This document shows, piece after piece, positions 1 through 64,000 of a stretch of 64,000 bases of DNA. A model generated the notes under the pieces. The model did no database searches. It saw only the letters and a list, made by a program, of their open reading frames with translations, and had not been told where the DNA came from. This DNA is from Algibacter pectinivorans (GTDB lineage: Bacteria > Bacteroidota > Bacteroidia > Flavobacteriales > Flavobacteriaceae). The translations under genes were made by a program, and so were the position numbers. The DNA is taken from assembly GCF_900112595.1 (NCBI RefSeq), contig NZ_FOMI01000004.1, positions 124,001 through 188,000 of the forward strand. The letters are read 5' to 3'. The stretch's first letter is position 1, and each line of letters opens with the position of its first letter.

Positions 1-1212
1 TAAACGGGCTGCTGCACGTAAAATACGTTCGTCGTAGCCTTCGGGTAAAACTATATGTTTTTTATCTTTTAATGCACGCTGCAGTAAATTGTACTGAAAC
101 ATTCTTGGGGTGAAAATACCAGATTCAAAAGTAACTAAGTCCTCAGCTAATTTTTCTGTGGCTACATGTTTTTCAAAAGTAGCAATAGAAGTTTCAATTT
201 TTTCGGTGTTTTCGGCATAAATTCTAGAACGTATTTTACCTATTGTATTGGTTACATAAAAGGTTCCCGCTTTAACGCTAATAATAGGCACAACACTAGA
301 TAATCCCTCAATTAATTTCAGAATAGGTTCTTCTGGAATTAAACCACCTGTTAAAATAATACCTGATATTTTTGGGTAATTTTTAGAGATGTTGGCTTGT
401 AGCGCCCCTAAAATAATATCTGCTCTATCACCAGGTGTAATTACTAAGGAGTTTTCCTTTAAATGCGTTAGGTAGTTACGTAGCTGCATTGCTCCCACGC
501 TAAAATTTTCGGCTTGGTTATTTATCATATCCTCACCAAAAAGAATGGTGCCATCAAGTTTTTTAGAAATTTCCTTAATGGTTGGGCTTGCTAAACTTTT
601 AATTTTTGGGATAACCGTAATATCGGTTCCACTATTAATTCTAGCTTTTAAAAGCGATTTTAAAGTGCTAACATCGTTAGGGTTAATTTTATTGGTCATT
701 AAAGACAGCACTTCAACTTCTCCTTTAAAGGTATCGTGAGCTAATTGTACATTATCTACGATTTCCGATAAAGATTTCCCATCACCTTGCGAAACAATGA
801 TGGCTGGTAATCCTAAGTTTTTAGATATAAGAAGGTTAATGTCTAATTCTAAACTCGAGTTTTCATGCGAAAAATCGGTGCCCTCAACCAAAACAAAATC
901 AAAGTGGTCTTCTAGGTATTTATATTTTTTTATGATTTCGTCAATAACATCGCCCGATTTTCCTTTGTTGTATAAATCTAAAACCTGGCTTCTGGTGTAA
1001 GCAAAGGTTTTTTTATAATTAATATCAAGTTCAAAATAGGAAATCACAGTATTTATATGATTATCCATTTCACCGGCTTTTGTGTCTTCAATAATTGGTC
1101 TAAAGTATCCTACTTTGGCCGTTTTACCGAGTAGCATACGCATTAAACCAAGTACAACAACCGATTTGCCGCTATTGGGTTCGATAGTTGCTACATAAAT
1201 TCCTTTGCTCAT
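1..1212 (-). CDS. pta: Phosphate acetyltransferase, N-terminal part (gene runs off the left edge)
   Basis: Interconverts acetyl-CoA and acetyl phosphate in the cytoplasm, normally paired with acetate kinase. About 404 N-terminal codons are in the window. The start reads MSKGIYVATIEPNSGKS, a P-loop-like beginning of the BioD/DRTGG type N-terminal region found in long-form Pta. The last codons before the edge (KHIVLPEGYDERILRAAAR) open the catalytic PTA domain. Long-form Pta proteins are about 700 residues, so roughly 300 codons lie outside. The ATG at 1210-1212 is the first of the frame. A Bacteroidota -7 box, TATTTTTG read on the minus strand, lies at 1303-1310. The neighbour upstream is gldA in the same direction, about 200 bp away. 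Confidence 0.93.
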   Translation of the reverse strand, partial: MSKGIYVATIEPNSGKSVVVLGLMRMLLGKTAKVGYFRPIIEDTKAGEMDNHINTVISYFELDINYKKTFAYTRSQVLDLYNKGKSGDVIDEIIKKYKYLEDHFDFVLVEGTDFSHENSSLELDINLLISKNLGLPAIIVSQGDGKSLSEIVDNVQLAHDTFKGEVEVLSLMTNKINPNDVSTLKSLLKARINSGTDITVIPKIKSLASPTIKEISKKLDGTILFGEDMINNQAENFSVGAMQLRNYLTHLKENSLVITPGDRADIILGALQANISKNYPKISGIILTGGLIPEEPILKLIEGLSSVVPIISVKAGTFYVTNTIGKIRSRIYAENTEKIETSIATFEKHVATEKLAEDLVTFESGIFTPRMFQYNLLQRALKDKKHIVLPEGYDERILRAAARL

Positions 1213-1302
1213 TGTATTAGTTTATGGTTTAAAAAATACTAGAATGCGCCTTGTAGGGCTCTAATATTTAAAATCATTTTATTTTTTAATATGGTCTTGC
1301 AA

Positions 1303-1310
1303 CAAAAATA
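1303..1310 (-). promoter_or_regulatory. Candidate -7 box for pta
   Basis: Minus-strand TATTTTTG fits TAnnTTTG about 90 bp upstream of the pta start. No convincing TTTG element lies at the right distance, so support is weak. The 198 bp gap between pta and gldA holds nothing else I can name. Confidence 0.35.
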
Positions 1311-1410
1311 AAACTTGGATACCTTTTTAAAGATGATAATTATCATGTATTGGTTAACCAATTTTAAAAATAAAGTAGGAATATATTATTTATTTATGAA
1401 ATAACAGGTG

Positions 1411-2307
1411 TTATACACTGGTTAATTCTCTAAATAAGGTTTCTAAACTGGTGTTTTTTTGATTAAGCTGAAGGATTTTTAACTCGTTGTCATGGGCAAA
1501 ATCAAATACGTACGAGCGCATATCTTCTGAGGTTTTAAAAGTGATTTCGTAAACAAAATCATAGGTGTTTACCACTTTACTAACCTTTGGTAATTTTAGT
1601 AAAAAAGCGTCTTCAACACGGTAATCAAACTCTACAATAACCACTTGTTCCTTTTCGTCGCGTAGGTCTTTTAATTTTTTATCTGCTACTATTTCGCCTT
1701 TATTAATAATAATAACACGGTCGCACATGGCTTCAACCTCTTGCATTATATGTGTAGAAAGAAATACAGTTTTGGTGGTGCCTATAGATTTTATAAGGTT
1801 TCTAATATCTACTAATTGGTTTGGGTCTAAACCGGTTGTTGGTTCGTCTAAAATTAAAACTTCTGGATCGTGCAGTAAGGCATTAGCTAAACCTACTCGT
1901 TGCCGATACCCTTTAGATAGCTCTCCAATTTTTTTGTGAGCTTCTGGTGTTAGGCCAGTTAATTCAATGACTTCATCTATACGGTTTTTGCTAACACCAT
2001 AAATATTTGCATTGAAGCTTAGATACTCCTTTATATACTGCTCTAAATATAAAGGGTTATGTTCTGGAAGGTATCCAACACTCTGTTGTACGGCTTTGGT
2101 GTTTGTTAGTATATCAAAACCATTTACCTTAACCGTCCCTCCGTTGGCATTAAGGTAGGTAGTTAAAATTTTCATCATGGTAGATTTACCTGCGCCATTA
2201 GGCCCTAAAAAACCAACTATTTCTGGTTTACCTACTTTAAAGGAAATGTTATTTAAAGCTTTTTGTTTTCCGTAAATTTTAGATATGTTATTAACCTCAA
2301 TAGACAT
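1411..2307 (-). CDS. gldA: Gliding motility ABC transporter ATP-binding protein GldA
   Basis: ATPase subunit of the GldAFG ABC transporter described in Flavobacterium gliding; the transported substrate is unknown. At 298 residues it shows Walker A GPNGAGKST (residues 35-43), signature LSKGYRQR, Walker B VLILDEPTTGLD and the switch histidine in STHIMQEVE. A C-terminal extension of about 80 residues follows the nucleotide-binding domain. The N-terminus MSIEVNNISKIYG is typical of GldA, which separates it from generic ABC ATPases. The membrane partners GldF and GldG are not in this window; in many flavobacteria gldA stands alone. It is the last minus-strand gene before the divergent aromatic operon. 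Confidence 0.9.
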   Translation of the reverse strand: MSIEVNNISKIYGKQKALNNISFKVGKPEIVGFLGPNGAGKSTMMKILTTYLNANGGTVKVNGFDILTNTKAVQQSVGYLPEHNPLYLEQYIKEYLSFNANIYGVSKNRIDEVIELTGLTPEAHKKIGELSKGYRQRVGLANALLHDPEVLILDEPTTGLDPNQLVDIRNLIKSIGTTKTVFLSTHIMQEVEAMCDRVIIINKGEIVADKKLKDLRDEKEQVVIVEFDYRVEDAFLLKLPKVSKVVNTYDFVYEITFKTSEDMRSYVFDFAHDNELKILQLNQKNTSLETLFRELTSV

Positions 2308-2413
2308 AATTAAATTAATTTGTTCAAAAATAAATGATTATATAATGTAAAGTGATATTTACTATAAAATCTTTAAAACTTTTCAGAAAAATTAAAAAAA
2401 GGTTTTAATGTAT

Positions 2414-2443
2414 TTTGATTTCTTAAATAATTAATTACTTTAG
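2414..2443 (+). promoter_or_regulatory. Promoter of the aromatic amino acid operon
   Basis: TTTG at 2414-2417, an 18 nt spacer, then TACTTTAG at 2436-2443. This matches the Bacteroidota pattern TTTG-N19-TAnnTTTG with one change in the -7 box. Transcription would begin near 2449, a few bases before the leader peptide ATG at 2454. Confidence 0.6.
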
Positions 2444-2453
2444 CCACTCAATT

Positions 2454-2537
2454 ATGACAATGACAACAGGTTATACATATTTTAGCAACTATTTCTATTT
2501 CTTTTTTAGCAAAAGAAACGAGACGCTGTATGTATAA
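2454..2537 (+). CDS. Phe/Tyr-rich leader peptide of the aromatic operon attenuator
   Basis: A 27-residue ORF beginning ATGACAATGACA and ending TAA. Ten of its 27 residues are Phe or Tyr, and nine of those fall in residues 7-18 (YTYFSNYFYFFF). It lies directly downstream of a promoter and ahead of a Rho-independent terminator that precedes pheA. This is the arrangement of classical amino acid attenuators such as the pheA and trp leaders of enterobacteria. The genes behind it make phenylalanine and tyrosine, matching the residues it would sense. The mRNA would be nearly leaderless, since the predicted transcription start is about five bases before the ATG. It probably acts through ribosome stalling, not through a peptide product. 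Composition and position are seen directly; function is inferred. Confidence 0.82.
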   Translation: MTMTTGYTYFSNYFYFFFSKRNETLYV

Positions 2538-2590
2538 TTTATAGGTATAAATTAAAGTATGAGTCTCGATGAAAATCGAGACTTTTTTTT
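2519..2590 (+). promoter_or_regulatory. Attenuator: antiterminator arm plus Rho-independent terminator
   Basis: The terminator is a perfect 9 bp stem (AGTCTCGAT 2562-2570 with ATCGAGACT 2575-2583), a GAAA loop and a T run to 2590. A second copy of its 3' arm core, CGAGAC, lies at 2519-2524 inside the leader ORF and can pair with GTCTCG at 2563-2568 instead, preventing the terminator. A ribosome stalled in the Phe/Tyr codons (2472-2507) would leave 2519-2524 free and favour read-through. A ribosome reaching the stop at 2535-2537 would cover it and let the terminator form. About 59 nt then separate the T run from pheA. Confidence 0.82.
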
Positions 2591-2649
2591 GTTTAACCTT
2601 TAATGCATTTAATAGTAATTTAAAGTAAAATAGTATTAAAAATTAAGTT

Positions 2650-3477
2650 TTGATAAACAAAGTAGCCATACAAGGTGTAATAGGATCTTTTCATCACATT
2701 GTGTCGCAGGAGTTTTTTAGTAACCCTGTAGATGTTATAGAGTGTATGACTTTTGATAGAGTTGTAGACGCTCTAATTACTAAAGAATGTGATGCTGCTA
2801 TTATGGCTTTAGAGAATTCTATTGCGGGTTCTATAATTCCTAATTATGCATTAATTGATAAGTATGGTTTACATATTGTTGGGGAGCATTATTTGGATAT
2901 ACAGCATAATTTAATGGGGTTGCCAAATCAAAATATCGAAGATATTAAAGAAGTGTATTCGCACCCAATGGCCTTATTGCAATGTAAAGCGTTTTTTAAG
3001 CAATATCCGCATATTAAACTGGTTGAAGATAAAGATACTGCCGAGGTTGCACGACGTATACAAGAAAAAAATATACCAGGTATTGGTGCCATTGCTAGTG
3101 TTAAAGCAGCCGAAATTTTCGAGTTAGATATTTTAGCACATAGCATACAAACTATTAAACATAACGAAACGCGTTTTGTTATTGTAAAGCGTAAAAATGC
3201 TGAGGTATTAGAAAGTGAAATAAATAAAGCTTCGGTTAAGTTTGAAGCTAACCATAAAAGAGGGAGTCTTGCCACTATTTTAAATGTAATGAGCGATTGT
3301 AAGCTTAATTTAACAAAAATTCAATCTTTACCAATCGTGGAGACCCCATGGAAGTATGCATTTTTTGTAGATGTAACTTTCGAGAATTATTTAGACTTTA
3401 AAAAAGCAAAATCTGTAATAGATATTATGGGCGACGATTTTAAAGTGTTAGGAGAATATAAAAATGCCAAGATATGA
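2650..3477 (+). CDS. pheA: Prephenate dehydratase
   Basis: Converts prephenate to phenylpyruvate in phenylalanine synthesis. It is 275 residues, the size of a monofunctional enzyme without a fused chorismate mutase. The periplasmic-binding-like catalytic part carries GVIGSFHH near residues 9-16, ALENSIAGSI (53-62) and the essential TRF motif (174-176). An ACT domain from about residue 195 contains GSLATILNVMSD and IQSLP, the usual site for Phe feedback inhibition. The start is TTG at 2650; no in-frame ATG fits the conserved N-terminus better. The last codon overlaps the next start by 4 bp (ATGA at 3474-3477), indicating translational coupling. Expression should be controlled by the attenuator just upstream. 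Confidence 0.93.
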   Translation: MINKVAIQGVIGSFHHIVSQEFFSNPVDVIECMTFDRVVDALITKECDAAIMALENSIAGSIIPNYALIDKYGLHIVGEHYLDIQHNLMGLPNQNIEDIKEVYSHPMALLQCKAFFKQYPHIKLVEDKDTAEVARRIQEKNIPGIGAIASVKAAEIFELDILAHSIQTIKHNETRFVIVKRKNAEVLESEINKASVKFEANHKRGSLATILNVMSDCKLNLTKIQSLPIVETPWKYAFFVDVTFENYLDFKKAKSVIDIMGDDFKVLGEYKNAKI

Positions 3478-4619
3478 TTGAACCAGCTATAAGGTTACAA
3501 ACGGTTGAAGAATATTACTTTTCTAAAAAATTAAGAGAAGTAAACTTGCTTATTGCAAACGGAAAACCGGTTATAAACCTAGGTATTGGGAGTCCAGATT
3601 TACAACCACCAAAAAAGGTGTTATCTGCTATTTCTGCAAGTTTTGAAAACCCAATAGCTCATAAATACCAGAGTTACCAGGGATTACCAGAACTAAGAGA
3701 TGCCATATCGCGTTTTTATAAAGATCAGTTTTCGGTAAATATTAGTCCGAGTACAGAGGTTTTACCGTTAATGGGAAGTAAGGAAGGTATTATGCATATT
3801 TCTATGGCCTACTTAAATGAAGGCGATGAAGTTTTAATTCCTAATCCTGGATACCCAACCTACCAATCGGTTACAAAATTAGTAGGTGCTAAAGGTGTGC
3901 TTTACGAGTTGGATGAAGCTAATAACTGGATGCCAGATTTTAAAGCTTTAGAAAGCCAAGATTTAAGTAAAGTGAAGCTAATGTGGGTTAATTATCCGCA
4001 TATGCCAACAGGAGCAAAACCTACTAATTATGTTTTTGAAGAGTTAGTAGCATTTGGTAAGCGTCATAATATTTTAATAGTTAATGATAATCCGTATAGT
4101 TTTATTTTAAACGATGCCCCTAAAAGTATTTTAAGTGTTGAAGGCGCAAAAGAGGTGTGTTTAGAGTTAAACTCTTTAAGTAAAACCTTTAATATGGCCG
4201 GATGGCGTGTAGGAATGGTTTTAGGATCTAGCGAGCATATTAGTAATATTTTAAAAGTAAAAAGTAATATGGATTCTGGTATGTTTTACGGCATACAAAA
4301 AGGGGCTATTGAGGCTTTAAAATGTTCTAGCATGTGGTTTGCTACTTTAAATAATGTGTATAAAGAACGCAGAAATTTAGTTTGGCAATTGGCCGATGCA
4401 TTAAATTGTACTTACGATAGGGAGGCTACAGGACTTTTTGTTTGGGCAAAATTACCAGCGTATTTAAAGTCTGAAGAGTTTATTGATGTAGTACTAAAAG
4501 AGAACCATATTTTTATTACACCAGGCACTATTTTTGGAACCAAAGGCGAAGGTTATATTAGGTTTTCTTTATGCGCATCGACCGAAGTTTTAGAAGAAGC
4601 TATAGCGCGAGTTAAGTAG
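3474..4619 (+). CDS. PLP-dependent class I/II aminotransferase, probably the aromatic transaminase
   Basis: A 381-residue fold-type I aminotransferase. SLSKTFNMAGWRVG holds the PLP lysine (K237). NYPHMPTGA (from N173) and NDNPYSF match PLP-contact regions, and the Arg in GYIRFSLC is the substrate carboxylate site. Its place between pheA and tyrA suggests it converts phenylpyruvate and 4-hydroxyphenylpyruvate to Phe and Tyr. Sequence alone does not rule out aspartate or diaminopimelate-type substrates, so I give no symbol. It overlaps pheA by 4 bp. The 128 bp to tyrA carries a repeat element. Confidence 0.88.
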   Translation: MIEPAIRLQTVEEYYFSKKLREVNLLIANGKPVINLGIGSPDLQPPKKVLSAISASFENPIAHKYQSYQGLPELRDAISRFYKDQFSVNISPSTEVLPLMGSKEGIMHISMAYLNEGDEVLIPNPGYPTYQSVTKLVGAKGVLYELDEANNWMPDFKALESQDLSKVKLMWVNYPHMPTGAKPTNYVFEELVAFGKRHNILIVNDNPYSFILNDAPKSILSVEGAKEVCLELNSLSKTFNMAGWRVGMVLGSSEHISNILKVKSNMDSGMFYGIQKGAIEALKCSSMWFATLNNVYKERRNLVWQLADALNCTYDREATGLFVWAKLPAYLKSEEFIDVVLKENHIFITPGTIFGTKGEGYIRFSLCASTEVLEEAIARVK

Positions 4620-4713
4620 TATGCAGTAGCAATAACAGTTTACAGTTGTTGTGGACAAAAGTTAATAAGTAAAAAGAATATTAAAATAAAAAAGTAATTT
4701 ACCCGTAACAGTT

Positions 4714-4744
4714 CTCTCTCCTTTGGAGAGGGTTAGGGAGAGGC
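4714..4744 (+). repeat. Purine/pyrimidine-rich palindromic repeat, copy 1
   Basis: The unit follows the pattern CTCTCCTTTGGAGAG then GGTTAGGGAGAGGC. It contains a perfect small hairpin (CTCTCC 4716-4721 with GGAGAG 4725-4730, loop TTT). Two related copies lie after tyrA. The 3' end (AGGGAGAGG) is 4-12 nt before the tyrA ATG, where a Shine-Dalgarno would sit. Confidence 0.75.
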
Positions 4745-4747
4745 TTT

Positions 4748-5599
4748 ATGAAAAATATATACGCCATAGGAGTAGGTTTAATAGGAGGCAGTCTTGCTAT
4801 TGATATTAAGAAGCATAATCCGGATGTGATTATTCATGGTATTAGTAGAAAAGATGCTACACTAGAAAAAGCCTTGGAACTCGGTTTAATTGATAAAAAA
4901 GCAACTTTAGACGATCTTGGAAATGCCGATTTGGTTATTGTATCTATTCCGGTAGATGCTACGGTAAAATTGCTACCAACCATTTTAGATAAAATATCGG
5001 ATACTGGTTTAGTGGTTGATGCAGGTTCTACTAAAGAAGCGATTTGTAAAGTGGTTGAAAATCACCCAAAACGTCGTAACTTTTTAGCGATGCATCCTAT
5101 TGCAGGAACAGAACACTCGGGACCTACAGCAGCTATTGAAGGTTTGTTTATTGGGAAAACAAATATTGTTTGTGAGGTTGAAAAAACAACATTTAAGCTA
5201 CAGGAAAAAGCATTAAAGTTGTTTACAGATATTGGTATGCGCATTCGTTATATGAACCCTAAAGATCATGATAAACACATTGCTTATGTGTCGCATTTAT
5301 CGCACATTAGTTCGTTTATGCTAGGTAAAACGGTAATTGATAAGGAACGTAATGAGCGCGATATTTTTGATATGGCAGGAAGTGGATTTGCATCTACGGT
5401 GCGTTTGGCTAAAAGTTCGCCCGAAATGTGGACACCTATTTTTAAGCAAAATAAAGCCAATGTGGTGGAAACTTTAGAGGAGTATATAAATAATTTAACG
5501 CATTTTAAGGAGTTAATGAAAAGTGATAACTTTGACGAGATTTTTAATGAAATGCAAAACACCAATCATATTAAAGATATTTTGAATGGTATTGTTTAA
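4748..5599 (+). CDS. tyrA: Prephenate dehydrogenase
   Basis: Oxidative decarboxylation of prephenate to 4-hydroxyphenylpyruvate, the tyrosine branch. It has 283 residues with the NAD(P) Rossmann motif GVGLIGGS (8-15), then AMHPIAGTEHSGP, the conserved HPxxGxExSG region of TyrA, and a helical dimerisation part carrying HIAYVSHLSHISSF. There is no chorismate mutase or ACT domain, consistent with that activity being fused to the DAHP synthase two genes away. The ATG at 4748 immediately follows a repeat element. Third gene of the attenuated operon. Confidence 0.92.
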   Translation: MKNIYAIGVGLIGGSLAIDIKKHNPDVIIHGISRKDATLEKALELGLIDKKATLDDLGNADLVIVSIPVDATVKLLPTILDKISDTGLVVDAGSTKEAICKVVENHPKRRNFLAMHPIAGTEHSGPTAAIEGLFIGKTNIVCEVEKTTFKLQEKALKLFTDIGMRIRYMNPKDHDKHIAYVSHLSHISSFMLGKTVIDKERNERDIFDMAGSGFASTVRLAKSSPEMWTPIFKQNKANVVETLEEYINNLTHFKELMKSDNFDEIFNEMQNTNHIKDILNGIV

Positions 5600-5605
5600 T
5601 AGGAA

Positions 5606-5634
5606 GCCCCTCCTAACCTCTCCAAAGGGGAGGA
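5606..5634 (-). repeat. Purine/pyrimidine-rich repeat, copy 2 (inverted)
   Basis: Same family as 4714-4744 in reverse orientation, seven bases after the tyrA stop. With copy 3 it forms an inverted pair: over 31 aligned positions 23 are identical and seven of the eight differences are transitions, so most stay pairable as G-U in RNA. Confidence 0.75.
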
Positions 5635-5667
5635 ACGCTTACTCTTATTAAAAGTTTGAGTAAATGT

Positions 5668-5696
5668 GCCCCTCCTTTGAAGGGATTAGGGGAGGC
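5668..5696 (+). repeat. Purine/pyrimidine-rich repeat, copy 3
   Basis: Direct-orientation copy, CCCCTCCTTTGAAGGG followed by ATTAGGGGAGGC. It lies about 75 bp before the DAHP synthase gene. Copies 2 and 3 could fold into one long hairpin in the operon mRNA between tyrA and the last gene. Confidence 0.75.
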
Positions 5697-5771
5697 CTCC
5701 AAGTAAGAGAATAAAAGAGTACAAAATAAATAGTAAATGAAATAGCTTAAGCGGCTAAATATTAAGTAAAA

Positions 5772-6854
5772 ATGGAAAACACAAAAAAAATGAGAACCTG
5801 GTTAGATGATTTAAATTTAGATCATCCGTTAGTAATTGCAGGTCCATGTAGCGCAGAAACAGAAGAGCAAGTATTAAAAATTGCTCACGAATTGAAAGAT
5901 ACAGATGTAAGCTATTTTAGAGCTGGGATTTGGAAACCAAGAACTAGACCTGGAATGTTTGAAGGTGTTGGTGCTTTAGGTTTGAAATGGTTACAAAAAG
6001 TTAAGGCCGAAACAGGAATGAAAGTGTGTACGGAGGTTGCTAATGCGGCTCATGTAAAATTAGCTTTAGAGCATGATATTGATTTATTATGGATTGGTGC
6101 ACGTTCTACAGTGTCTCCTTTTATTATGCAAGAGATTGCTGATGCTTTAAAAGGTACTGATAAACCAGTACTAATTAAAAACCCAGTAAATCCAGATTTA
6201 GCTTTATGGTTAGGTGGTATAGAAAGAATTTATACGGCTGGTGTTAAAAATATTGGTGCGATACATAGAGGTTTTTCTACTTACGAAAAAACGAAATATA
6301 GAAATACTCCAGAATGGCAATTGGCTATCGAGTTTCAAAATAAATTCCCTGATATTCCATTAATTAACGACCCATCGCATATTACAGGAAAGAGAGATAT
6401 GATTTTTGATGTTTCGCAAACGGCTTTAGATTTAAACTTTGATGGTTTAATGATTGAAACGCACTACGATCCTGAAAATGCTTGGAGTGATGCTGCACAA
6501 CAGGTTACACCGTCTACCTTAGTTCAAATTATGAAAGATTTGAAAATTAGAAAAGAGTCTAATGCAGAAGCAGAATACAATAGTTCTTTAGAGAATTTAA
6601 GAGCTCAAATTGATGTTGTTGATAATCAAATTCTTGAATTATTAGGTAAAAGAATGAAAACTTCAGACAACATTGGTGCCCTTAAAAAGCAAAAAAACGT
6701 TGCGGTTTTACAATCTAAACGTTGGAACGAAATTTTAGGTAAAATGGTACTTGAAGGTGAGCAACATGGTTTAAGTGAAGAGTTTATCTTGAAAATGTTT
6801 AAAGCGGTTCATCAAGAATCTATTAACCATCAAGAAAAAGTGATTAACGGATAA
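5772..6854 (+). CDS. Bifunctional DAHP synthase / chorismate mutase (type II, C-terminal mutase)
   Basis: Joins the first step of the shikimate pathway (phosphoenolpyruvate plus erythrose 4-phosphate) to the chorismate-to-prephenate step. Of 360 residues, about 15-265 form the type I-beta DAHP synthase barrel: AGPCSAE, the catalytic-site segments FRAGIWKPRTRPG and KNPVNPD, and NDPSHITGKR. Residues about 270-355 form an AroQ-class mutase (LRAQIDVVDNQILELLGKR, then the KK and E positions). The order synthase-then-mutase is that of the Porphyromonas gingivalis type enzyme, in which the mutase domain also acts as the allosteric sensor. It is the last gene of the operon and is followed by a strong terminator. 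Confidence 0.92.
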   Translation: MENTKKMRTWLDDLNLDHPLVIAGPCSAETEEQVLKIAHELKDTDVSYFRAGIWKPRTRPGMFEGVGALGLKWLQKVKAETGMKVCTEVANAAHVKLALEHDIDLLWIGARSTVSPFIMQEIADALKGTDKPVLIKNPVNPDLALWLGGIERIYTAGVKNIGAIHRGFSTYEKTKYRNTPEWQLAIEFQNKFPDIPLINDPSHITGKRDMIFDVSQTALDLNFDGLMIETHYDPENAWSDAAQQVTPSTLVQIMKDLKIRKESNAEAEYNSSLENLRAQIDVVDNQILELLGKRMKTSDNIGALKKQKNVAVLQSKRWNEILGKMVLEGEQHGLSEEFILKMFKAVHQESINHQEKVING

Positions 6855-6882
6855 TTAGTATAGACTAATTTCAATAAAAAAA

Positions 6883-6908
6883 AGCCTCGCATTGCGAGGC
6901 TTTTTTTA
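6883..6908. terminator. Bidirectional Rho-independent terminator
   Basis: Stem AGCCTCGC (6883-6890) with GCGAGGCT (6894-6901), three-base loop, T run on the right and A run on the left. It lies between convergent genes and can serve both. Confidence 0.85.
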
Positions 6909-6923
6909 TAAATAATTTTAATA

Positions 6924-7373
6924 TTATTTATTTCTTTTAAATATATATCTTGTAATAAAAATACCTTGTCCGTCACCTTTTCCACCTTCGCTTTCTACAC
7001 CACTAGTTACAAAGGCAAGTTCCCAACCTTCTTCAATCATGGTGTTTATTTTAGATTCAATAATAGCATCGTTAGCAGCAATGTTTTGGAAACGAATACC
7101 TCCAATATTGTAAAAGTTTAATAGTTTAGTTTCATCAAATCCTTTAACTCTTATTTCGCCACGTTTAGATTTGTTACGTGTATTATCTTCCTCGGTTTGT
7201 GTTGATGTAAACTCTTTGTAATCTTTCTTTTCGTTAGCACTAATAATTCTAGAACGTCCTAAACCGTTTGGAACAATAGATTCCACACTTGTTACTACTT
7301 TGTATTCTACTTGGGCATTGGTTTCAATAAAAGTAAATAATGCGATAGTTAATACAATTAATAATTTTTTCAT
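6924..7373 (-). CDS. Secreted protein with a DUF4177-like core
   Basis: 149 residues with a Sec signal peptide (residues 1-20, cleavage probably after TNAQ). The mature part begins EYKVV and later has INTMIEEGWELAFVTSG and a terminal YIFKR strand. That resembles the small DUF4177 fold (EYKVV ... GWELV), here with an insert rich in charged residues. No lipobox is present, so it should be periplasmic or exported. Function unknown. It stands alone, convergent with the aromatic operon and divergent from rsgA. Confidence 0.7.
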   Translation of the reverse strand: MKKLLIVLTIALFTFIETNAQVEYKVVTSVESIVPNGLGRSRIISANEKKDYKEFTSTQTEEDNTRNKSKRGEIRVKGFDETKLLNFYNIGGIRFQNIAANDAIIESKINTMIEEGWELAFVTSGVESEGGKGDGQGIFITRYIFKRNK

Positions 7374-7539
7374 GTTGTAAGGTTTTAAATTTTGTGATTA
7401 AAAAAAGCTAATATAAAAATTCTTACCCGTAAGAGGCTTCTTTTGTATTAAATTTGACCATAATTATCTGCCAAAAAAAGCAATTTTAGGTTAATGTAAA
7501 TCAATTAAAAAATTGTTATTTTGTACCATAATCTAATGA

Positions 7540-8490
7540 ATGACAGGACACGTTTATAAATCTACAGGAAGTTGGTACACCGTTAAGACCGAATTGGGCC
7601 ATACTTACGAATGCCGTATTAAGGGTAAATTCCGTCTTAAAGGTATAAGAAGCACTAATCCTATTGCGGTTGGCGATGTAGTAGATTTCGAATTAGAAAC
7701 GGATAACAATACAGAAACTGGTGTTATTCATAACATTCACGATCGGGTTAATTATATCGTTAGGAAATCTGTTAATTTATCTAAGCAAACCCATATTATT
7801 GCCGCCAATTTAGATCAGGTATTCTTAATGATTACTATTAATAATCCGCCAACCCTTACAAGTTTTATTGATAGGTTTTTAGTAACAGCCGAAGCGTATT
7901 CTATTAAAACGGTTTTGTTATTTAATAAGATTGATACGTATAATGAAGAAACTTTAAATGAAGTTCGTTACTTAGCCCATGAGTATCGGCAAATAGGTTA
8001 CGAGTGTATTGGTGTATCTGCAACTACAGGTAAAAATGTAGATAAAGTAAAAGCTTTAATGCTTGGTAAAACGAGTATGTTTTCTGGCCATTCTGGAGTT
8101 GGAAAATCGACTTTGGTAAACACTATAGAACCTACTTTAAATATAAAAACTAAAGAGATATCTACGCAACATAGCCAAGGGCAGCATACTACAACATTTG
8201 CAGAAATGTTCGATTTAAGTTTCGATGCTAAAATTGTTGATACACCAGGTATTAAAGGTTTTGGTGTAGTGGATATGGAACGCGAAGAAGTTGGAGATTA
8301 TTTTCCTGAAATATTTAAGCTTAAGCAAGATTGTAAATTCAACAATTGTTTGCATTTAAAAGAACCAAAATGTGCTGTAAAAGAAGCTTTAGAAAACGAC
8401 GAAATTGCATATTCGCGCTATCGAAGCTACGTGCAAATTTTAGAAGGTGAAGATGAGCATTATAGAACGGATATTTGGGATAAAGAATGA
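7540..8490 (+). CDS. rsgA: Ribosome small subunit-dependent GTPase A
   Basis: A circularly permuted GTPase that helps late maturation of the 30S subunit. Over 316 residues the order is an N-terminal OB-fold (about 1-75), G4 NKID (129-132), G1 GHSGVGKS (183-190), G3 DTPGIKGFG, then a C-terminal zinc site with CKFNNCLHLKEPKC. The permuted order G4-G1-G3 is diagnostic. The ATG at 7540 is preceded by an AT-rich region. Its stop overlaps the dtd start by 4 bp, so it heads a coupled operon (rsgA-dtd-hydrolase). Confidence 0.95.
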   Translation: MTGHVYKSTGSWYTVKTELGHTYECRIKGKFRLKGIRSTNPIAVGDVVDFELETDNNTETGVIHNIHDRVNYIVRKSVNLSKQTHIIAANLDQVFLMITINNPPTLTSFIDRFLVTAEAYSIKTVLLFNKIDTYNEETLNEVRYLAHEYRQIGYECIGVSATTGKNVDKVKALMLGKTSMFSGHSGVGKSTLVNTIEPTLNIKTKEISTQHSQGQHTTTFAEMFDLSFDAKIVDTPGIKGFGVVDMEREEVGDYFPEIFKLKQDCKFNNCLHLKEPKCAVKEALENDEIAYSRYRSYVQILEGEDEHYRTDIWDKE

Positions 8491-8939
8491 AAGTAGTTAT
8501 ACAAAGAGTTACTAAAGCTAGCGTAACGATTGAAGGCGAAAAAGTAGCCTCGATAGAAAACGGACTATTAATATTACTAGGTATAGTAAATGAAGACACT
8601 CTAGAAGATATTACATGGCTATCCAACAAAATAGTAAACCTAAGAATTTTTGGAGACGAAAACGAGGTAATGAATAGGTCCTTAAAAGATACTAATGGAG
8701 ATGTTATTGTTGTAAGTCAGTTTACTTTGCAAGCGTCAACTAAAAAAGGAAACAGACCAAGTTATATTAAAGCTGCCAAACCAGATGTGGCTATACCGCT
8801 TTATGAAGATTTTGTAAATCAAATAGAAAAAGATTTAGGTAAAAAAGTACAAACAGGGCAATTTGGAGCAGACATGAAAGTTGAGCTTTTAAATGATGGT
8901 CCGGTTACTATTATAATCGATTCGAAAAATAAAGAGTAA
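8487..8939 (+). CDS. dtd: D-aminoacyl-tRNA deacylase
   Basis: Hydrolyses D-amino acids from mischarged tRNA and also Gly-tRNA-Ala. At 150 residues it is full length and carries the two family motifs: SQFTLQA (catalytic Ser-Gln-x-x) and NDGPVT with the cross-subunit Gly-cisPro. It overlaps rsgA by 4 bp and the next gene by 1 bp. Confidence 0.95.
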   Translation: MKVVIQRVTKASVTIEGEKVASIENGLLILLGIVNEDTLEDITWLSNKIVNLRIFGDENEVMNRSLKDTNGDVIVVSQFTLQASTKKGNRPSYIKAAKPDVAIPLYEDFVNQIEKDLGKKVQTGQFGADMKVELLNDGPVTIIIDSKNKE

Positions 8940-9475
8940 TGGCATCCTTATTTGGGCACGGTATAGTTGGTTTTACAATAGCAAAAGTTATTGATGATAA
9001 AAACCTAAAATGGTTAGTGCTAGCCGCGGTGTGTTCTGCAATTTTACCCGATTTTGATGTTATTGCCTTTAAGCTAGGTTTTGCTTACGAGCATCCTTTA
9101 GGGCATCGTGGGTTTACACACTCCATACTATTTGCTGTACTTTGGGCTTTATTATTAATGCTTACTATAGGCAAGAAAAATAAGCTCATTTGGTTTTTAG
9201 TTATTTGTCTTTCTATGATTTCACACGGTGTTTTCGATGCTATGACTTCTGGCGGAAAAGGTGTTGGGTTTTTTATTCCTTTTAATAATAAGCGATTCTT
9301 TTTTCAGTTTAGAGACATATTAGTGTCTCCACTTGGTGTTGAAAACTTTATTTCTTCTAGAGGTGTAGCAGTGCTATTTAGTGAATTTAAATATATTTTT
9401 CTGCCTTGTTTTTTAGTATTGGGTATACGATTTTTAGTTTGTAAACTAAAAAACATGTATTACAACGAAATATGA
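8939..9475 (+). CDS. Membrane-bound metal-dependent hydrolase, YdjM/DUF457 family
   Basis: 178 residues with several hydrophobic segments (about 22-40, 62-80, 85-105 and 150-170). The family pattern is clear: GHGIVGF near the N-terminus, ILPDFDV, HRGFTHSILF and SHGVFDAMTSGGKG, which give the His/Asp metal ligands. Members are annotated as inner-membrane hydrolases; substrates are mostly undefined. The ATG overlaps the dtd stop (TAATG), so it is translated with rsgA and dtd. Confidence 0.85.
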   Translation: MASLFGHGIVGFTIAKVIDDKNLKWLVLAAVCSAILPDFDVIAFKLGFAYEHPLGHRGFTHSILFAVLWALLLMLTIGKKNKLIWFLVICLSMISHGVFDAMTSGGKGVGFFIPFNNKRFFFQFRDILVSPLGVENFISSRGVAVLFSEFKYIFLPCFLVLGIRFLVCKLKNMYYNEI

Positions 9476-9530
9476 TTTTTCTTATAGAAAAATAATATAT
9501 TCCGTTTTTAAATGTTTTTTCTACAATTCT

Positions 9531-9933
9531 ATGAGCTTTAAAAATCTTGCTATTTTTTTTCTGTACTTTATTTCTTTTCAACTTTTTTCGCAAGAAAACC
9601 TATTCACAAGCTTTACTATTCATCCAAACCTGAACTAAAATGCTAATGCAGTAATACGTTACCACTCATTCCGACTTAATAAAACATACACACGATTTGC
9701 GAGCTAGTTTGATTAAATAGTGGGTTAAAGATGGACTCGACGATATTTCTAAAGCAAAAAAAATATATAAATACGTAAAACATAAAGTTGGAAATATGTA
9801 ATATAAGTTAGAATTTATTACCGAATGATTCATTAAAAAACACTCAAGTAAAAATCTTCACTTTGCTTTAAAAGCTTATTTTAGTAAACTCGTAGAAAAA
9901 GAAGCCGAACAAATAGTTTTAACAAAAGGATAA
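9531..9933 (+). pseudogene. Remnant of a DUF3857 / transglutaminase-like secreted protein gene
   Basis: No open frame survives, but the translation is recognisable. From ATG 9531 it reads a signal peptide (LAIFFLYFISFQLFSQE), then after a stop NANAVIRYHS, a hallmark near the N-terminus of DUF3857 proteins. After several stops and a frame change it continues VKDGLDDISKAKKIYKYV, which matches the transglutaminase-core region, and finally KNLHFALKAYFSKLVEKE and QIVLTKG before a TAA at 9931-9933. Intact relatives are about 600 or more residues, so most of the middle is deleted as well as mutated. The final TAA overlaps the ATG of the next gene, as expected if the parent gene was coupled to it. 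Family assignment is from motif memory. Confidence 0.75.
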
Positions 9934-10259
9934 TGAACATACAAAACGCACAAAAAGAGGTTGATGATTGGATAAAGGAACATGGTGTTCGCTATTTCAA
10001 TGAACTTACAAATATGGCACAACTTACCGAGGAAGTAGGTGAGGTGGCACGAATTATTGCCCGACGCTATGGTGAACAGAGCGAAAAAGAAAGCGATAAA
10101 GACAAAGATTTAGGCGAGGAGCTTGCCGATGTTATGTTTGTGGTGTTATGTTTAGCCAACCAAACAGGTGTCGATTTGCAGAGTGCTTTCGATAAACGCA
10201 TGTATAAAAAAGGAAAACGCGACCACGACAGGCACCATAATAACGAAAAATTGAAATAA
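9933..10259 (+). CDS. MazG-like nucleotide pyrophosphohydrolase
   Basis: A small all-alpha NTP pyrophosphatase of 108 residues. It has the metal-binding pair EEVGE (about residues 33-37) and EELADVMFV (about 69-77), the ExxE(12-28)ExxD signature of the MazG/dUTPase superfamily. It would hydrolyse unwanted nucleoside triphosphates; the exact substrate is not readable. The ATG overlaps the end of the decayed gene upstream. Confidence 0.9.
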   Translation: MNIQNAQKEVDDWIKEHGVRYFNELTNMAQLTEEVGEVARIIARRYGEQSEKESDKDKDLGEELADVMFVVLCLANQTGVDLQSAFDKRMYKKGKRDHDRHHNNEKLK

Positions 10260-10344
10260 CAATTTAAAAATAGTATAAGCGCAAACTTTAGGCTAAACCT
10301 ATAAAAAAAGACTAATTTACTTAGTATTAATCTCTATTATGGAG

Positions 10345-10352
10345 TAAATTTG
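10345..10352 (+). promoter_or_regulatory. -7 box of the aroA promoter
   Basis: TAAATTTG followed by C, an exact TAnnTTTG match 30 bp before the aroA ATG. No clear TTTG element upstream. Confidence 0.5.
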
Positions 10353-10382
10353 CGACTTCTTTTAAATTAGAATTTTAAGAAT

Positions 10383-11606
10383 ATGCACTTTACACTTCAA
10401 AAATCTAAAATAGCCCAAAAATCTGCTGTACAAATAACAGGTTCAAAAAGTGAATCTAACAGATTGTTATTGTTACAGGCCTTGTATCCTGAGTTTAAAC
10501 TAGAAAACGTTTCAAACTCTGATGATAGTAATTTAATGACAAATGCATTAAGTTCACAATCCGAAGTTGTCGATATTCATCACGCAGGTACGGCTATGCG
10601 CTTTTTAACGGCATATTTTTCAATTCAAGAAGGTCGAGATACCATTCTTACAGGATCTAAAAGAATGACCGAGCGCCCCATAAAAATACTAGTGGAAGCC
10701 TTACAGGAATTAGGAGCCGAAATTAGCTATGAAGCTAACGAAGGCTATCCGCCAATAAAAATTAAAGGCACTAAGCTTACAAAACACAAAGTAGCCTTAA
10801 AAGCCAATGTTAGTAGCCAATACATATCCGCATTACTGCTAATAGCATCAAAGCTAGAAAACGGAATTGAGTTGACCTTGGAGGGCGAAATTACATCGGT
10901 GCCATACATAAACATGACCTTAAGTCTGTTGGACGAAATAGGCGTAGAGTCGTCATTTAAAGGTAATGTAATAACTGTAAAACCAAACACCAATACTTTA
11001 GAGCCTAAAACACTAACGGTAGAGTCAGATTGGTCATCGGCATCCTATTATTTTAGTATTGTAGCTTTAAGCGATGTGGGTACAGAAATTACATTAACAT
11101 CGTACAAATCAAACTCTTTACAAGGCGATTCGGCTTTAGTAGAAATTTATAAACACTTTGGTGTATCTACCGTGTTTAACGGAAATTCGGTAACATTAAA
11201 AAAGGAAACCTCTAACTTAGAACCTCTAACGTTAGATTTAAAAAATGCACCAGATATAGCTCAAACCATTGCAGTAAGTTGTTTTGCTTTGGGTATGCCA
11301 TGCGATTTAGTTGGTTTACATACGCTTAAAATTAAAGAAACCGATAGGCTTGTTGCTTTAAAAACCGAAATAGAAAAACTAGGTGGCAAAGTGCGTATTA
11401 CAGATAAATCGTTACACTTAGCGGCATCAAATAGTATTAAAGAAAATGTTGCAATTGCAACATATAACGATCATAGAATGGCTATGGCGTTTGCACCTTT
11501 GGCGTTAAAAACTTCGTTGGTAATAGAGGATGCTATGGTGGTTTCTAAATCGTACCCAACGTTTTGGGACGATTTAGCGTCTATTGGGTTTACAGTTAAA
11601 AAATAA
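10383..11606 (+). CDS. aroA: 3-phosphoshikimate 1-carboxyvinyltransferase (EPSP synthase)
   Basis: Transfers enolpyruvate from PEP to shikimate 3-phosphate, the sixth shikimate step. 407 residues form the two-domain inside-out barrel. Visible motifs are GSKSESNRLLLLQAL (N-terminal phosphate and shikimate binding), HAGTAMRFLTAYF, MTERPI, and near the C-terminus KIKETDRLVAL and YNDHRMAMAFAPLAL with the catalytic Asp/His/Arg. It is shorter than E. coli AroA (about 427) but complete. It has its own promoter and is followed by repeat element A. Confidence 0.95.
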   Translation: MHFTLQKSKIAQKSAVQITGSKSESNRLLLLQALYPEFKLENVSNSDDSNLMTNALSSQSEVVDIHHAGTAMRFLTAYFSIQEGRDTILTGSKRMTERPIKILVEALQELGAEISYEANEGYPPIKIKGTKLTKHKVALKANVSSQYISALLLIASKLENGIELTLEGEITSVPYINMTLSLLDEIGVESSFKGNVITVKPNTNTLEPKTLTVESDWSSASYYFSIVALSDVGTEITLTSYKSNSLQGDSALVEIYKHFGVSTVFNGNSVTLKKETSNLEPLTLDLKNAPDIAQTIAVSCFALGMPCDLVGLHTLKIKETDRLVALKTEIEKLGGKVRITDKSLHLAASNSIKENVAIATYNDHRMAMAFAPLALKTSLVIEDAMVVSKSYPTFWDDLASIGFTVKK

Positions 11607-11628
11607 ACTTTATTGTAATAGGCTGCCC

Positions 11629-11716
11629 GCGTTAGGGATAGCAGTGGATAGCCCACAGCCTGACGAAGGAAGTGCGAGGACTTGTAGCGTATAGCCCGAC
11701 CCTTGTGGTAACGCCC
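11629..11716 (+). repeat. Structured intergenic repeat, copy A
   Basis: Member of a six-copy family in this window (A-F). It starts GCGTTAGGGAT, passes through GTGGATAGCCC and TAGCCCGACCC, and ends GGTAACGCCC. The ends GCGTTA and TAACGC are inverted repeats. It lies 22 bp after aroA in the same direction and upstream of the queA promoter. Closest to copies E and F. Confidence 0.85.
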
Positions 11717-11751
11717 AAAACACACTTTTTTAATAATAAACCGTCATTTAC

Positions 11752-11783
11752 TTGACAACCCCTATGTTGAGATTGTATATTTG
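11752..11783 (+). promoter_or_regulatory. queA promoter
   Basis: TTG at 11752-11754, 21 nt spacer, TATATTTG at 11776-11783. Good match to the Bacteroidota consensus, 30 bp before the queA ATG. Confidence 0.65.
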
Positions 11784-11813
11784 CGCTTTCTAAAAATTAA
11801 TAAAAACTAAAAC

Positions 11814-12863
11814 ATGAAATTATCACACTTCGGTTTCGAATTACCAGAAGAACGACTAGCTGAGTATCCTGCAGAAAACAGAGACGAATCTCGTTTAATG
11901 GTACTTAATAGAAAAGAACAGACTATTGAGCATAAAATGTTTAAAGATGTTATTGACTATTTTGATGAGGACGATGTCTTAGTATTAAACAACACAAAAG
12001 TATTTCCTGCAAGACTTTTTGGTAACAAAGAAAAAACAGGAGCAAGAATCGAGGTGTTTTTATTAAGAGAATTAAACGAAGAGCAACGCCTTTGGGATGT
12101 TTTAGTAGATCCTGCACGTAAAATAAGAATTGGTAACAAACTTTATTTTGGTGATGATGATACTCTAGTGGCAGAGGTTATAGATAACACGACATCTAGA
12201 GGGCGTACATTACGTTTTCTTTACGATGGGTCTTACAGAGAATTCCGTATTAAATTAAACGAGTTAGGCGAAACACCACTACCTAAATACATAAAAAGAG
12301 ATGTAGAGCCAGAAGATGAGGAGCGCTACCAAACCATTTTTGCTAAAAATGAAGGTGCCGTAGCAGCACCAACAGCAGGACTTCATTTCTCTAAACACTT
12401 ATTAAAGCGTTTAGAAATTAAAGGTGTTAATTTTGCCGAAGTAACGTTACACGTAGGTTTAGGAACTTTTAACCCAGTTGAGGTAGAAGATTTATCTAAA
12501 CATAAAATGGATAGCGAAGAGCTTAAAATAGGACCAGAAGCGGTAAAAATTGTAAATAAAGGTTTAAAAGAAAAACGCCGTATTTGTGCCGTTGGTACCA
12601 CAGCGGTTCGTGCCGTAGAAAGTGCCGTATCTACAAATGGAGAGCTTAACGAGTTTGATGGTTGGACCAATAAATTTATTTTCCCACCATACGATTTTAG
12701 TATACCAAATGCTATGATTACTAACTTTCATACGCCAAAATCAACCTTGTTAATGATGGTTTCTGCCTTTGCAGGTCACGATTTTGTAAAACGTGCTTAC
12801 GACGAGGCTATAAAAGAAGGATACAACTTCTACAGCTACGGCGATGCCATGTTAATCATATAA
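11814..12863 (+). CDS. queA: S-adenosylmethionine:tRNA ribosyltransferase-isomerase
   Basis: Adds the ribosyl moiety of SAM to preQ1 in tRNA to make epoxyqueuosine. It is 349 residues, the family length. Clear QueA sequence: [24 protein letters not shown] at the start in consecutive blocks, [49 protein letters not shown] and [19 protein letters not shown]. It has its own promoter and a hairpin terminator, so it is probably monocistronic. Confidence 0.96.
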
Positions 12864-12887
12864 TTATAAAGTATTTTAAATTATAAT

Positions 12888-12913
12888 AAGCCTCTTTTTT
12901 AAGGGGCTTTTTT
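12888..12913 (+). terminator. Rho-independent terminator after queA
   Basis: Stem AAGCCTCTT with AAGGGGCTT (one G-U pair), loop of four T, then a T run to 12913. It begins 24 bp after the queA stop. Confidence 0.75.
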
Positions 12914-12927
12914 ATGCATAATAATTA

Positions 12928-13027
12928 GGGCATTCCCCAAGGGTCGGGCTTTCGGCAGTCGCTTTTTTGTGTTGCATAAGCGCAACAACACAAAAAGAGC
13001 TTCAACAAATGCCTCAATCCCTAATGC
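12928..13027 (-). repeat. Structured intergenic repeat, copy B (inverted)
   Basis: Read on the minus strand it starts GCATTAGGGATTG and ends CCGACCCTTGGGGAATGCCC. Its ends are GCATTA and AATGC, a paired change from GCGTTA/TAACGC. The middle is replaced by a long hairpin (about 12961-12997) built on TTTTTGTGTTG and its complement with a short insertion. Groups with copies C and D. Confidence 0.8.
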
Positions 13028-13075
13028 GGCGTCCTAGGTGTAATTTATGTGCCATATAGTAACAGTAACAATTTG

Positions 13076-13113
13076 TTCCCTTTTTAAAGGGAAATGCCAA
13101 TAGGCAGAGGGGT
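13076..13113 (+). repeat. Short palindromic intergenic repeat upstream of rlmN
   Basis: TTCCCTTTTTAAAGGGAA is a perfect palindrome. It is followed by ATGCCAATAGGCA, another small hairpin, then GAGGGG. It resembles the purine/pyrimidine repeats at 4.7 and 5.6 kb in style but not closely in sequence. It lies 18 bp before the rlmN start. Confidence 0.5.
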
Positions 13114-13131
13114 TTTTTTGCTTATTTTTGC

Positions 13132-14178
13132 ATGCAAATGGAAATCAAGAAAAAAGACATACGCGCATTAACTAAAGAACAACTAAGAGAATTCTTTGAA
13201 AAAAATGGAGACAAGGCCTTTCGTGGTAATCAAGTTTACGAATGGTTGTGGCAAAAAGGAGCACATAAATTTGAGGATATGACGAATGTTTCAAAAGAAA
13301 CCCGTCAAATGCTCGAAAATAACTTTGTAATAAACCACATTAAGGTAGACCAAATGCAACGCAGCTCGGACGGAACCATAAAAAATGCCGTTCGCCTTCA
13401 CGACGATTTAATAGTAGAGTCTGTATTAATTCCAACAAAAACTAGAACCACAGCCTGTGTGTCAAGTCAGGTAGGGTGTAGTTTAGATTGTAAGTTTTGT
13501 GCAACGGCACGCTTAAAACGCATGCGTAATTTAAATCCAGACGAAATTTACGATCAAGTCGTAGCTATCGATAACGAAAGTCGTTTATATCATAATCGCC
13601 CCTTAAGTAATATTGTGTTTATGGGTATGGGCGAACCTCTCATGAATTATAATAACGTTATAAAAGCCATCGATAAAATAACCTCACCCGAAGGTTTAGG
13701 CATGTCACCAAAACGTATAGTAGTATCTACATCTGGTGTGCCAAAAATGATTAAAAAAATGGCCGATGACGATGTTAAATTTAAACTTGCCGTTTCCTTA
13801 CATTCTGCTATAGACGAGGTAAGAACCTCTATTATGCCCTTTAATGCTACCTTTCCGCTTAACGATTTAAGAGAAGCATTGCAATATTGGTATGCCAAAA
13901 CCAAAAACAGAATTACTTACGAGTATGTAGTTTGGGATGGTATAAATGACAAAAGAAAAGATGTAGATGCCTTAGTCGAGTTTTGCAAATTTGCACCAAG
14001 TAAAGTTAATATTATAGAGTATAACCCTATAGACGATGGCGAGTTTCAACAAGCACAATCCAAGGCAATAGATATGTATGTCGAGGTTTTAGAAAGTAAC
14101 CATATAACCGTAACAGTAAGACGAAGTCGTGGTAAGGATATTGATGCCGCTTGCGGGCAATTAGCTAATAAAAGTTAA
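13132..14178 (+). CDS. rlmN: 23S rRNA (adenine2503-C2)-methyltransferase
   Basis: A radical SAM methyltransferase acting on A2503 of 23S rRNA and A37 of some tRNAs. 348 residues. N-terminal helical part (DIRALTKEQLREFF, AFRGNQVYEWLWQKG), then the radical SAM CxxxCxxC as CSLDCKFC within SSQVGCSLDCKFCATA, GMGEPLMNYNNV, and near the C-terminus AACGQLA with the methyl-carrying cysteine. The start may be 13132 or the in-frame ATG at 13138. A bidirectional terminator follows. Confidence 0.96.
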   Translation: MQMEIKKKDIRALTKEQLREFFEKNGDKAFRGNQVYEWLWQKGAHKFEDMTNVSKETRQMLENNFVINHIKVDQMQRSSDGTIKNAVRLHDDLIVESVLIPTKTRTTACVSSQVGCSLDCKFCATARLKRMRNLNPDEIYDQVVAIDNESRLYHNRPLSNIVFMGMGEPLMNYNNVIKAIDKITSPEGLGMSPKRIVVSTSGVPKMIKKMADDDVKFKLAVSLHSAIDEVRTSIMPFNATFPLNDLREALQYWYAKTKNRITYEYVVWDGINDKRKDVDALVEFCKFAPSKVNIIEYNPIDDGEFQQAQSKAIDMYVEVLESNHITVTVRRSRGKDIDAACGQLANKS

Positions 14179-14184
14179 ACAAAA

Positions 14185-14213
14185 AGAGCTGCAATTCACA
14201 GCTCTTTTTATTT
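14185..14213. terminator. Bidirectional terminator between rlmN and the T9SS cargo gene
   Basis: Stem AGAGCTG (14185-14191) with CAGCTCT (14199-14205), seven-base loop, T run on the right and A run on the left. The two flanking genes converge here. Confidence 0.8.
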
Positions 14214-14229
14214 TAATGGTTTATAAAAA

Positions 14230-15039
14230 TTAGACTTTCATAATTTTTAATGTTGCATTCCTTTCTTCAGATTTTATAATTATAAAATACATTCCTTTAC
14301 CAAGCGTAGATAAATTAATAGTATTTTTTACAATGCTATTTGGTTTAATATCCATAACGCGCTGTCCTAATTGATTAATTACTTCGGCAGAATCTATAGT
14401 TTCATTGGTGTCAATTTTTAAAATATCTTGTACAGGATTTGGATAAGCACGAGCTACCTCAAGTGTGTTGTCTTTGGTAGATAAAGACGTTGTATAAGAC
14501 ACTTCAAAATCATCAACAACAATATATTCATTATTTGTGCAGTCGTAATGTCTAATTAGTATTCCAATAGTTTTTCCTGCAAACGTAACCGGAATACTAG
14601 CTGTAACTATTTTAGCACTAGCAGTTCCTCCGGCTGTTAGAGTTTCTTCTAAAATATTATCGTCAAGCGATGGGCCTACAGCATTATCGTATACATATAC
14701 AGCATAATGTTCTGCAAAATCAGGGGTGTAAGATGCACCTACGCGCATTTCAAAAGTTGCAGTAACAGCTTCTGCTGGTAATAAAAATGTAGGCGTGTAT
14801 AATAAATTATCTGGTGTTAAAGGAACAGTAGCCCAAGATTGTGAGGCAAATACATTACCTGTAAAGCCAACAGTGTCAAAATTTCCGGGGCCGTAAGCAT
14901 CCCAATTATTACCATCTCCATCTAAGTCGTTAATGCCCCAATCAGTCAAATCTTCTAAATCAGAAGACCAAACCACTGTTTGAGCGTTAAAGGATATGGT
15001 TAAAAATAAAAGTAAAAGAGTTAAAGTAATTTTTTGCAT
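14230..15039 (-). CDS. Secreted choice-of-anchor-J-type protein with a T9SS sorting domain
   Basis: 269 residues. A signal peptide (about 1-19, ending SFNAQ) is followed by a beta-rich domain of about 165 residues (VVWSSDLEDLTDWGINDLDGDGNNW is read in pieces) of the cleaved-adhesin / choice-of-anchor J kind. Its DLDGDGNNWD loop could bind calcium. The last 75 residues form a type A T9SS C-terminal signal: ARAYPNPVQDILKI, then GQRVMDI, LSTLGKGMYFIIIKS and the terminal KIMKV. It should cross the outer membrane through the T9SS whose core (gldKLMN) is encoded at 54-59 kb. The ligand is unknown; no catalytic motif is visible. Confidence 0.88.
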   Translation of the reverse strand: MQKITLTLLLLFLTISFNAQTVVWSSDLEDLTDWGINDLDGDGNNWDAYGPGNFDTVGFTGNVFASQSWATVPLTPDNLLYTPTFLLPAEAVTATFEMRVGASYTPDFAEHYAVYVYDNAVGPSLDDNILEETLTAGGTASAKIVTASIPVTFAGKTIGILIRHYDCTNNEYIVVDDFEVSYTTSLSTKDNTLEVARAYPNPVQDILKIDTNETIDSAEVINQLGQRVMDIKPNSIVKNTINLSTLGKGMYFIIIKSEERNATLKIMKV

Positions 15040-15207
15040 ATTATGTGGTTTAAGGATTAATACATAATTTAATCTTTTTTAAAAATTTTTTTCCGATTAA
15101 TAGCCTTTATTATTGTTATAAGGTTAAATTTTTTATGTTTGTTTTTATTTCAAGATTATAGTATAGATATAACATTATTAGTAGATTTGCTAAAACCATA
15201 ATTATAT

Positions 15208-16185
15208 TTGAAAGTAGTAGAACAAATTAAGCAGCCAATAGCCTATGAAATGGATCTTTTCGAGCAAAAGTTTCAGCTTTCAATGTCTAGCAAGGTGGCT
15301 TTATTAAATAGGATTACCCACTACATTGTAAACCGGAAAGGGAAACAAATGCGACCAATGTTTGTGTTTTTGGTTGCAAAAATGGTTTCTAATGGCGAGG
15401 TTAGTGAGCGTACTTATAGAGGGGCATCGGTAATCGAGTTAATACATACCGCTACTCTAGTGCATGACGATGTGGTTGATGATAGTAACCGTAGGCGTGG
15501 TTTTTTCTCGGTAAACGCGCTTTGGAAAAATAAAATAGCTGTGCTTATTGGCGATTTTTTGCTATCTAAAGGCTTGTTGCTTTCTATTGATAATAATGAT
15601 TTCGATTTACTTAAAATCATCTCTATAGCCGTTCGAGAAATGAGCGAGGGCGAATTACTTCAAATAGAAAAGGCTAGAAAACTAGATATAACAGAAGACG
15701 TTTATTACGAAATTATAAGGCAAAAAACGGCAACCTTAATTGCGGCATGTTGTAGTTTGGGAGCGGCTTCGGTTAAACCAGACTCTGCGCACGTAGAATC
15801 TATGCGTAGGTTTGGGGAGTTAATTGGTATGGCATTTCAAATAAAAGACGATTTGTTTGATTATGGCGATACACAAATTGGTAAACCTACAGGAATTGAT
15901 ATTAAAGAGCAAAAAATGACATTGCCTTTAATTTATGTGTTAAATCAAGCCTCAAAAAAGGACAAAAAGTGGCTAATTAATTCGGTTAAAAATCATAACA
16001 AAGATGCAAAACGTGTTAAAGAAATTATTGCCTTTGTTAAGGATAATGGTGGTTTAGACTATGCCATTACAAAAATGAAAGCCTTTCAAAAAGAAGCCTT
16101 ACATTTACTAGAAAACTTTCCGGATTCAGATTATAAAAGTTCACTTAAACTAATGGTAACTTATGTTATCGATAGAAAAAAATAA
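15208..16185 (+). CDS. Trans-polyprenyl diphosphate synthase
   Basis: Condenses isopentenyl diphosphate with an allylic primer. 325 residues with both Asp-rich motifs: HDDVVDD in LVHDDVVDDSNRRRG and KDDLFDY. KGKQMRPMF and a conserved Lys-Gln-Lys-Thr region are also present. The length fits a long-chain enzyme making the menaquinone side chain (IspB/HepT type), though chain length cannot be read. The start is TTG at 15208, 18 bp after a -7 box TAGATTTG (15182-15189). The gene ends 1 bp from the convergent transglutaminase gene, with no terminator between. Confidence 0.88.
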   Translation: MKVVEQIKQPIAYEMDLFEQKFQLSMSSKVALLNRITHYIVNRKGKQMRPMFVFLVAKMVSNGEVSERTYRGASVIELIHTATLVHDDVVDDSNRRRGFFSVNALWKNKIAVLIGDFLLSKGLLLSIDNNDFDLLKIISIAVREMSEGELLQIEKARKLDITEDVYYEIIRQKTATLIAACCSLGAASVKPDSAHVESMRRFGELIGMAFQIKDDLFDYGDTQIGKPTGIDIKEQKMTLPLIYVLNQASKKDKKWLINSVKNHNKDAKRVKEIIAFVKDNGGLDYAITKMKAFQKEALHLLENFPDSDYKSSLKLMVTYVIDRKK

Positions 16186-16186
16186 A

Positions 16187-17131
16187 CTATTGTTGCTGTT
16201 GCCCTTGTTGCATAACTTCTAAATTACGTTTGTAGCTATTGCTTGTTGTCGATGTATTAAAAACAGGAGTGTCAACAATAGTGTCTTGGCTCGTTTTAAC
16301 CTCTACACTTACTTCCATCTCTGCTTCAACGTTACCTTTGTAAACCCCTTTTACAGGAGAGCAATCACTATAAGAGCGTCCTACAGCAATCCTAACGTGG
16401 TTTTCGTTAGCTATGGCGTTATTCGTTGGATCTATACCTAACCATCCGTAAAACGGAATATACACTTCAACCCATGCGTGCGTAGCTCCGGCACCTCTAG
16501 TAATTGTATTATTAGGGCAAATATAACCGCTAACGTAACGGGCTGGCAAGCCTAACATTTTTATCATTTTTAATAACACATTTGTAAAGTCTTGGCAAAC
16601 ACCAGCCTGTAGTTTCCAAGCTTCTTCTATTGGCGTGTTTACATTGGTTATTCCAGATTTGTACTCAAAATTTTCATGTACATATTCGCATAACTCCAAT
16701 ACAGCTTTAAATGGCGATTTTGTTTTAAGCATTTTATCTAAAATAATATTCTTAATATCCTCGCAGCCAGAAAAGGGTTTAAATTTAGTGTAATCTAGAA
16801 ACTCAATCGTGTTTTTTATACGGTTTAATTCTTTCCATTGCGAAGTAATATCTGCACTATCATCTGGAAAAATTCTTTCGGTGGTATGTACTTCAATTTC
16901 CGATATTATACTTAATTCACTGTGCGGTTCGGTAACCATAAACGTACCAACACGGTTATTAAAAAAGTCTATAAAGCTTTCAATGTAAGGGTTGTTAGTT
17001 ACCGATATTAAATGAGATTCTACCTTTTGGTATTCATCATTTATAGGGTGAAGTCGTAATAAAGTCGCCCCATCAATAACCGGACTGCTATACGTGTATT
17101 TTGTAATATGTTTTATATAAAATGTAGCCAT
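16187..17131 (-). CDS. Transglutaminase-like cysteine peptidase family protein
   Basis: 314 residues. The N-terminal beta domain typical of bacterial transglutaminase-like proteins is followed by a papain-fold core with Cys in AGVCQDFTN, His in GATHAWVEVYIP and Asp in GIDPTNN, so the triad is intact. A low-complexity tail ends in a run of Gln. It is the last gene of a three-gene unit with the alpha-E and ATP-grasp genes. That association was described in comparative genomics of peptide-ligase systems, where the transglutaminase is proposed to act as a peptidase or amidase. No signal peptide, so cytoplasmic. Confidence 0.87.
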   Translation of the reverse strand: MATFYIKHITKYTYSSPVIDGATLLRLHPINDEYQKVESHLISVTNNPYIESFIDFFNNRVGTFMVTEPHSELSIISEIEVHTTERIFPDDSADITSQWKELNRIKNTIEFLDYTKFKPFSGCEDIKNIILDKMLKTKSPFKAVLELCEYVHENFEYKSGITNVNTPIEEAWKLQAGVCQDFTNVLLKMIKMLGLPARYVSGYICPNNTITRGAGATHAWVEVYIPFYGWLGIDPTNNAIANENHVRIAVGRSYSDCSPVKGVYKGNVEAEMEVSVEVKTSQDTIVDTPVFNTSTTSNSYKRNLEVMQQGQQQQ

Positions 17132-17143
17132 GAGGTTTAAAAA

Positions 17144-18067
17144 TCAATTGTTATGCGAAAAGTAAACTGCGTTAATATTTAAAGATATGTTTCTAATATC
17201 CTCTTTAATATCATTTATAAAATTAGATAGTCCTTGGTTGTTAATGTTTTCAATGGTGGTATATTTTATTCTGCTTTCAAGTTTCCCTAATAAAAATTCT
17301 ATTTTGTTTTTTTCTAGCTCTTCACATTCAATTAACTGGTTAATGTGTTTATTAAGTTTATTTATACAATAATAAACCGATCTAGGAAATAACTTATCTT
17401 GAAATACCATACTTATTACGTGCGCTTCGTTAAATGTGGATTTATGTGTTTTTAAATACAGTTGATATCCACCAATAGAAAGCAATAAGTTTTTCCAGTA
17501 AAAACTTTTTTCCAAAGCATCGGTTGTGTTACTAATATCTATAAGTTTAAGCGAAGTAAAATCTGATATAAGGGTAACGCGTTCTAAATATTTGCCTATA
17601 TTCATAAAGTAATATGATGGACCACGCTCCTGTGTAATATCGGAAGTGCCGTAATATACCAGGTGGTAGTTTCTTAATTCTTCTAAGAATTGAACAGGGT
17701 CTTCTTCGAGTTTTTTGGGTAAATCGTTCTTTGTAAGATAGAGGTAGTAGTTATTAATGCATAACCAAAGCTCTCTAGAAATATGTTCTTGAACACTTCT
17801 TGCATTTTCTCTAGCTTTAGTTACAATATTTAGTATAGAATTAGAATTCTCGGTATTTAACACCATAAACTTAATGCACTCCAAAGCATCTTCGGTAAAG
17901 AATTCATTATCATAAGTTGTAAATGTTTTCATTATTGGTGTCCAAGAGAATAATTCTGGCGAGTCTTGGTTGGCATAGTAGTTTACTTTAAGTAAACTTA
18001 AAATACCGTTACCGCGTTCCATATATCTATCTAACCAAATAAGATTATTTGCTACTCTACTTAACAT
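17144..18067 (-). CDS. Alpha-E domain-containing protein
   Basis: 307 residues, predicted nearly all alpha-helical. The N-terminus MLSRVANNLIWLDRYMERG is the characteristic alpha-E opening, and RELWLCINNYYLYL and the later GPSYYFMNIGKYLERV repeat the pattern internally. Biochemical role unknown; it almost always accompanies the circularly permuted ATP-grasp and transglutaminase genes, as here with gaps of about 12 and 20 bp. Same operon, cytoplasmic. Confidence 0.88.
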   Translation of the reverse strand: MLSRVANNLIWLDRYMERGNGILSLLKVNYYANQDSPELFSWTPIMKTFTTYDNEFFTEDALECIKFMVLNTENSNSILNIVTKARENARSVQEHISRELWLCINNYYLYLTKNDLPKKLEEDPVQFLEELRNYHLVYYGTSDITQERGPSYYFMNIGKYLERVTLISDFTSLKLIDISNTTDALEKSFYWKNLLLSIGGYQLYLKTHKSTFNEAHVISMVFQDKLFPRSVYYCINKLNKHINQLIECEELEKNKIEFLLGKLESRIKYTTIENINNQGLSNFINDIKEDIRNISLNINAVYFSHNN

Positions 18068-18087
18068 ATATTAACTTTTTAAAAGAA

Positions 18088-19530
18088 TTATTCAATTACC
18101 CATGTGTCTTTACTGCCACCGCCTTGAGAGCTATTTACTACCAAGGAGCCTTTTTTTAAGGCTACCCTTGTTAGTCCGCCAGGGCAAATATCTATACCGT
18201 CTTTACCTGTTAAGGCAAATGGGCGTAAATCGATACAACGTGGCGACAATTTACCATCTATATAACAAGGCGCTGTAGAAAGGCGTAAAATAGGTTGGGC
18301 TATAAAATTTTCAGGCTTTTTCTTTACATTATCTAAGTAGTCTTTTATTTCTTCGTCGGTCGCTTCATGTCCCATTAGCATGCCATAACCTCCGCTACCA
18401 TCAGTCTTTTTAATAACCATGTCTTTTATGTTTTTAGTAACATAGTCAAGCTCATCTGGTCTGCCTAATTGGTAGGTTTCTATATTTTTTAAAATAGGGT
18501 CTTCGCCTAAGTAGTATTTTATCATGTCGGGCACATAAATGTAAATTGCTTTATCATCAGCAATACCTGTGCCTGGAGCATTTACAATATTTACATGACC
18601 TTTTCTGTAAGCCGCCATAATTCCGGCAACTCCTAAAACACTCTTTTCATTAAATTCTAGGGGGTCTAAAAAGTCATCATCAACACGTCTGTAAATAACA
18701 TCAACTTGTTTTAAACCGTTGGTGGTTTTCATATAAACAAAATGGTTTTTTACAACTAAATCACTTCCTTCAACCAACTCAATACCCATTAATCTTGCCA
18801 ACGTAGTATGTTCATAATAAGCCGAATTATAAATACCTGGTGTTAGTAAAACAATGTTAGGCTCCGGTTTATTTGAAAGTTCTTTTAGTTTTTTGTATAA
18901 TAAGTTAGGGTAGTTTGATACCGATTTTACATTACTTTTAGGCAATATACCAGGAAACAAACGCTTAGAAATTTCTCTGTTTTCTAGCATATAACTTACG
19001 CCAGATGGCGTTCTTAAATTATCTTCAAGAACATAAAATTCACCATCGTTATTTCTAATTAAATCGACTCCAGAAATATGTACATAAATATCGTGAGGTA
19101 CTTTTACACCCTTCATTTCACGTAAATAATTAGGACAGGAATAAATTAACTCGCCAGGTACAATGCCATCTTTAATTATAAACTGCTCGTTATAAATGTC
19201 TTTTATAAATAAGTTTAAAGCTTTAAGACGTTGCTTAATACCAGACTCAATTTTTTGCCACTCGTTAGCTGTTATAATTCTTGGAACAATATCAAAAGGG
19301 AATATTTTTTCTATACCTTCATTGTCGTTGTAGACCGTAAACGTAACCCCTTGACTCATAAAAAGTTGTTTTGCAAGATCTTCTTTTTTTGTGAGTTTTT
19401 CAGAAGAGGTGTTTTCTAAGTACGTTATAAATTCTTCGTACTGCGCTCTAAACACAGCACTATCGTTATACATTTCATCCCATGTTTTTGGGAGTAAGTC
19501 GTATGAAGAAAATAAATCGGTCTTGGCCAT
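18088..19530 (-). CDS. Circularly permuted type 2 ATP-grasp protein
   Basis: 480 residues from the ATG at 19528-19530 (MAKTDLFSSYDLLPK). A longer frame with a TTG at 19569 adds only an unlikely Lys/Arg-rich extension. Visible parts are GVTFTVYNDNEG, PFDIVPRII, a phosphate/ATP region with VLEDNLRTPSGVSYMLENR, VDVIYRRVDDDFLDP, NAPGTGIADDKAIYIYVPD and VIKKTDGSGGYGM. They match the CP_ATPgrasp_2 family, proposed to form amide bonds in a peptide-tagging or small-peptide synthesis system with the alpha-E protein and transglutaminase. First gene of that three-gene unit. Confidence 0.9.
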   Translation of the reverse strand: MAKTDLFSSYDLLPKTWDEMYNDSAVFRAQYEEFITYLENTSSEKLTKKEDLAKQLFMSQGVTFTVYNDNEGIEKIFPFDIVPRIITANEWQKIESGIKQRLKALNLFIKDIYNEQFIIKDGIVPGELIYSCPNYLREMKGVKVPHDIYVHISGVDLIRNNDGEFYVLEDNLRTPSGVSYMLENREISKRLFPGILPKSNVKSVSNYPNLLYKKLKELSNKPEPNIVLLTPGIYNSAYYEHTTLARLMGIELVEGSDLVVKNHFVYMKTTNGLKQVDVIYRRVDDDFLDPLEFNEKSVLGVAGIMAAYRKGHVNIVNAPGTGIADDKAIYIYVPDMIKYYLGEDPILKNIETYQLGRPDELDYVTKNIKDMVIKKTDGSGGYGMLMGHEATDEEIKDYLDNVKKKPENFIAQPILRLSTAPCYIDGKLSPRCIDLRPFALTGKDGIDICPGGLTRVALKKGSLVVNSSQGGGSKDTWVIE

Positions 19531-19920
19531 AGTTTTACGTTTTCTTAAATGTAATAATAATTTATACAATATTTAAAAAATTATGAAGATGATTGAAAAT
19601 AAATTAGTGATTTATAATTAATGCTGAAAATAATTTTAAATATGCTTTTTTTATATAAAGAAATTATGATTTCTTTATTATATGAATGTTAAGCGTTTCA
19701 TTTTTATGAAATCCTAAATCTTTAATGAGAATAGCTCTTTTTTTGCTGTGTTTATTTGTTGCGATTTAGCTTTACAACCTTTAATTATAAAGTGTTAAAA
19801 AGATTACTAATGTGTAGTTGAAACGTTTCACTACAACCATTTTTTTAAATTACTTAACAGGTTTAACTTCTAAAATGTATTATTTTGTATTACTTTTACA
19901 TGCACTAAAATCCTAAACTT
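19531..19920. promoter_or_regulatory. 390 bp divergent intergenic region with two related palindromes
   Basis: The region lies between the ATP-grasp gene (minus) and dnaG (plus) and is AT-rich. It contains a perfect 12 bp palindrome TGAAACGTTTCA at 19819-19830 and a 10/12 match, TTAAGCGTTTCA, at 19689-19700. Both resemble LacI/GalR-family operators such as Cra sites. No gene or RNA is recognisable. Which promoter they would control is not clear. Confidence 0.4.
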
Positions 19921-21885
19921 TTGATATCACCGTCTTCCATCGATCAAGTATTTGAAACCGCCCGAGTAGAGGAGGTTATTGGTGATTTTGTTCAGCTTAA
20001 AAAAGCGGGAAGTAATTTTAAAGGATTAAGCCCATTTAGTGATGAGCGTTCTCCAAGTTTTATGGTGTCGCCGGTAAAACAAATTTGGAAAGATTTTTCG
20101 ACCGGTAAAGGTGGTACAGCGGTTTCTTTTTTAATGGAGCACGAGCATTTTACCTATCCAGAAGCTATTCGATATTTAGCCAAAAAGTATAATATTGAAT
20201 TAGAAGAAACCGAGCAGTCCGATGAGCAAAAAGAAAAAGCAAACGAACGCGAAAGTCTGTATTTAGTAAGCGAGTTTGCAAACACCTATTTTCAAAAAGT
20301 ATTGCATAAAACCGATCAAGGACGATCTATTGGCTTAAGTTATTTTAAAGAACGTGGTTTTACAGAAGAAACTATAAAAAAATTCGATTTAGGATATTCT
20401 CTTAACGAGTGGCAAGCCTTTACAGACGAGGCATTAAAGCAAGGTTATAATATAGATTATTTAGCTAAAACGGGACTTACAATTGTTAAGGAAGACAAGC
20501 GTTTCGACAGATTTAAGGGGCGTGTAATGTTTCCTATAAAAAGTATGAGTGGGCGTGTTTTGGGCTATGGCGGACGTATTTTAATTGCCGATAAAAAAGC
20601 GGCTAAATATGTAAACTCACCTGAAAGTGACATTTACCATAAAAGTAAAGTGCTTTACGGTATTTATCATGCTAAGCAAAGTATTGCTAAGGAGGATAAT
20701 TGTTATTTGGTTGAGGGGTATACCGATGTTATTCAATTTCATCAAACAGGAATTCATAATGTGGTATCTTCATCGGGGACAGCTTTAACTTCGGAGCAAA
20801 TTAGATTAATTAATAGATTAACAAAAAATATAACGGTACTTTTTGATGGCGATGCGGCAGGAATGCGAGCCTCTCTTCGTGGTATCGATTTAATTCTGGA
20901 ACAGGGCATGAATGTTAAGGTTTGTACCTTTCCAGAAGGCGAAGATCCAGATAGTTTTGCTAAACAAAATACCTTAGAGGAGCTTGCGCTATATTTAAAT
21001 GAAAACGCTAAAGATTTTATTCAATTTAAGGCGTCAATTTTGTTTGAAGATTCTAAAAACGACCCAATTAAAAAGGCCGAAACTGTTAGAGATATTGTTA
21101 ATAGTATTGCTAAAATTCCAGACCGAATAAAGAAGGAAATTTATATTCAGGAATGTGCTAGAATTATGGATTTAAGCGAAGAGGTACTTTTTAGCACCCT
21201 AGCTCAAATGGATAAAAAGGAAGCGCAAGACGATCATAAAAAAGCACCTCCCGAGCAGCAACAGGCTTTTAATGTTATTAAAAACTACCAAGAACCTGTC
21301 CAAAAAGTTGATGTACAGTATTTATTAGAGCGAAAAATAATAGAAATATTATTGCTTTACGGAAATAAAACTGAAGATTTCGAAGATTTAGTTTTAAAAG
21401 AAAATGAAAAGGGAGAATTGATTCTAGAACCTATAATTCAGCAAGCCAAGGTATTCGAGAAAATATTTTTAGACCTTCAGGAAGATGAAATGCAGTTTAC
21501 AAATGCGCATTTTAAAACGCTTTATTACACTATAATAGATCGTTTAAATCAAGATAAAAATTTTGAGTTAAAAACGTTTGTAAATTCTGTAGATCAAGAT
21601 ATGGCTAATGAAATTACTACTATTTTAATGGATGATGAACGTTATGCTTTAGATGATTGGAATAGGATGAATATTTTTCCTAAACAAAAAATGAATAGTG
21701 TTGGGCAGTTGGTAAGCGAAACGATATTGAGCTTACGCTGTTTTTTAATAGATTTAAAGGTAAAAGAGTTTCAACAGGAAACCCTACTAAACAAAATAGA
21801 CTCGAATAGAAATATACTTGAAGAAGTAAAAGACTATTCGAGTCTAAAAATGTTACTGTCTAGAAAATTAAACAGAGTTTTGTAA
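19921..21885 (+). CDS. dnaG: DNA primase, zinc-ligand-free N-terminal domain
   Basis: Makes RNA primers at the replication fork. 654 residues, a normal DnaG length, from a TTG start. The N-terminal CHC2 zinc-ribbon region is present in outline (GLSPFSDERSPSFMVSP, WKDFSTGKGG, AVSFLMEHE), but all four metal ligands are replaced (S37, S40, D58, T61 in place of Cys/His). The TOPRIM core is intact: EGYTDVIQFHQTG with the catalytic Glu, and LFDGDAAG with the DxD. The C-terminal part is helical, as in helicase-binding domains. Loss of zinc ligands appears to be usual in flavobacterial DnaG from memory, not an error here. Confidence 0.93.
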   Translation: MISPSSIDQVFETARVEEVIGDFVQLKKAGSNFKGLSPFSDERSPSFMVSPVKQIWKDFSTGKGGTAVSFLMEHEHFTYPEAIRYLAKKYNIELEETEQSDEQKEKANERESLYLVSEFANTYFQKVLHKTDQGRSIGLSYFKERGFTEETIKKFDLGYSLNEWQAFTDEALKQGYNIDYLAKTGLTIVKEDKRFDRFKGRVMFPIKSMSGRVLGYGGRILIADKKAAKYVNSPESDIYHKSKVLYGIYHAKQSIAKEDNCYLVEGYTDVIQFHQTGIHNVVSSSGTALTSEQIRLINRLTKNITVLFDGDAAGMRASLRGIDLILEQGMNVKVCTFPEGEDPDSFAKQNTLEELALYLNENAKDFIQFKASILFEDSKNDPIKKAETVRDIVNSIAKIPDRIKKEIYIQECARIMDLSEEVLFSTLAQMDKKEAQDDHKKAPPEQQQAFNVIKNYQEPVQKVDVQYLLERKIIEILLLYGNKTEDFEDLVLKENEKGELILEPIIQQAKVFEKIFLDLQEDEMQFTNAHFKTLYYTIIDRLNQDKNFELKTFVNSVDQDMANEITTILMDDERYALDDWNRMNIFPKQKMNSVGQLVSETILSLRCFLIDLKVKEFQQETLLNKIDSNRNILEEVKDYSSLKMLLSRKLNRVL

Positions 21886-21889
21886 CTGC

Positions 21890-22522
21890 TTACAATATTT
21901 GTTCGCTAAGTTTAGCTTGATTTACTAAATCTACTAAATTAGTAACCTTAAGTTTTCTCATTAAACGAGCTTTGTAAGTGCTAACTGTTTTTTCGTTAAT
22001 ATCTAACTCTTTAGAAATTTCTTTGTTCTTTCTACCAATAGTAAGAAGTTTTAATACTTCTGCTTCTCTAGTAGAAAGTTTTTTGTAAAAGGTTCCACCT
22101 TTATTAACTCGTGTACCAAACGCAAGTTGTTGCGTTAAATCGTTACTTAAATGAATGCCTCCTTCATGAACTTTTAAAATGGCTTCATTAATAGTAATCA
22201 CATTTTCAGATTTGTTTATGTAACCTGCAGCGCCTGCTTTTACGGCGTTTATGGCATAAACTTCTTCGGGTTGCGAACTAAGAATAATGGTTTTAATATC
22301 CGGAAAGTCATTTTTTAAATGGCGTAACACTGTTAGTCCGTTTAATTTCGGAAAATCAGTTTCGGTCAAAATAATGTCTACTGGATTTTTCTTTACAAAA
22401 TCTAAGATGGCTTCTCCATCATTAACACTGCCAACAATTTTTATGTTGGTTGACGCTGAGAATAGGACTTCTAGTCCCTTCCGCGTAATTGGGTGGTTGT
22501 CTGCTATTAATAATTTTATCAT
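21890..22522 (-). CDS. NarL/LuxR-type response regulator with Glu at the phosphoacceptor site
   Basis: 210 residues: receiver domain about 1-120 and LuxR-type HTH about 145-205 (LSTREAEVLKLLTIGRKNKEIS, then VSTYKARLMRKL). The receiver keeps one acidic-pocket Asp (D8; the neighbour is N9), the Ser switch (IILSS) and the Lys (K104). The residue aligned with the phosphoacceptor Asp is Glu54 (IILTETDFPKLNG), so it may be permanently active or respond without phosphorylation. No histidine kinase is adjacent. It follows nadE on the same strand. Confidence 0.88.
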   Translation of the reverse strand: MIKLLIADNHPITRKGLEVLFSASTNIKIVGSVNDGEAILDFVKKNPVDIILTETDFPKLNGLTVLRHLKNDFPDIKTIILSSQPEEVYAINAVKAGAAGYINKSENVITINEAILKVHEGGIHLSNDLTQQLAFGTRVNKGGTFYKKLSTREAEVLKLLTIGRKNKEISKELDINEKTVSTYKARLMRKLKVTNLVDLVNQAKLSEQIL

Positions 22523-22622
22523 AATTGTACAGCTTATTTTTTTAGTAACTTATTGAGAGAAAGTTATGTTGAGAGATATAAGCCGTGGTAAATGTAATAC
22601 TTTTTTAAATAATTTGCAAAAT

Positions 22623-23411
22623 TTACAACATGTTACGAGGAATTTCACATATTGGTATTGGAATCATTTTATGCCTGTTGTTGTTATTATATCGCTTATA
22701 AATTTTAAAGACTTCTTGTTTTCTACCACTAAAATCACGGGCAGTTTTACCCTCTTCATCCATATTCATTGCCCACTCTAATTCTGGGTAGGAGGCGCCT
22801 ATTTGGTCTTCATCACTTCTTGCATCACCAAATAAACCATCGCTAGGCGAGGCTTTTATTATAGATTCAGGAACTTCCAACAACTCACCTAATTTGTATA
22901 CTTCAGATTTCATTAAGTCGGCAATTGGGCTTAAATCTACTCCGCCATCGCCATACTTAGTATAAAAACCTACACCAAAATCCTCTACTTTGTTACCGGT
23001 TCCAGCAACTAATAAACCATAAAGTCCTGCGTAGTAATACAAAGTTGTCATTCGTAATCTGGCGCGAGTATTAGCTAGAGCCATATCTATGGTGGCTTGT
23101 TCGCCTTCCATGGTTATCTCCGTTTTAAATTCTTCAAAAACAGGTGTTAAGTCGGCACGTGTAGCTTCAACATTAGCAAATCTAGTTTTAAGTTGTGCAA
23201 TATGTTCATTGGCACGACTTACATGACTTTCGGCTTGGTGTATTGGCATTTCAATACATAAAACACGAAGTCCAGTTTTTGCGCACAGTGTTGAGGTTAC
23301 AGCAGAATCAATTCCGCCAGAAACTCCAACTACAAAGCCTTTTACACCAGCTTTGGAGGCATAATCCTTTAACCAATTTACAATGTGATTTTCAACTTTT
23401 TCTGTTTGCAT
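22623..23411 (-). CDS. nadE: Ammonia-dependent NAD synthetase
   Basis: Amidates nicotinate adenine dinucleotide to NAD. 262 residues from ATG 23409-23411 (MQTEKVENHIV); the frame extends upstream but the extra residues do not fit. The PP-loop SGGIDS is at 31-36, with AGTGNKVEDFGVGFYTKYGDGGVD and DLMKSEVYKLGELL. There is no glutaminase domain, so it uses ammonia. It is divergent from gldB; nadE next to gldBC is a common flavobacterial order. Confidence 0.94.
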   Translation of the reverse strand: MQTEKVENHIVNWLKDYASKAGVKGFVVGVSGGIDSAVTSTLCAKTGLRVLCIEMPIHQAESHVSRANEHIAQLKTRFANVEATRADLTPVFEEFKTEITMEGEQATIDMALANTRARLRMTTLYYYAGLYGLLVAGTGNKVEDFGVGFYTKYGDGGVDLSPIADLMKSEVYKLGELLEVPESIIKASPSDGLFGDARSDEDQIGASYPELEWAMNMDEEGKTARDFSGRKQEVFKIYKRYNNNNRHKMIPIPICEIPRNML

Positions 23412-23576
23412 GTTAAATGAATTTATATGTAATAATACCAATTAAATTTTAAAATGACATACTGTTATTTTAACTTATTTAGCGTTTTAAAATAATTCGT
23501 AAACATTTGCACTAGATAATTATGGCTCTGATTAATTTAAAATACCAGTAAAATAGAACATAATTATAGGCGTTAT

Positions 23577-23608
23577 TTTGAAACTTAATAGGTATAACAG
23601 TACCTTTG
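23577..23608 (+). promoter_or_regulatory. Promoter of gldB-gldC
   Basis: TTTG at 23577-23580, 20 nt spacer, TACCTTTG at 23601-23608. A near-ideal Bacteroidota promoter, 40 bp before the gldB ATG. Confidence 0.72.
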
Positions 23609-23647
23609 CTAACAAAAATAACCCAAACGTTCAATTTATAAAAATTT

Positions 23648-24628
23648 ATGAGGTTTAAGTTTTTTATGAAATCTACAATTTTATATTTATTAACACTAAT
23701 AATGGTTGTTTCTTGTAAAAAAGAAAATGCTCTCGAAAAAGAGATTGCAAAAATAAATACTGATGTTAAAATTGAACGCTTCGATAGGTTGTTTGCCAAG
23801 GTAAACTCAAAAAAACTACCCGATTTAAAAAAGGCATATCCTTTTATGTTTTCTGAAAAATATACCGATTCTTTTTGGTTAGCAAAAAAAGCAGATACCT
23901 TACAAATTCAATTATTTAATGAGGTTGACAAAGTCTTTGAAGATTTTAGTAATACAGAGTTGGAAATAGAGTCTTTTTATAATCATTTAAAATATTACTA
24001 TCCAGAATTTAACCCGCCACGTATTATTACTATTACTAGCGATGTGGATTATAGAAATAGTGTAATTGTAACCGATACTATTGCTGTATTGGCTTTAGAT
24101 ATTTACTTGGGTAGTGCGCATGAATTCTATGGCGGAATTTCTAAATATTTAAGAGCTAATTTTAATAAAACACAACTTGTAGTAGATCTTGCAAATGCTT
24201 ATGCCGAAAAGTATACGTACCACCCAAAGCGTAAAACGTTATTAGACGAAATGGTATACTTTGGTAAACTATTATACTTTAAAGATGTTATGCTGCCGTT
24301 TAAAACCGAAGCAGAACGCATTGGCTATAGCGAAGAAGATATAAACTGGGCTAAGGCTAACGAAAGTTATATTTGGCGATATTTTGTAAGTCGCGAATTA
24401 CTTTTTAGTACAGACACAAAATTACCTCAACGCTTTATAAATCCTGCACCGTTTTCTAAATTTTATTTGGAAGAAATAGATGCTGATTCGCCGGGGCGTT
24501 TGGGGCAATATATAGGTTGGCAAATTGTAAGAGCCTATATGCTACAAAATGATGTGTCGTTAAGAGACATGTTAATAAAAAGTACCGAAGATATTTTTAA
24601 TAACTCAAAGTTTAAACCACGTAAGTAA
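23648..24628 (+). CDS. gldB: Gliding motility lipoprotein GldB
   Basis: 326 residues with a lipoprotein signal peptide ending VVSC (Cys23 from this start, or Cys17 if the in-frame ATG at 23666 is used). The mature part (FDRLFAKV, EIESFYNHLKYYYPEF, SRELLFSTDTKLPQRF, PGRLGQYIGWQIVRAYM) is GldB-like, a family with a gluzincin-like outline but no clear HExxH here. GldB is required for gliding in Flavobacterium johnsoniae. It is coupled to gldC (TAATG). Confidence 0.92.
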   Translation: MRFKFFMKSTILYLLTLIMVVSCKKENALEKEIAKINTDVKIERFDRLFAKVNSKKLPDLKKAYPFMFSEKYTDSFWLAKKADTLQIQLFNEVDKVFEDFSNTELEIESFYNHLKYYYPEFNPPRIITITSDVDYRNSVIVTDTIAVLALDIYLGSAHEFYGGISKYLRANFNKTQLVVDLANAYAEKYTYHPKRKTLLDEMVYFGKLLYFKDVMLPFKTEAERIGYSEEDINWAKANESYIWRYFVSRELLFSTDTKLPQRFINPAPFSKFYLEEIDADSPGRLGQYIGWQIVRAYMLQNDVSLRDMLIKSTEDIFNNSKFKPRK

Positions 24629-24963
24629 TGGCAAATACAACCACATCCAAAATAGAATTAAATGTTGAATTAGATGAAAATAGGGTGCCTGAAAAATTGC
24701 ATTGGACAGCCCAAGATGGCGGTGTAACCAACCAAGAAGCAAAGGCTATGATGCTTGCTGTTTGGGATGCTAAAGCTAAAGAGTCTATGCGAATAGATTT
24801 ATGGACTAAAGACATGCCTGTTGATGAGATGAAAATATTTTTTCATCAAACATTAGTAGCAATGAGCGATACGTTTTTAAGAGCAACTCAAGATGATAAA
24901 ATGAGTGCTACAATGAAAGATTTTTGCGATTATTTTGCTGAAAAACTAGAGTTGAAAAAGTAA
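24628..24963 (+). CDS. gldC: Gliding motility protein GldC
   Basis: 111 residues, no signal peptide, so cytoplasmic. Sequence of the GldC type: LNVELDENRVPEKLHWTAQDGG, AKAMMLAVWDAKAKESMRIDLWTKDMPVDEMKIFFHQTL (read in pieces). Overlaps the gldB stop by one base. In F. johnsoniae gldC mutants spread less well; the molecular role is unknown. Confidence 0.92.
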   Translation: MANTTTSKIELNVELDENRVPEKLHWTAQDGGVTNQEAKAMMLAVWDAKAKESMRIDLWTKDMPVDEMKIFFHQTLVAMSDTFLRATQDDKMSATMKDFCDYFAEKLELKK

Positions 24964-24970
24964 GTTGAAT

Positions 24971-25447
24971 TTAAAAATTCATACTTAATCCAAAACCACT
25001 ACCATTGGCTATAATTTTAAACTCAGGTTTAAAATTTGTGCTCGATGTCGGGTTTATTGATGCGTTATAAAGCTCTACCGCTTGGTTTATTTTTTTATTA
25101 GAACTCGACGAAATTGGTATTGCTACAGCTATTAGTCCTGCGCCAATACCTGCTAATGTCCAATTTACTTCGCCACCACCAAGCGAGGTGCCTATTGGCC
25201 ATCCAATTAATCCGCCACCAACAAAACCTAATACTCCAGATAAGCTGCGGTTAGTTCGGCCTTTTTTTATCAATTTATAGGCATCAGTATTGGTTTCAAT
25301 TATTGATGCTAAATCACCAATGGATATCAATTCGTTATTATACGTGTACTTGTAGCCACCAAATACTTTTTCGGTGTCAATTTTTTGAGCATGTGTAAAG
25401 GCAGTAAAGGATAAACTGATTACGAAGATTATAAGATAATTTTTCAT
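24971..25447 (-). CDS. Exported protein of unknown function with a Gly-rich hydrophobic segment
   Basis: 158 residues with a signal peptide (about 1-20, ending THAQ). Residues about 70-112 are hydrophobic and Gly-rich (GVLGFVGGGLIGWPIGTSLGGG, then AGIGAGLIAVAIPI), like glycine-zipper membrane segments. The C-terminus ends in GSGFGLSMNF, a possible outer-membrane-type last strand. Convergent with gldC; function unknown. Confidence 0.65.
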   Translation of the reverse strand: MKNYLIIFVISLSFTAFTHAQKIDTEKVFGGYKYTYNNELISIGDLASIIETNTDAYKLIKKGRTNRSLSGVLGFVGGGLIGWPIGTSLGGGEVNWTLAGIGAGLIAVAIPISSSSNKKINQAVELYNASINPTSSTNFKPEFKIIANGSGFGLSMNF

Positions 25448-25561
25448 GTAGATAAGTTTAGGAATAGGTTATACTTGGGGTCTGTTTAATTGTGTATTAC
25501 AAATATATAGAATTATTTTATCGTTATTTACCAAATAAAATAATGGGTAATTTAGGACAGA

Positions 25562-26188
25562 TTAAGGTCGAGTGTTTTTTATATCTTTTTTTAAATGATC
25601 GAGATACAAAATGCCATTTAAATGGTCTATTTCATGCTGAAATATTACCGATGTAAACCCGCTAACGGTTTCTGTTTTATGTTCTGCAGCCATAGTATCG
25701 TAATCTATAGTAATAAAAAGCGATCTAGAATCTAATGTTTCAGAGCGATTTGGAATAGAAAGACAGCCTTCTTTTACAGTCTGCTTTTTTTCAGAATATG
25801 AAACAATTTTAGGGTTCAAGTAGACTTCAAAAGGAAAATCTTCTTTATCAAAACGTTGTACCCAAATAATGTTTTTTAATATACCAACCTGCGGCGCAGC
25901 AATACCAACACCCAATGATGCACTATCCCTTACCGTGGTATAAAGCCTTTTTACAAAAGTTTTTAAATCCAAGTCTTTACTATTTGGTTTTATATAGGCA
26001 CTTTTCTTTCTTAATAATAACGAATCTTTGGTGTTATTTATCTTGTAAACTCGCATCGGTTTTAAGCTATCGGCATTCATGATTAATGCGGTTTCCTTAG
26101 CGGAAAATGATTTTTTAAACGCATGCTTCGTGCTAGTACAGCTAGCTATAATTAAACCTATAATAAAAAGTGTAATTGTTTTATACAT
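25562..26188 (-). CDS. Peptide deformylase homologue with a lipoprotein signal peptide
   Basis: 208 residues. The N-terminus is a lipoprotein signal with lipobox IASC (Cys17), followed by a linker and a full deformylase domain. The catalytic motifs are intact: GVGIAAPQ (93-100), EGCLS (140-144, Cys142) and HEIDH (185-189). Ordinary deformylase removes the formyl group from nascent proteins in the cytoplasm, so an exported, membrane-anchored copy is unexpected. It could act on formylated peptides outside the cytoplasm or have a new substrate. The housekeeping def gene must lie elsewhere. Confidence 0.85.
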   Translation of the reverse strand: MYKTITLFIIGLIIASCTSTKHAFKKSFSAKETALIMNADSLKPMRVYKINNTKDSLLLRKKSAYIKPNSKDLDLKTFVKRLYTTVRDSASLGVGIAAPQVGILKNIIWVQRFDKEDFPFEVYLNPKIVSYSEKKQTVKEGCLSIPNRSETLDSRSLFITIDYDTMAAEHKTETVSGFTSVIFQHEIDHLNGILYLDHLKKDIKNTRP

Positions 26189-26252
26189 GCGCGGGCTTTT
26201 TTAATTTAACTAGTATAAACGTAAGCGTATTTTAATTAATACAAATTAAGGG

Positions 26253-27530
26253 CTACCACTCGTTTATTTTGTTAGAGTCTAGTTTTACGAATATAAAAAT
26301 AAGAATTGTAAAGGCCCATAGACCAGAACCACCATAACTAAACATAGGTAAAGGAATACCAATTGTTGGGATTAAGCCCATAACCATACCAATATTTATA
26401 AAAAAGTGAATAAAGATAATAGAGGCAACGCCATAGCCATAAACGCGACTAAACTGCGATTTTTGTAATTCTGCTAAATGTAAAATACGGAGTAGGAGTA
26501 AAACGAATAGAATAACAACCAATGCACTGCCAACAAATCCCCATTCTTCGCCAACGGTACTAAATATATAGTCGGTATGTTGTTCGGGTACAAATTTCCC
26601 GGTTGTTCTTGTACCTTCCATAAACCCTCTTCCTGTTAACCCTCCAGAGCTTATTGCTTTTTCAGATTCGTTAAGGTTATAGGCAAAAGTACGTTTCATT
26701 TGCTCTAGTTTTTCTGGGTCTTTCTCTAAGCGTAACCATAAACTTATTCGGTCTTGCTGGTGCGGTTGTAAAATACTTTGGTAAAAGAATTTTACACCAA
26801 ACGATACAGCTATAGCAGCTATTAAAATGAAGACAGATTGAAAAATGCGTAGCTTATTCTTGCTTAAAAAATGAAACGCTATAACAAAAATTAAGGCTGT
26901 TATTGTTGCTACAAGTGCACCAAATTTTAGGGATAATATAGAAAGTATAAGTATGGAAATACCTATAGTTAAATAGTATTTAGGTAAACCTTCGCGGTAT
27001 AAAACAAAAAAGAAAGCACCATAAACAATTGTACTACCAGTATCGTTTTGTAGCAAGACTAAAATAGCCGGAATAATGATAATGATAAAGGTTTGTATTT
27101 GGTCTTTAAGGGTGTTTATATTCGTATTTAAATCACTTACATATTTTGCAACGGCTAGGGCTGTGGCTGTTTTTGCAAACTCACTAGGCTGAATGGTCAT
27201 GCCACCAATACCATACCATGAGGTGGCTCCATTTACGTTTTTACCAAAAATAAAAAGCCCGACTAAGGAGAGCATCGAAATGATATATATAACACTAGAA
27301 AAGCGTTCGTAAAACTTGGCATCTACTGCAAGTAATAAAATGACTAAACCAAAGGTTAGAAAGATAAATACAAGTTGTTTTCCAAAGGGTTGCGAAAAAT
27401 CAAAATAATCTACAGTTACACCAGTATGCGAAGCCGATAAAATATTTAACCAACCAAAACCTACTAAAAGAAAGAAAAGAATAATGGTAATCCAATCAAA
27501 TTTAAAATGTCTGTTAGTATTCCTAACCAT
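26253..27530 (-). CDS. rodA: Rod shape-determining protein RodA (SEDS glycosyltransferase)
   Basis: Polymerises peptidoglycan glycan strands together with PBP2 during elongation. 425 residues from ATG 27528-27530, about ten membrane segments. SEDS motifs are visible: GWLNILSASH at the first segment, NGATSWYGIGGMTIQPSEFAKTA, LQNDTGS, and the late PTIGIPLPMFSYGGSGL. The start overlaps the mrdA stop by one base. Last gene of the shape operon. Confidence 0.95.
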   Translation of the reverse strand: MVRNTNRHFKFDWITIILFFLLVGFGWLNILSASHTGVTVDYFDFSQPFGKQLVFIFLTFGLVILLLAVDAKFYERFSSVIYIISMLSLVGLFIFGKNVNGATSWYGIGGMTIQPSEFAKTATALAVAKYVSDLNTNINTLKDQIQTFIIIIIPAILVLLQNDTGSTIVYGAFFFVLYREGLPKYYLTIGISILILSILSLKFGALVATITALIFVIAFHFLSKNKLRIFQSVFILIAAIAVSFGVKFFYQSILQPHQQDRISLWLRLEKDPEKLEQMKRTFAYNLNESEKAISSGGLTGRGFMEGTRTTGKFVPEQHTDYIFSTVGEEWGFVGSALVVILFVLLLLRILHLAELQKSQFSRVYGYGVASIIFIHFFINIGMVMGLIPTIGIPLPMFSYGGSGLWAFTILIFIFVKLDSNKINEW

Positions 27531-29467
27531 CAACTTTCAGCTTTATTAATCCGGTTTAACTCTTTCTTTAAACGGTAATACTCTTGCTCTTCTACAACTT
27601 GCAAAGTAGTATAACCGTTAATTCCAAAGGACTCTCCCGAGAAAGGTTTGGCATACTCGTTTTCTAGAGTATGTCTTAAAAGCCAATCTTCCATGTCTTT
27701 TCTAGTGGTGTGGCCTTTTATATGTTTTTCAATCATTAAACTGGCTATTCGGCCGGCAAACCTACTTCCCCAATACCCATTTTCCACAAAAACAGCAATG
27801 GCAATTTTTGGGTTGTTTTTAGGCGCAAATGCTAAAAAGATAGAGTGGTCTGTTAATTGAGTTTTTACGCTATCAATTTTTACGAAATTTTCAACCGTTC
27901 CTGTTTTTCCACAAATATCAATATCCTTAATTTGTAAGCTTGCAGCAGTTCCTTTTTTATAAACTTGAAGCATGCCTTCAATTACGGGTTCAAAATTTTC
28001 CCGGTCTATAGTGGTGTATTTTGGTTGGGTAAATTGTTCTGGTAATGTTTCGCCTTCAATATTTTTTATAATGTGCGGTGTAAAATAATACCCTCGATTA
28101 GCAATTGCTGCAGCCATGTTTGCTAATTGTATTGGTGTTGTAGCAACTTCGCCTTGCCCAATGGCATTGGATAAAGTGTAAGTAGAGTAAAACGTATTTG
28201 GATAAATATTTTTGTAATAGGCTCTATCAGGAATTCTACCTTTTTGGCCAACATATAAATCGTTATTTAAAAAATTACCTAGACCAAAGCTTTGAGCATG
28301 CTTACTCCAAGTGTCTATCCCTTTGGAAGCATTACCGGTTTTGTCTAAAATTTTTCTGTATGTGTTTGCAAAGTAGGCGTTGCAGGAGCGTTGTATGCCA
28401 CCTACCATATCGTTTCTTGTGCCTCTATGGCAGTGGCATTTCATAAAACGATTACCGTATTTATAGCCAGCGTAACATGTAACAGTCTCTTCTGGAGTTA
28501 TGACGTCCTCTTGCAGTGCAATTAATGCATTCATTAATTTAAAAGGGGATCCAGGTTCGTAAACCCCCTGTAAACTTCTATTAAAAAGTGGTTTTGCAAT
28601 GGAGTCGTTGTAGAGTTTAGTAAAGTTTTTAGAACGATCTCTACCAACCAAAAGATTAGGATCGTAGGTTGGTGCCGCTACCATAGATAAAATTTCGCCC
28701 GTAGCAGGTTCTATAGCAATAATACCACCGCGTTTATTTTGCATTAACAATTCGCCATAAGCTTGTAATTGGGCGTCAATGGTAATGGTAATGTCTTTTC
28801 CTTGTTCGGGTATGGTATCAAATTTACCACCTTTATAAGGGCCTATGTTTTTGTTAAATCTATCCTTTTGTATGAACTTTATGCCCTTTACACCTCTTAA
28901 TGTTTTTTCGTAAGAGGCCTCCACGCCTTGTTTTCCTTTTAAGTCACCCATTTTGTAATAGGGATCTCTTCTTATATCGCTATGATTAACCTCTCCAATG
29001 TCGCCTAATACATTAGCGCCAATGGTCGTTTCGTAATCTCTTAAGGATCGTTTTTGGATATAAAACCCATGGAATTTCCGCATTTTTTCTTGAAGAACAG
29101 CATAGTCTTCTTTGGAAAGATGCGAGACAAAAACCGAAGGTAATCGTGGAGAATAATGTCTGGCTTTCTCGTATTTTTTTATAAACTGAGATTTGTCAAT
29201 TTTTAATAATTCGCAAAATTCAAGTGTGTCTAATGGCTCCACTTCGCGCGGTATAACCATTACATCGTACGAGGGTTGGTTGGCTACGAGTAGCTCGCCG
29301 TTTCTGTCGTAAACAAAGCCACGTTTTGGGTAGTCGTAAACCTTTCTTATAGCATTATCTTCATACAAATTATGTCCGCTAGAATTATAAATTTGAAGGT
29401 AAAATAACCTTGCAATAAATAATAAGCCAACAGCAATTATGGTAATAAAGAGTAAAAATTGTCTCAT
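27530..29467 (-). CDS. mrdA: Penicillin-binding protein 2
   Basis: Class B PBP, the elongation transpeptidase. 645 residues: N-terminal membrane anchor (about 1-20), a dimerisation domain with YPKRGFVYDRNGELLVANQP in consecutive blocks, then the transpeptidase with SxxK as SPFK in YEPGSPFKLMNAL, SxN as SCN in IQRSCNAYFANTY, and KTG in ICGKTGTVEN. All three catalytic motifs are present. Overlaps mreD by 4 bp and rodA by 1 bp. Confidence 0.95.
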   Translation of the reverse strand: MRQFLLFITIIAVGLLFIARLFYLQIYNSSGHNLYEDNAIRKVYDYPKRGFVYDRNGELLVANQPSYDVMVIPREVEPLDTLEFCELLKIDKSQFIKKYEKARHYSPRLPSVFVSHLSKEDYAVLQEKMRKFHGFYIQKRSLRDYETTIGANVLGDIGEVNHSDIRRDPYYKMGDLKGKQGVEASYEKTLRGVKGIKFIQKDRFNKNIGPYKGGKFDTIPEQGKDITITIDAQLQAYGELLMQNKRGGIIAIEPATGEILSMVAAPTYDPNLLVGRDRSKNFTKLYNDSIAKPLFNRSLQGVYEPGSPFKLMNALIALQEDVITPEETVTCYAGYKYGNRFMKCHCHRGTRNDMVGGIQRSCNAYFANTYRKILDKTGNASKGIDTWSKHAQSFGLGNFLNNDLYVGQKGRIPDRAYYKNIYPNTFYSTYTLSNAIGQGEVATTPIQLANMAAAIANRGYYFTPHIIKNIEGETLPEQFTQPKYTTIDRENFEPVIEGMLQVYKKGTAASLQIKDIDICGKTGTVENFVKIDSVKTQLTDHSIFLAFAPKNNPKIAIAVFVENGYWGSRFAGRIASLMIEKHIKGHTTRKDMEDWLLRHTLENEYAKPFSGESFGINGYTTLQVVEEQEYYRLKKELNRINKAES

Positions 29468-29970
29468 TTAGTTTTTCTACTAAAAATTATAGTTACAATA
29501 ACACTTAATAAAATAGTGAATATACTTGAGAATAACGTTTTTTGAAGGATTAAAAGTATTCTAGAAACACTAAAAATTTCTAACGAAAATAAAACAAAAT
29601 GGTGTATTACGGTTAACAGGGTAAAATAGGTGAGTTTAGAGCCAAATTCAACCGTGTTAAATTTAATACTTTGGTGCTCGTAAATCATCCCGAAAGACGA
29701 TTTTAAAATTAGTGGTCTTACGTAAGCTATAAATACACAAGCTCCGGCATGTATACCGCCTGTGTCTAAAAACATGTCTACGGTTAAACCTAGTAAAAAA
29801 CTTAACAAGATTAAAACAATACGGTTGTTTTTAACAGGAAATAGGGCAATAAATAGGATATAAATATAAGGGTTTATATACCCTGAAAAGTTTATATGAT
29901 TTAGTATTAAAACCTGCACAAAAACTAATACTACAAAGCGGATGGTATGTATGGAGAAAATACTATTCAT
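29464..29970 (-). CDS. mreD: Rod shape-determining protein MreD
   Basis: 168 residues, about five or six membrane segments, weakly conserved in sequence but in the expected place and size between mreC and mrdA. INPYIYILFIALFPV and LLGLTVDMFLDTGGIHAGACV fit the family. Abuts mreC and overlaps mrdA by 4 bp. Confidence 0.9.
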   Translation of the reverse strand: MNSIFSIHTIRFVVLVFVQVLILNHINFSGYINPYIYILFIALFPVKNNRIVLILLSFLLGLTVDMFLDTGGIHAGACVFIAYVRPLILKSSFGMIYEHQSIKFNTVEFGSKLTYFTLLTVIHHFVLFSLEIFSVSRILLILQKTLFSSIFTILLSVIVTIIFSRKTK

Positions 29971-30783
29971 TTAGTTACCTAGTAGATTAGAAATTTCTTC
30001 TTTATTAGCGTTTTCTATAATATACACATGCTCAATACTAGTCATGTCATTAAACAATCTAACGTTAATTTCGTAATAATTCTCAGCTTGGTCTAGCTTA
30101 AAACTTTCAATGGTTCCTACAGGCACACCTTTGGGAAATATTGAGGACTGCCCAGAAGTAATAATAGTATCTCCAGCTTTTACTTTGGCTATTTTAGGTA
30201 TATCGATAAGTTGTGTGAATTTAGAATCTTTACCATCCCAAATTAACGAGCCCAAGTGGTTTGTTTTCTTTAACTGTGCGCTAATGCTACTTGTACCATT
30301 TAAAATAGAGATAACGGTGGCGTAGTTGCCACTAGTTTTATCTATAATACCAACAATACCTTTAGATGAAATTACACCAAAATCTTGTTTAATACTATCA
30401 TTGCGCCCCTTGTTTATAGTTAAAACATTGTTATTTAGCGAGTAGCTGTTTTTAATAATATTTGCGCTATAAAATCTATAATCTTCGCTAAATGTAAGGC
30501 TGTCAATAAATGTAGAGTCGGCGTTAGTATTAACATTTAAAAGTAGTTTTCTTAGCCTTTTGTTTTCGGCGGTAAGCAATTCGTTTTGAGCTTTAAGGCT
30601 AAAATACCCCGAAATATTATTAGCAGAATTGTAAACACCTCCGGTTAAAAAATTAGCCGAATTTATAAACTTACTTTTATGGTAGGAGTGCGATTGTATT
30701 GTAAATAAAAGCGAAATACCAAACAGCAACAAGAACAACAAAAAGTTTTTGTTTCTTATTATAAAATTAATAATTTGTTGCAT
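29971..30783 (-). CDS. mreC: Rod shape-determining protein MreC
   Basis: 270 residues: one N-terminal membrane segment (about 12-28), a coiled coil (ELLTAENKRLRKLL, about 63-80), then the periplasmic beta-barrel domain with GIVGIIDKTSGNYATVISILN and GDTIITSGQSSIFPKGVPVGTI. It links MreB filaments to PBP2 and RodA. Same operon as its neighbours. Confidence 0.94.
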   Translation of the reverse strand: MQQIINFIIRNKNFLLFLLLFGISLLFTIQSHSYHKSKFINSANFLTGGVYNSANNISGYFSLKAQNELLTAENKRLRKLLLNVNTNADSTFIDSLTFSEDYRFYSANIIKNSYSLNNNVLTINKGRNDSIKQDFGVISSKGIVGIIDKTSGNYATVISILNGTSSISAQLKKTNHLGSLIWDGKDSKFTQLIDIPKIAKVKAGDTIITSGQSSIFPKGVPVGTIESFKLDQAENYYEINVRLFNDMTSIEHVYIIENANKEEISNLLGN

Positions 30784-30804
30784 TGGGCTGCCTCTTTTAA
30801 GCTA

Positions 30805-31833
30805 TTACTTTATCAATACACTTTTGTATTTAGGTAAATTTTTAAGTGTAATACCGGTACCTCTTACCACGGCGCGTAAAGGATCTTCGGCAATGTAAAC
30901 CGGTAAATCTGTTTTTTGCGATAAACGCTTATCCAAACCACGTAGCATAGAGCCACCACCAGCTAAGTAAATACCCGTGTTATAAATATCGGCAGCCAAT
31001 TCTGGAGGCGTTTGCGATAAGGTTTCCATAACCGCATCTTCAATACGAAGTATCGATTTATCTAAAGCCTTAGCAATTTCTCTGTACGATATAGAAACCT
31101 GTTTTGGTTTTCCTGTTAATAAATCACGACCTTGAACACTCATGTCTTCCGGAGGTAATTCTAAATCTTCAGTAGCAGCACCAATTTGAATTTTTATTTT
31201 TTCGGCAGTACGCTCACCCACATAAAGATTGTGTTGTGTACGCATGTAATACACAATATCATTTGTAAAAACATCACCTGCAATTTTTACAGATTTATCA
31301 CAAACAATACCACCTAAAGCAATAACAGCAATTTCGGTAGTACCACCACCTATATCAACAACCATATTACCTTTTGGTTGCATAATATCCACGCCAATAC
31401 CAATAGCCGCAGCCATAGGCTCGTGAATTAAGTAAACTTCCTTACCATTAACACGTTCTGCACTTTCTTTTACCGCACGCATTTCAACCTCTGTAATTCC
31501 AGAAGGAATACAAATAACCATACGTAAAGCAGGAGTAAAAAACTTCTTTTTTAAAGCCGGTATGTTTTTAATAAACATACTAATCATCTGCTCCGAGGCG
31601 TCAAAATCTGCAATTACACCATCCTTAAGTGGTCTAATGGTTTTAATATTTTCATGGGTTTTGCCTTGCATTAAACTCGCTTCTTGGCCAACGGCAATAA
31701 TTTTACCAGAAATCCTGTCGCGGGCTACTATAGAGGGTGCGTCAACCACAACCTTGTCGTTATGAATAATAAGTGTGTTTGCAGTACCTAAATCTATTGC
31801 AATTTCTTCAGTTAAGAAATCAAAAAATCCCAT
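30805..31833 (-). CDS. mreB: Rod shape-determining actin homologue MreB
   Basis: 342 residues, full length. Actin-fold ATP-binding motifs: DLGTANT (phosphate 1), VVDIGGGTTEIAVIALGG (phosphate 2) and YLAGGGSMLRGLD (adenosine). The N-terminal MGFFDFLTEEIAID is typical of Bacteroidota MreB. It starts the mreBCD-mrdA-rodA unit; purH lies about 330 bp upstream with repeat C between them. Confidence 0.97.
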   Translation of the reverse strand: MGFFDFLTEEIAIDLGTANTLIIHNDKVVVDAPSIVARDRISGKIIAVGQEASLMQGKTHENIKTIRPLKDGVIADFDASEQMISMFIKNIPALKKKFFTPALRMVICIPSGITEVEMRAVKESAERVNGKEVYLIHEPMAAAIGIGVDIMQPKGNMVVDIGGGTTEIAVIALGGIVCDKSVKIAGDVFTNDIVYYMRTQHNLYVGERTAEKIKIQIGAATEDLELPPEDMSVQGRDLLTGKPKQVSISYREIAKALDKSILRIEDAVMETLSQTPPELAADIYNTGIYLAGGGSMLRGLDKRLSQKTDLPVYIAEDPLRAVVRGTGITLKNLPKYKSVLIK

Positions 31834-31991
31834 GTGCTATTAAATATTTTATATGGTTTAAAAACGAATCCCGTAAATGTAATAAAAGTTACTAAATATA
31901 TGACTTTTAACCGGTTCAAATTCTTGTCAAAATAATGTCACTGTTTGTTATACGTTATTCATCGGTTTTTAGACTATTGTTTTAAAATTAT

Positions 31992-32090
31992 GGCGTTACC
32001 TAAAAAGGTCGGGCTTTCACTACTCAATCTTTTTGTTTTTTTTAAGGAAAAACAAAAAGGATTTCAAACATACCGTTCAATCCCTAACGC
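31992..32090 (-). repeat. Structured intergenic repeat, copy C (inverted)
   Basis: On the minus strand it starts GCGTTAGGGATTGAACGG and ends AGGTAACGCC, with AAAGCCCGACC before the end. The central part is a long A/T hairpin (CTTTTTGTTTTT with AAAAACAAAAAG) in the position where copy D has a GC-rich stem. It fills the middle of the 326 bp between mreB and purH, which otherwise holds nothing I can name. Confidence 0.82.
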
Positions 32091-32159
32091 GCTCCGGTGT
32101 ACTAAAAACTTAAAACTTATTAAAAATTAAACACGTTAAGGAGCAACAATAATTTTGTT

Positions 32160-33692
32160 TTAGTGTTTAAAATGGCGTGTACCTGTCATTACCATAGCAA
32201 CACCATTATCGTTACAATAATCAATACTTAGTTGATCTTTAATAGAACCACCTGGCTGAATTACTGCATTAACACCTGCATTTTTAGCAATTTCAACACA
32301 ATCCGGAAACGGGAAAAAAGCATCACTTGCCATTACAGCTCCGTTTAAATCAAATTTAAAAGTGCCTGCTTTATGTATAGCCTGCTCTAAGGCATCAACC
32401 CGACTAGTTTGTCCTGTTCCGCTTGCACATAATTGTTTGTTTTTAGCTAAAACAATGGTGTTAGATTTTGTGTGCTTACAAATTTTAGAAGCAAAAATTA
32501 AATCGTCTATTTGCTCTTGTGTAGGTGCCGTATTGGTAACGTTCTTTAAACCTTCAGCAGTATCAGTAATATTATTTCTTTCTTGAAGTAAAACACCGTT
32601 TAAACAGCTTCTTACATTCATTTTAGGCATTTCAACATCATGAATTTCTAATAAAATTCTATTCTTTTTACCTTTTAGTATCTCTAAAGCATCAGCAGCA
32701 AAAGCAGGTGCAATTACAACCTCACAAAATAACTTATGAATTTCTTCGGCCGTAGCAGCATCAATTTCTTTGTTACTAATTAATACACCACCAAAAGCAG
32801 AAACAGGATCGCCTGCTAAGGCATCAACATAAGCTTGGTGTAAAGTGTCGCGTTGTGCTAAACCACATGCATTGTTATGTTTTAAAATGGCAAATGTAGG
32901 TGCGTCATTTTTAAACTCTAACATTAAGTTAACTGCCGCATCAACATCTAAAAGGTTGTTATAGCTTAATTCTTTACCATGAAGTTTTGTAAATAACTCA
33001 TCAAAATTCCCAAAAAAGAATCCTTTTTGGTGTGGGTTTTCGCCATAACGTAACACTTTACCTTTAGTTTCGCTAATTTTTAACGCAGCCTCTTCATGAT
33101 TTTGGTTAAAGTAGTTAAAAATAGCTGTATCGTAATGCGACGATACGTTAAACGCTTTACCAGCAAAACGCTTTCTGTTTTCTTCAGAAATAGAACCATT
33201 GTTTTCAGAAATTAATTCTAAAAACTCAGCATAATCATCAACAGAAGATACACATATCACATCGGCAAAATTCTTAGCTGCCGCACGTATTAAAGAAATA
33301 CCTCCAATATCAATTTTTTCAATAATATCTTGTTGGCTAGCTCCAGATGCTACCGTTTTTTCAAACGGATACAAATCAACAATAACCACATCAATTTGTG
33401 GAATTTCGTATTCTGCTAATTCGGCAACATCACCATCGTGGTTTTGTCTGTTTAAAATTCCTCCAAAAACTTTTGGGTGTAAAGTTTTTACACGACCGCC
33501 CAAAATAGAAGGGTAAGATGTTACATCTTCCACCGGAACAACTTTTATACCTAAATCGTTAATAAATTTTTCTGTACCACCTGTAGAATAAATGGTTACA
33601 CCTTGTTTATCTAGTTCTTTTACAATAGGCTCTAAACCATCTTTACTAAATACAGATATTAATGCCGACTTAATAGTTTTTTCGTTGCTCAT
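32160..33692 (-). CDS. purH: Bifunctional AICAR transformylase / IMP cyclohydrolase
   Basis: The last two steps of purine synthesis. 510 residues: the N-terminal MGS-like cyclohydrolase domain (SALISVFSKDGLEPIVKEL, STGGTEKF, VTSYPSILGGRVKTLHPKVFGGIL in pieces) and the C-terminal transformylase with LRYGENPHQ, LKHNNACGLA (catalytic Lys-His) and SDAFFPFPD. It probably forms a long unit with mreBCD, an order seen in other flavobacteria. Its promoter lies 76-83 bp upstream. Confidence 0.96.
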   Translation of the reverse strand: MSNEKTIKSALISVFSKDGLEPIVKELDKQGVTIYSTGGTEKFINDLGIKVVPVEDVTSYPSILGGRVKTLHPKVFGGILNRQNHDGDVAELAEYEIPQIDVVIVDLYPFEKTVASGASQQDIIEKIDIGGISLIRAAAKNFADVICVSSVDDYAEFLELISENNGSISEENRKRFAGKAFNVSSHYDTAIFNYFNQNHEEAALKISETKGKVLRYGENPHQKGFFFGNFDELFTKLHGKELSYNNLLDVDAAVNLMLEFKNDAPTFAILKHNNACGLAQRDTLHQAYVDALAGDPVSAFGGVLISNKEIDAATAEEIHKLFCEVVIAPAFAADALEILKGKKNRILLEIHDVEMPKMNVRSCLNGVLLQERNNITDTAEGLKNVTNTAPTQEQIDDLIFASKICKHTKSNTIVLAKNKQLCASGTGQTSRVDALEQAIHKAGTFKFDLNGAVMASDAFFPFPDCVEIAKNAGVNAVIQPGGSIKDQLSIDYCNDNGVAMVMTGTRHFKH

Positions 33693-33767
33693 TGGTACTT
33701 TTTTAAAGTTTTAGAATGAAATTCTTGTTAGTTAATAGCGTTTTTTGCTAAAGTTTGTAATTATTCG

Positions 33768-33775
33768 CAAAAGTA
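33768..33775 (-). promoter_or_regulatory. -7 box of the purH promoter
   Basis: Minus-strand TACTTTTG, an exact TAnnTTTG match followed by C, 76 bp upstream of the purH ATG. The rest of the 252 bp gap to the GAF gene shows no other clear feature. Confidence 0.5.
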
Positions 33776-33944
33776 GGTATTTCATTCAATAAAATAAGCG
33801 CCTAATTCTTAAAAAAGACGCCCTTTTTTTAACGAAATCGCGAAGTTGTTAACAAGAAAAACAAATTCCAAAAAAAACATATTCTAAATCCTAAAAGGAA
33901 TGACTTTCCCTATTGGCATTTAGTTTATGTAATTTTTGGAGTTT

Positions 33945-34403
33945 TTAAGATAGTATCTGTGCAACTTTTTTATTTACAAATTCTAAAAAACGTTCGTCTT
34001 TTTCAGTAAACGGATCTATGGTATTCGAGTCGATATCAATCTGTCCAATATTTTCGCCATTCACAAAAATAGGCACAACAATTTCAGATTTTACGGTTAT
34101 ACTACAAGCAATGTAATTATCTTGAGCGCTAACATCTGGTACCACAAAGTTTTGGTTACTAACAGCAACTTGTCCGCAAATGCCTTTACCAAAAGGAATA
34201 ACGGTATGGTCTGTTGGTGCGCCAACATATGGGCCTAGGTGTAGTTCTTCTTTGGTACCGTTTCTAAAGTAAAAACCAACCCAATTGTAATATTCTACGT
34301 GGTTTTCAAGTAATTCGCAAATAGCTAAAAGGCGTTCGTCTACCGTTTTTTCAGAATTGGCTACTATGGTTTCTATTTGTGGTTTTAATTTTTCTAAAGA
34401 CAT
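33945..34403 (-). CDS. GAF-domain protein, free methionine-(R)-sulfoxide reductase type
   Basis: 152 residues, a single GAF domain: NWVGFYFRNG, LGPYVGAP, IPFGKGICGQVA, VVPDVSAQDNYIACS, SEIVVPIFVNGENIGQIDIDS. This is the fRMsr pattern. Two of the three cysteines used by the E. coli enzyme are present (C76 and C100); the first is replaced near H66. The enzyme reduces free Met-R-sulfoxide with thioredoxin; the C100 and C76 pair may suffice, but activity is inferred. Confidence 0.82.
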   Translation of the reverse strand: MSLEKLKPQIETIVANSEKTVDERLLAICELLENHVEYYNWVGFYFRNGTKEELHLGPYVGAPTDHTVIPFGKGICGQVAVSNQNFVVPDVSAQDNYIACSITVKSEIVVPIFVNGENIGQIDIDSNTIDPFTEKDERFLEFVNKKVAQILS

Positions 34404-34472
34404 AACTGTAAAAGTTTTTGGTAAAAGTATTTAAAAAGGTGTAATTTCGATATTCAGTTTTAAAATTTATTT

Positions 34473-35024
34473 TTGAAGGCACTTTTTGTAAAATACAGGT
34501 CGGTAATAAAATTTATCCTTACGTTTTTGTTGGTTTATACCGTATTATCAGTAGGTTATAAGTTGTATTTACAGTTTTCGGACGGGTCTAAATTTTATCC
34601 AGATTATTTTACGCATTTAGTGGCTGCGCAAACCGAAAACTTATTAAATGGTTTTGGTTACCCTACGCAAGTGCTACCACATCCAGATGAGCCATCCATG
34701 AAAGTATTATTAAATGGAAAGTACGTAGCAAGAATTATAGAAGGTTGTAATGGCTTTAGTGTAATTATCTTGTTTATAGCCTTTATTGTGGCTTTCTCAG
34801 GGAAACTAAAAACAACGCTATTTTACATCCTTTCTGGTAGTGTTCTGGTCTATATTGTAAACGTATTGCGCATTGTGGTGTTAACCATTGGCTTGTATTA
34901 TTACCCCGAATATGAAGATGTTTTGCATACCGTGGTTTTTCCTGGAATAATTTACGGTATGGTATTTTTATTATGGGTTTTTTGGGTAAACCGCTTTTCT
35001 AAATTAAATAAAAAGGATGCATAA
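34473..35024 (+). CDS. xrtF: Exosortase family protein XrtF
   Basis: 183 residues, about five membrane segments. It has the exosortase catalytic triad: Cys92 in EGCNGFSV, Arg133 in VNVLRIVVL and His152 in EDVLHTVVFPG. Exosortases are membrane cysteine transpeptidases that process proteins with C-terminal sorting signals; XrtF is the short Bacteroidota form. The start is TTG at 34473. It overlaps the associated membrane protein gene by 8 bp, forming the standard XrtF pair. Confidence 0.88.
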   Translation: MKALFVKYRSVIKFILTFLLVYTVLSVGYKLYLQFSDGSKFYPDYFTHLVAAQTENLLNGFGYPTQVLPHPDEPSMKVLLNGKYVARIIEGCNGFSVIILFIAFIVAFSGKLKTTLFYILSGSVLVYIVNVLRIVVLTIGLYYYPEYEDVLHTVVFPGIIYGMVFLLWVFWVNRFSKLNKKDA

Positions 35025-35445
35025 AATTGTAGCAACCATATTGGTTTTAGTGTTTGTTGTCCTGCTGGTTTTAATACGGTTTTATGAAGACGTTTTGTTT
35101 TACGATCCGTATTTAACTTTTTTTCAAAACGACTATTTATATATTGATAGTCCACGACGCGAAATAGCAAAATTAGTTGGATTTACAACGTTGCGCTATG
35201 CTTTAAACACGGTAGTTTCATTGGCTATTTTGTTGGTTGTATTTAAAGATAAAAGCATTATAAAATTTTCTGCTTTAATTTATGTGTTAGCCTTTTTAGC
35301 ACTCATGGTGTTTTATCTGTATTTTGTAATTAACCCAAGGCAAGAGGACTATTATTTGTTTTTTAATATCCGTAGGTTTTTAATACAGCCAATACTTTTA
35401 ATACTGCTATTGCCAGCGTTTTATTACCACAATATTAAAAACTGA
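35017..35445 (+). CDS. Exosortase F system-associated membrane protein
   Basis: 142 residues with about four membrane helices. Blocks RFYEDVLFYDPYLTFF, PRREIAKLVGFTTLRYALNT and the C-terminal YYLFFNIRRFLIQPILLILLLPAFYY (read in pieces) match the small protein that nearly always follows XrtF. Overlaps xrtF by 8 bp. Role in the sorting system unknown. Confidence 0.85.
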   Translation: MHKIVATILVLVFVVLLVLIRFYEDVLFYDPYLTFFQNDYLYIDSPRREIAKLVGFTTLRYALNTVVSLAILLVVFKDKSIIKFSALIYVLAFLALMVFYLYFVINPRQEDYYLFFNIRRFLIQPILLILLLPAFYYHNIKN

Positions 35446-35529
35446 ATCTACCCAGTACTTTATAAAACCGAAGTGTTAATCATTTTATAAATGGGCCGTA
35501 GAGTCTCGAATTTTTCGTAATTTTGCAGC

Positions 35530-35931
35530 GTGATAAAAGCACTATTACATAAAAGTTTTTCGGCCTTAATGGCATTACTCGTATTGTTTTCGACGGTATC
35601 TTTTACCATTGAAAAGCATTTTTGTGGTGATGTTTTAGTAGCTGTATCTATGTTTGCTGATGCCCAAAAGTGCGAAATGGAAGCTTTAGAAGTGCTTTTA
35701 AAGAAAACATGTTGTAAAGACGAGATTGATGTTTTTAAAGGACAAGATGAACTAACAGTATCTACCTTTGAAGATTTAGATTTTGAAAAACAGCAATTTC
35801 TTGCAGCTTTTACATACAGCTATATATCTTGTTTTGCGAGTTTGCCAAAACAAACTATCCCACATAAAGATTATTCTCCACCTAATTTGGTCACTGATAT
35901 TCAGGTTTTAGACCAAGTTTTTATTATTTGA
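35530..35931 (+). CDS. HYC_CC_PP-type small cysteine protein
   Basis: 133 residues from a GTG start at 35530. It has a hydrophobic signal segment (about 8-27), then EKHFCGD, a KTCCKDE pair, and YSPP near the C-terminus, the Cys/Pro pattern for which this Bacteroidota family is named. Probably periplasmic; the paired cysteines suggest metal or redox work. It precedes the HMA-MauE, TonB receptor and secreted HMA genes and belongs functionally with them. Confidence 0.78.
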   Translation: MIKALLHKSFSALMALLVLFSTVSFTIEKHFCGDVLVAVSMFADAQKCEMEALEVLLKKTCCKDEIDVFKGQDELTVSTFEDLDFEKQQFLAAFTYSYISCFASLPKQTIPHKDYSPPNLVTDIQVLDQVFII

Positions 35932-36024
35932 TTTATAGATTTTTTAAGCCTCATAAGTAAGGGGTTTTAGGTTTTCGCTTTCGCGGAAATATAAAAAGGT
36001 TTATTAATTCAAATAAATTTCAAA

Positions 36025-36750
36025 ATGAAACATACATATACAGTTACAGGCATGACCTGTAATGGCTGCAGAACCTCTGTTGAAACCAAATTAAATGCGA
36101 TTGATGGTGTTACAAAAGCATCAGTAGATTTAGAAACAACTGAAGCCGTTATTGAAATGAATAGGCATGTTGCTTTAAAGGAAATTCAAAACGCATTACC
36201 TGAAAAATATACGATACTAGAAAAGAAAGCATCTAATGTTTTCAATACGGCTTCAACTCAAGCAGAAGCAGAAAAATCAGAATTAAAACAACTCTTTCCT
36301 TTGTTTTTAATATTTGGTTATATCATTGCAGCTTCTGTTTTACTAAACTACAAGTCTTGGGATACAACTGGTTTTATGCTCGATTTTATGGGCTTATTCT
36401 ATATTGTGTTTAGTTTTTTCAAACTCCTCGATTTAAAAGGGTTTCCAGAATCATTTAAAATGTACGATCCGCTAGCTAAAGCAATTCCTGCTTATGGTTG
36501 GGTTTATCCGTTTATAGAATTGGGGCTTGGTGTTATGTTTTTAATGCGCATTGAAATTTTATTTGCATTAATTATCACTTTAGTTGTTTTAGGAATTACC
36601 ACTATTGGAGTAACAAAAACATTGCTAGATAAAAAGTCTATACAATGTGCCTGCTTAGGAACGGCATTAAAACTCCCTATGACTAAAGCTACTTTTATTG
36701 AAAACAGCATTATGATTGTAATGGCTGTGATTATGTTATTATCGAATTAA
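36025..36750 (+). CDS. HMA metal-binding domain fused to a MauE/DoxX-like membrane domain
   Basis: 241 residues. Residues 1-68 form a heavy-metal-associated ferredoxin fold with GMTCNGC (Cys12, Cys15). Residues about 90-240 form four membrane helices of the MauE/DoxX redox type, including the conserved CACLGTALKLPMTK. It would bind a soft metal, most likely copper, on the cytoplasmic or outer face and pass it, or electrons, through the membrane. Transport direction is not readable. It lies about 95 bp after the Cys protein gene and is followed by repeat D. Confidence 0.85.
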   Translation: MKHTYTVTGMTCNGCRTSVETKLNAIDGVTKASVDLETTEAVIEMNRHVALKEIQNALPEKYTILEKKASNVFNTASTQAEAEKSELKQLFPLFLIFGYIIAASVLLNYKSWDTTGFMLDFMGLFYIVFSFFKLLDLKGFPESFKMYDPLAKAIPAYGWVYPFIELGLGVMFLMRIEILFALIITLVVLGITTIGVTKTLLDKKSIQCACLGTALKLPMTKATFIENSIMIVMAVIMLLSN

Positions 36751-36771
36751 TATAAAATGGTGTTAGCCCTT

Positions 36772-36855
36772 GCGTTAGGGATTGAACGGCATGTTTAAGC
36801 TCCCGACCTAAGGAGGAGCGAGTAGTGAAAGCCCGACCCCTTGTGGGTAACGCCC
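36772..36855 (+). repeat. Structured intergenic repeat, copy D
   Basis: It starts GCGTTAGGGATTGAACGG, has a central stem GCTCC/GGAGC, then GAAAGCCCGACCCC and ends GGGTAACGCCC. It begins 21 bp after the HMA-MauE stop and ends 18 bp before the receptor ATG, so it lies in the 5' leader of the receptor gene. Groups with copies B and C. Confidence 0.85.
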
Positions 36856-36873
36856 AAATTAAATTTATTAAGA

Positions 36874-39126
36874 ATGAAAAGAATTATATATATAATTGTA
36901 ATGCTTCCGGTTTTGCTGTTTTCGCAAGAAAAAATTACAGGCAAAATACTTGATGCTTACGATAAAACCCAAGAAATAGGGTTGGCAGGTGCTAACGTTT
37001 ATTGGCAGGGTAAAGAGGTTGGAACAGTAACCGATATTGATGGTAATTTTTCGCTATCGTACAAGCCAGAATACCGCAAGCTTATTATAAGTTACGTTGG
37101 TTTTAAAACAGATACATTAACGGTTAATGCGCCTAAAAAAATTAAGCATTGGTTGCAACCTAGCGATAATTTAGATGCCGTTATGGTAAAATCTAGAAAG
37201 CAAACCACCGCGAAATCGTATTATAAATCGGCTAACGTTATTAATGTAAGTAGTGCAGAGTTATTAAAGGCGGCTTGTTGTAATCTTTCGGAGAGTTTTG
37301 AAACAAACCCTTCTATAGACGTTAATTTTGCCGATGCTATGACGGGAACACGACAAATTAAAATGCTAGGGTTAACGAGTCCTTATATTTTAATTGCCAC
37401 CGAAAATATCCCGTCTATTCGTGGGGCATCGCAAGCCTATGGTTTAAGTTTTATTCCGGGAACTTGGGTGGAAAGTATTCAAATTACCAAAGGTGCCGGT
37501 AGCGTGGTTAATGGGTTTGAAAGTATTGCTGGCCAAATTAATGCCGAATTGGTTAAACCATCTACCGACGATAAATTGTTTGTTAACTTATACGGCGCAT
37601 CTAGCGAGCGGTTGGAGCTTAATACACACATAAACACTAAGGTGAGCGATAAATGGCATACGGGTTTGTATGTTCATGGTAATACACATAATGGAGCGCA
37701 TGATGTTAATGACGATGGCTTTTTGGATATGCCAAAATTTAATCAAATTAACTTGATGAATCGTTGGCAATATACCGATACAGAAAAGGGTTTTGTAAGC
37801 TTTGTTAATTTGAAGTTTTTAAATGATGAAAAGCAAATGGGCGAGTTGGATTTTAATCCAGAAACCGATAAGCTAACTACCAATAATTGGGGTGGCGAAA
37901 TTGATACGAAACGTTACGAGATTTCTGCTAAATTTGGTTATGTTAACCCGGAAATTCCTTGGCAAAGTATTGGGGTGCAAACGGCGTTTAGTAGCCATAA
38001 ACAAGATTCGTATTTTGGTTTAAATACTTATGATATTACACATAACAGTTTATATGCTAATGCTATTTATAACTCTATAATTAGCGATTCTAGACATAAA
38101 ATAAAAACAGGAATTAGTTATACTTACGATCATTACGACGAGTTTGTAAATGCGGGGGCGTTAGATGCAGATTTTGAAAGAACAGAAAATTCGGTAGGTG
38201 CGTTTTTTGAGTATAGTTTTGATAATTTGGAGCTGTTTAATCTTACCGCAGGTGTGCGTGTGGATCATCATAATTTGTTAGGTGAATTTATAACACCACG
38301 AGTACATGCGCGTTATTCGCCTTGGAGTAAATCGGCCTTTAGAGCATCGTTTGGTAGAGGGAAACGAAGTGCTAATATTTTTACCGAAAACCAACAACTG
38401 TTCTCTACATCTAGACAAATTAATATTCTAGATACAGGAGGAAGTGTGTATGGTTTAGACCCAGAAATTGCATGGAATTATGGCGTATCTTATTTACAAG
38501 ATTTTAATCTTTTTGGTAGGAAAGCCGATATAACATTAGATTATTATAAAACCGATTTTAAAAATCAAATTGTAGTAGATTGGGAAACCCCTACCGAGAT
38601 AAATTTTTATAATCTAGACGGAAAAAGTTTTGCAAATAGTTTTCAGGCCGAATTGAATTATAATGTTTTTGAGCATGTAGATTTGCGAATGGCTTATAAA
38701 TTTTATGATGTAAAAACCGATTATAATTCGGGCAGATTAGAGCGCCCGTTAACACCTAAACATCGCTTTTTTGCAAATATTGGATACGAGACCGAACATA
38801 ACGAAACTAAACTCGATTTCTGGAAGTTTGATACCACCTTTAATTGGTTAAGCGACCAACGTTATGCCAATACAAGTGCAAACCCTACCCAGTATCAATT
38901 GCCCGAGCGAACACCAACGGTGGCAACTTTAAATGCGCAAATAACCCGAGTATTTTCTCCAAAATTTGAAGTATATTTAGGTGGTGAGAATATTACAAAT
39001 TTAAGGCAGTCTAATCCTATTTTAGGTGCAGAAGACCCCTTTGGTGCGAATTTTGATTCTACCTTTGTATATGGCCCCATTTTTGGAAGCATGTATTATG
39101 CTGGCTTGCGATTTAAACTTCGTTAG
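36874..39126 (+). CDS. TonB-dependent outer-membrane receptor with carboxypeptidase-like domain
   Basis: 750 residues from ATG 36874; the frame extends back through repeat D but MKRIIYIIVMLPVLLFSQ is a proper signal peptide. A CarboxypepD-regulatory-like domain follows (about 20-105: VYWQGKEVGTVTDIDGNFSLSY), then the plug (about 130-240) and the beta-barrel ending in YAGLRFKLR with an aromatic/hydrophobic last strand. Substrate not readable. Flanked by two HMA-domain genes, so import of a metal or metallophore, perhaps copper, is the best guess. Confidence 0.88.
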   Translation: MKRIIYIIVMLPVLLFSQEKITGKILDAYDKTQEIGLAGANVYWQGKEVGTVTDIDGNFSLSYKPEYRKLIISYVGFKTDTLTVNAPKKIKHWLQPSDNLDAVMVKSRKQTTAKSYYKSANVINVSSAELLKAACCNLSESFETNPSIDVNFADAMTGTRQIKMLGLTSPYILIATENIPSIRGASQAYGLSFIPGTWVESIQITKGAGSVVNGFESIAGQINAELVKPSTDDKLFVNLYGASSERLELNTHINTKVSDKWHTGLYVHGNTHNGAHDVNDDGFLDMPKFNQINLMNRWQYTDTEKGFVSFVNLKFLNDEKQMGELDFNPETDKLTTNNWGGEIDTKRYEISAKFGYVNPEIPWQSIGVQTAFSSHKQDSYFGLNTYDITHNSLYANAIYNSIISDSRHKIKTGISYTYDHYDEFVNAGALDADFERTENSVGAFFEYSFDNLELFNLTAGVRVDHHNLLGEFITPRVHARYSPWSKSAFRASFGRGKRSANIFTENQQLFSTSRQINILDTGGSVYGLDPEIAWNYGVSYLQDFNLFGRKADITLDYYKTDFKNQIVVDWETPTEINFYNLDGKSFANSFQAELNYNVFEHVDLRMAYKFYDVKTDYNSGRLERPLTPKHRFFANIGYETEHNETKLDFWKFDTTFNWLSDQRYANTSANPTQYQLPERTPTVATLNAQITRVFSPKFEVYLGGENITNLRQSNPILGAEDPFGANFDSTFVYGPIFGSMYYAGLRFKLR

Positions 39127-39209
39127 AAAAATAGAAGTTTAAATTATTAACTAGAAAATTAATTAAGAGACCTCTAGCGAGGATATTAAAAATATTAAAT
39201 AATTAAAAC

Positions 39210-39605
39210 ATGAAAAAACTATTAGTAATAGCTTTAATGCTAACCGGAACATTAACATTTGCACAGAATAAAAATGCCAAAGGATTGATAGAGGTAGATG
39301 GTATTTGTGGAATGTGTAAAGCACGTATTGAAAAGGCTTGTTTAAACACAAAAGGCGTAAAGTTTGCCGATTGGAGTATAGACACCCATGAGTTGAAATT
39401 AATTTTCGACGACCGCAAAACAAGCGTTGCTACCATAGAAAAGCAAGTGCTTGCTGCTGGACACGATACTAAAGCATTTAAGGCTACCGATGAAGCTTAT
39501 GCTACTGTGCACCCATGTTGTAAATATCGTGATGAGGCGATAATTGATGACCATGCTCCAAAAAAAGAACATGAGCATAAGCATGAAGACGGCGAAAACC
39601 ATTAA
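39210..39605 (+). CDS. Secreted HMA-domain metal-binding protein with a His-rich tail
   Basis: 131 residues: signal peptide (about 1-19, ending TFAQ), an HMA domain with GICGMC (Cys33, Cys36), a CysCys pair in HPCCKYRDE, and a C-terminal tail rich in His and Glu (KKEHEHKHEDGENH). A periplasmic metal chaperone or buffer is likely, consistent with the TonB receptor 84 bp upstream. It closes the metal group at 35.5-39.6 kb. Confidence 0.85.
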   Translation: MKKLLVIALMLTGTLTFAQNKNAKGLIEVDGICGMCKARIEKACLNTKGVKFADWSIDTHELKLIFDDRKTSVATIEKQVLAAGHDTKAFKATDEAYATVHPCCKYRDEAIIDDHAPKKEHEHKHEDGENH

Positions 39606-39614
39606 CATTAAACT

Positions 39615-39980
39615 ATGAAACCAACTCCAAAACATAATGCGCGAGTTGCAAAATTAACTTTTGCATCTGTATATCCACATTATATTGCAAAAGTGGAGAA
39701 AAAAGGTAGAACGAAAGATGAACTTTTACAAGTTATTACTTGGTTAACGGGATTCGATGAGGTTAAATTACAGCAGCTTATTGATGATAAAGTGACTTTT
39801 GAAACCTTTTTTAAAGAGGCTAAATTAAACCCAAATGCAAAGTTAATTAAAGGTGTTATTTGTGGGTATAGAATAGAAGATATTGATAACCCTTTAACAA
39901 GGCAAGCAAGGTATTTAGATAAATTGGTAGACGAATTGGCTAGAGGTAGAAAGATGGAAAAGATATTACGAACATCTTAA
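39615..39980 (+). CDS. DUF2200 family protein
   Basis: 121 residues, cytoplasmic, basic. Blocks ARVAKLTFASVYPHYIAKVEKKGRT (in pieces), TWLTGFDEVKLQQ, VTFETFFKEAKLNPNA and KGVICGYRIEDIDNPLTRQARYLDKLVDELARGRKMEKI (in pieces) match the DUF2200 family, which has no known function. It starts 9 bp after the HMA gene but is probably unrelated in function. Confidence 0.85.
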   Translation: MKPTPKHNARVAKLTFASVYPHYIAKVEKKGRTKDELLQVITWLTGFDEVKLQQLIDDKVTFETFFKEAKLNPNAKLIKGVICGYRIEDIDNPLTRQARYLDKLVDELARGRKMEKILRTS

Positions 39981-39999
39981 GTGAAATTAATTTTTAAAT

Positions 40000-40350
40000 A
40001 TGCCTAAAGCGCAATATCGTATTTATGTTATAGAATTGTCTAAACGAGTGTTTACTGAAAATGCTAAGTTTCGTGCAGCAAATCCGCAATTTAATGGCGT
40101 ATTGGAATGTTTGTATGTGGGTATGACAAGTAAAACGCCCAAAGAAAGATTCATCCAACATAAAACAGGGTATAGAAATAGGAAAGGCTATAAGTTGTCG
40201 TCCAATATTGTACAGAAATACGGATCGTATTTAAGACCAAGTTTGTACAATCATATCGATCCTATAAGTTCTAGAGCCGAAGCTTTAAAAATGGAAGAAG
40301 CATTAGCTTTAGAGTTACGCAGAAAACGTTATGCGGTTTGGTTTAATTAA
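40000..40350 (+). CDS. GIY-YIG nuclease-like small protein
   Basis: 116 residues, very basic. RIYVIEL and LYVGMTSKTPKERFIQHKTG match the GIY and YIG strands and the following catalytic-Arg helix of the GIY-YIG fold, with about 30 residues between the two strands, more than usual. A Glu in KMEEALALELRRKRYAVW could be the metal ligand. It starts 19 bp after the DUF2200 gene. Nuclease activity is inferred from motifs only. Confidence 0.7.
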   Translation: MPKAQYRIYVIELSKRVFTENAKFRAANPQFNGVLECLYVGMTSKTPKERFIQHKTGYRNRKGYKLSSNIVQKYGSYLRPSLYNHIDPISSRAEALKMEEALALELRRKRYAVWFN

Positions 40351-40371
40351 AAATTGAAACATATAAAATAG

Positions 40372-40404
40372 AAAAGCCTTTGATGAAAATCAAAGGCTTT
40401 TAAG
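40372..40404. terminator. Bidirectional terminator between the GIY-YIG gene and groEL
   Basis: Perfect 13 bp stem AAAAGCCTTTGAT (40372-40384) with ATCAAAGGCTTTT (40389-40401) and a GAAA loop. Convergent genes on both sides. Confidence 0.85.
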
Positions 40405-40445
40405 TTTATAAATTGACAGGAGTCAATGTGCATCGGTATTTACCA

Positions 40446-42089
<1,644 letters not shown>

Positions 42090-42199
42090 TTAAAATTTTT
42101 AAATCTCAATTTTCAAAATTTAAAATCCCAAAATTGGAATTAGAATGTTTTATTGAGAATTTTTGGAATTTTGTTTTTTTAATTTTTTGGAATTTGCAA

Positions 42200-42475
42200 T
42201 TAGATAATTGCCAATATATCACTCTCACGCATGATTAAATAATCATTACCTTCAAGTTTAAGTTCTGTTCCTGCATATTTTCCATATAAAACGGTGTCTC
42301 CAACTTTAACTGTAATAGGCTCGTCTTTTGTTCCTGGGCCAGCAGCAACTACAGTACCTTTTTGTGGTTTTTCTTTGGCATTATCTGGAATAATAATTCC
42401 TGAAGCTGTTTTTGTTTCGGCAGCAGCAGGTTCAATTAGAACACGATCTGCTAAGGGTTTAATGTTTAATGACAT
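42200..42475 (-). CDS. groES: Co-chaperonin GroES
   Basis: 91 residues: [16 protein letters not shown], the mobile loop ([21 protein letters not shown] in pieces), [14 protein letters not shown] and DILAII. Caps GroEL. It lies downstream of secG across a terminator, so the groESL pair likely has its own promoter in 42476-42560, where no CIRCE element is visible. Confidence 0.98.
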
Positions 42476-42564
42476 TTTTATATAGTTTTTTATAATTAAT
42501 ATTAACGTTTAAGGACGGTGCTAAAAATGTGCCATTACTTGCTAACTGACAAACTTGCAGAAAC

Positions 42565-42597
42565 AAAAAATGCCAACTTATAAAGTTGGCATTTTTT
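42565..42597. terminator. Terminator of the miaB-secG unit
   Basis: Stem TGCCAACTT (42571-42579) with AAGTTGGCA (42583-42591), A run before and T run after, so usable on either strand. It lies 20 bp after the secG stop (minus direction). Confidence 0.8.
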
Positions 42598-42616
42598 GTT
42601 TGTTTTTGTCCTAAAA

Positions 42617-42973
42617 TTACTCTGCTACAGAATCCTCTGGCGTTGCAGTTGTTGTGTCAGTTGTTGTAGGTACAGCTGGTAAAGGTTGTGTACTTGGTGC
42701 ATCGGCGTCATATGCTTTAGATTCTACTCCTGCACTTCCTCTGTCAATGGCAATGTTTGATACTAGTATTAATACTAATAGCAAAGTTGCTAATGTCCAT
42801 GTACTTTTATCTAAAAAGTCGGTTGTCTTTTTTACACCACCTAATTGTTGTGTACCGCCTCCACCAAAAGATGAAGATAATCCGCCACCTTTAGGGTTTT
42901 GAACCATAATTACAACGATTAGCAAAAATGCTACAACTACTATAAGGACTAAAAATATTGTAAACGTACTCAT
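42617..42973 (-). CDS. secG: Preprotein translocase subunit SecG
   Basis: 118 residues: two membrane helices (about 2-22 and 55-75) joined by the conserved QNPKGGGLSSSFGGGG stretch. The Ala/Thr/Pro-rich acidic tail is typical of Bacteroidota SecG. It overlaps the preceding gene by one base. Part of SecYEG. Confidence 0.95.
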   Translation of the reverse strand: MSTFTIFLVLIVVVAFLLIVVIMVQNPKGGGLSSSFGGGGTQQLGGVKKTTDFLDKSTWTLATLLLVLILVSNIAIDRGSAGVESKAYDADAPSTQPLPAVPTTTDTTTATPEDSVAE

Positions 42974-43932
42974 TATTCTCTATTATTTTGTTCTTGTATG
43001 TGCTCTACAGCTTTAATTTGGTTTGCAAAGAAACTACTTTTTTCTGGATATTTCAAACTTAAAATTTTATATGATTGAATTGCTTTTTTGTAGTTTTTTT
43101 GTTCAACATAAATACGCGCTAAAGTCTCGGTCATTAAAGCTTCTGGCTGTATCATTTGTGCGTTTGCCAAGTTTCCTTTGGAAGGCGCTGTTTTATTAGG
43201 TGTTATTTTTGGGTTTTTAGCTATAAACTTATCGATAAGTTGAAACTTTTCGGACTTAGCTAATCCTTTTGAAGGTGAGTCTTTATCGGGTGTTTCCTGC
43301 TGTGTGCTTGGTTCTACTTCTTGCTCGCGTTGAATAGGTTTAAACTTCGAGAGTTTTAGCCACTCGTTAAAAGAATGCGTTTCTTTTTTATCAAATTGAA
43401 GTGGTTGTCCGAGGTTTAAAAGGTCTTCGGCGGTTGCTTCTTGGGTTTTGTTTTCGTTGTTAGTGTTTTCGATTTCTTCTGATTCGTCTAATTTAAAACC
43501 TGTAAATTTTTTAGGTCTATATTCTTTGGGTTCAAATAAAGCAGGGTCTAAAACGCCATCGGTATCTTTAATTTGTTGTTTTAAAATATCATCGATGGTT
43601 ACACTGCGGTTAACCGAGATATCTTCAACATTTACAGAGATGCCTTTTAAGCTTTCTGTATTTCTTTTAATGGCCTTAGATATTTCATTTTGAATGAAAG
43701 CTTCAGAGGTTATATAATCGAATAAAATACTACGATCGGTTGTGTAAGCAGCTGTTGTTTTAAGCTCTTGGTTGTATAAAATGCTGCTTTGGTTTTTTAA
43801 TCCTTTTAAGTGAATAGCACGCGCAGCTTGAAAATATGGAAACCTATCAATAATAGATTTTACAGCCTCGGTTTGCTCATGCGAAATGGCTTGCGGATGT
43901 TGTAAAATATATGTAAAATCTGTTTGATTCAT
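42973..43932 (-). CDS. Protein of unknown function with C-terminal TPR-like helices
   Basis: 319 residues, no signal peptide. The N-terminal third is helical (TDFTYILQHPQAISHEQ, FPYFQAARAIHLKGL). The middle is charged, low in complexity and probably disordered. The last 60 residues (ALMTETLARIYVEQKNYKKAIQSYKILSLKYPEKS, in pieces) are one or two TPR units. Genes of this form sit between lptE and secG in related genomes. Function unknown; TPR suggests a binding scaffold. Confidence 0.8.
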   Translation of the reverse strand: MNQTDFTYILQHPQAISHEQTEAVKSIIDRFPYFQAARAIHLKGLKNQSSILYNQELKTTAAYTTDRSILFDYITSEAFIQNEISKAIKRNTESLKGISVNVEDISVNRSVTIDDILKQQIKDTDGVLDPALFEPKEYRPKKFTGFKLDESEEIENTNNENKTQEATAEDLLNLGQPLQFDKKETHSFNEWLKLSKFKPIQREQEVEPSTQQETPDKDSPSKGLAKSEKFQLIDKFIAKNPKITPNKTAPSKGNLANAQMIQPEALMTETLARIYVEQKNYKKAIQSYKILSLKYPEKSSFFANQIKAVEHIQEQNNRE

Positions 43933-43957
43933 TGGTTGTGCCTTATTTTTTAAACTA

Positions 43958-44464
43958 CTACCATTTTGCTAATGTAGCATTAAACATGTCTTGAGTTATA
44001 CGTTCAAATATTTCTTCGTGTGCTGTTGTTTTTACGCTTCCAATTAATTGTGTGCTTGCAGGGTAGTCATAGAAAAAAGAAAAACTTTGTTCTAAATCGT
44101 CTTCTTCTTTTTTAGTGTTTAAAAAACGTAATTTAACACTAATTGTTAGTCGATTTTGAGCTGCTGTATTTGCAGAGGTTGCCGTAGTAGGCGAAATTCT
44201 ATAATCTGTAATTTCGCCTTCATAAATTAAATCACCGTTATTTGGGTTTAGCGTTAAATTGGTTTGGTTTAAAATATAGTCTTCAAGGGCTATTTTAAAA
44301 TCGTTTTCTAGACCGGGTTCTACTAATAAAGCTGTGTTTTCAAATCGGTTTACCTGAAAAGTTTCTGTGCCAGGAGGAATTGATGCTCCTGTAAATGAGT
44401 ATATGCCACAGCTAAATAAAGTTAAAGTTAATAGCAGGATAATGATGTGATTTAAATGTTTCAT
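43958..44464 (-). CDS. lptE: LPS-assembly lipoprotein LptE family
   Basis: 168 residues with lipoprotein signal (LTLFSCGIYSF, Cys19). Beta-rich mature part: ASIPPGTETFQVNRFENTA, YEGEITDYRISP, LTISVKLRFLNTKKEED and FSFFYDY match Bacteroidota LptE. Plugs LptD and delivers LPS to the outer membrane. It follows the sigma-54-type activator by about 75 bp. Confidence 0.87.
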   Translation of the reverse strand: MKHLNHIIILLLTLTLFSCGIYSFTGASIPPGTETFQVNRFENTALLVEPGLENDFKIALEDYILNQTNLTLNPNNGDLIYEGEITDYRISPTTATSANTAAQNRLTISVKLRFLNTKKEEDDLEQSFSFFYDYPASTQLIGSVKTTAHEEIFERITQDMFNATLAKW

Positions 44465-44538
44465 TTGTTAAGTTGGTGTGTAACTTATAGTTTTTGTGCT
44501 TGTTATAGTGTAATTGTAACGAATAACTTTACTTAATG

Positions 44539-45810
44539 TTATAAATCGAACTGCTTAATTTTTCGATAAAGTGTGCGCTCGCTAATCCCTAATTCTTCGG
44601 CAGCTAATTTACGTTTTCCGTTGTGACGTTCAAGCGATTTTTTAATTAATTCCAATTCCTTATCGTGTAAAGAGAGCGTTTCTTCCTCTTCAATTTCTTC
44701 GGCAAAGTAATACTTGTCTTGTACAGGTGCTGTTGAGTCTTTACTGGCGTTATGTTCTGCAATAGCAATGAGGTCGCTGTTTGTATCTGGTTCTTTAAAA
44801 TCGATATCCTCATCATCGGTGTCGCCATAAATTTTTTGAATTAGGCTTTCATTATTTTTTTCAACATCTTTAACGTTGCCGTTTTTCATGAGTTCCATAG
44901 TCAACTTTTTTAAGTCGTTTAGGTCGGCTTTCATGTCGAAAAGGACTTTATATAAAATTTCGCGTTCGCTACTAAAATCGCTTTCCGATTTAGATGTTTT
45001 AATAACAGCAGGTAAATTAGTGCCGGATGTGGCTGGTAAATATCCTTGCAGTGTTTCTGCGCTTACCGTTCGGTTTTGTTCTAAAACCGAAAGTTGTTCG
45101 GCTATATTACGTAATTGACGAATGTTTCCGCCCCAGCGGTGTTTTAGTAAAACTTGAACGGCATTATCGGTTAATTTTATAGTAGGCATTTTATATTTTA
45201 ATGCAAAATCGCTAGCAAATTTCCTGAATAAAATATGAATGTCCTCTTGACGCTCTCTTAGTGGTGGCAAGTTGATGTCTACCGTGCTTAGTCTGTAATA
45301 TAGATCTTCTCGAAATTTTTCTTTTTCGATAGCTTCAAACATATTTACGTTGGTAGCAGCTACTATACGAACATTGGTTTTTTGCACCTTACTTGAACCT
45401 ACTTTTAAAAATTCGCCATTTTCCAAAACACGTAATAATCGTACTTGAGTAGTTAATGGTAATTCGCCAACTTCATCTAAAAAAATGGTGCCACCATCGG
45501 CAACTTCAAAATAGCCCTCGCGGGTTTGTGTGGCACCCGTAAAGGCTCCTTTTTCGTGCCCAAACAACTCACTATCTATTGTGCCTTCTGGAATAGCACC
45601 ACAGTTTACAGCAATATATTTGTTGTGTTTTCTATGCGATAATTGATGTATTATTTTTGGAATACTTTCTTTTCCAACACCACTTTCTCCGGTAACCAAA
45701 ACCGAGATATCTGTAGGCGCTACTTGTATGGCCTTTTCGATAGCGCGGTTTAGCGCTTGGTTATTACCAATAATTCCAAAACGTTGTTTTATAGCTTGAA
45801 TTGATTCCAT
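44539..45810 (-). CDS. Sigma-54-type AAA+ activator without receiver domain
   Basis: 423 residues. The AAA+ domain fills about 15-245: Walker A GESGVGKE (41-48), GAFTGA (88-93) that contacts sigma-54, Walker B FLDEVGELP and the Arg-rich sensor region. A charged linker of about 130 residues follows, then a Fis-type HTH (RKLAAEELGISERTLYRKIKQF) at the C-terminus. There is no N-terminal sensor domain, so control must come from binding partners, the linker or expression level. First described role in flavobacteria is unclear to me. Lies between miaB and lptE. Confidence 0.9.
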   Translation of the reverse strand: MESIQAIKQRFGIIGNNQALNRAIEKAIQVAPTDISVLVTGESGVGKESIPKIIHQLSHRKHNKYIAVNCGAIPEGTIDSELFGHEKGAFTGATQTREGYFEVADGGTIFLDEVGELPLTTQVRLLRVLENGEFLKVGSSKVQKTNVRIVAATNVNMFEAIEKEKFREDLYYRLSTVDINLPPLRERQEDIHILFRKFASDFALKYKMPTIKLTDNAVQVLLKHRWGGNIRQLRNIAEQLSVLEQNRTVSAETLQGYLPATSGTNLPAVIKTSKSESDFSSEREILYKVLFDMKADLNDLKKLTMELMKNGNVKDVEKNNESLIQKIYGDTDDEDIDFKEPDTNSDLIAIAEHNASKDSTAPVQDKYYFAEEIEEEETLSLHDKELELIKKSLERHNGKRKLAAEELGISERTLYRKIKQFDL

Positions 45811-45842
45811 AATAATTACCCATTAAATGGGAATCTTTTTAG

Positions 45843-46319
45843 TTAATTTTTACTTGCTTTATTAATAAGCTTTTTAAAATATTTTATCATTTTAGTTTCA
45901 TTTTTACTTGAATCTAAAATGTTTTTATTGTGTTTGTCTAAAATGTAAATATTTATAATTGGTATTTTAATATACGTGATTTTTCCATTTAGATGTTCTT
46001 GTTTTTTATCGGAATGCGAATTGTAGATAATAATAGAACCATCTTCGGTATTTGTATTTTTTAAATCAATATGTTTCCACCGGTAGGTTACGCCTAACTT
46101 ACCTTTTGATGCTTCGTTAAATAAACCAAATTTTTTGTTTAATAAATTTATAAGCTTATTAGAATTAAAAGAAAGGTTAGATGCAAGTGTTTTAACTTTT
46201 ATTGTATTAGTAATTGCAAGATAATTGGTGTGTACCGCGTTTAACTCTGCACTAATTTGAGCGTAATTAGTGGATAATACAAATGCAAATCCTAAAAATA
46301 ATGTTAGACTTTTGCTCAT
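45843..46319 (-). CDS. Exported protein of unknown function
   Basis: 158 residues with a signal peptide (about 1-20, ending NYAQ). The mature part is basic, with mixed helix and strand (ELNAVHTNYLAITNTIKVK, VTYRWKHIDLKNTNTEDGSIIIYN) and a helical end (MIKYFKKLINKASKN). No family recognised. It starts 7 bp after miaB and is followed by the activator gene, all on one strand. Confidence 0.65.
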   Translation of the reverse strand: MSKSLTLFLGFAFVLSTNYAQISAELNAVHTNYLAITNTIKVKTLASNLSFNSNKLINLLNKKFGLFNEASKGKLGVTYRWKHIDLKNTNTEDGSIIIYNSHSDKKQEHLNGKITYIKIPIINIYILDKHNKNILDSSKNETKMIKYFKKLINKASKN

Positions 46320-46326
46320 AATACAT

Positions 46327-47775
46327 TTAATTGTTTTGCGAGTATCCTACAGCTTCTCCAATAAGTGTTGCACTTGTACAATTGGTAATTTTTACATTTA
46401 CAAAATCGCCAACTTTATAGGCGTCTTTTGGGAATACGCATACAATACTTTCGGAGGTGCGACCAGACCATTGCTGATTTGATTTTTTAGATTCCTTTTC
46501 AATAAGTACTTCTACCGTTTTACCCAGCCATTCTTTAGTTTTAATTTCGCTGTGTAAACGCTGTAAATCCACTATATCTTGTAGTCTTCTTTTTTTGGTT
46601 TCTTCAGGAACATCATCTTCCATATTCCTACCAGCCATAGTTCCTGGACGCTCAGAATATTTATACATATAACCAAAATTGTATTTCACGTATTTTAATA
46701 AGGAAATGGTATCTTGGAAATCGGCTTCTGTTTCGGTAGGGAAACCAACAATAATATCTTGACTTATAGCACAGTTAGGAAGGATTTGCCTTATGTTATC
46801 AATTAATTCCATGTACTCTTCGCGGGTATGCAAGCGATTCATTTCTTTTAAAATACGATTGCTACCACTTTGTACTGGTAAGTGGATATGGTTACAGATA
46901 TTTTGATGTTTAGCCATGGTTTTAACCACATCTAAAGTTAAATCTTGCGGGTTGGATGTAGAGAAACGAATACGCATTTTAGGTTGTGCTTTAGCACAGA
47001 TTTCTAAAAGACTAGCAAAGTTTACAGCTGTTGCTTTTTGCATGTCGCTGGCTTTTTCGAAATCTTTTTTAAGGCCGCCACCATACCATAAATAACTATC
47101 TACATTTTGCCCAAGTAAAGTTATGTCTTTATAGCCTTTGCTCCATAGGTCGTTTATCTCTTCAATAATACTTTGTGGGTCTCTACTACGCTCTCTACCG
47201 CGAGTAAACGGTACCACGCAAAAAGTACACATATTATCGCAGCCACGAGTAATGGAAACAAATGCAGAAACGCCGTTTGTGTTTAAACGTACTGGTGCGA
47301 TATCGCCGTAGGTTTCTTCTTTAGAGAGGATAACGTTTATGGCATCTCTACCTTCGTCTACCTCGGCAAGAAGGTTTGGTAAATCTTTGTAGGCATCTGG
47401 CCCAACTACCAGGTCTACTATTTTTTCTTCTTCAAGAAATTTAGTTTTTAAGCGTTCGGCCATACAGCCTAGAACACCAACCTTCATGTTTGGGTTATGG
47501 TCGCGTTTTACGGCGTTATATTTTTCAAGGCGTTTACGTACCGTTTGTTCTGCTTTATCGCGAATAGAGCAGGTGTTTACTAAAACCAAATCGGCTTCTT
47601 CTAGGTTTTGTGTGGTGTTAAAGCCTTGGTTTGCCATTATAGATGCTACAATTTCGCTATCGCTAAAATTCATGGCGCAGCCGTAACTCTCGATAAAAAG
47701 TTTGCGTTTGTTGCCTTCTTTTTTTTCTATAACTAAAGATTGGCCTTGTTTATTTTCGTCTATTATCTTTTCCAT
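46327..47775 (-). CDS. miaB: tRNA-2-methylthio-N6-dimethylallyladenosine synthase
   Basis: Radical SAM methylthiotransferase acting on i6A37 of tRNA. 482 residues: UPF0004 domain with ESYGCAMNFSDSE, NTCSIRDKAEQ and GCMAER (three Fe-S cysteines); the radical SAM CxxxCxxC as CDNMCTFC; and a C-terminal TRAM domain (about 410-475). Starts the minus-strand unit running to secG from the promoter at 47811-47843. Confidence 0.96.
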   Translation of the reverse strand: MEKIIDENKQGQSLVIEKKEGNKRKLFIESYGCAMNFSDSEIVASIMANQGFNTTQNLEEADLVLVNTCSIRDKAEQTVRKRLEKYNAVKRDHNPNMKVGVLGCMAERLKTKFLEEEKIVDLVVGPDAYKDLPNLLAEVDEGRDAINVILSKEETYGDIAPVRLNTNGVSAFVSITRGCDNMCTFCVVPFTRGRERSRDPQSIIEEINDLWSKGYKDITLLGQNVDSYLWYGGGLKKDFEKASDMQKATAVNFASLLEICAKAQPKMRIRFSTSNPQDLTLDVVKTMAKHQNICNHIHLPVQSGSNRILKEMNRLHTREEYMELIDNIRQILPNCAISQDIIVGFPTETEADFQDTISLLKYVKYNFGYMYKYSERPGTMAGRNMEDDVPEETKKRRLQDIVDLQRLHSEIKTKEWLGKTVEVLIEKESKKSNQQWSGRTSESIVCVFPKDAYKVGDFVNVKITNCTSATLIGEAVGYSQNN

Positions 47776-47810
47776 AGTGTGTCGATATTTCTACCGGGTC
47801 AATAAGTATG

Positions 47811-47843
47811 CAAAGATACAATAAATTTGCATTTAGTGACAAA
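47811..47843 (-). promoter_or_regulatory. miaB promoter
   Basis: Minus strand: TTTG (47840-47843), 21 nt spacer, TATCTTTG (47811-47818) followed by C. A strong consensus match, 36 bp before the miaB ATG. Confidence 0.72.
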
Positions 47844-47925
47844 GTGGCAGTTTGATTTTATATCTTATTTTGAGCTGTGATTTTTTAAGTTTTGTTGGGT
47901 TATGCTAAGCGGTTTTGAGTAAGCG

Positions 47926-48037
47926 CGCTAGGGATAGAAGTGGATAGCCCAGAGCCTGACGTAGGAGGCGCGAGTACTTGTAGTCTTTCGGCTAAGCTCA
48001 AGACAGGCTTTTGGCCCGACACTTTTGGGTTGCGCCT
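47926..48037 (+). repeat. Structured intergenic repeat, copy E
   Basis: The longest copy (112 bp). It starts GCGCTAGGGATAG and ends GGGTTGCGCC. Its ends GCGC/GCGC carry a paired T-to-C and A-to-G change compared with copy A. About 20 bp are added in the middle (TTTCGGCTAAGCTC region). It lies in the 330 bp divergent gap between miaB and the LVIVD gene. That gap also holds the miaB promoter; I see nothing else there. Confidence 0.82.
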
Positions 48038-48105
48038 AAAAAAGAAACTTAAATTATTTACGCAACCTTTCTATGTTTTTGTATCTTTTATAAAACACCT
48101 AGCTT

Positions 48106-49338
48106 ATGAAATTTAATTACCTTTTATTATTATCTCTGCTTGTTTCTGTTTGGTCTTGCGATAATAATGATGACGACGATTATGAGTTTGTACAAGTTGC
48201 CACACCGCAACTTATGAGTAAGTCTGCCTTTAGGAGCGCCGTAAAAATTGATGCGCCTAAAAGCATTGAGACCGTTGGTAAAATTTATGTGTATCGCGAT
48301 TATATTTTTATTAGCGATGTAGATAACGGTATTCATGTTATTGATAACTCCAACCCTAAATCGCCTGAGGCTGTAAAATTTATAGAAATTCCTGGTAACG
48401 AAGATATCTCGGTTAAAGATGGGTTTTTATGTGCTGATAGTGCTACCGATTTGGTTGTTTTTGATATTAGGGATATTAATAATGTTGAGTTTGTTGAACG
48501 ACTAGAAGATGTTTTTAATGTTTATGATTACGATATTCCTCTTGAGGCTCAGGCTGTAGATTTTGGTAAATTTGACTATAATGAAGATATTATTGTGGGA
48601 TGGACTTTGGTTACCGAGCGTCGTAAAAAAAATACAGATGTTATGTTTTTTGATGGCGATGCGTTAGTTTCTAATGCGGAGTCTATAACGGGCGTAGGTG
48701 GTTCGTTGGCGCGTTTTCAAATTGTAAATAAGTATTTATATGCGGTGGGCAATTATGAAATGGCTATTTTTAATATTCAAAATTTAAAGGAACCTGTGTT
48801 AGAAAATACAACATATGCGGGATGGAATATAGAAACTATGTTTCAGGCCGATGGATATTTGTATTTAGGTAGTACGAATGGGATGTATATTTATACTTTA
48901 GATAACCCGAAGTTGCCCGAGTATGTTTCGGAGTTTACGCATTGGGAAGGTTGCGATCCGGTGGTGGTAGATGGCGACTATGCTTACTTAACCTTGCGTG
49001 GTGGTAATGCTTGTGGACAACTAGAAAGTGTACTAGAGGTTATCGATATTAGCGATAAAGCGACGCCTACATTAGCGAAACGCTATACCTTAGAGAATCC
49101 TTATGGTTTGGGTGTAAAGGAAAATATGCTATATGTGTGCGATGGTACGGCGGGTTTAAAACTATTTAAAAGAGAAACGCCTAAAGATTTGGTTTTGGTA
49201 AATACCTTAAAAGATGCTCAGGCTAAAGATGTTATTCCTTTGGAAGAAAGTTTGCTAATGATTGGCAATAACACCCTATATCAATATGAATATAAAGAAA
49301 ACGACGTTAGTTTAATTAGCGCTTTCAAACTAAACTAA
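48106..49338 (+). CDS. LVIVD-repeat lipoprotein
   Basis: 410 residues. Lipoprotein signal ending SVWSC (Cys18) followed by an acidic DNNDDDD stretch that would place it at the cell surface in Bacteroidota. The rest is a beta-propeller-like series of repeats of the form GYLYLGSTNGMYIYTLDNPKLPE (in pieces), including IHVIDNSNPKSPE, LVVFDIRDINN, LEVIDISDKATP and LYVCDGTAGLKLF. Binding partner unknown. Monocistronic, with a terminator after it. Confidence 0.85.
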   Translation: MKFNYLLLLSLLVSVWSCDNNDDDDYEFVQVATPQLMSKSAFRSAVKIDAPKSIETVGKIYVYRDYIFISDVDNGIHVIDNSNPKSPEAVKFIEIPGNEDISVKDGFLCADSATDLVVFDIRDINNVEFVERLEDVFNVYDYDIPLEAQAVDFGKFDYNEDIIVGWTLVTERRKKNTDVMFFDGDALVSNAESITGVGGSLARFQIVNKYLYAVGNYEMAIFNIQNLKEPVLENTTYAGWNIETMFQADGYLYLGSTNGMYIYTLDNPKLPEYVSEFTHWEGCDPVVVDGDYAYLTLRGGNACGQLESVLEVIDISDKATPTLAKRYTLENPYGLGVKENMLYVCDGTAGLKLFKRETPKDLVLVNTLKDAQAKDVIPLEESLLMIGNNTLYQYEYKENDVSLISAFKLN

Positions 49339-49357
49339 GTTAATTAAATGTTGTTTC

Positions 49358-49383
49358 AAATCTGCTTTCGGGCAGATTTTTTT
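49358..49383 (+). terminator. Terminator after the LVIVD gene
   Basis: Stem AAATCTGC (49358-49365) with GCAGATTT (49372-49379), loop TTTCGG, T run. Confidence 0.8.
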
Positions 49384-49448
49384 ACGTATAATTGTAACTT
49401 GTTTGTAAGTTAATACACTTACAGTTTTTCTAACCAAATTATTAAAGA

Positions 49449-50234
49449 ATGAATGTTATTAATATGCTTTTAAGTAAAATCGAGCAGGCTAAAGACCTCG
49501 ATTTTGGTGTTATTTTTAGTGAATCTATCGAGCTATTTAAAAAAACTTGGTTACAAGGGTTTTTAATGCTATTGTTTACCATGTTAATTATGTTGCCCTT
49601 AATTATTGTGCTTTATATTCCATTAATAGGTATGGTTGTAGCACAACAAGAAAGCGGTTATACCGATACTAGTGGGATGGAAGGTTTTTTTGCAGGTATG
49701 TCTGCTTTATATATATTGTTTATTATTGTTGCAGTACTTGTTTTAGGCTCTGTAACTTTTGCTATTAATGCTGGTTTTTACAGGATTATGAGGAAGTTAG
49801 ATAATAACGAGCAAGTGGTAACTCCAGATTTTTTCTATTTTGTTAAGAAACAATATTTAGGAAAAACGTTTATGATTATGCTGGCTACAATAGGTATTGC
49901 TATACCATCGGCTTTACTTTGTTATATTCCTTTAATATATACATTGGTGCCTTTATCGTTTTTTGCAGTGTTTTTTGCTTTTAATCCAGATTTAACGGTA
50001 GGCGAAATTATAAAAGCTAGTTTTAAATTAGGGCATAAAAAATGGCTAATATCTTTTGGTTTAATAGTTGTTTCGGCATTGTTAGCTAATTTAGTGGGGT
50101 ATTTGTTATGTGGTATTGGCTTGTTGTTTACTACGGCTTTTACATACCATCCTATATATTTAATTTACAAAAACGTAATAGGATTTGATGAGCATAGCGC
50201 TATTGATGAAATAGGAACAACAACAATAGAATAA
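49449..50234 (+). CDS. Multi-pass membrane protein, DUF975-like
   Basis: 261 residues with about six membrane helices: FLMLLFTMLIMLPLIIVLY, LYILFIIVAVLVLGSV, FMIMLATIGIAIPSALLCY, LVPLSFFAVFFAF, ISFGLIVVSALLANLVGYL and GLLFTTAFTYHPIYLIY. The layout (a soluble start, then paired helices and the FxLGHKKWL block before the last helices) resembles the DUF975 group of bacterial membrane proteins. Function unknown. Single gene with its own terminator. Confidence 0.72.
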   Translation: MNVINMLLSKIEQAKDLDFGVIFSESIELFKKTWLQGFLMLLFTMLIMLPLIIVLYIPLIGMVVAQQESGYTDTSGMEGFFAGMSALYILFIIVAVLVLGSVTFAINAGFYRIMRKLDNNEQVVTPDFFYFVKKQYLGKTFMIMLATIGIAIPSALLCYIPLIYTLVPLSFFAVFFAFNPDLTVGEIIKASFKLGHKKWLISFGLIVVSALLANLVGYLLCGIGLLFTTAFTYHPIYLIYKNVIGFDEHSAIDEIGTTTIE

Positions 50235-50259
50235 AAAAAATAAATTTGTTTATACGAAA

Positions 50260-50296
50260 AAGCCTGATTCTACTATGTTTAAATCAGGTTTTTTTG
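50260..50296 (+). terminator. Terminator after the DUF975-like gene
   Basis: Stem CCTGATT (50263-50269) with AATCAGG (50282-50288), extended by G-U and A-T pairs, 12-base loop and a T run. Confidence 0.7.
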
Positions 50297-50350
50297 TATC
50301 GATAATACACAGTTAATCCATAAAATGCTACAGGTAAACTTTTTTTGATA

Positions 50351-50358
50351 TACATTTG
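50351..50358 (+). promoter_or_regulatory. -7 box of the topA promoter
   Basis: TACATTTG, an exact TAnnTTTG match, 19 bp before the topA ATG. No paired upstream element is clear. Confidence 0.45.
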
Positions 50359-50377
50359 TAGCTTCAAAAAATGAAGT

Positions 50378-52879
50378 ATGGCGAAGAATTTAGTGATAGT
50401 GGAGTCACCTGCAAAGGCAAAAACCATTGAAAAATTTTTAGGAAAAGATTTTAAAGTAGAATCTAGTTTTGGGCATATTGCCGATTTACCTTCCAAGGAA
50501 TTAGGGGTTGATGTTGATGGCGATTTTAAACCCAAATACGAAGTTTCTAAAGATAAAAAAGCAGTAGTTAAAAAACTGAAGGACTTAGCTAAAAAAGCCG
50601 ACATGGTTTGGTTAGCAAGTGATGAGGATCGCGAGGGTGAGGCTATAGCATGGCATTTAGCCGAAACTTTAAAACTGGATAAAGACAAGACGAAACGTAT
50701 TGTTTTTCACGAAATTACTAAAGGAGCCATTTTAAAGGCAATTGAAAATCCAAGAAGTATTGATTACGATTTAGTAGATGCACAACAAGCGCGTCGTGTT
50801 TTAGATAGAATTGTGGGTTACGAATTATCACCTGTACTTTGGAGAAAAGTTAAAGGTGGTTTATCTGCAGGTCGTGTACAATCTGTTTCTGTGCGATTAA
50901 TTGTCGAAAAAGAAAGAGAAATACAGGGGTTTACTCCAGTAGGTTCGTATAGAATAGATGCCGAATTTTCAAACGAAGATGGGCAGACCTTTAAAGCAAA
51001 GCTTCCAAAGAATTTTTCTACGAAAGCCGAAGCTAAAAAATTCTTAGAGCAAAATGCTTCAGCCGATTTTAAAGTTGCCGATTTAACTAAAAAACCAGCA
51101 AAAAAATCCCCTGCTGCACCGTTTACAACATCAACATTGCAACAGGAAGCATCAAGAAAATTATATTTCTCAGTAAGTAAAACCATGACTATGGCGCAAC
51201 GCCTATACGAAGCCGGTTTAATTACTTATATGAGAACAGATAGTGTAAATCTATCAGACGAGGCTAAAAAAGGTGCCGAAGCAGAAATTATTAATGCTTA
51301 TGGCGATACTTATAGTAAGCCAAGAAATTATAAGGGTAAGGCTAAAGGTGCTCAAGAAGCGCATGAGGCCATACGTCCAACCAATTTTGCAACACACTCT
51401 GTTGATATAGATAGGGATCAAGCGCGTTTATACGAGTTAATCTGGAAACGTGCCATTGCTTCTCAAATGAGCGAAGCAGAATTAGAAAGAACTAACGTTA
51501 AAATAAGCGCAACTACCCATAACGAAACATTTACAGCAAACGGAGAGGTTATTACTTTTGATGGCTTTTTAAAAGTGTATTTAGAAGGTACTGATGATGA
51601 AGATGTAGAGCAAGATGGTATGTTGCCAGCAATGAAAACTAACGAAACATTGCTTAATAATTACATATCGGCAACAGAGCGCTACACGCGTCCGCCTGCA
51701 AGATATACCGAGGCCTCTTTAGTTAAAAAGCTAGAAGAGTTAGGTATTGGTCGTCCGTCTACTTACGCTCCAACTATTTCCACTATTCAAAATAGAAATT
51801 ATGTAGAAAAAGGAACTGTTGAAGGCGTTGAGAGAAGTTACGCTCAACTTACTTTGCAAGAAGGAACTGTTAAAGATGTGACTTTAAGCGAAAAAGTAGG
51901 GTCAGATAAAGGGAAGTTGGTGCCAACAGATATTGGAATGATTGTTACAGACTTTTTGGTAAATCATTTCGATGCCATTTTAGATTATAATTTTACCGCT
52001 AAGGTAGAAGCCGATTTTGATGAAATTGCCGAAGGTAATGTAGATTGGACAGCAATGATGCAATCGTTTTACAAGGAGTTTCATCCTGTTGTTGAAGATG
52101 TTAAGGAAAATGCCGATAGAGAGTCAGGAGAACGAATTTTAGGCGAAGATCCTAAAACCGGAAAGCGTGTAAGTGTGCGTTTAGGTAAATTTGGACCCAT
52201 GGTGCAAATAGGTACGGTTGATGACGAAGAGAAACCACAATTTGCAAGTTTAGGTCCAGACCAACAATTAAATACCATTACCTATGAAGAAGCTATGGAT
52301 TTATTCCAGCTTCCTAAAACTCTAGGCCAGTTTGAGGGCGAAGAAGTGGTGGTTAATAATGGTCGTTTTGGACCCTATGTAAAATTTGGAGATGCTTATG
52401 TATCTCTTGGTAGGGGAACCGATCCTTTAGGTGTGGAGTTGGATGATGCCATTGTTTTAATTAAAGAAAAACAAAAAGCAGATGCGCCAATTTACATGTA
52501 CAAAGATTTGCCAGTACAAAAAGGAAAAGGGCGTTTTGGGCCATTTATAAAATGGAACAATATGTTTATTAACGTAAACAAAAAATACGATTGGGATAAT
52601 TTATCAGATGATGAAATTGTTGAATTAATTGAAACAAAAATTCAAAAAGAAATCGATAAGGTTATTCATAATTGGGAAGATGAAGGCATTCGTGTTGAAA
52701 AAGCAAGATGGGGCCGACATAATGTTATAAAAGGTAAAGTTAAGGTAGAGTTGGCAAAAACAGTAGATGTTGCCGATATGACCTTGGACGAGGCAAAAGC
52801 TATTATAGAAGCTAATGCACCTAAAAAGAAAACAAGAAAAACTGCCGCTAAAAAGAAGCCAGCAGCAAAAAAGAAGTAA
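50378..52879 (+). CDS. topA: DNA topoisomerase I
   Basis: Relaxes negative supercoils. 833 residues: TOPRIM domain (VIVESPAKAKTIEKFLG, then SDEDREGEAIAWHL), the active-site Tyr in AGLITYMRTDSVNLS, then the C-terminal repeat units typical of Bacteroidota TopA in place of zinc fingers (GRFGPYVKFGD, GRFGPFIKWNN). The Lys/Ala-rich tail (KKTRKTAAKKKPAAKKK) binds DNA non-specifically. Six bases from the next gene, so an operon with it is likely. Confidence 0.97.
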   Translation: MAKNLVIVESPAKAKTIEKFLGKDFKVESSFGHIADLPSKELGVDVDGDFKPKYEVSKDKKAVVKKLKDLAKKADMVWLASDEDREGEAIAWHLAETLKLDKDKTKRIVFHEITKGAILKAIENPRSIDYDLVDAQQARRVLDRIVGYELSPVLWRKVKGGLSAGRVQSVSVRLIVEKEREIQGFTPVGSYRIDAEFSNEDGQTFKAKLPKNFSTKAEAKKFLEQNASADFKVADLTKKPAKKSPAAPFTTSTLQQEASRKLYFSVSKTMTMAQRLYEAGLITYMRTDSVNLSDEAKKGAEAEIINAYGDTYSKPRNYKGKAKGAQEAHEAIRPTNFATHSVDIDRDQARLYELIWKRAIASQMSEAELERTNVKISATTHNETFTANGEVITFDGFLKVYLEGTDDEDVEQDGMLPAMKTNETLLNNYISATERYTRPPARYTEASLVKKLEELGIGRPSTYAPTISTIQNRNYVEKGTVEGVERSYAQLTLQEGTVKDVTLSEKVGSDKGKLVPTDIGMIVTDFLVNHFDAILDYNFTAKVEADFDEIAEGNVDWTAMMQSFYKEFHPVVEDVKENADRESGERILGEDPKTGKRVSVRLGKFGPMVQIGTVDDEEKPQFASLGPDQQLNTITYEEAMDLFQLPKTLGQFEGEEVVVNNGRFGPYVKFGDAYVSLGRGTDPLGVELDDAIVLIKEKQKADAPIYMYKDLPVQKGKGRFGPFIKWNNMFINVNKKYDWDNLSDDEIVELIETKIQKEIDKVIHNWEDEGIRVEKARWGRHNVIKGKVKVELAKTVDVADMTLDEAKAIIEANAPKKKTRKTAAKKKPAAKKK

Positions 52880-52885
52880 ATTTAA

Positions 52886-54052
52886 ATGAATTTTAGTTTT
52901 TTAACACCAGTTTCAGATGCCGTTTTAGTTCATAACGAACTTTTATCTACCCATGCTATTGGTCGCAAAATTAAAATTCATTCGGTTCAAAACGGAATTC
53001 CGGACCTTAACGGCGTTAAACTAGCCATTTTTGGAGTTCTAGAAAACCGAAATGACGCTAATTACATAGGCGAAGAAATTAACTTCAATGAAATAAGACA
53101 ATCATTTTATGGTTTATTCCCTGCTAGTTGGAATACTACAATTGTAGATTTAGGAGATATACACAAAGGTGAAACAGTAGAAGATACATACTTTGCTGTA
53201 AAAGAAACTATAACCAACTTAGTTAAAACAGGTATTATTCCAATTATACTTGGAGGGTCTCAAGATTTAACCTACCCTAATTATAGAGCTTACGATAATT
53301 TAATCCCAATGGTTAATATTGTAAATGTAGATTCGCAATTTAATTTGGGAGATTCAACAAAACCTATTAAAAACAATAGTTTTGTGGGTAAAATTATACT
53401 AGATCAACCTTATAATTTATTTAACTACGCTACAATTGGCTATCAAACCTATTTTAATTCCCAAGAAGAAATAGATTTGATGGAAAATTTATACTTCGAA
53501 TCTTATAGACTTGGTGCAGTATCGAACGATATTACTTTAGTTGAACCCGCATTACGAGACGCAAATATTGTAAGTGTAGATTTGTCTTCTGTAAAAGGAT
53601 CGGAAGTAAGTGTAAAGCAAAAATACTCTCCAAATGGGTTGGATGGTAAAGAAATATGCGCTATAGCACGTTATGCAGGTATTAGTAATAAGGTGTCTTC
53701 TTTTGGTGTTTATGAATATAGACCATCAAAAGATGATGAGCTAACCTCAATGTTGGTAGCTCAAATGTTATGGTACTTTGTTGAAGGTGTGAACTGTCGC
53801 GTTAATGATGATGATTTTTTAGAAGATGATAACTATCAAAAATACATTACTTTAGTCGAATCAGAAGAGTTGGTTTTTTACAAAAGTAATAAAACTGGGC
53901 GATGGTGGATAGAAATTCCTTTTTTATCAAATGTTAATAATAAATTAAAAAGACATACGTTATTACCATGCATGCATCAAGATTATTTAGATGCCTGTAA
54001 TAATGAATTACCAGAGAGGTGGTATAAAGCGTTAAAAAAGAATAGTGTTTAA
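52886..54052 (+). CDS. Arginase/formimidoylglutamase-fold protein lacking metal ligands
   Basis: 388 residues with an arginase-family core but altered metal sites. The GGDHS loop is GGSQDLT (Gln126 for His), the DAHxD loop is VDSQFNLG (Asp149 kept, Gln151 for His, Asn153 for Asp), and the DxDxxDP loop is VDLSSVKGS (Asp232 kept, Ser234 for Asp). Four of six ligands are lost, so hydrolase activity on a dinuclear Mn site is unlikely. Databases usually call this locus formimidoylglutamase. It sits between topA and gldKLMN, a fixed position in related genomes from memory, suggesting a structural or regulatory role. Confidence 0.82.
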   Translation: MNFSFLTPVSDAVLVHNELLSTHAIGRKIKIHSVQNGIPDLNGVKLAIFGVLENRNDANYIGEEINFNEIRQSFYGLFPASWNTTIVDLGDIHKGETVEDTYFAVKETITNLVKTGIIPIILGGSQDLTYPNYRAYDNLIPMVNIVNVDSQFNLGDSTKPIKNNSFVGKIILDQPYNLFNYATIGYQTYFNSQEEIDLMENLYFESYRLGAVSNDITLVEPALRDANIVSVDLSSVKGSEVSVKQKYSPNGLDGKEICAIARYAGISNKVSSFGVYEYRPSKDDELTSMLVAQMLWYFVEGVNCRVNDDDFLEDDNYQKYITLVESEELVFYKSNKTGRWWIEIPFLSNVNNKLKRHTLLPCMHQDYLDACNNELPERWYKALKKNSV

Positions 54053-54210
54053 AAAATAAAGTTTGGTTGAAATACCAATTTCATCGTTTAAAAGTTATTT
54101 TTTTACGACGAAATGTTATTTTTTTAGGTAAAAAGTTGTTTTATTAAAAATATATAAATATGTTTACGCTCTCAAAAATGAAGCTTAAAATAATTAACCT
54201 CAAGTTTTCT

Positions 54211-55581
54211 ATGAATATTAAGAAATTTATATTGTTAACCTCAGTTTTTGCAATGCTAGCAAGTTGTGGCTCTAAAAATAGAGGAGAGCTAGTTGGTGTT
54301 CAAGGAAAAAAATGGCATCCGGAAAAACCTTTTGGTATGGAGTTAATTCCTGGAGGCGCATTTATAATGGGTAAAGCGGACGATGATCTTGCCGGTGTGC
54401 AAGATGCGCCTTCTAAAACCGTTACGGTACGAGCTATTTACATGGATGCAACAGAAATTACAAACAGTGAGTACCGCCAGTTTGTTAATTGGGTGCGAGA
54501 TTCTATCGTTAGAATGAAATTAGCCGTATTAGCCGATGAAGTTGGTTTAACTCAGGCCGATGAAGGTACCATTGGAGAATTTGCTTTTAGCGATGCAGAT
54601 CCAGAAAATATGTCTGTTTACGAAAAATACATGTACGATAATTATACTGGTTTAGGGCCAACAGGCTACGAAGGCAGAAAAATTAATAAAGACATCGATT
54701 TAATTTTCGATACCTCAGAGTATTTAGATGAATACTATGCCGAGGTTATGGATACCATGTATTTACCTCTAGAGGAATCTTACAATGGACAACGTACTTG
54801 GGATGTTACTAAATTTAAATTTCAATACAGCCACATGGATATACAAGAGGCTGCAAGAAATAGAGGTGTTAAGCGTAGCGATGTTATTATAAAAGAAGAA
54901 TTAGAAATTTATCCAGATACAACCGTTTGGATTAGAGATTTTGCATATTCTTATAACGAGCCAATGCATAACGATTACTTTTGGCATGACGCATATAGCG
55001 ACTATCCTGTTGTAGGAGTTACTTGGAAACAGGCTAAAGCATTTTGTGAGTGGCGAACCATTAACAAAAATTCTTACCAAAAATCTAAAAAAGGAGCCCA
55101 AATGGTGAATACATTTAGATTACCATCTGAGGCCGAGTGGGAGTATTCTGCTCGTGGTGGTCTACAAGCAGCAACTTATCCTTGGGGAGGTCCTTATACA
55201 AAAAGTGATAGAGGTTGCTTTATGGCTAACTTTAAGCCTGTAAGAGGTGATTATGCGGCAGATCAAGCTTTATATACAGTAGAAGCAAAATCTTACGAGC
55301 CAAATGATTATAATTTATATAACATGGCTGGTAACGTATCAGAATGGGTTAATGCATCATATGATCCTTCATCATATCAATATACATCAAGTATAAACCC
55401 GAGTGTAAATGACAATGAAAATAAACGAAAAATTGTAAGAGGTGGATCGTGGAAAGATGTAGCTTACTTTTTACAAGTAAGTTCCAGAGACTACGAGTAC
55501 GCTGACTCCGCAAGGAGTTACATAGGATTCAGAACCGTACAAGATTATATGGGGACACAAGTAACTAGTAACGGGAAATAA
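54211..55581 (+). CDS. gldK: Gliding motility / T9SS lipoprotein GldK
   Basis: Outer-membrane ring component of the T9SS with GldN. 456 residues from ATG 54211 (MNIKKFILLTSVFAMLASC); the frame opens 51 bp earlier but that extension has no purpose. Lipobox LASC (Cys19). The body is an FGE-sulfatase fold: PFGMELIPGGAFIMGKADDD, EITNSEYRQFVNWV, YPVVGVTWKQAKAFCEWR, FRLPSEAEWEYSARGG, YNMAGNVSEWV and RGGSWKD, with long inserts. First gene of gldKLMN. Confidence 0.95.
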   Translation: MNIKKFILLTSVFAMLASCGSKNRGELVGVQGKKWHPEKPFGMELIPGGAFIMGKADDDLAGVQDAPSKTVTVRAIYMDATEITNSEYRQFVNWVRDSIVRMKLAVLADEVGLTQADEGTIGEFAFSDADPENMSVYEKYMYDNYTGLGPTGYEGRKINKDIDLIFDTSEYLDEYYAEVMDTMYLPLEESYNGQRTWDVTKFKFQYSHMDIQEAARNRGVKRSDVIIKEELEIYPDTTVWIRDFAYSYNEPMHNDYFWHDAYSDYPVVGVTWKQAKAFCEWRTINKNSYQKSKKGAQMVNTFRLPSEAEWEYSARGGLQAATYPWGGPYTKSDRGCFMANFKPVRGDYAADQALYTVEAKSYEPNDYNLYNMAGNVSEWVNASYDPSSYQYTSSINPSVNDNENKRKIVRGGSWKDVAYFLQVSSRDYEYADSARSYIGFRTVQDYMGTQVTSNGK

Positions 55582-55666
55582 AAATTTAATCCAAATCAAT
55601 TAATTAAAATAATACTATTAACCTACTTAAGTAAAACAACCTACTTAAAACTAAAAACCTAAAATT

Positions 55667-56308
55667 ATGGCAAAGTCAAAAGCAAAAAAGAAAGCAATGA
55701 ACATGATGTATGGACTAGGAGCAGCAATTGTAATCCTAGGTGCATTATTTAAAATTACACACATGGAGTTTGGACCCTTAAACGGTAACGTACTTCTAAC
55801 AATTGGTTTAGTAACAGAAGCCCTTATATTCGCAGTTTCGGCATTTGAGCCTGTGGATGATGAATTAGATTGGTCCTTAGTTTACCCGGAATTAGCTGGA
55901 GGAAAAGCAAATGCTAAGGCTGCATCCGGTAAAGAAGATGCTCAAGGTATGTTATCTCAAAAACTGGATAATTTATTAAAAGAAGCAAAAATTGACGGCG
56001 AATTAATAGCTAGTTTAGGCGAAAGCATTAGAGGATTTGAAGGCGCTGCTAAAAATATGTCGTCTACGGTTGATTCTGTGGAAGCTACAAAGAAATATGG
56101 TGAAGAGCTATCATTAGCTGCTGCTCAAATGGAATCATTAAACAGCTTATACAAAGTACAATTAGATAGTGCTACAAAGCAACAAACTATCAACGAAGAG
56201 TCTGTTGAAAATGCAGCAAAATTAAAAGAACAAATGCAATCTTTAGCGTCTAACTTATCATCATTAAATGGTGTATATGGTGGTATGTTATCTGCAATGA
56301 ACAAATAA
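55667..56308 (+). CDS. gldL: T9SS / gliding motor protein GldL
   Basis: 213 residues. Two membrane helices (about 13-30 and 41-58) with a short periplasmic loop (THMEFGPLNG), then a long cytoplasmic helical tail with coiled coil (AAAQMESLNSLYKVQ). Glu51 in the second helix and Glu61 just after it fit the acidic residues implicated in proton coupling in the GldLM motor. Lies 85 bp after gldK. Confidence 0.95.
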   Translation: MAKSKAKKKAMNMMYGLGAAIVILGALFKITHMEFGPLNGNVLLTIGLVTEALIFAVSAFEPVDDELDWSLVYPELAGGKANAKAASGKEDAQGMLSQKLDNLLKEAKIDGELIASLGESIRGFEGAAKNMSSTVDSVEATKKYGEELSLAAAQMESLNSLYKVQLDSATKQQTINEESVENAAKLKEQMQSLASNLSSLNGVYGGMLSAMNK

Positions 56309-56368
56309 TTAGGAGCGTTAATAAATAATCCCAAATTAATTTAATTAACCAAAAAAAACCTAATTATC

Positions 56369-57931
56369 ATGGCAGGAAATAATTTATCACCAAGACAGAA
56401 GATGATTAATCTGATGTATTTAATATTTATAGCAATGCTAGCCTTAAATATGTCTAAAGAAGTGCTTTCGGCCTTCGGATTAATGAACGAAAAGCTTACC
56501 ATATCAAACGAAGCTACGGAGGCTAGAAATGCTAGTTTTGTTGCAAGTTTAGATGTAAAAGCAGAGGATTCACCAGAAAAGTATCAGCCTTTAAAAGCTA
56601 AAGCTGAAAAAATCGACAAATTAGCTCATGATTTTGATGCTTATTTAACAGATTTGAAAGGGAAAATGACGGCTAAACTTGAAGACCCTCAAGATTACGA
56701 AGTTATGGATAAGGGAGATTACCTTGACCAAAACTTTTTTAAAGGAGGAGCCGTTAGTGAAGGTGGAAAAGAGTTTTTAGCTCACATGAAAAATTTCAGA
56801 GAAGGAGTAGCTAACATTTTGGCCGATCAAAAAGGAATGGAATCTGTAGTTAAAGATGTTAACGAAAAGTTTAAAACAGATAAGGTTGAAAATAGAGATG
56901 GAGTAAAAGTAGATTGGTTAGATTACCATTATAAGGGATTCCCTTTAGTAGCTTCTTTAACAAAAATGACGCAGTTGCAGTCTGATATTAAAACTACAGA
57001 GTCTGAAATATTATCGAATATGTTAGCAGGAACACTTTCTAGTGAGGTATCTATGACTAACTACACCACTTTAATGGAAACATCTAAATCGGCTTACTTT
57101 AACGGCGAGAAGTTTGATGGACAAATTGTTTTAGGGCGTAAAGACGCATCTACAAAACCAAAAAGAGTTGAATTAACTTTAGATGGTAGAAAACTTACAG
57201 ACAAACAATACGCTATTGAAGATGGTAAAGTTAAACTGCTTATTGGTACTGGTGGCGTTGGAGAACACAAGATTGAAGGTAAATTAATCTTTGGTGAAGG
57301 TGGTGAAGAAATTGAAGTACCTGTAAAGTCTTCTTTTGCTACCGTGTCAAAACCAAATTCAGCAACTATTTCAGCAGATAAAATGAATGTCGTTTATAGA
57401 GGTGTTAAAAACCCAATGACTATTTCGTTTGCAGGTATTCCAGATAATAAAGTAAATGCTAGCGCTCAAGGTTTATCTAGAGGTTCTGGTAGTAGCTATG
57501 TAATGGATGCTACTAAAATTAAGGGTAGAGAAGTTACAATTAACGTAACTGGTACATTACCAGATGGAGGGAAAGTAACCGATAATGCTAAATTTAGAAT
57601 TAAAGATTTACCAAAACCAACAGGTACAATTAGAGGAGAAGACGGAGCTATTAAAATGCAACGTAACAGTCTTAAAATATCTACTATTGGTGCTAAATTT
57701 GAAGATTTCGATTTTGAATTACCGTTAAGAGTATCAGGATTTAAATTTAAAGTTCCTGGACAACCTACAATAAATGTAAGAGGAAATAAGTTAGATAGTA
57801 GAGCGCAGGCAGCTTTAGCTAAAGCTAAACGTGGATCTGGTGTTCAAATATTTGATATTGAAGCAAAAGCAAGTGGTGTAAGTGTTATACTTAAAAAAGT
57901 ATCGCCAGTTTTTGTTGAACTTACAAATTAA
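56369..57931 (+). CDS. gldM: T9SS / gliding motor protein GldM
   Basis: 520 residues. SPRQKMINLMYLIFIAMLALNMSKEVLSAF (in pieces) gives one N-terminal membrane helix (about 12-31) that packs into the GldL ring. A long helical first periplasmic domain (to about 225) and three beta-rich domains follow, ending in VILKKVSPVFVELTN. Together with GldL it transmits motion across the periplasm to GldK/GldN. 60 bp after gldL. Confidence 0.96.
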   Translation: MAGNNLSPRQKMINLMYLIFIAMLALNMSKEVLSAFGLMNEKLTISNEATEARNASFVASLDVKAEDSPEKYQPLKAKAEKIDKLAHDFDAYLTDLKGKMTAKLEDPQDYEVMDKGDYLDQNFFKGGAVSEGGKEFLAHMKNFREGVANILADQKGMESVVKDVNEKFKTDKVENRDGVKVDWLDYHYKGFPLVASLTKMTQLQSDIKTTESEILSNMLAGTLSSEVSMTNYTTLMETSKSAYFNGEKFDGQIVLGRKDASTKPKRVELTLDGRKLTDKQYAIEDGKVKLLIGTGGVGEHKIEGKLIFGEGGEEIEVPVKSSFATVSKPNSATISADKMNVVYRGVKNPMTISFAGIPDNKVNASAQGLSRGSGSSYVMDATKIKGREVTINVTGTLPDGGKVTDNAKFRIKDLPKPTGTIRGEDGAIKMQRNSLKISTIGAKFEDFDFELPLRVSGFKFKVPGQPTINVRGNKLDSRAQAALAKAKRGSGVQIFDIEAKASGVSVILKKVSPVFVELTN

Positions 57932-58003
57932 AAATACTGTTAGAGATAATTTTTAATTGCTAAAAATTATCTCTAATAATTAGAATGTAAAATAAAAATT
58001 AAG

Positions 58004-58894
58004 ATGAACGTAAAAAGTTTTTTATTAACCGTAGCAACTGTTTTTACAGTATCAAGTGTATTTGCACAAGCTAATATTCTTAATGCTAAAAGCCCTGAAG
58101 AAATAGGGGTAAGAACGGAGTCTCAAAAAGCAGTCGATAACGACAAACCTTTGGAATATGGGTATGTAGATGATAGAGATATACTTTTTTCTAAAATGGT
58201 TTGGGAAAAGATAGTGCTTGATGAGCGTGCAAACTTTCCATTGTATTACCCAATTGATACTAACAATATTGGTAGCGATAGAAGGTCGTTGTACGACGTG
58301 TTAATGAAAAATATTAAAAACGGAAAAATAAAAAACATCTACGATGATTCTTATTTTACAACAAAACGTACGTTAAAAGATATTCAAGGTGCATTAACTA
58401 TGATTGATACTACCGAGTATGGTATTGAGCAGTTAAATGCTGGTGAAACTTTATCTGCAGAATATATTAACAAAAGAGAAATTACAGCGGCTGATATTAG
58501 AGAATATCACATTAAAGGCCTTTGGTATTTTGATAAGCGACAAGCCGAAATGAAATACAGACTTTTAGGAATTGCTCCTGTAGCTCCAGATGTTAACTTT
58601 ATTGATGATGACCAGCCAGATTTGGTACCTTTGTTTTGGGTGTTTTTCCCAGATGCAAGAGAAGTGTTACACGAAGCAAAATCTTTTAACAATAAAAACA
58701 GTTCTATGCCATTTTCTTTTGATCATGTCTTGAATGCAAGGCGTTTTCAAGGATACATTTTTAAAGAAGAAAATGTACAAAATGACAGAGCAATATCAGA
58801 ATACGTATCTCAAAATGCTTTAATGCAACTACTTGAATCTGAAAGAATCAAGGATAAAATTAGAGATTTTGAATTAGATATGTGGACCTATTAA
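58004..58894 (+). CDS. gldN: T9SS / gliding protein GldN
   Basis: 296 residues with a signal peptide (about 1-22, ending VFAQ). The mature protein has VDDRDILFSKMVWEKIVLDERANFPLYYP (in pieces), YDVLMKNIKNGKI, YFDKRQAEMKYRLLGIAPVAP and LVPLFWVFFPDAREVL, all typical of GldN/PorN. It forms the periplasmic ring with GldK. Last gene of the operon; a perfect terminator follows. Confidence 0.96.
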   Translation: MNVKSFLLTVATVFTVSSVFAQANILNAKSPEEIGVRTESQKAVDNDKPLEYGYVDDRDILFSKMVWEKIVLDERANFPLYYPIDTNNIGSDRRSLYDVLMKNIKNGKIKNIYDDSYFTTKRTLKDIQGALTMIDTTEYGIEQLNAGETLSAEYINKREITAADIREYHIKGLWYFDKRQAEMKYRLLGIAPVAPDVNFIDDDQPDLVPLFWVFFPDAREVLHEAKSFNNKNSSMPFSFDHVLNARRFQGYIFKEENVQNDRAISEYVSQNALMQLLESERIKDKIRDFELDMWTY

Positions 58895-58920
58895 GCCATA
58901 ATAGTCTATAAAATAGTAAA

Positions 58921-58951
58921 AACGCCCACTTTTTTAAGTGGGCGTTTTTTT
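58921..58951 (+). terminator. Terminator of gldKLMN
   Basis: Perfect 11 bp stem AACGCCCACTT (58921-58931) with AAGTGGGCGTT (58936-58946), loop TTTT, T run to 58951. Confidence 0.9.
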
Positions 58952-59008
58952 ATGGCTAAACCTTATTTAGTTTATTTTTTAAACATTCTAACTATCTTAG
59001 CCGCCAAT

Positions 59009-60052
59009 ATGGAAGTAGATTATATTATTGTTGGTATTGGAATTGCTGGTATTAGTTTTTGCGAACAGTTAAGAGCAAACGGAAAATCCTTTGTAGTTTT
59101 TGATGATGGCTCTCAGCAATCCTCTACAGTTGCTGGTGGCTTATATAACCCTGTGGTTTTAAAACGCTTTACATCGGTCTGGAAAAGTACAGAGCAGTTG
59201 GATGTAGCCTTACCAATGTATGCTCGCATTGAGGAGCGACTCCATGTAAAGTTAGATTATAAAATACCTGTATATAGAAAATTTGCTTCGCTAGAAGAAC
59301 AAAATGATTGGTTTTCGGCTTCGGATAAGCCTTTGTTAACTAGATACCTTTCTACAAATATTATTAAAAATACAAATAAGGCTATTGATGCGCCTTTTGG
59401 TTTTGGTAAGGTTTTAGAAACCGGTAGGATTGATGTTAATACCATGATTAAAGCTTATAAGGCTGAGCTTATAGCCACTAATAGCCTGATAGAATCTGCT
59501 TTTAACTACGATAATTTGTATATTAATGATGCCGCTTTAGGTTATAAAGATATAACCTCTAAGCATATTGTGTTTGCAGAAGGCTCTGGGATACGTTTAA
59601 ATCCGTTTTTTAATACTTTACCACTAAACCCTGCTAAGGGTGAATTGTTAACCATACAGGCTCCTAATTTAAATATAGATTTTGTTTTAAAAGCTGGCGT
59701 ATTTTTAATTCCGTTGAGCGATGATTTATATATTGTTGGAGCAACCTACGAGTGGAAAGATTTAACGTATAAAACTACTATAAAAGCTAAGGAGGCACTT
59801 TTGGAAAAGTTGGATAAGCTTATAAATTGTCCTTATAAAGTGGTACAGCAAGTAGCGGGTATTAGGCCAACGGTTAAAGACAGGCGACCATTAGTTGGTA
59901 GCCATACTATACACCATAATATGTACATACTAAATGGCCTGGGAACACGTGGTGTAATGATTGGGCCTTATGTGGCTAAACAATTGTATGGATTTATAGA
60001 GGAAAACAAACCTCTTGATAATGAAATTGATATTAAGCGTTTTAACTTATAA
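59009..60052 (+). CDS. FAD-dependent oxidoreductase of the DAO family
   Basis: 347 residues from ATG 59009 (MEVDYIIVGIGIAGISF). An earlier in-frame ATG at 58952 sits on the terminator T run and is rejected. Dinucleotide motif VGIGIAGIS (8-16), then FDDGSQQSSTVAGGLYNPVVL, PLNPAKGELLTIQ, YIVGATYEWKD, AGIRPTVKDRRPLVG and LNGLGTRGVMIGPYVAKQL, the D-amino acid oxidase/GlyOx layout. Substrate unknown; presence directly after gldN is common in flavobacteria from memory. Confidence 0.88.
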   Translation: MEVDYIIVGIGIAGISFCEQLRANGKSFVVFDDGSQQSSTVAGGLYNPVVLKRFTSVWKSTEQLDVALPMYARIEERLHVKLDYKIPVYRKFASLEEQNDWFSASDKPLLTRYLSTNIIKNTNKAIDAPFGFGKVLETGRIDVNTMIKAYKAELIATNSLIESAFNYDNLYINDAALGYKDITSKHIVFAEGSGIRLNPFFNTLPLNPAKGELLTIQAPNLNIDFVLKAGVFLIPLSDDLYIVGATYEWKDLTYKTTIKAKEALLEKLDKLINCPYKVVQQVAGIRPTVKDRRPLVGSHTIHHNMYILNGLGTRGVMIGPYVAKQLYGFIEENKPLDNEIDIKRFNL

Positions 60053-60066
60053 TTTTGTTTAATGCT

Positions 60067-60157
60067 GCGTTAGGGATTGTAGTGTAAAGCCCACAGCCCG
60101 ACGAAGGAGGTGCGAGGACTTGTAATGAAAAGCCCGACCCTTTTTGGGGTAACGCCC
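60067..60157 (+). repeat. Structured intergenic repeat, copy F
   Basis: It starts GCGTTAGGGATTGTAGTG, has AAAGCCCACAGCCCGACGAAGG, then AGCCCGACCC and ends GGGGTAACGCCC. Ends GCGTTA/TAACGC pair. It fills the gap between two convergent genes, 14 bp after one and 6 bp before the other. Closest to copies A and E. Confidence 0.85.
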
Positions 60158-60163
60158 AAAATA

Positions 60164-60547
60164 TTATTTTTTCTTAAGGGATTTATCGTAACTCATAAAA
60201 AAGTTTATCCATATATTTCTTGAAAGCCGCATTATTATTGGCATAAATACCACTAGAGTTGCTATAATAGAAATAAATATACCGTTTAGGCTGGCATTAA
60301 AAACGTAAAGGCTTATTATAAAAGCGGCAAAAGCAAAGGCGATACCCACGGCGTAACTAACATACATAGCGCCGTAAAAGAACGAAGGCTCTATTTTATA
60401 TTTTGTGCCACAATTACTGCATTTTTCGTTCATGCTTAAAGCCTCGGTTAGAATGTATGGATTGGTATTGACGTACATAGATTCTTCATGGCACCTCGGA
60501 CATGTTCCTGTTAAAATACTATATAATTTTGATCCTTTTTTAAACAT
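60164..60547 (-). CDS. DUF983 membrane protein
   Basis: 127 residues from ATG 60545-60547 (MFKKGSKLYSILTGTCPRC); an earlier frame start would overlap the -7 box. Two CxxC pairs, CPRC and CSNC, make a likely zinc ribbon (about 14-45), followed by two membrane helices (AVGIAFAFAAFIISLYVF and ISIIATLVVFMPIIM). This is the DUF983 layout; function unknown. Confidence 0.85.
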   Translation of the reverse strand: MFKKGSKLYSILTGTCPRCHEESMYVNTNPYILTEALSMNEKCSNCGTKYKIEPSFFYGAMYVSYAVGIAFAFAAFIISLYVFNASLNGIFISIIATLVVFMPIIMRLSRNIWINFFMSYDKSLKKK

Positions 60548-60558
60548 ATTATTTAGTG

Positions 60559-60591
60559 TACTTTTGCATGCGAAATTGCAATACAAAAATA
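60559..60591. promoter_or_regulatory. Face-to-face -7 boxes of the DUF983 and ABC-F genes
   Basis: Plus-strand TACTTTTG at 60559-60566 and minus-strand TATTTTTG at 60584-60591. The predicted start points fall within a few bases of each other near 60575, so the two promoters overlap and transcripts leave in opposite directions. Upstream elements are unclear. Confidence 0.45.
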
Positions 60592-60632
60592 CTGTTTTAT
60601 TAATAACGTATTGTTACAAAAGTTACATTTCT

Positions 60633-62543
60633 ATGATGAATATCCATAATTTATCGATTTCCTTTCAAGGCGAATACCTTTTTGAGGACATAACATTTAA
60701 ACTTGGTAATGGCGATAGAATTGGGCTTATTGGAAAAAATGGGGCCGGAAAGTCTACCATGCTTAAAATTTTATCTAAAGAAATGGAACCGGATACTGGT
60801 CAAATTGCAGCAGATAAGGAACTTAAGATAGGCTTTTTAAAACAAGATATTGATTTTGTTTTAGGCAGAACAGTTTTAGAAGAATCGTATGAAGCGTTTA
60901 CCGAAATAAAAGCACTTGAGGCTAAAATGGAAGCAGTTAATACGCAATTGGCAGAACGTACCGATTATGAAAGTGAAGCGTATAACCAGCTTATGATTGA
61001 TATAAACGAGCTGCAACATCAATACGAAATTCTGGGTGGTTATAATTACCAAGGCGACACCGAAAAAATATTACAAGGCTTAGGTTTTAAGCGCGAAGAT
61101 TTTAATAAACTTACCGACACTTTTTCTGGCGGATGGCGCATGCGTATTGAACTAGCAAAACTACTATTACAGAGTAACGATATTTTACTTTTAGATGAGC
61201 CTACAAACCACTTGGATATTGAATCTATTATATGGTTGGAAGGGTTTTTACGTAATTATACAGGAGCTGTAGCTATTGTTTCGCATGATAAAATGTTTTT
61301 GGATAATGTTACTAATAGAACTATTGAGATTTCTTTAGGTAGAATTTACGATTACCCAAAGCCTTACTCAAAGTTTTTAGTGCTACGTGAAGAACTGCGT
61401 ACCCAACAATTGGCATCACAGAAAAATCAGCAAAAGCAAATTGAGCAAACCGAAAAGTTAATTGAAAAGTTTCGTGCTAAAGCATCAAAAGCTACCATGG
61501 CTCAATCGCTTATTAAAAAGCTTGATAAAATTGATAGAATTGAGGTGGATGAGGATGATAATAGTGTAATGACCTTAAATTTTCCGGTATCTATAACTCC
61601 GGGTAAAGTTGTTGTAGAAACCAATAAAATTTCTAAAAACTATGGCAATAACCAAGTTTTAAAGGACGTTGATTTACTTATTGAGCGCGATAGTAAAACG
61701 GCTTTTGTTGGTCAAAACGGACAAGGAAAATCGACGTTAGCTAAAATTATAGTTGGCGATATTAAGTATGATGGCGAACTAAAACTGGGGCATAATGTAC
61801 AAATTGGTTATTTTGCCCAAAATCAAGCAGAGTATTTAGATGGTAATAAAACTGTGCTAGATACCATGATTGATGCTGCAAATGAAACCAACCGTAGTAA
61901 AGTTCGAGATATTTTAGGGTCGTTTTTGTTTAGAGGCGACGAGGTTGAAAAATATGTGCGTGTACTTTCGGGAGGAGAACGTAACCGTTTAGCTTTGGCT
62001 AAGTTAATGTTACAACCGTTTAATGTGCTTATTATGGATGAGCCAACAAACCACTTAGATATAAAATCTAAAAACGTATTAAAAGAAGCTTTAAAGCGCT
62101 TTGAAGGTACTTTAATTTTGGTATCGCATGATCGTGATTTTCTGCAAGGTTTAACCAACTTAGTTTACGAGTTTAAAGACCATAAGTTAACGCAATATTT
62201 AGGTGATATTGATTATTATCTTGAAAAACGAAAAGTAGAAAATTTAAGAGAAGTTGAAAAACGTACGGTAGTTAAGGAAACGCCAAAGGTTAAAAAACAA
62301 CAGTCTTACGAAGATCAAAAAAAGTTAAAGTCCTTAAATAACAAGTTGAGTAATGTTGAGTCTAAAATTAGCCAGTTAGAACGCGAAATAAAGGCAATTG
62401 ATTTAGAACTCGAAATTAACTATGAAGAAGTGACCTCTAAACCAAACTTTTTTGATGATTATCAAAAAAAGAAAACTGCTTTACAAGGTTTTATGGAAAA
62501 ATGGGAAGACATTCATCTAGAAATTGAAGAGTTCGAAAATTAG
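60633..62543 (+). CDS. ABC-F family ATPase, Uup-like
   Basis: 636 residues from ATG 60633 (or 635 from the second ATG at 60636). The frame is open for another 228 bp upstream but that overlaps DUF983. Two ATPase domains: GKNGAGKST with FSGGWRMR and LLLDEPTNHLD, then GQNGQGKST with LSGGERNR and LIMDEPTNHLD. A linker of about 80 residues separates them, and a Lys/Glu-rich coiled coil closes the protein (about 545-630), the Uup arrangement. No membrane segments. It acts on the ribosome, not in transport. Confidence 0.9.
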   Translation: MMNIHNLSISFQGEYLFEDITFKLGNGDRIGLIGKNGAGKSTMLKILSKEMEPDTGQIAADKELKIGFLKQDIDFVLGRTVLEESYEAFTEIKALEAKMEAVNTQLAERTDYESEAYNQLMIDINELQHQYEILGGYNYQGDTEKILQGLGFKREDFNKLTDTFSGGWRMRIELAKLLLQSNDILLLDEPTNHLDIESIIWLEGFLRNYTGAVAIVSHDKMFLDNVTNRTIEISLGRIYDYPKPYSKFLVLREELRTQQLASQKNQQKQIEQTEKLIEKFRAKASKATMAQSLIKKLDKIDRIEVDEDDNSVMTLNFPVSITPGKVVVETNKISKNYGNNQVLKDVDLLIERDSKTAFVGQNGQGKSTLAKIIVGDIKYDGELKLGHNVQIGYFAQNQAEYLDGNKTVLDTMIDAANETNRSKVRDILGSFLFRGDEVEKYVRVLSGGERNRLALAKLMLQPFNVLIMDEPTNHLDIKSKNVLKEALKRFEGTLILVSHDRDFLQGLTNLVYEFKDHKLTQYLGDIDYYLEKRKVENLREVEKRTVVKETPKVKKQQSYEDQKKLKSLNNKLSNVESKISQLEREIKAIDLELEINYEEVTSKPNFFDDYQKKKTALQGFMEKWEDIHLEIEEFEN

Positions 62544-62622
62544 TAATTTTTTATGTTTTTTTTAACGTTTATCGCTTGAACTATAGGCTAATTTTGCCTG
62601 CATACTTATCAAAACTCTGTGT

Positions 62623-63756
62623 ATGCGCAAAATTATACTATCCATTATTGGCCTATTGCTAATAGTAGCCTCTTTTTTTTATGCAAAAAAATTAATAGCA
62701 GATAAAAACAGACCAAAGCCTGTACAAGCAAAAGTTGTAAAAACTGTTTTTACAGATACTATTCAAAACAGCGTAATTCCTATCGTTATTGCTGCAAATG
62801 GAAGTTTGGAAGCCAAACGCAGACTAGAAATTTATGCCGAGGTACAAGGTATATTTAAACAAGGAAGTAAGTTATTTAAGCCAGGGCAGGAATACAGGGC
62901 AGGACAAACTTTAATTAAAGTGGATGCAGCAGAGTATTATGCAAGTGTACAATCTGCTAAAAGCAATCTCTACAACTCCATTGCTGCAATTATGCCAGAT
63001 TTACGTTTAGATTTTCCTGATATTTTTAATAAATGGCAAAACTATCTTTCTGGTTTCGATTTAAATAAAACAACACCTAAGTTGCCTGAAATGACTTCTG
63101 ATAAGGAGAACTATTTTATTACAGGAAGAAGTATAGTTTCTAATTACTACAATGTAAAAAATTTAGAACAGCGTTTAGCCAAATATAGTATTACGGCACC
63201 GTTTTCAGGTATTTTAACTGAAGCTTTAGTTACCGAAGGTACATTAATTAGAAGTGGACAAAAACTAGGGGAATTTATAGATCCATCCGTTTACGAAATG
63301 GAAGTTGCTGTTAGTAAAATCTATGCCAACTTACTTAAAGTAGGAGAAGATGTTGTTTTAAATAATTTAGATAAAACCGAAAATTATAAAGGAAAAGTAT
63401 CTCGTGTAAACGGAAGCATAGATCCAACAACGCAAACCATTACAGCTTATATTGAAGTTAAAAATACAAACCTAAAGGAAGGTATGTACTTAGAGGCTAA
63501 TTTAAATGCGAAGGAGGAAAGTGATGCTATAGAAATAGATAGAAACTTATTACTAGAAACGCAACAAATTTACGTTGTAAAAGATACTTTGCTAGATGTT
63601 ATAGATGTAAAACCTATTTATTTTTCGGATACCAAAGTGGTTTTAAAAAATGTGCCAAACGGAACTGTAATACTTAAAAAGCCAGTTCCTGGAGCGTATG
63701 CAGGAATGTTGGTGAAATCTTTTGAAGAACAACCTGAAGCTAAAGACCAACAGTAG
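62623..63756 (+). CDS. RND efflux periplasmic adaptor (HlyD/MFP family)
   Basis: 377 residues with an N-terminal anchor (about 1-21). A lipoyl-like half (AANGSLEAKRRLEIYAEVQG, YRAGQTLIKVDAAEYY), a helical hairpin, the second lipoyl half (SITAPFSGILTEALVTEGTLIRSGQ in pieces), and beta-barrel and membrane-proximal parts (SVYEMEVAVSK, GKVSRVNGSIDPTTQTITAYIEV) follow. A -7 box TAATTTTG is at 62589-62596. The permease starts 2 bp after the stop. Confidence 0.92.
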   Translation: MRKIILSIIGLLLIVASFFYAKKLIADKNRPKPVQAKVVKTVFTDTIQNSVIPIVIAANGSLEAKRRLEIYAEVQGIFKQGSKLFKPGQEYRAGQTLIKVDAAEYYASVQSAKSNLYNSIAAIMPDLRLDFPDIFNKWQNYLSGFDLNKTTPKLPEMTSDKENYFITGRSIVSNYYNVKNLEQRLAKYSITAPFSGILTEALVTEGTLIRSGQKLGEFIDPSVYEMEVAVSKIYANLLKVGEDVVLNNLDKTENYKGKVSRVNGSIDPTTQTITAYIEVKNTNLKEGMYLEANLNAKEESDAIEIDRNLLLETQQIYVVKDTLLDVIDVKPIYFSDTKVVLKNVPNGTVILKKPVPGAYAGMLVKSFEEQPEAKDQQ

Positions 63757-63758
63757 CC

Positions 63759-64000
63759 ATGAGAAAACTAATAGCCTATTTTATTAAGTATCATGTAGCA
63801 GTAAATGTTTTTATTTTAGCTTTTATTGGTTTCGGGATTCTAGGAATACAATCGTTAAAATCATCATTTTTTCCTTTAGTAGATTCTAAAATAATTAATG
63901 TTAGTGTTAATTATCCGGGAGCTTCACCTCAAGAAATTGAGGAAGGTATTGTGCTTCAAATAGAAGATAATCTTAAAGGATTAAAAGGTGTAGATCGCGT
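63759..64000 (+). CDS. RND efflux permease, N-terminal fragment (runs off the right edge)
   Basis: About 80 codons visible, starting MRKLIAYFIKYHVAVNVF. One membrane segment (about 11-31), then SLKSSFFPLVDSKIINVSVNYPG and SPQEIEEGIVLQIEDNLKGL, the conserved start of the AcrB porter domain. Full proteins exceed 1000 residues. It pairs with the adaptor just upstream; substrate not readable. Confidence 0.92.
   Translation, partial: MRKLIAYFIKYHVAVNVFILAFIGFGILGIQSLKSSFFPLVDSKIINVSVNYPGASPQEIEEGIVLQIEDNLKGLKGVDR

Follow-up and report, generated by a model that had tools for sequence, protein, structure and literature searches.

A putative Phe/Tyr leader-peptide attenuator conserved upstream of pheA in Algibacter pectinivorans and related Flavobacteriaceae

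The DNA analyzed here (the window, a stretch of 64,000 nt from Algibacter pectinivorans) carries on its plus strand pheA, an aminotransferase gene that overlaps it, tyrA, and a gene for a fusion of DAHP synthase with chorismate mutase; these four genes act together in the synthesis of Phe and Tyr. The window PheA finds its best named match in Algibacter amylolyticus, at 98% identity. A sequence-only reading had placed a promoter, a leader ORF, a duplicated CGAGAC segment, and a terminator, in this order, upstream of pheA, and all of these attenuator parts, the promoter as a pair of promoter-like boxes, were confirmed as present:

1411 to 2307, minus strand: gldA, divergent neighbor
2414 to 2417, plus strand: −33-like box TTTG, 18 nt from the −7-like box (sequence)
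2436 to 2443, plus strand: −7-like box TACTTTAG (sequence), one departure from the published TAHHTTTG (PMC6847099, in part)
2448 to 2449, plus strand: predicted transcription start, 5 to 6 nt before the leader ATG (from the 4- to 5-nt gap in F. johnsoniae)
2454 to 2537, plus strand: leader peptide ORF of 27 codons, reading MTMTTGYTYFSNYFYFFFSKRNETLYV (sequence)
2468 to 2480, plus strand: segment 1, which would pair with 2528-2540 if untranslated (fold)
2472 to 2507, plus strand: control codons, nine Phe/Tyr in twelve, residues 7-18 (sequence)
2519 to 2542, plus strand: segment 2, 5′ side of the antiterminator, comprising 2519-2524, 2527-2531, and 2535-2542 (fold)
2547 to 2570, plus strand: segment 3, 3′ side of the antiterminator, whose end (2561-2570) is the 5′ arm of the terminator (fold)
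2561 to 2590, plus strand: intrinsic terminator, stem 2561-2570/2575-2584 with a GAAA loop (sequence and fold, −13.8 kcal/mol)
2650 to 3477, plus strand: pheA, prephenate dehydratase, with a TTG start at 2650
3474 to 4619, plus strand: aminotransferase (class I/II), overlapping pheA
4748 to 5599, plus strand: tyrA, prephenate dehydrogenase
5772 to 6854, plus strand: DAHP synthase fused to chorismate mutase

The leader ORF matched its earlier description, since its 27 residues include ten Phe/Tyr codons (residues 7, 9, 10, 13-18, and 26), nine of which fall within residues 7-18, and its stop codon lies at 2535-2537. The CGAGAC at 2519-2524, which had been proposed to pair with the 5′ arm of the terminator, is repeated at 2577-2582 and is indeed complementary to GTCTCG at 2563-2568. 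The terminator, earlier called perfect, has the stem, the GAAA loop, and a T run (all T at 2583-2590), but its outermost pair is G-U; a search of the genome that tolerated up to 3 mismatches matched it once. Two hallmarks of an attenuator, a cluster of product codons in a leader ORF and an intrinsic terminator between the leader and the first gene, were found at this locus.

The folds computed for this RNA compete with one another. The helix between segments 1 and 2, with its inner part, reached −17.1 kcal/mol. Segments 2 and 3 could form an antiterminator of three helices (2519-2524/2563-2568, 2527-2531/2557-2561, and 2535-2542/2547-2554), which at −13.8 kcal/mol is exactly as stable as the terminator, and the two structures have 2563-2568 in common.

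A terminator in the 5′ region is a layout common to riboswitches, T-boxes, and protein-controlled leaders, and control by one of these was considered as an alternative. Rfam holds leader-peptide families for Phe, Trp, His, and similar amino acids. When positions 2200-2900 were searched (E up to 10), no family, T-box and riboswitch models included, reached its gathering score, and among 11 weak matches, the top one being PyrR with 25.1 of 54 bits, there was no amino-acid leader-peptide family; by eye, no further conserved structured segment was noticed in the family outputs either. We therefore regard a riboswitch, a T-box, or a regulatory protein as a highly improbable controller of this terminator, and the absence of any Rfam family match indicated that the pheA element is probably unannotated.

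The locus was then compared with a close set of 110 PheA loci (80 named contigs and 30 others, some of them from the same genome), which contained 95 distinct leader stretches. On the 80 named contigs the aminotransferase gene lies downstream of pheA in all 80, tyrA in 79, and the DAHP synthase gene, whole or partial, in 76, while gldA is divergent upstream in 79; because gldA is divergent, the terminator is not the end of an upstream plus-strand gene. Exactly one such terminator was found at each of the 110 loci, the ORF was called in 93 of the 95 distinct loci, and the antiterminator loop forms a hairpin of its own in 89 of the 95. Counted from a conserved ACATAT, the last Phe codon is reached after 27, 30, 33, or 39 nt in 90 of the 93 ORFs, the remaining three giving 93, 97, and 102 nt, where the ACATAT anchor probably lies elsewhere. 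The spacer to the terminator, by comparison, takes every length from 52 to 58 nt, and such a contrast between in-frame indels in the ORF and indels of any length in the spacer is the mark of a translated ORF.

In the family set, 149 genomes were searched and 130 had pheA (PheA identity down to 44%). All 130 upstream regions were read, and the test called for no fewer than 6 Phe/Tyr among 12 codons of an ORF, with a terminator after it, inside 360 nt. This test was passed by 124 of the 130 genomes, 98 of them with at least 8 Phe/Tyr of 12 codons, which upheld the expectation that the leader ORF and its Phe/Tyr codons would be conserved in Flavobacteriaceae. None of the 130 reverse strands passed, and since none of 390 dinucleotide shuffles yielded both elements, the combination of leader and terminator is more than chance. 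Of the six misses, L158 has its leader further upstream (at −463), L024 ends at a contig boundary with only the last part of the leader in 128 nt of upstream sequence, and no such leader was apparent in L120, L181, L196 (379 nt available), and L200. Of ten loci scored as "none" in an early scan, six (L112, L118, L128, L138, L187, and L194) show a leader by eye and pass the cutoff of at least 6 of 12. With a stricter cutoff, 11 of 17 further family loci (L211-L226 and L231) had a leader and L212-L217 were missed, two of which (L212 and L217) show it by eye. Outside the family, 24 genomes in a set from the same class had pheA and 23 of these were read; two genomes from a further family within the order lay outside this reading. 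Leader plus terminator were found within 400 nt in 17 of the 23 (shuffles, 0/460), with L230, counted as a miss, showing a Phe/Tyr run and a terminator by eye. Of 127 other genomes of the phylum with a match, 8 were read, and 3 of these passed under the same 400-nt limit (shuffles, 0/160).

The promoter is of the Bacteroidota type (TTTG-N18-TACTTTAG, 2414-2443), and this match is the only mismatch-free one in the window; by pattern alone it barely stands out, since 8 matches with at most one mismatch were counted in the 64,000 nt versus 7.7 expected. In the close set, a TAnnTTAG box is present in 87 of the 95 distinct loci, reads exactly TACTTTAG in 75 of those 87, and has TTTG exactly 18 nt upstream in 71, so the box pair recurs as predicted. 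In F. johnsoniae, many transcripts begin 4 or 5 nt past the −7 element (PMC6847099, in part). As the −7-like box in the window ends 10 nt before the leader ATG, such a gap would leave a 5′ UTR of 5 to 6 nt, and the leader mRNA is thus predicted to be near-leaderless. For F. johnsoniae transcripts with a probable promoter, 87% have a 5′ leader longer than 10 nt and the mean is 33 nt (PMC6847099, in part), and about 3.7% of the 5′ UTRs of B. thetaiotaomicron are shorter than 10 nt (PMC7366714, in part). From the box to the first ATG, the 87 close loci show 10 nt in 50, 11 nt in 8, and 16 nt in 16, with the rest scattered (10-11 nt in 58 of 87; 16-17 nt in 17 of 87), and in the wider family the gap is mostly 10 or 16-19 nt. 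In 114 of 125 family leaders, a looser box, TAnnTTnG/C, precedes an in-frame ATG by 5-22 nt, and by eye the gap is longer in L138 and L212, from one well-sampled genus taken for Flavobacterium. The earlier proposal of a start about five bases before the ATG hence agrees with the 5 to 6 nt predicted for the window, but near-leaderless spacing is not universal among the relatives. At four loci (L019, L097, L102, and L104) the usual promoter is absent and a common stretch around GTTGCATGT is seen instead, which is perhaps another promoter or an operator.

Across the family, the terminator arms differ (GTCTCG, GTCCCG, GTCCTG, GTTCCG, TCCCG, AACCCGG, and others), and the antiterminator segment, inside or just past the ORF, changes to match its own terminator. 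The helix score between a leader's own antiterminator and terminator was 17.0, compared with 11.7 for foreign arms of another class. A permutation set took a single leader for each distinct 6-nt arm key (29 keys, of which some have a common core), and here the own helix scored 17.12 versus 12.11 (SD, 0.71) for permuted pairs, with none of 10,000 permutations as high, although this is not a strict probability because the sequences are related. Genome by genome, fewer than 5% of foreign arms scored as well as the genome's own one in only 58 of 125 cases. These results matched the prediction that the two alternative stems are conserved with covariation, and they indicated that the antiterminator is a leader-derived, covarying element that excludes the terminator.

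The position of this element is tied to the control codons. In 122 of 125 leaders the antiterminator helix begins 7-15 nt past the last Phe/Tyr codon, while the stop codon ends at varying distances from that codon, between 9 and 36 nt. Given the size of the ribosome footprint, a ribosome stalled at the last control codon would just free segment 2, which would be covered by a ribosome that had reached the stop codon. As for codon use, the ten-codon stretches that end at the final Phe/Tyr of the 125 leaders (1,250 codons) comprise 577 Phe and 328 Tyr (together 905), 117 Asn, 76 Trp, 3 Leu, and 0 Cys; the Phe/Tyr counts are not independent because the leaders were selected for Phe/Tyr content. 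The dearth of Leu and Cys, each one step from Phe, within the Phe/Tyr run is informative.

These data bear on a simpler explanation, in which the hairpin is an ordinary terminator or a brake on pheA translation and the ORF a U-rich stretch that arose by chance. The Phe/Tyr run is indeed U-rich, and the terminator ends no more than 20 nt from the start of the pheA match in 47 of 125 genomes, where it could hide the start site. Against this explanation stand the divergent gldA, the in-frame indels, the near absence of Leu and Cys, the 0/390 shuffles, and the covariation, and we give it hardly any credence. In those 47 genomes, because of that closeness to the pheA start, the hairpin may additionally block pheA translation.

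We consider it very probable that the element is a ribosome-mediated transcription attenuator that senses charged tRNA-Phe and tRNA-Tyr. The observed parts, coding constraint, covariation, spacing, and operon content give strong comparative support to a pheA attenuator predicted from sequence, and the conserved leader and codons, the covarying stems, and an operon that makes both amino acids agree with the Phe/Tyr attenuation first proposed; the start site and the later steps (leader translation, ribosome stalling, read-through) are putative. RNA polymerase would start about 5 nt before the leader ATG with a ribosome following. With ample Phe-tRNA and Tyr-tRNA, the ribosome would reach the stop codon and cover CGAGAC at 2519-2524, segment 3 would pair with segment 4 as the terminator, and transcription would end before pheA. 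Under a shortage of Phe or Tyr, the ribosome would stall at 2472-2507 and leave segment 2 exposed, and segments 2 and 3 would form the antiterminator before segment 4 is made, allowing transcription of pheA, the aminotransferase gene, tyrA, and the DAHP synthase/chorismate mutase gene.

Placing a ribosome on the first, middle, or last Phe/Tyr codon in an equilibrium folding model gave an antiterminator probability above 0.5 in 122, 122, and 123 of 125 leaders, respectively, versus 55 of 125 for shuffled-spacer controls; this test discriminates weakly and is not main evidence, and the value of zero with the ribosome at the stop codon follows from the masking itself. In the same model, the untranslated partial transcript favored the antiterminator (median, 0.90; probability above 0.5 in 89 of 125; 0.95 for the window), and since the ribosome-free partial RNA behaved this way, the pause hairpin was not seen to enforce termination. 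In full-length RNA at equilibrium the terminator won even with a stalled ribosome, so the attenuation model depends on the order of folding.

The Trp codons raise the question of whether the leader senses all three aromatic amino acids. A Trp codon lies within the Phe/Tyr run of many relatives (84 of 125 leaders), the DAHP synthase of the operon performs the first step for all three, and 76 of the 1,250 codons are Trp although the shortest path from TTT to TGG crosses Leu or Cys. The leader of the window, in contrast, has no Trp codon. The 84 leaders contain 85 TGG codons in all, so almost every one has a single Trp next to many Phe/Tyr codons, and that Trp might have little effect. Also, trpE has a WWW leader of its own in the same genome. 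Sensing of all three is accordingly a tentative proposal that we judge somewhat less probable than its opposite. Similarly, a Bacteroidota-wide, pan-aromatic attenuator with ribosome loading free of Shine-Dalgarno pairing and a 5-nt 5′ UTR, gating the Phe/Tyr operon and its DAHP synthase, is conceivable but on balance doubtful.

The attenuation mechanism at pheA is classical and already known. The E. coli pheA and pheST leaders and the trp and his attenuators are the classical cases of ribosome-mediated attenuation, and they have the same combination of a short ORF with product codons and overlapping pause, antiterminator, and terminator hairpins. E. coli pheL contains Phe codons and is not known to contain Tyr codons, whereas the Algibacter leader mixes both; a difference of this sort had been pointed out in the sequence-only reading. 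The Algibacter operon also differs from that of E. coli in making Phe plus Tyr and in including DAHP synthase/chorismate mutase, and its leader differs in having no expected Shine-Dalgarno sequence, a predicted 5′ UTR of 5 to 6 nt, and no Rfam match. In Bacteroidota, Shine-Dalgarno sequences are not expected (PMC6847099, in part).

Amino-acid leader peptides with the same mechanism have been predicted outside Proteobacteria in Actinobacteria (PMC1262725, in part) and in Firmicutes (PMC2965389, in part), and the main text of the latter gave no match to Bacteroid, Flavobacter, Gramella, or pheA. Within the phylum, a putative attenuator upstream of an equivalent operon of B. thetaiotaomicron, pheA>hisHb>aroAIb-aroQ>tyrA, is tabulated by Song et al. 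(2005), an entry taken from Merino's website (PMC1173090, Table 7, in part); in the available portion of that paper it is given without a leader peptide, codons, covariation, or a lineage survey. The earlier statement that attenuation has been studied mostly outside Bacteroidota fits the literature searched, but a B. thetaiotaomicron pheA attenuator was already listed in 2005. In the literature searched, outside which most subscription papers lie, no description of a pheA leader peptide in Bacteroidota was recognized. The present analysis adds to this a leader found across the lineage, its covariation, and a 5′ UTR predicted to be very short. A comparative-genomics survey of amino-acid attenuators by Lopatovskaya et al. 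(2010) reportedly exists, which may include Bacteroidetes and could pre-empt part of this.

Other biosynthetic operons of the same genome also have leaders, those of his and trp being of the attenuator type as judged from sequence and that of ilv probably so. The hisG leader (L259) consists of the His-rich MTFIQLHHHFHICSQAK, a terminator, and a TCAAGCG antiterminator copy, and such leaders were found at 30 of 31 family loci read (37 genomes with a match; reverse strand, 0). The trpE leader (L260) reads MNSILNNTWWWSFRN with the terminator AAGGCTTGTC..GACAAGCC, and leaders were found at 27 of 30 family loci read (40 with a match; reverse strand, 0), one of the three misses (L318) being from the genus of the window. 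In the trpE leaders, the best antiterminator helix stands at irregular distances (0-40 nt) from the last Trp codon, and the spacing rule of pheA was not seen there. By eye, the trpE terminator varies little, unlike that of pheA. Leader-peptide attenuation requires a ribosome close behind RNA polymerase, and we know of no proof of such close transcription-translation coupling in Bacteroidota. The leaders of pheA, hisG, trpE, and about half of the ilvD loci read, conserved in one family, make coupling directly testable in a phylum that initiates translation independently of Shine-Dalgarno pairing, and they could be used in Bacteroidota to report amino-acid supply. The pheA leader gains further interest from its mixed aromatic codons, its predicted short 5′ UTR lacking a Shine-Dalgarno sequence, and the coupling that it implies. 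If pan-aromatic sensing were true, amino-acid starvation at these operons would be sensed mainly by leader peptides, those of his, trp, and ilv included. The ilvD candidate (L263, at −436) reads MNLMKNCFLTTCLVYILVIIS, with 8 Ile/Leu/Val in 12 codons and a CCTTCC/GGAAGG terminator, and leaders were found at 15 of 30 family loci read (33 with a match; reverse strand, 0); it is the weakest of the four leader types because chance produces hydrophobic runs more often than runs of His or Trp. The ilvD peptides found among L324-L352 resemble one another in their runs of Ile and Val, and many of them have a GCCTTCC/GGAAGGC terminator.
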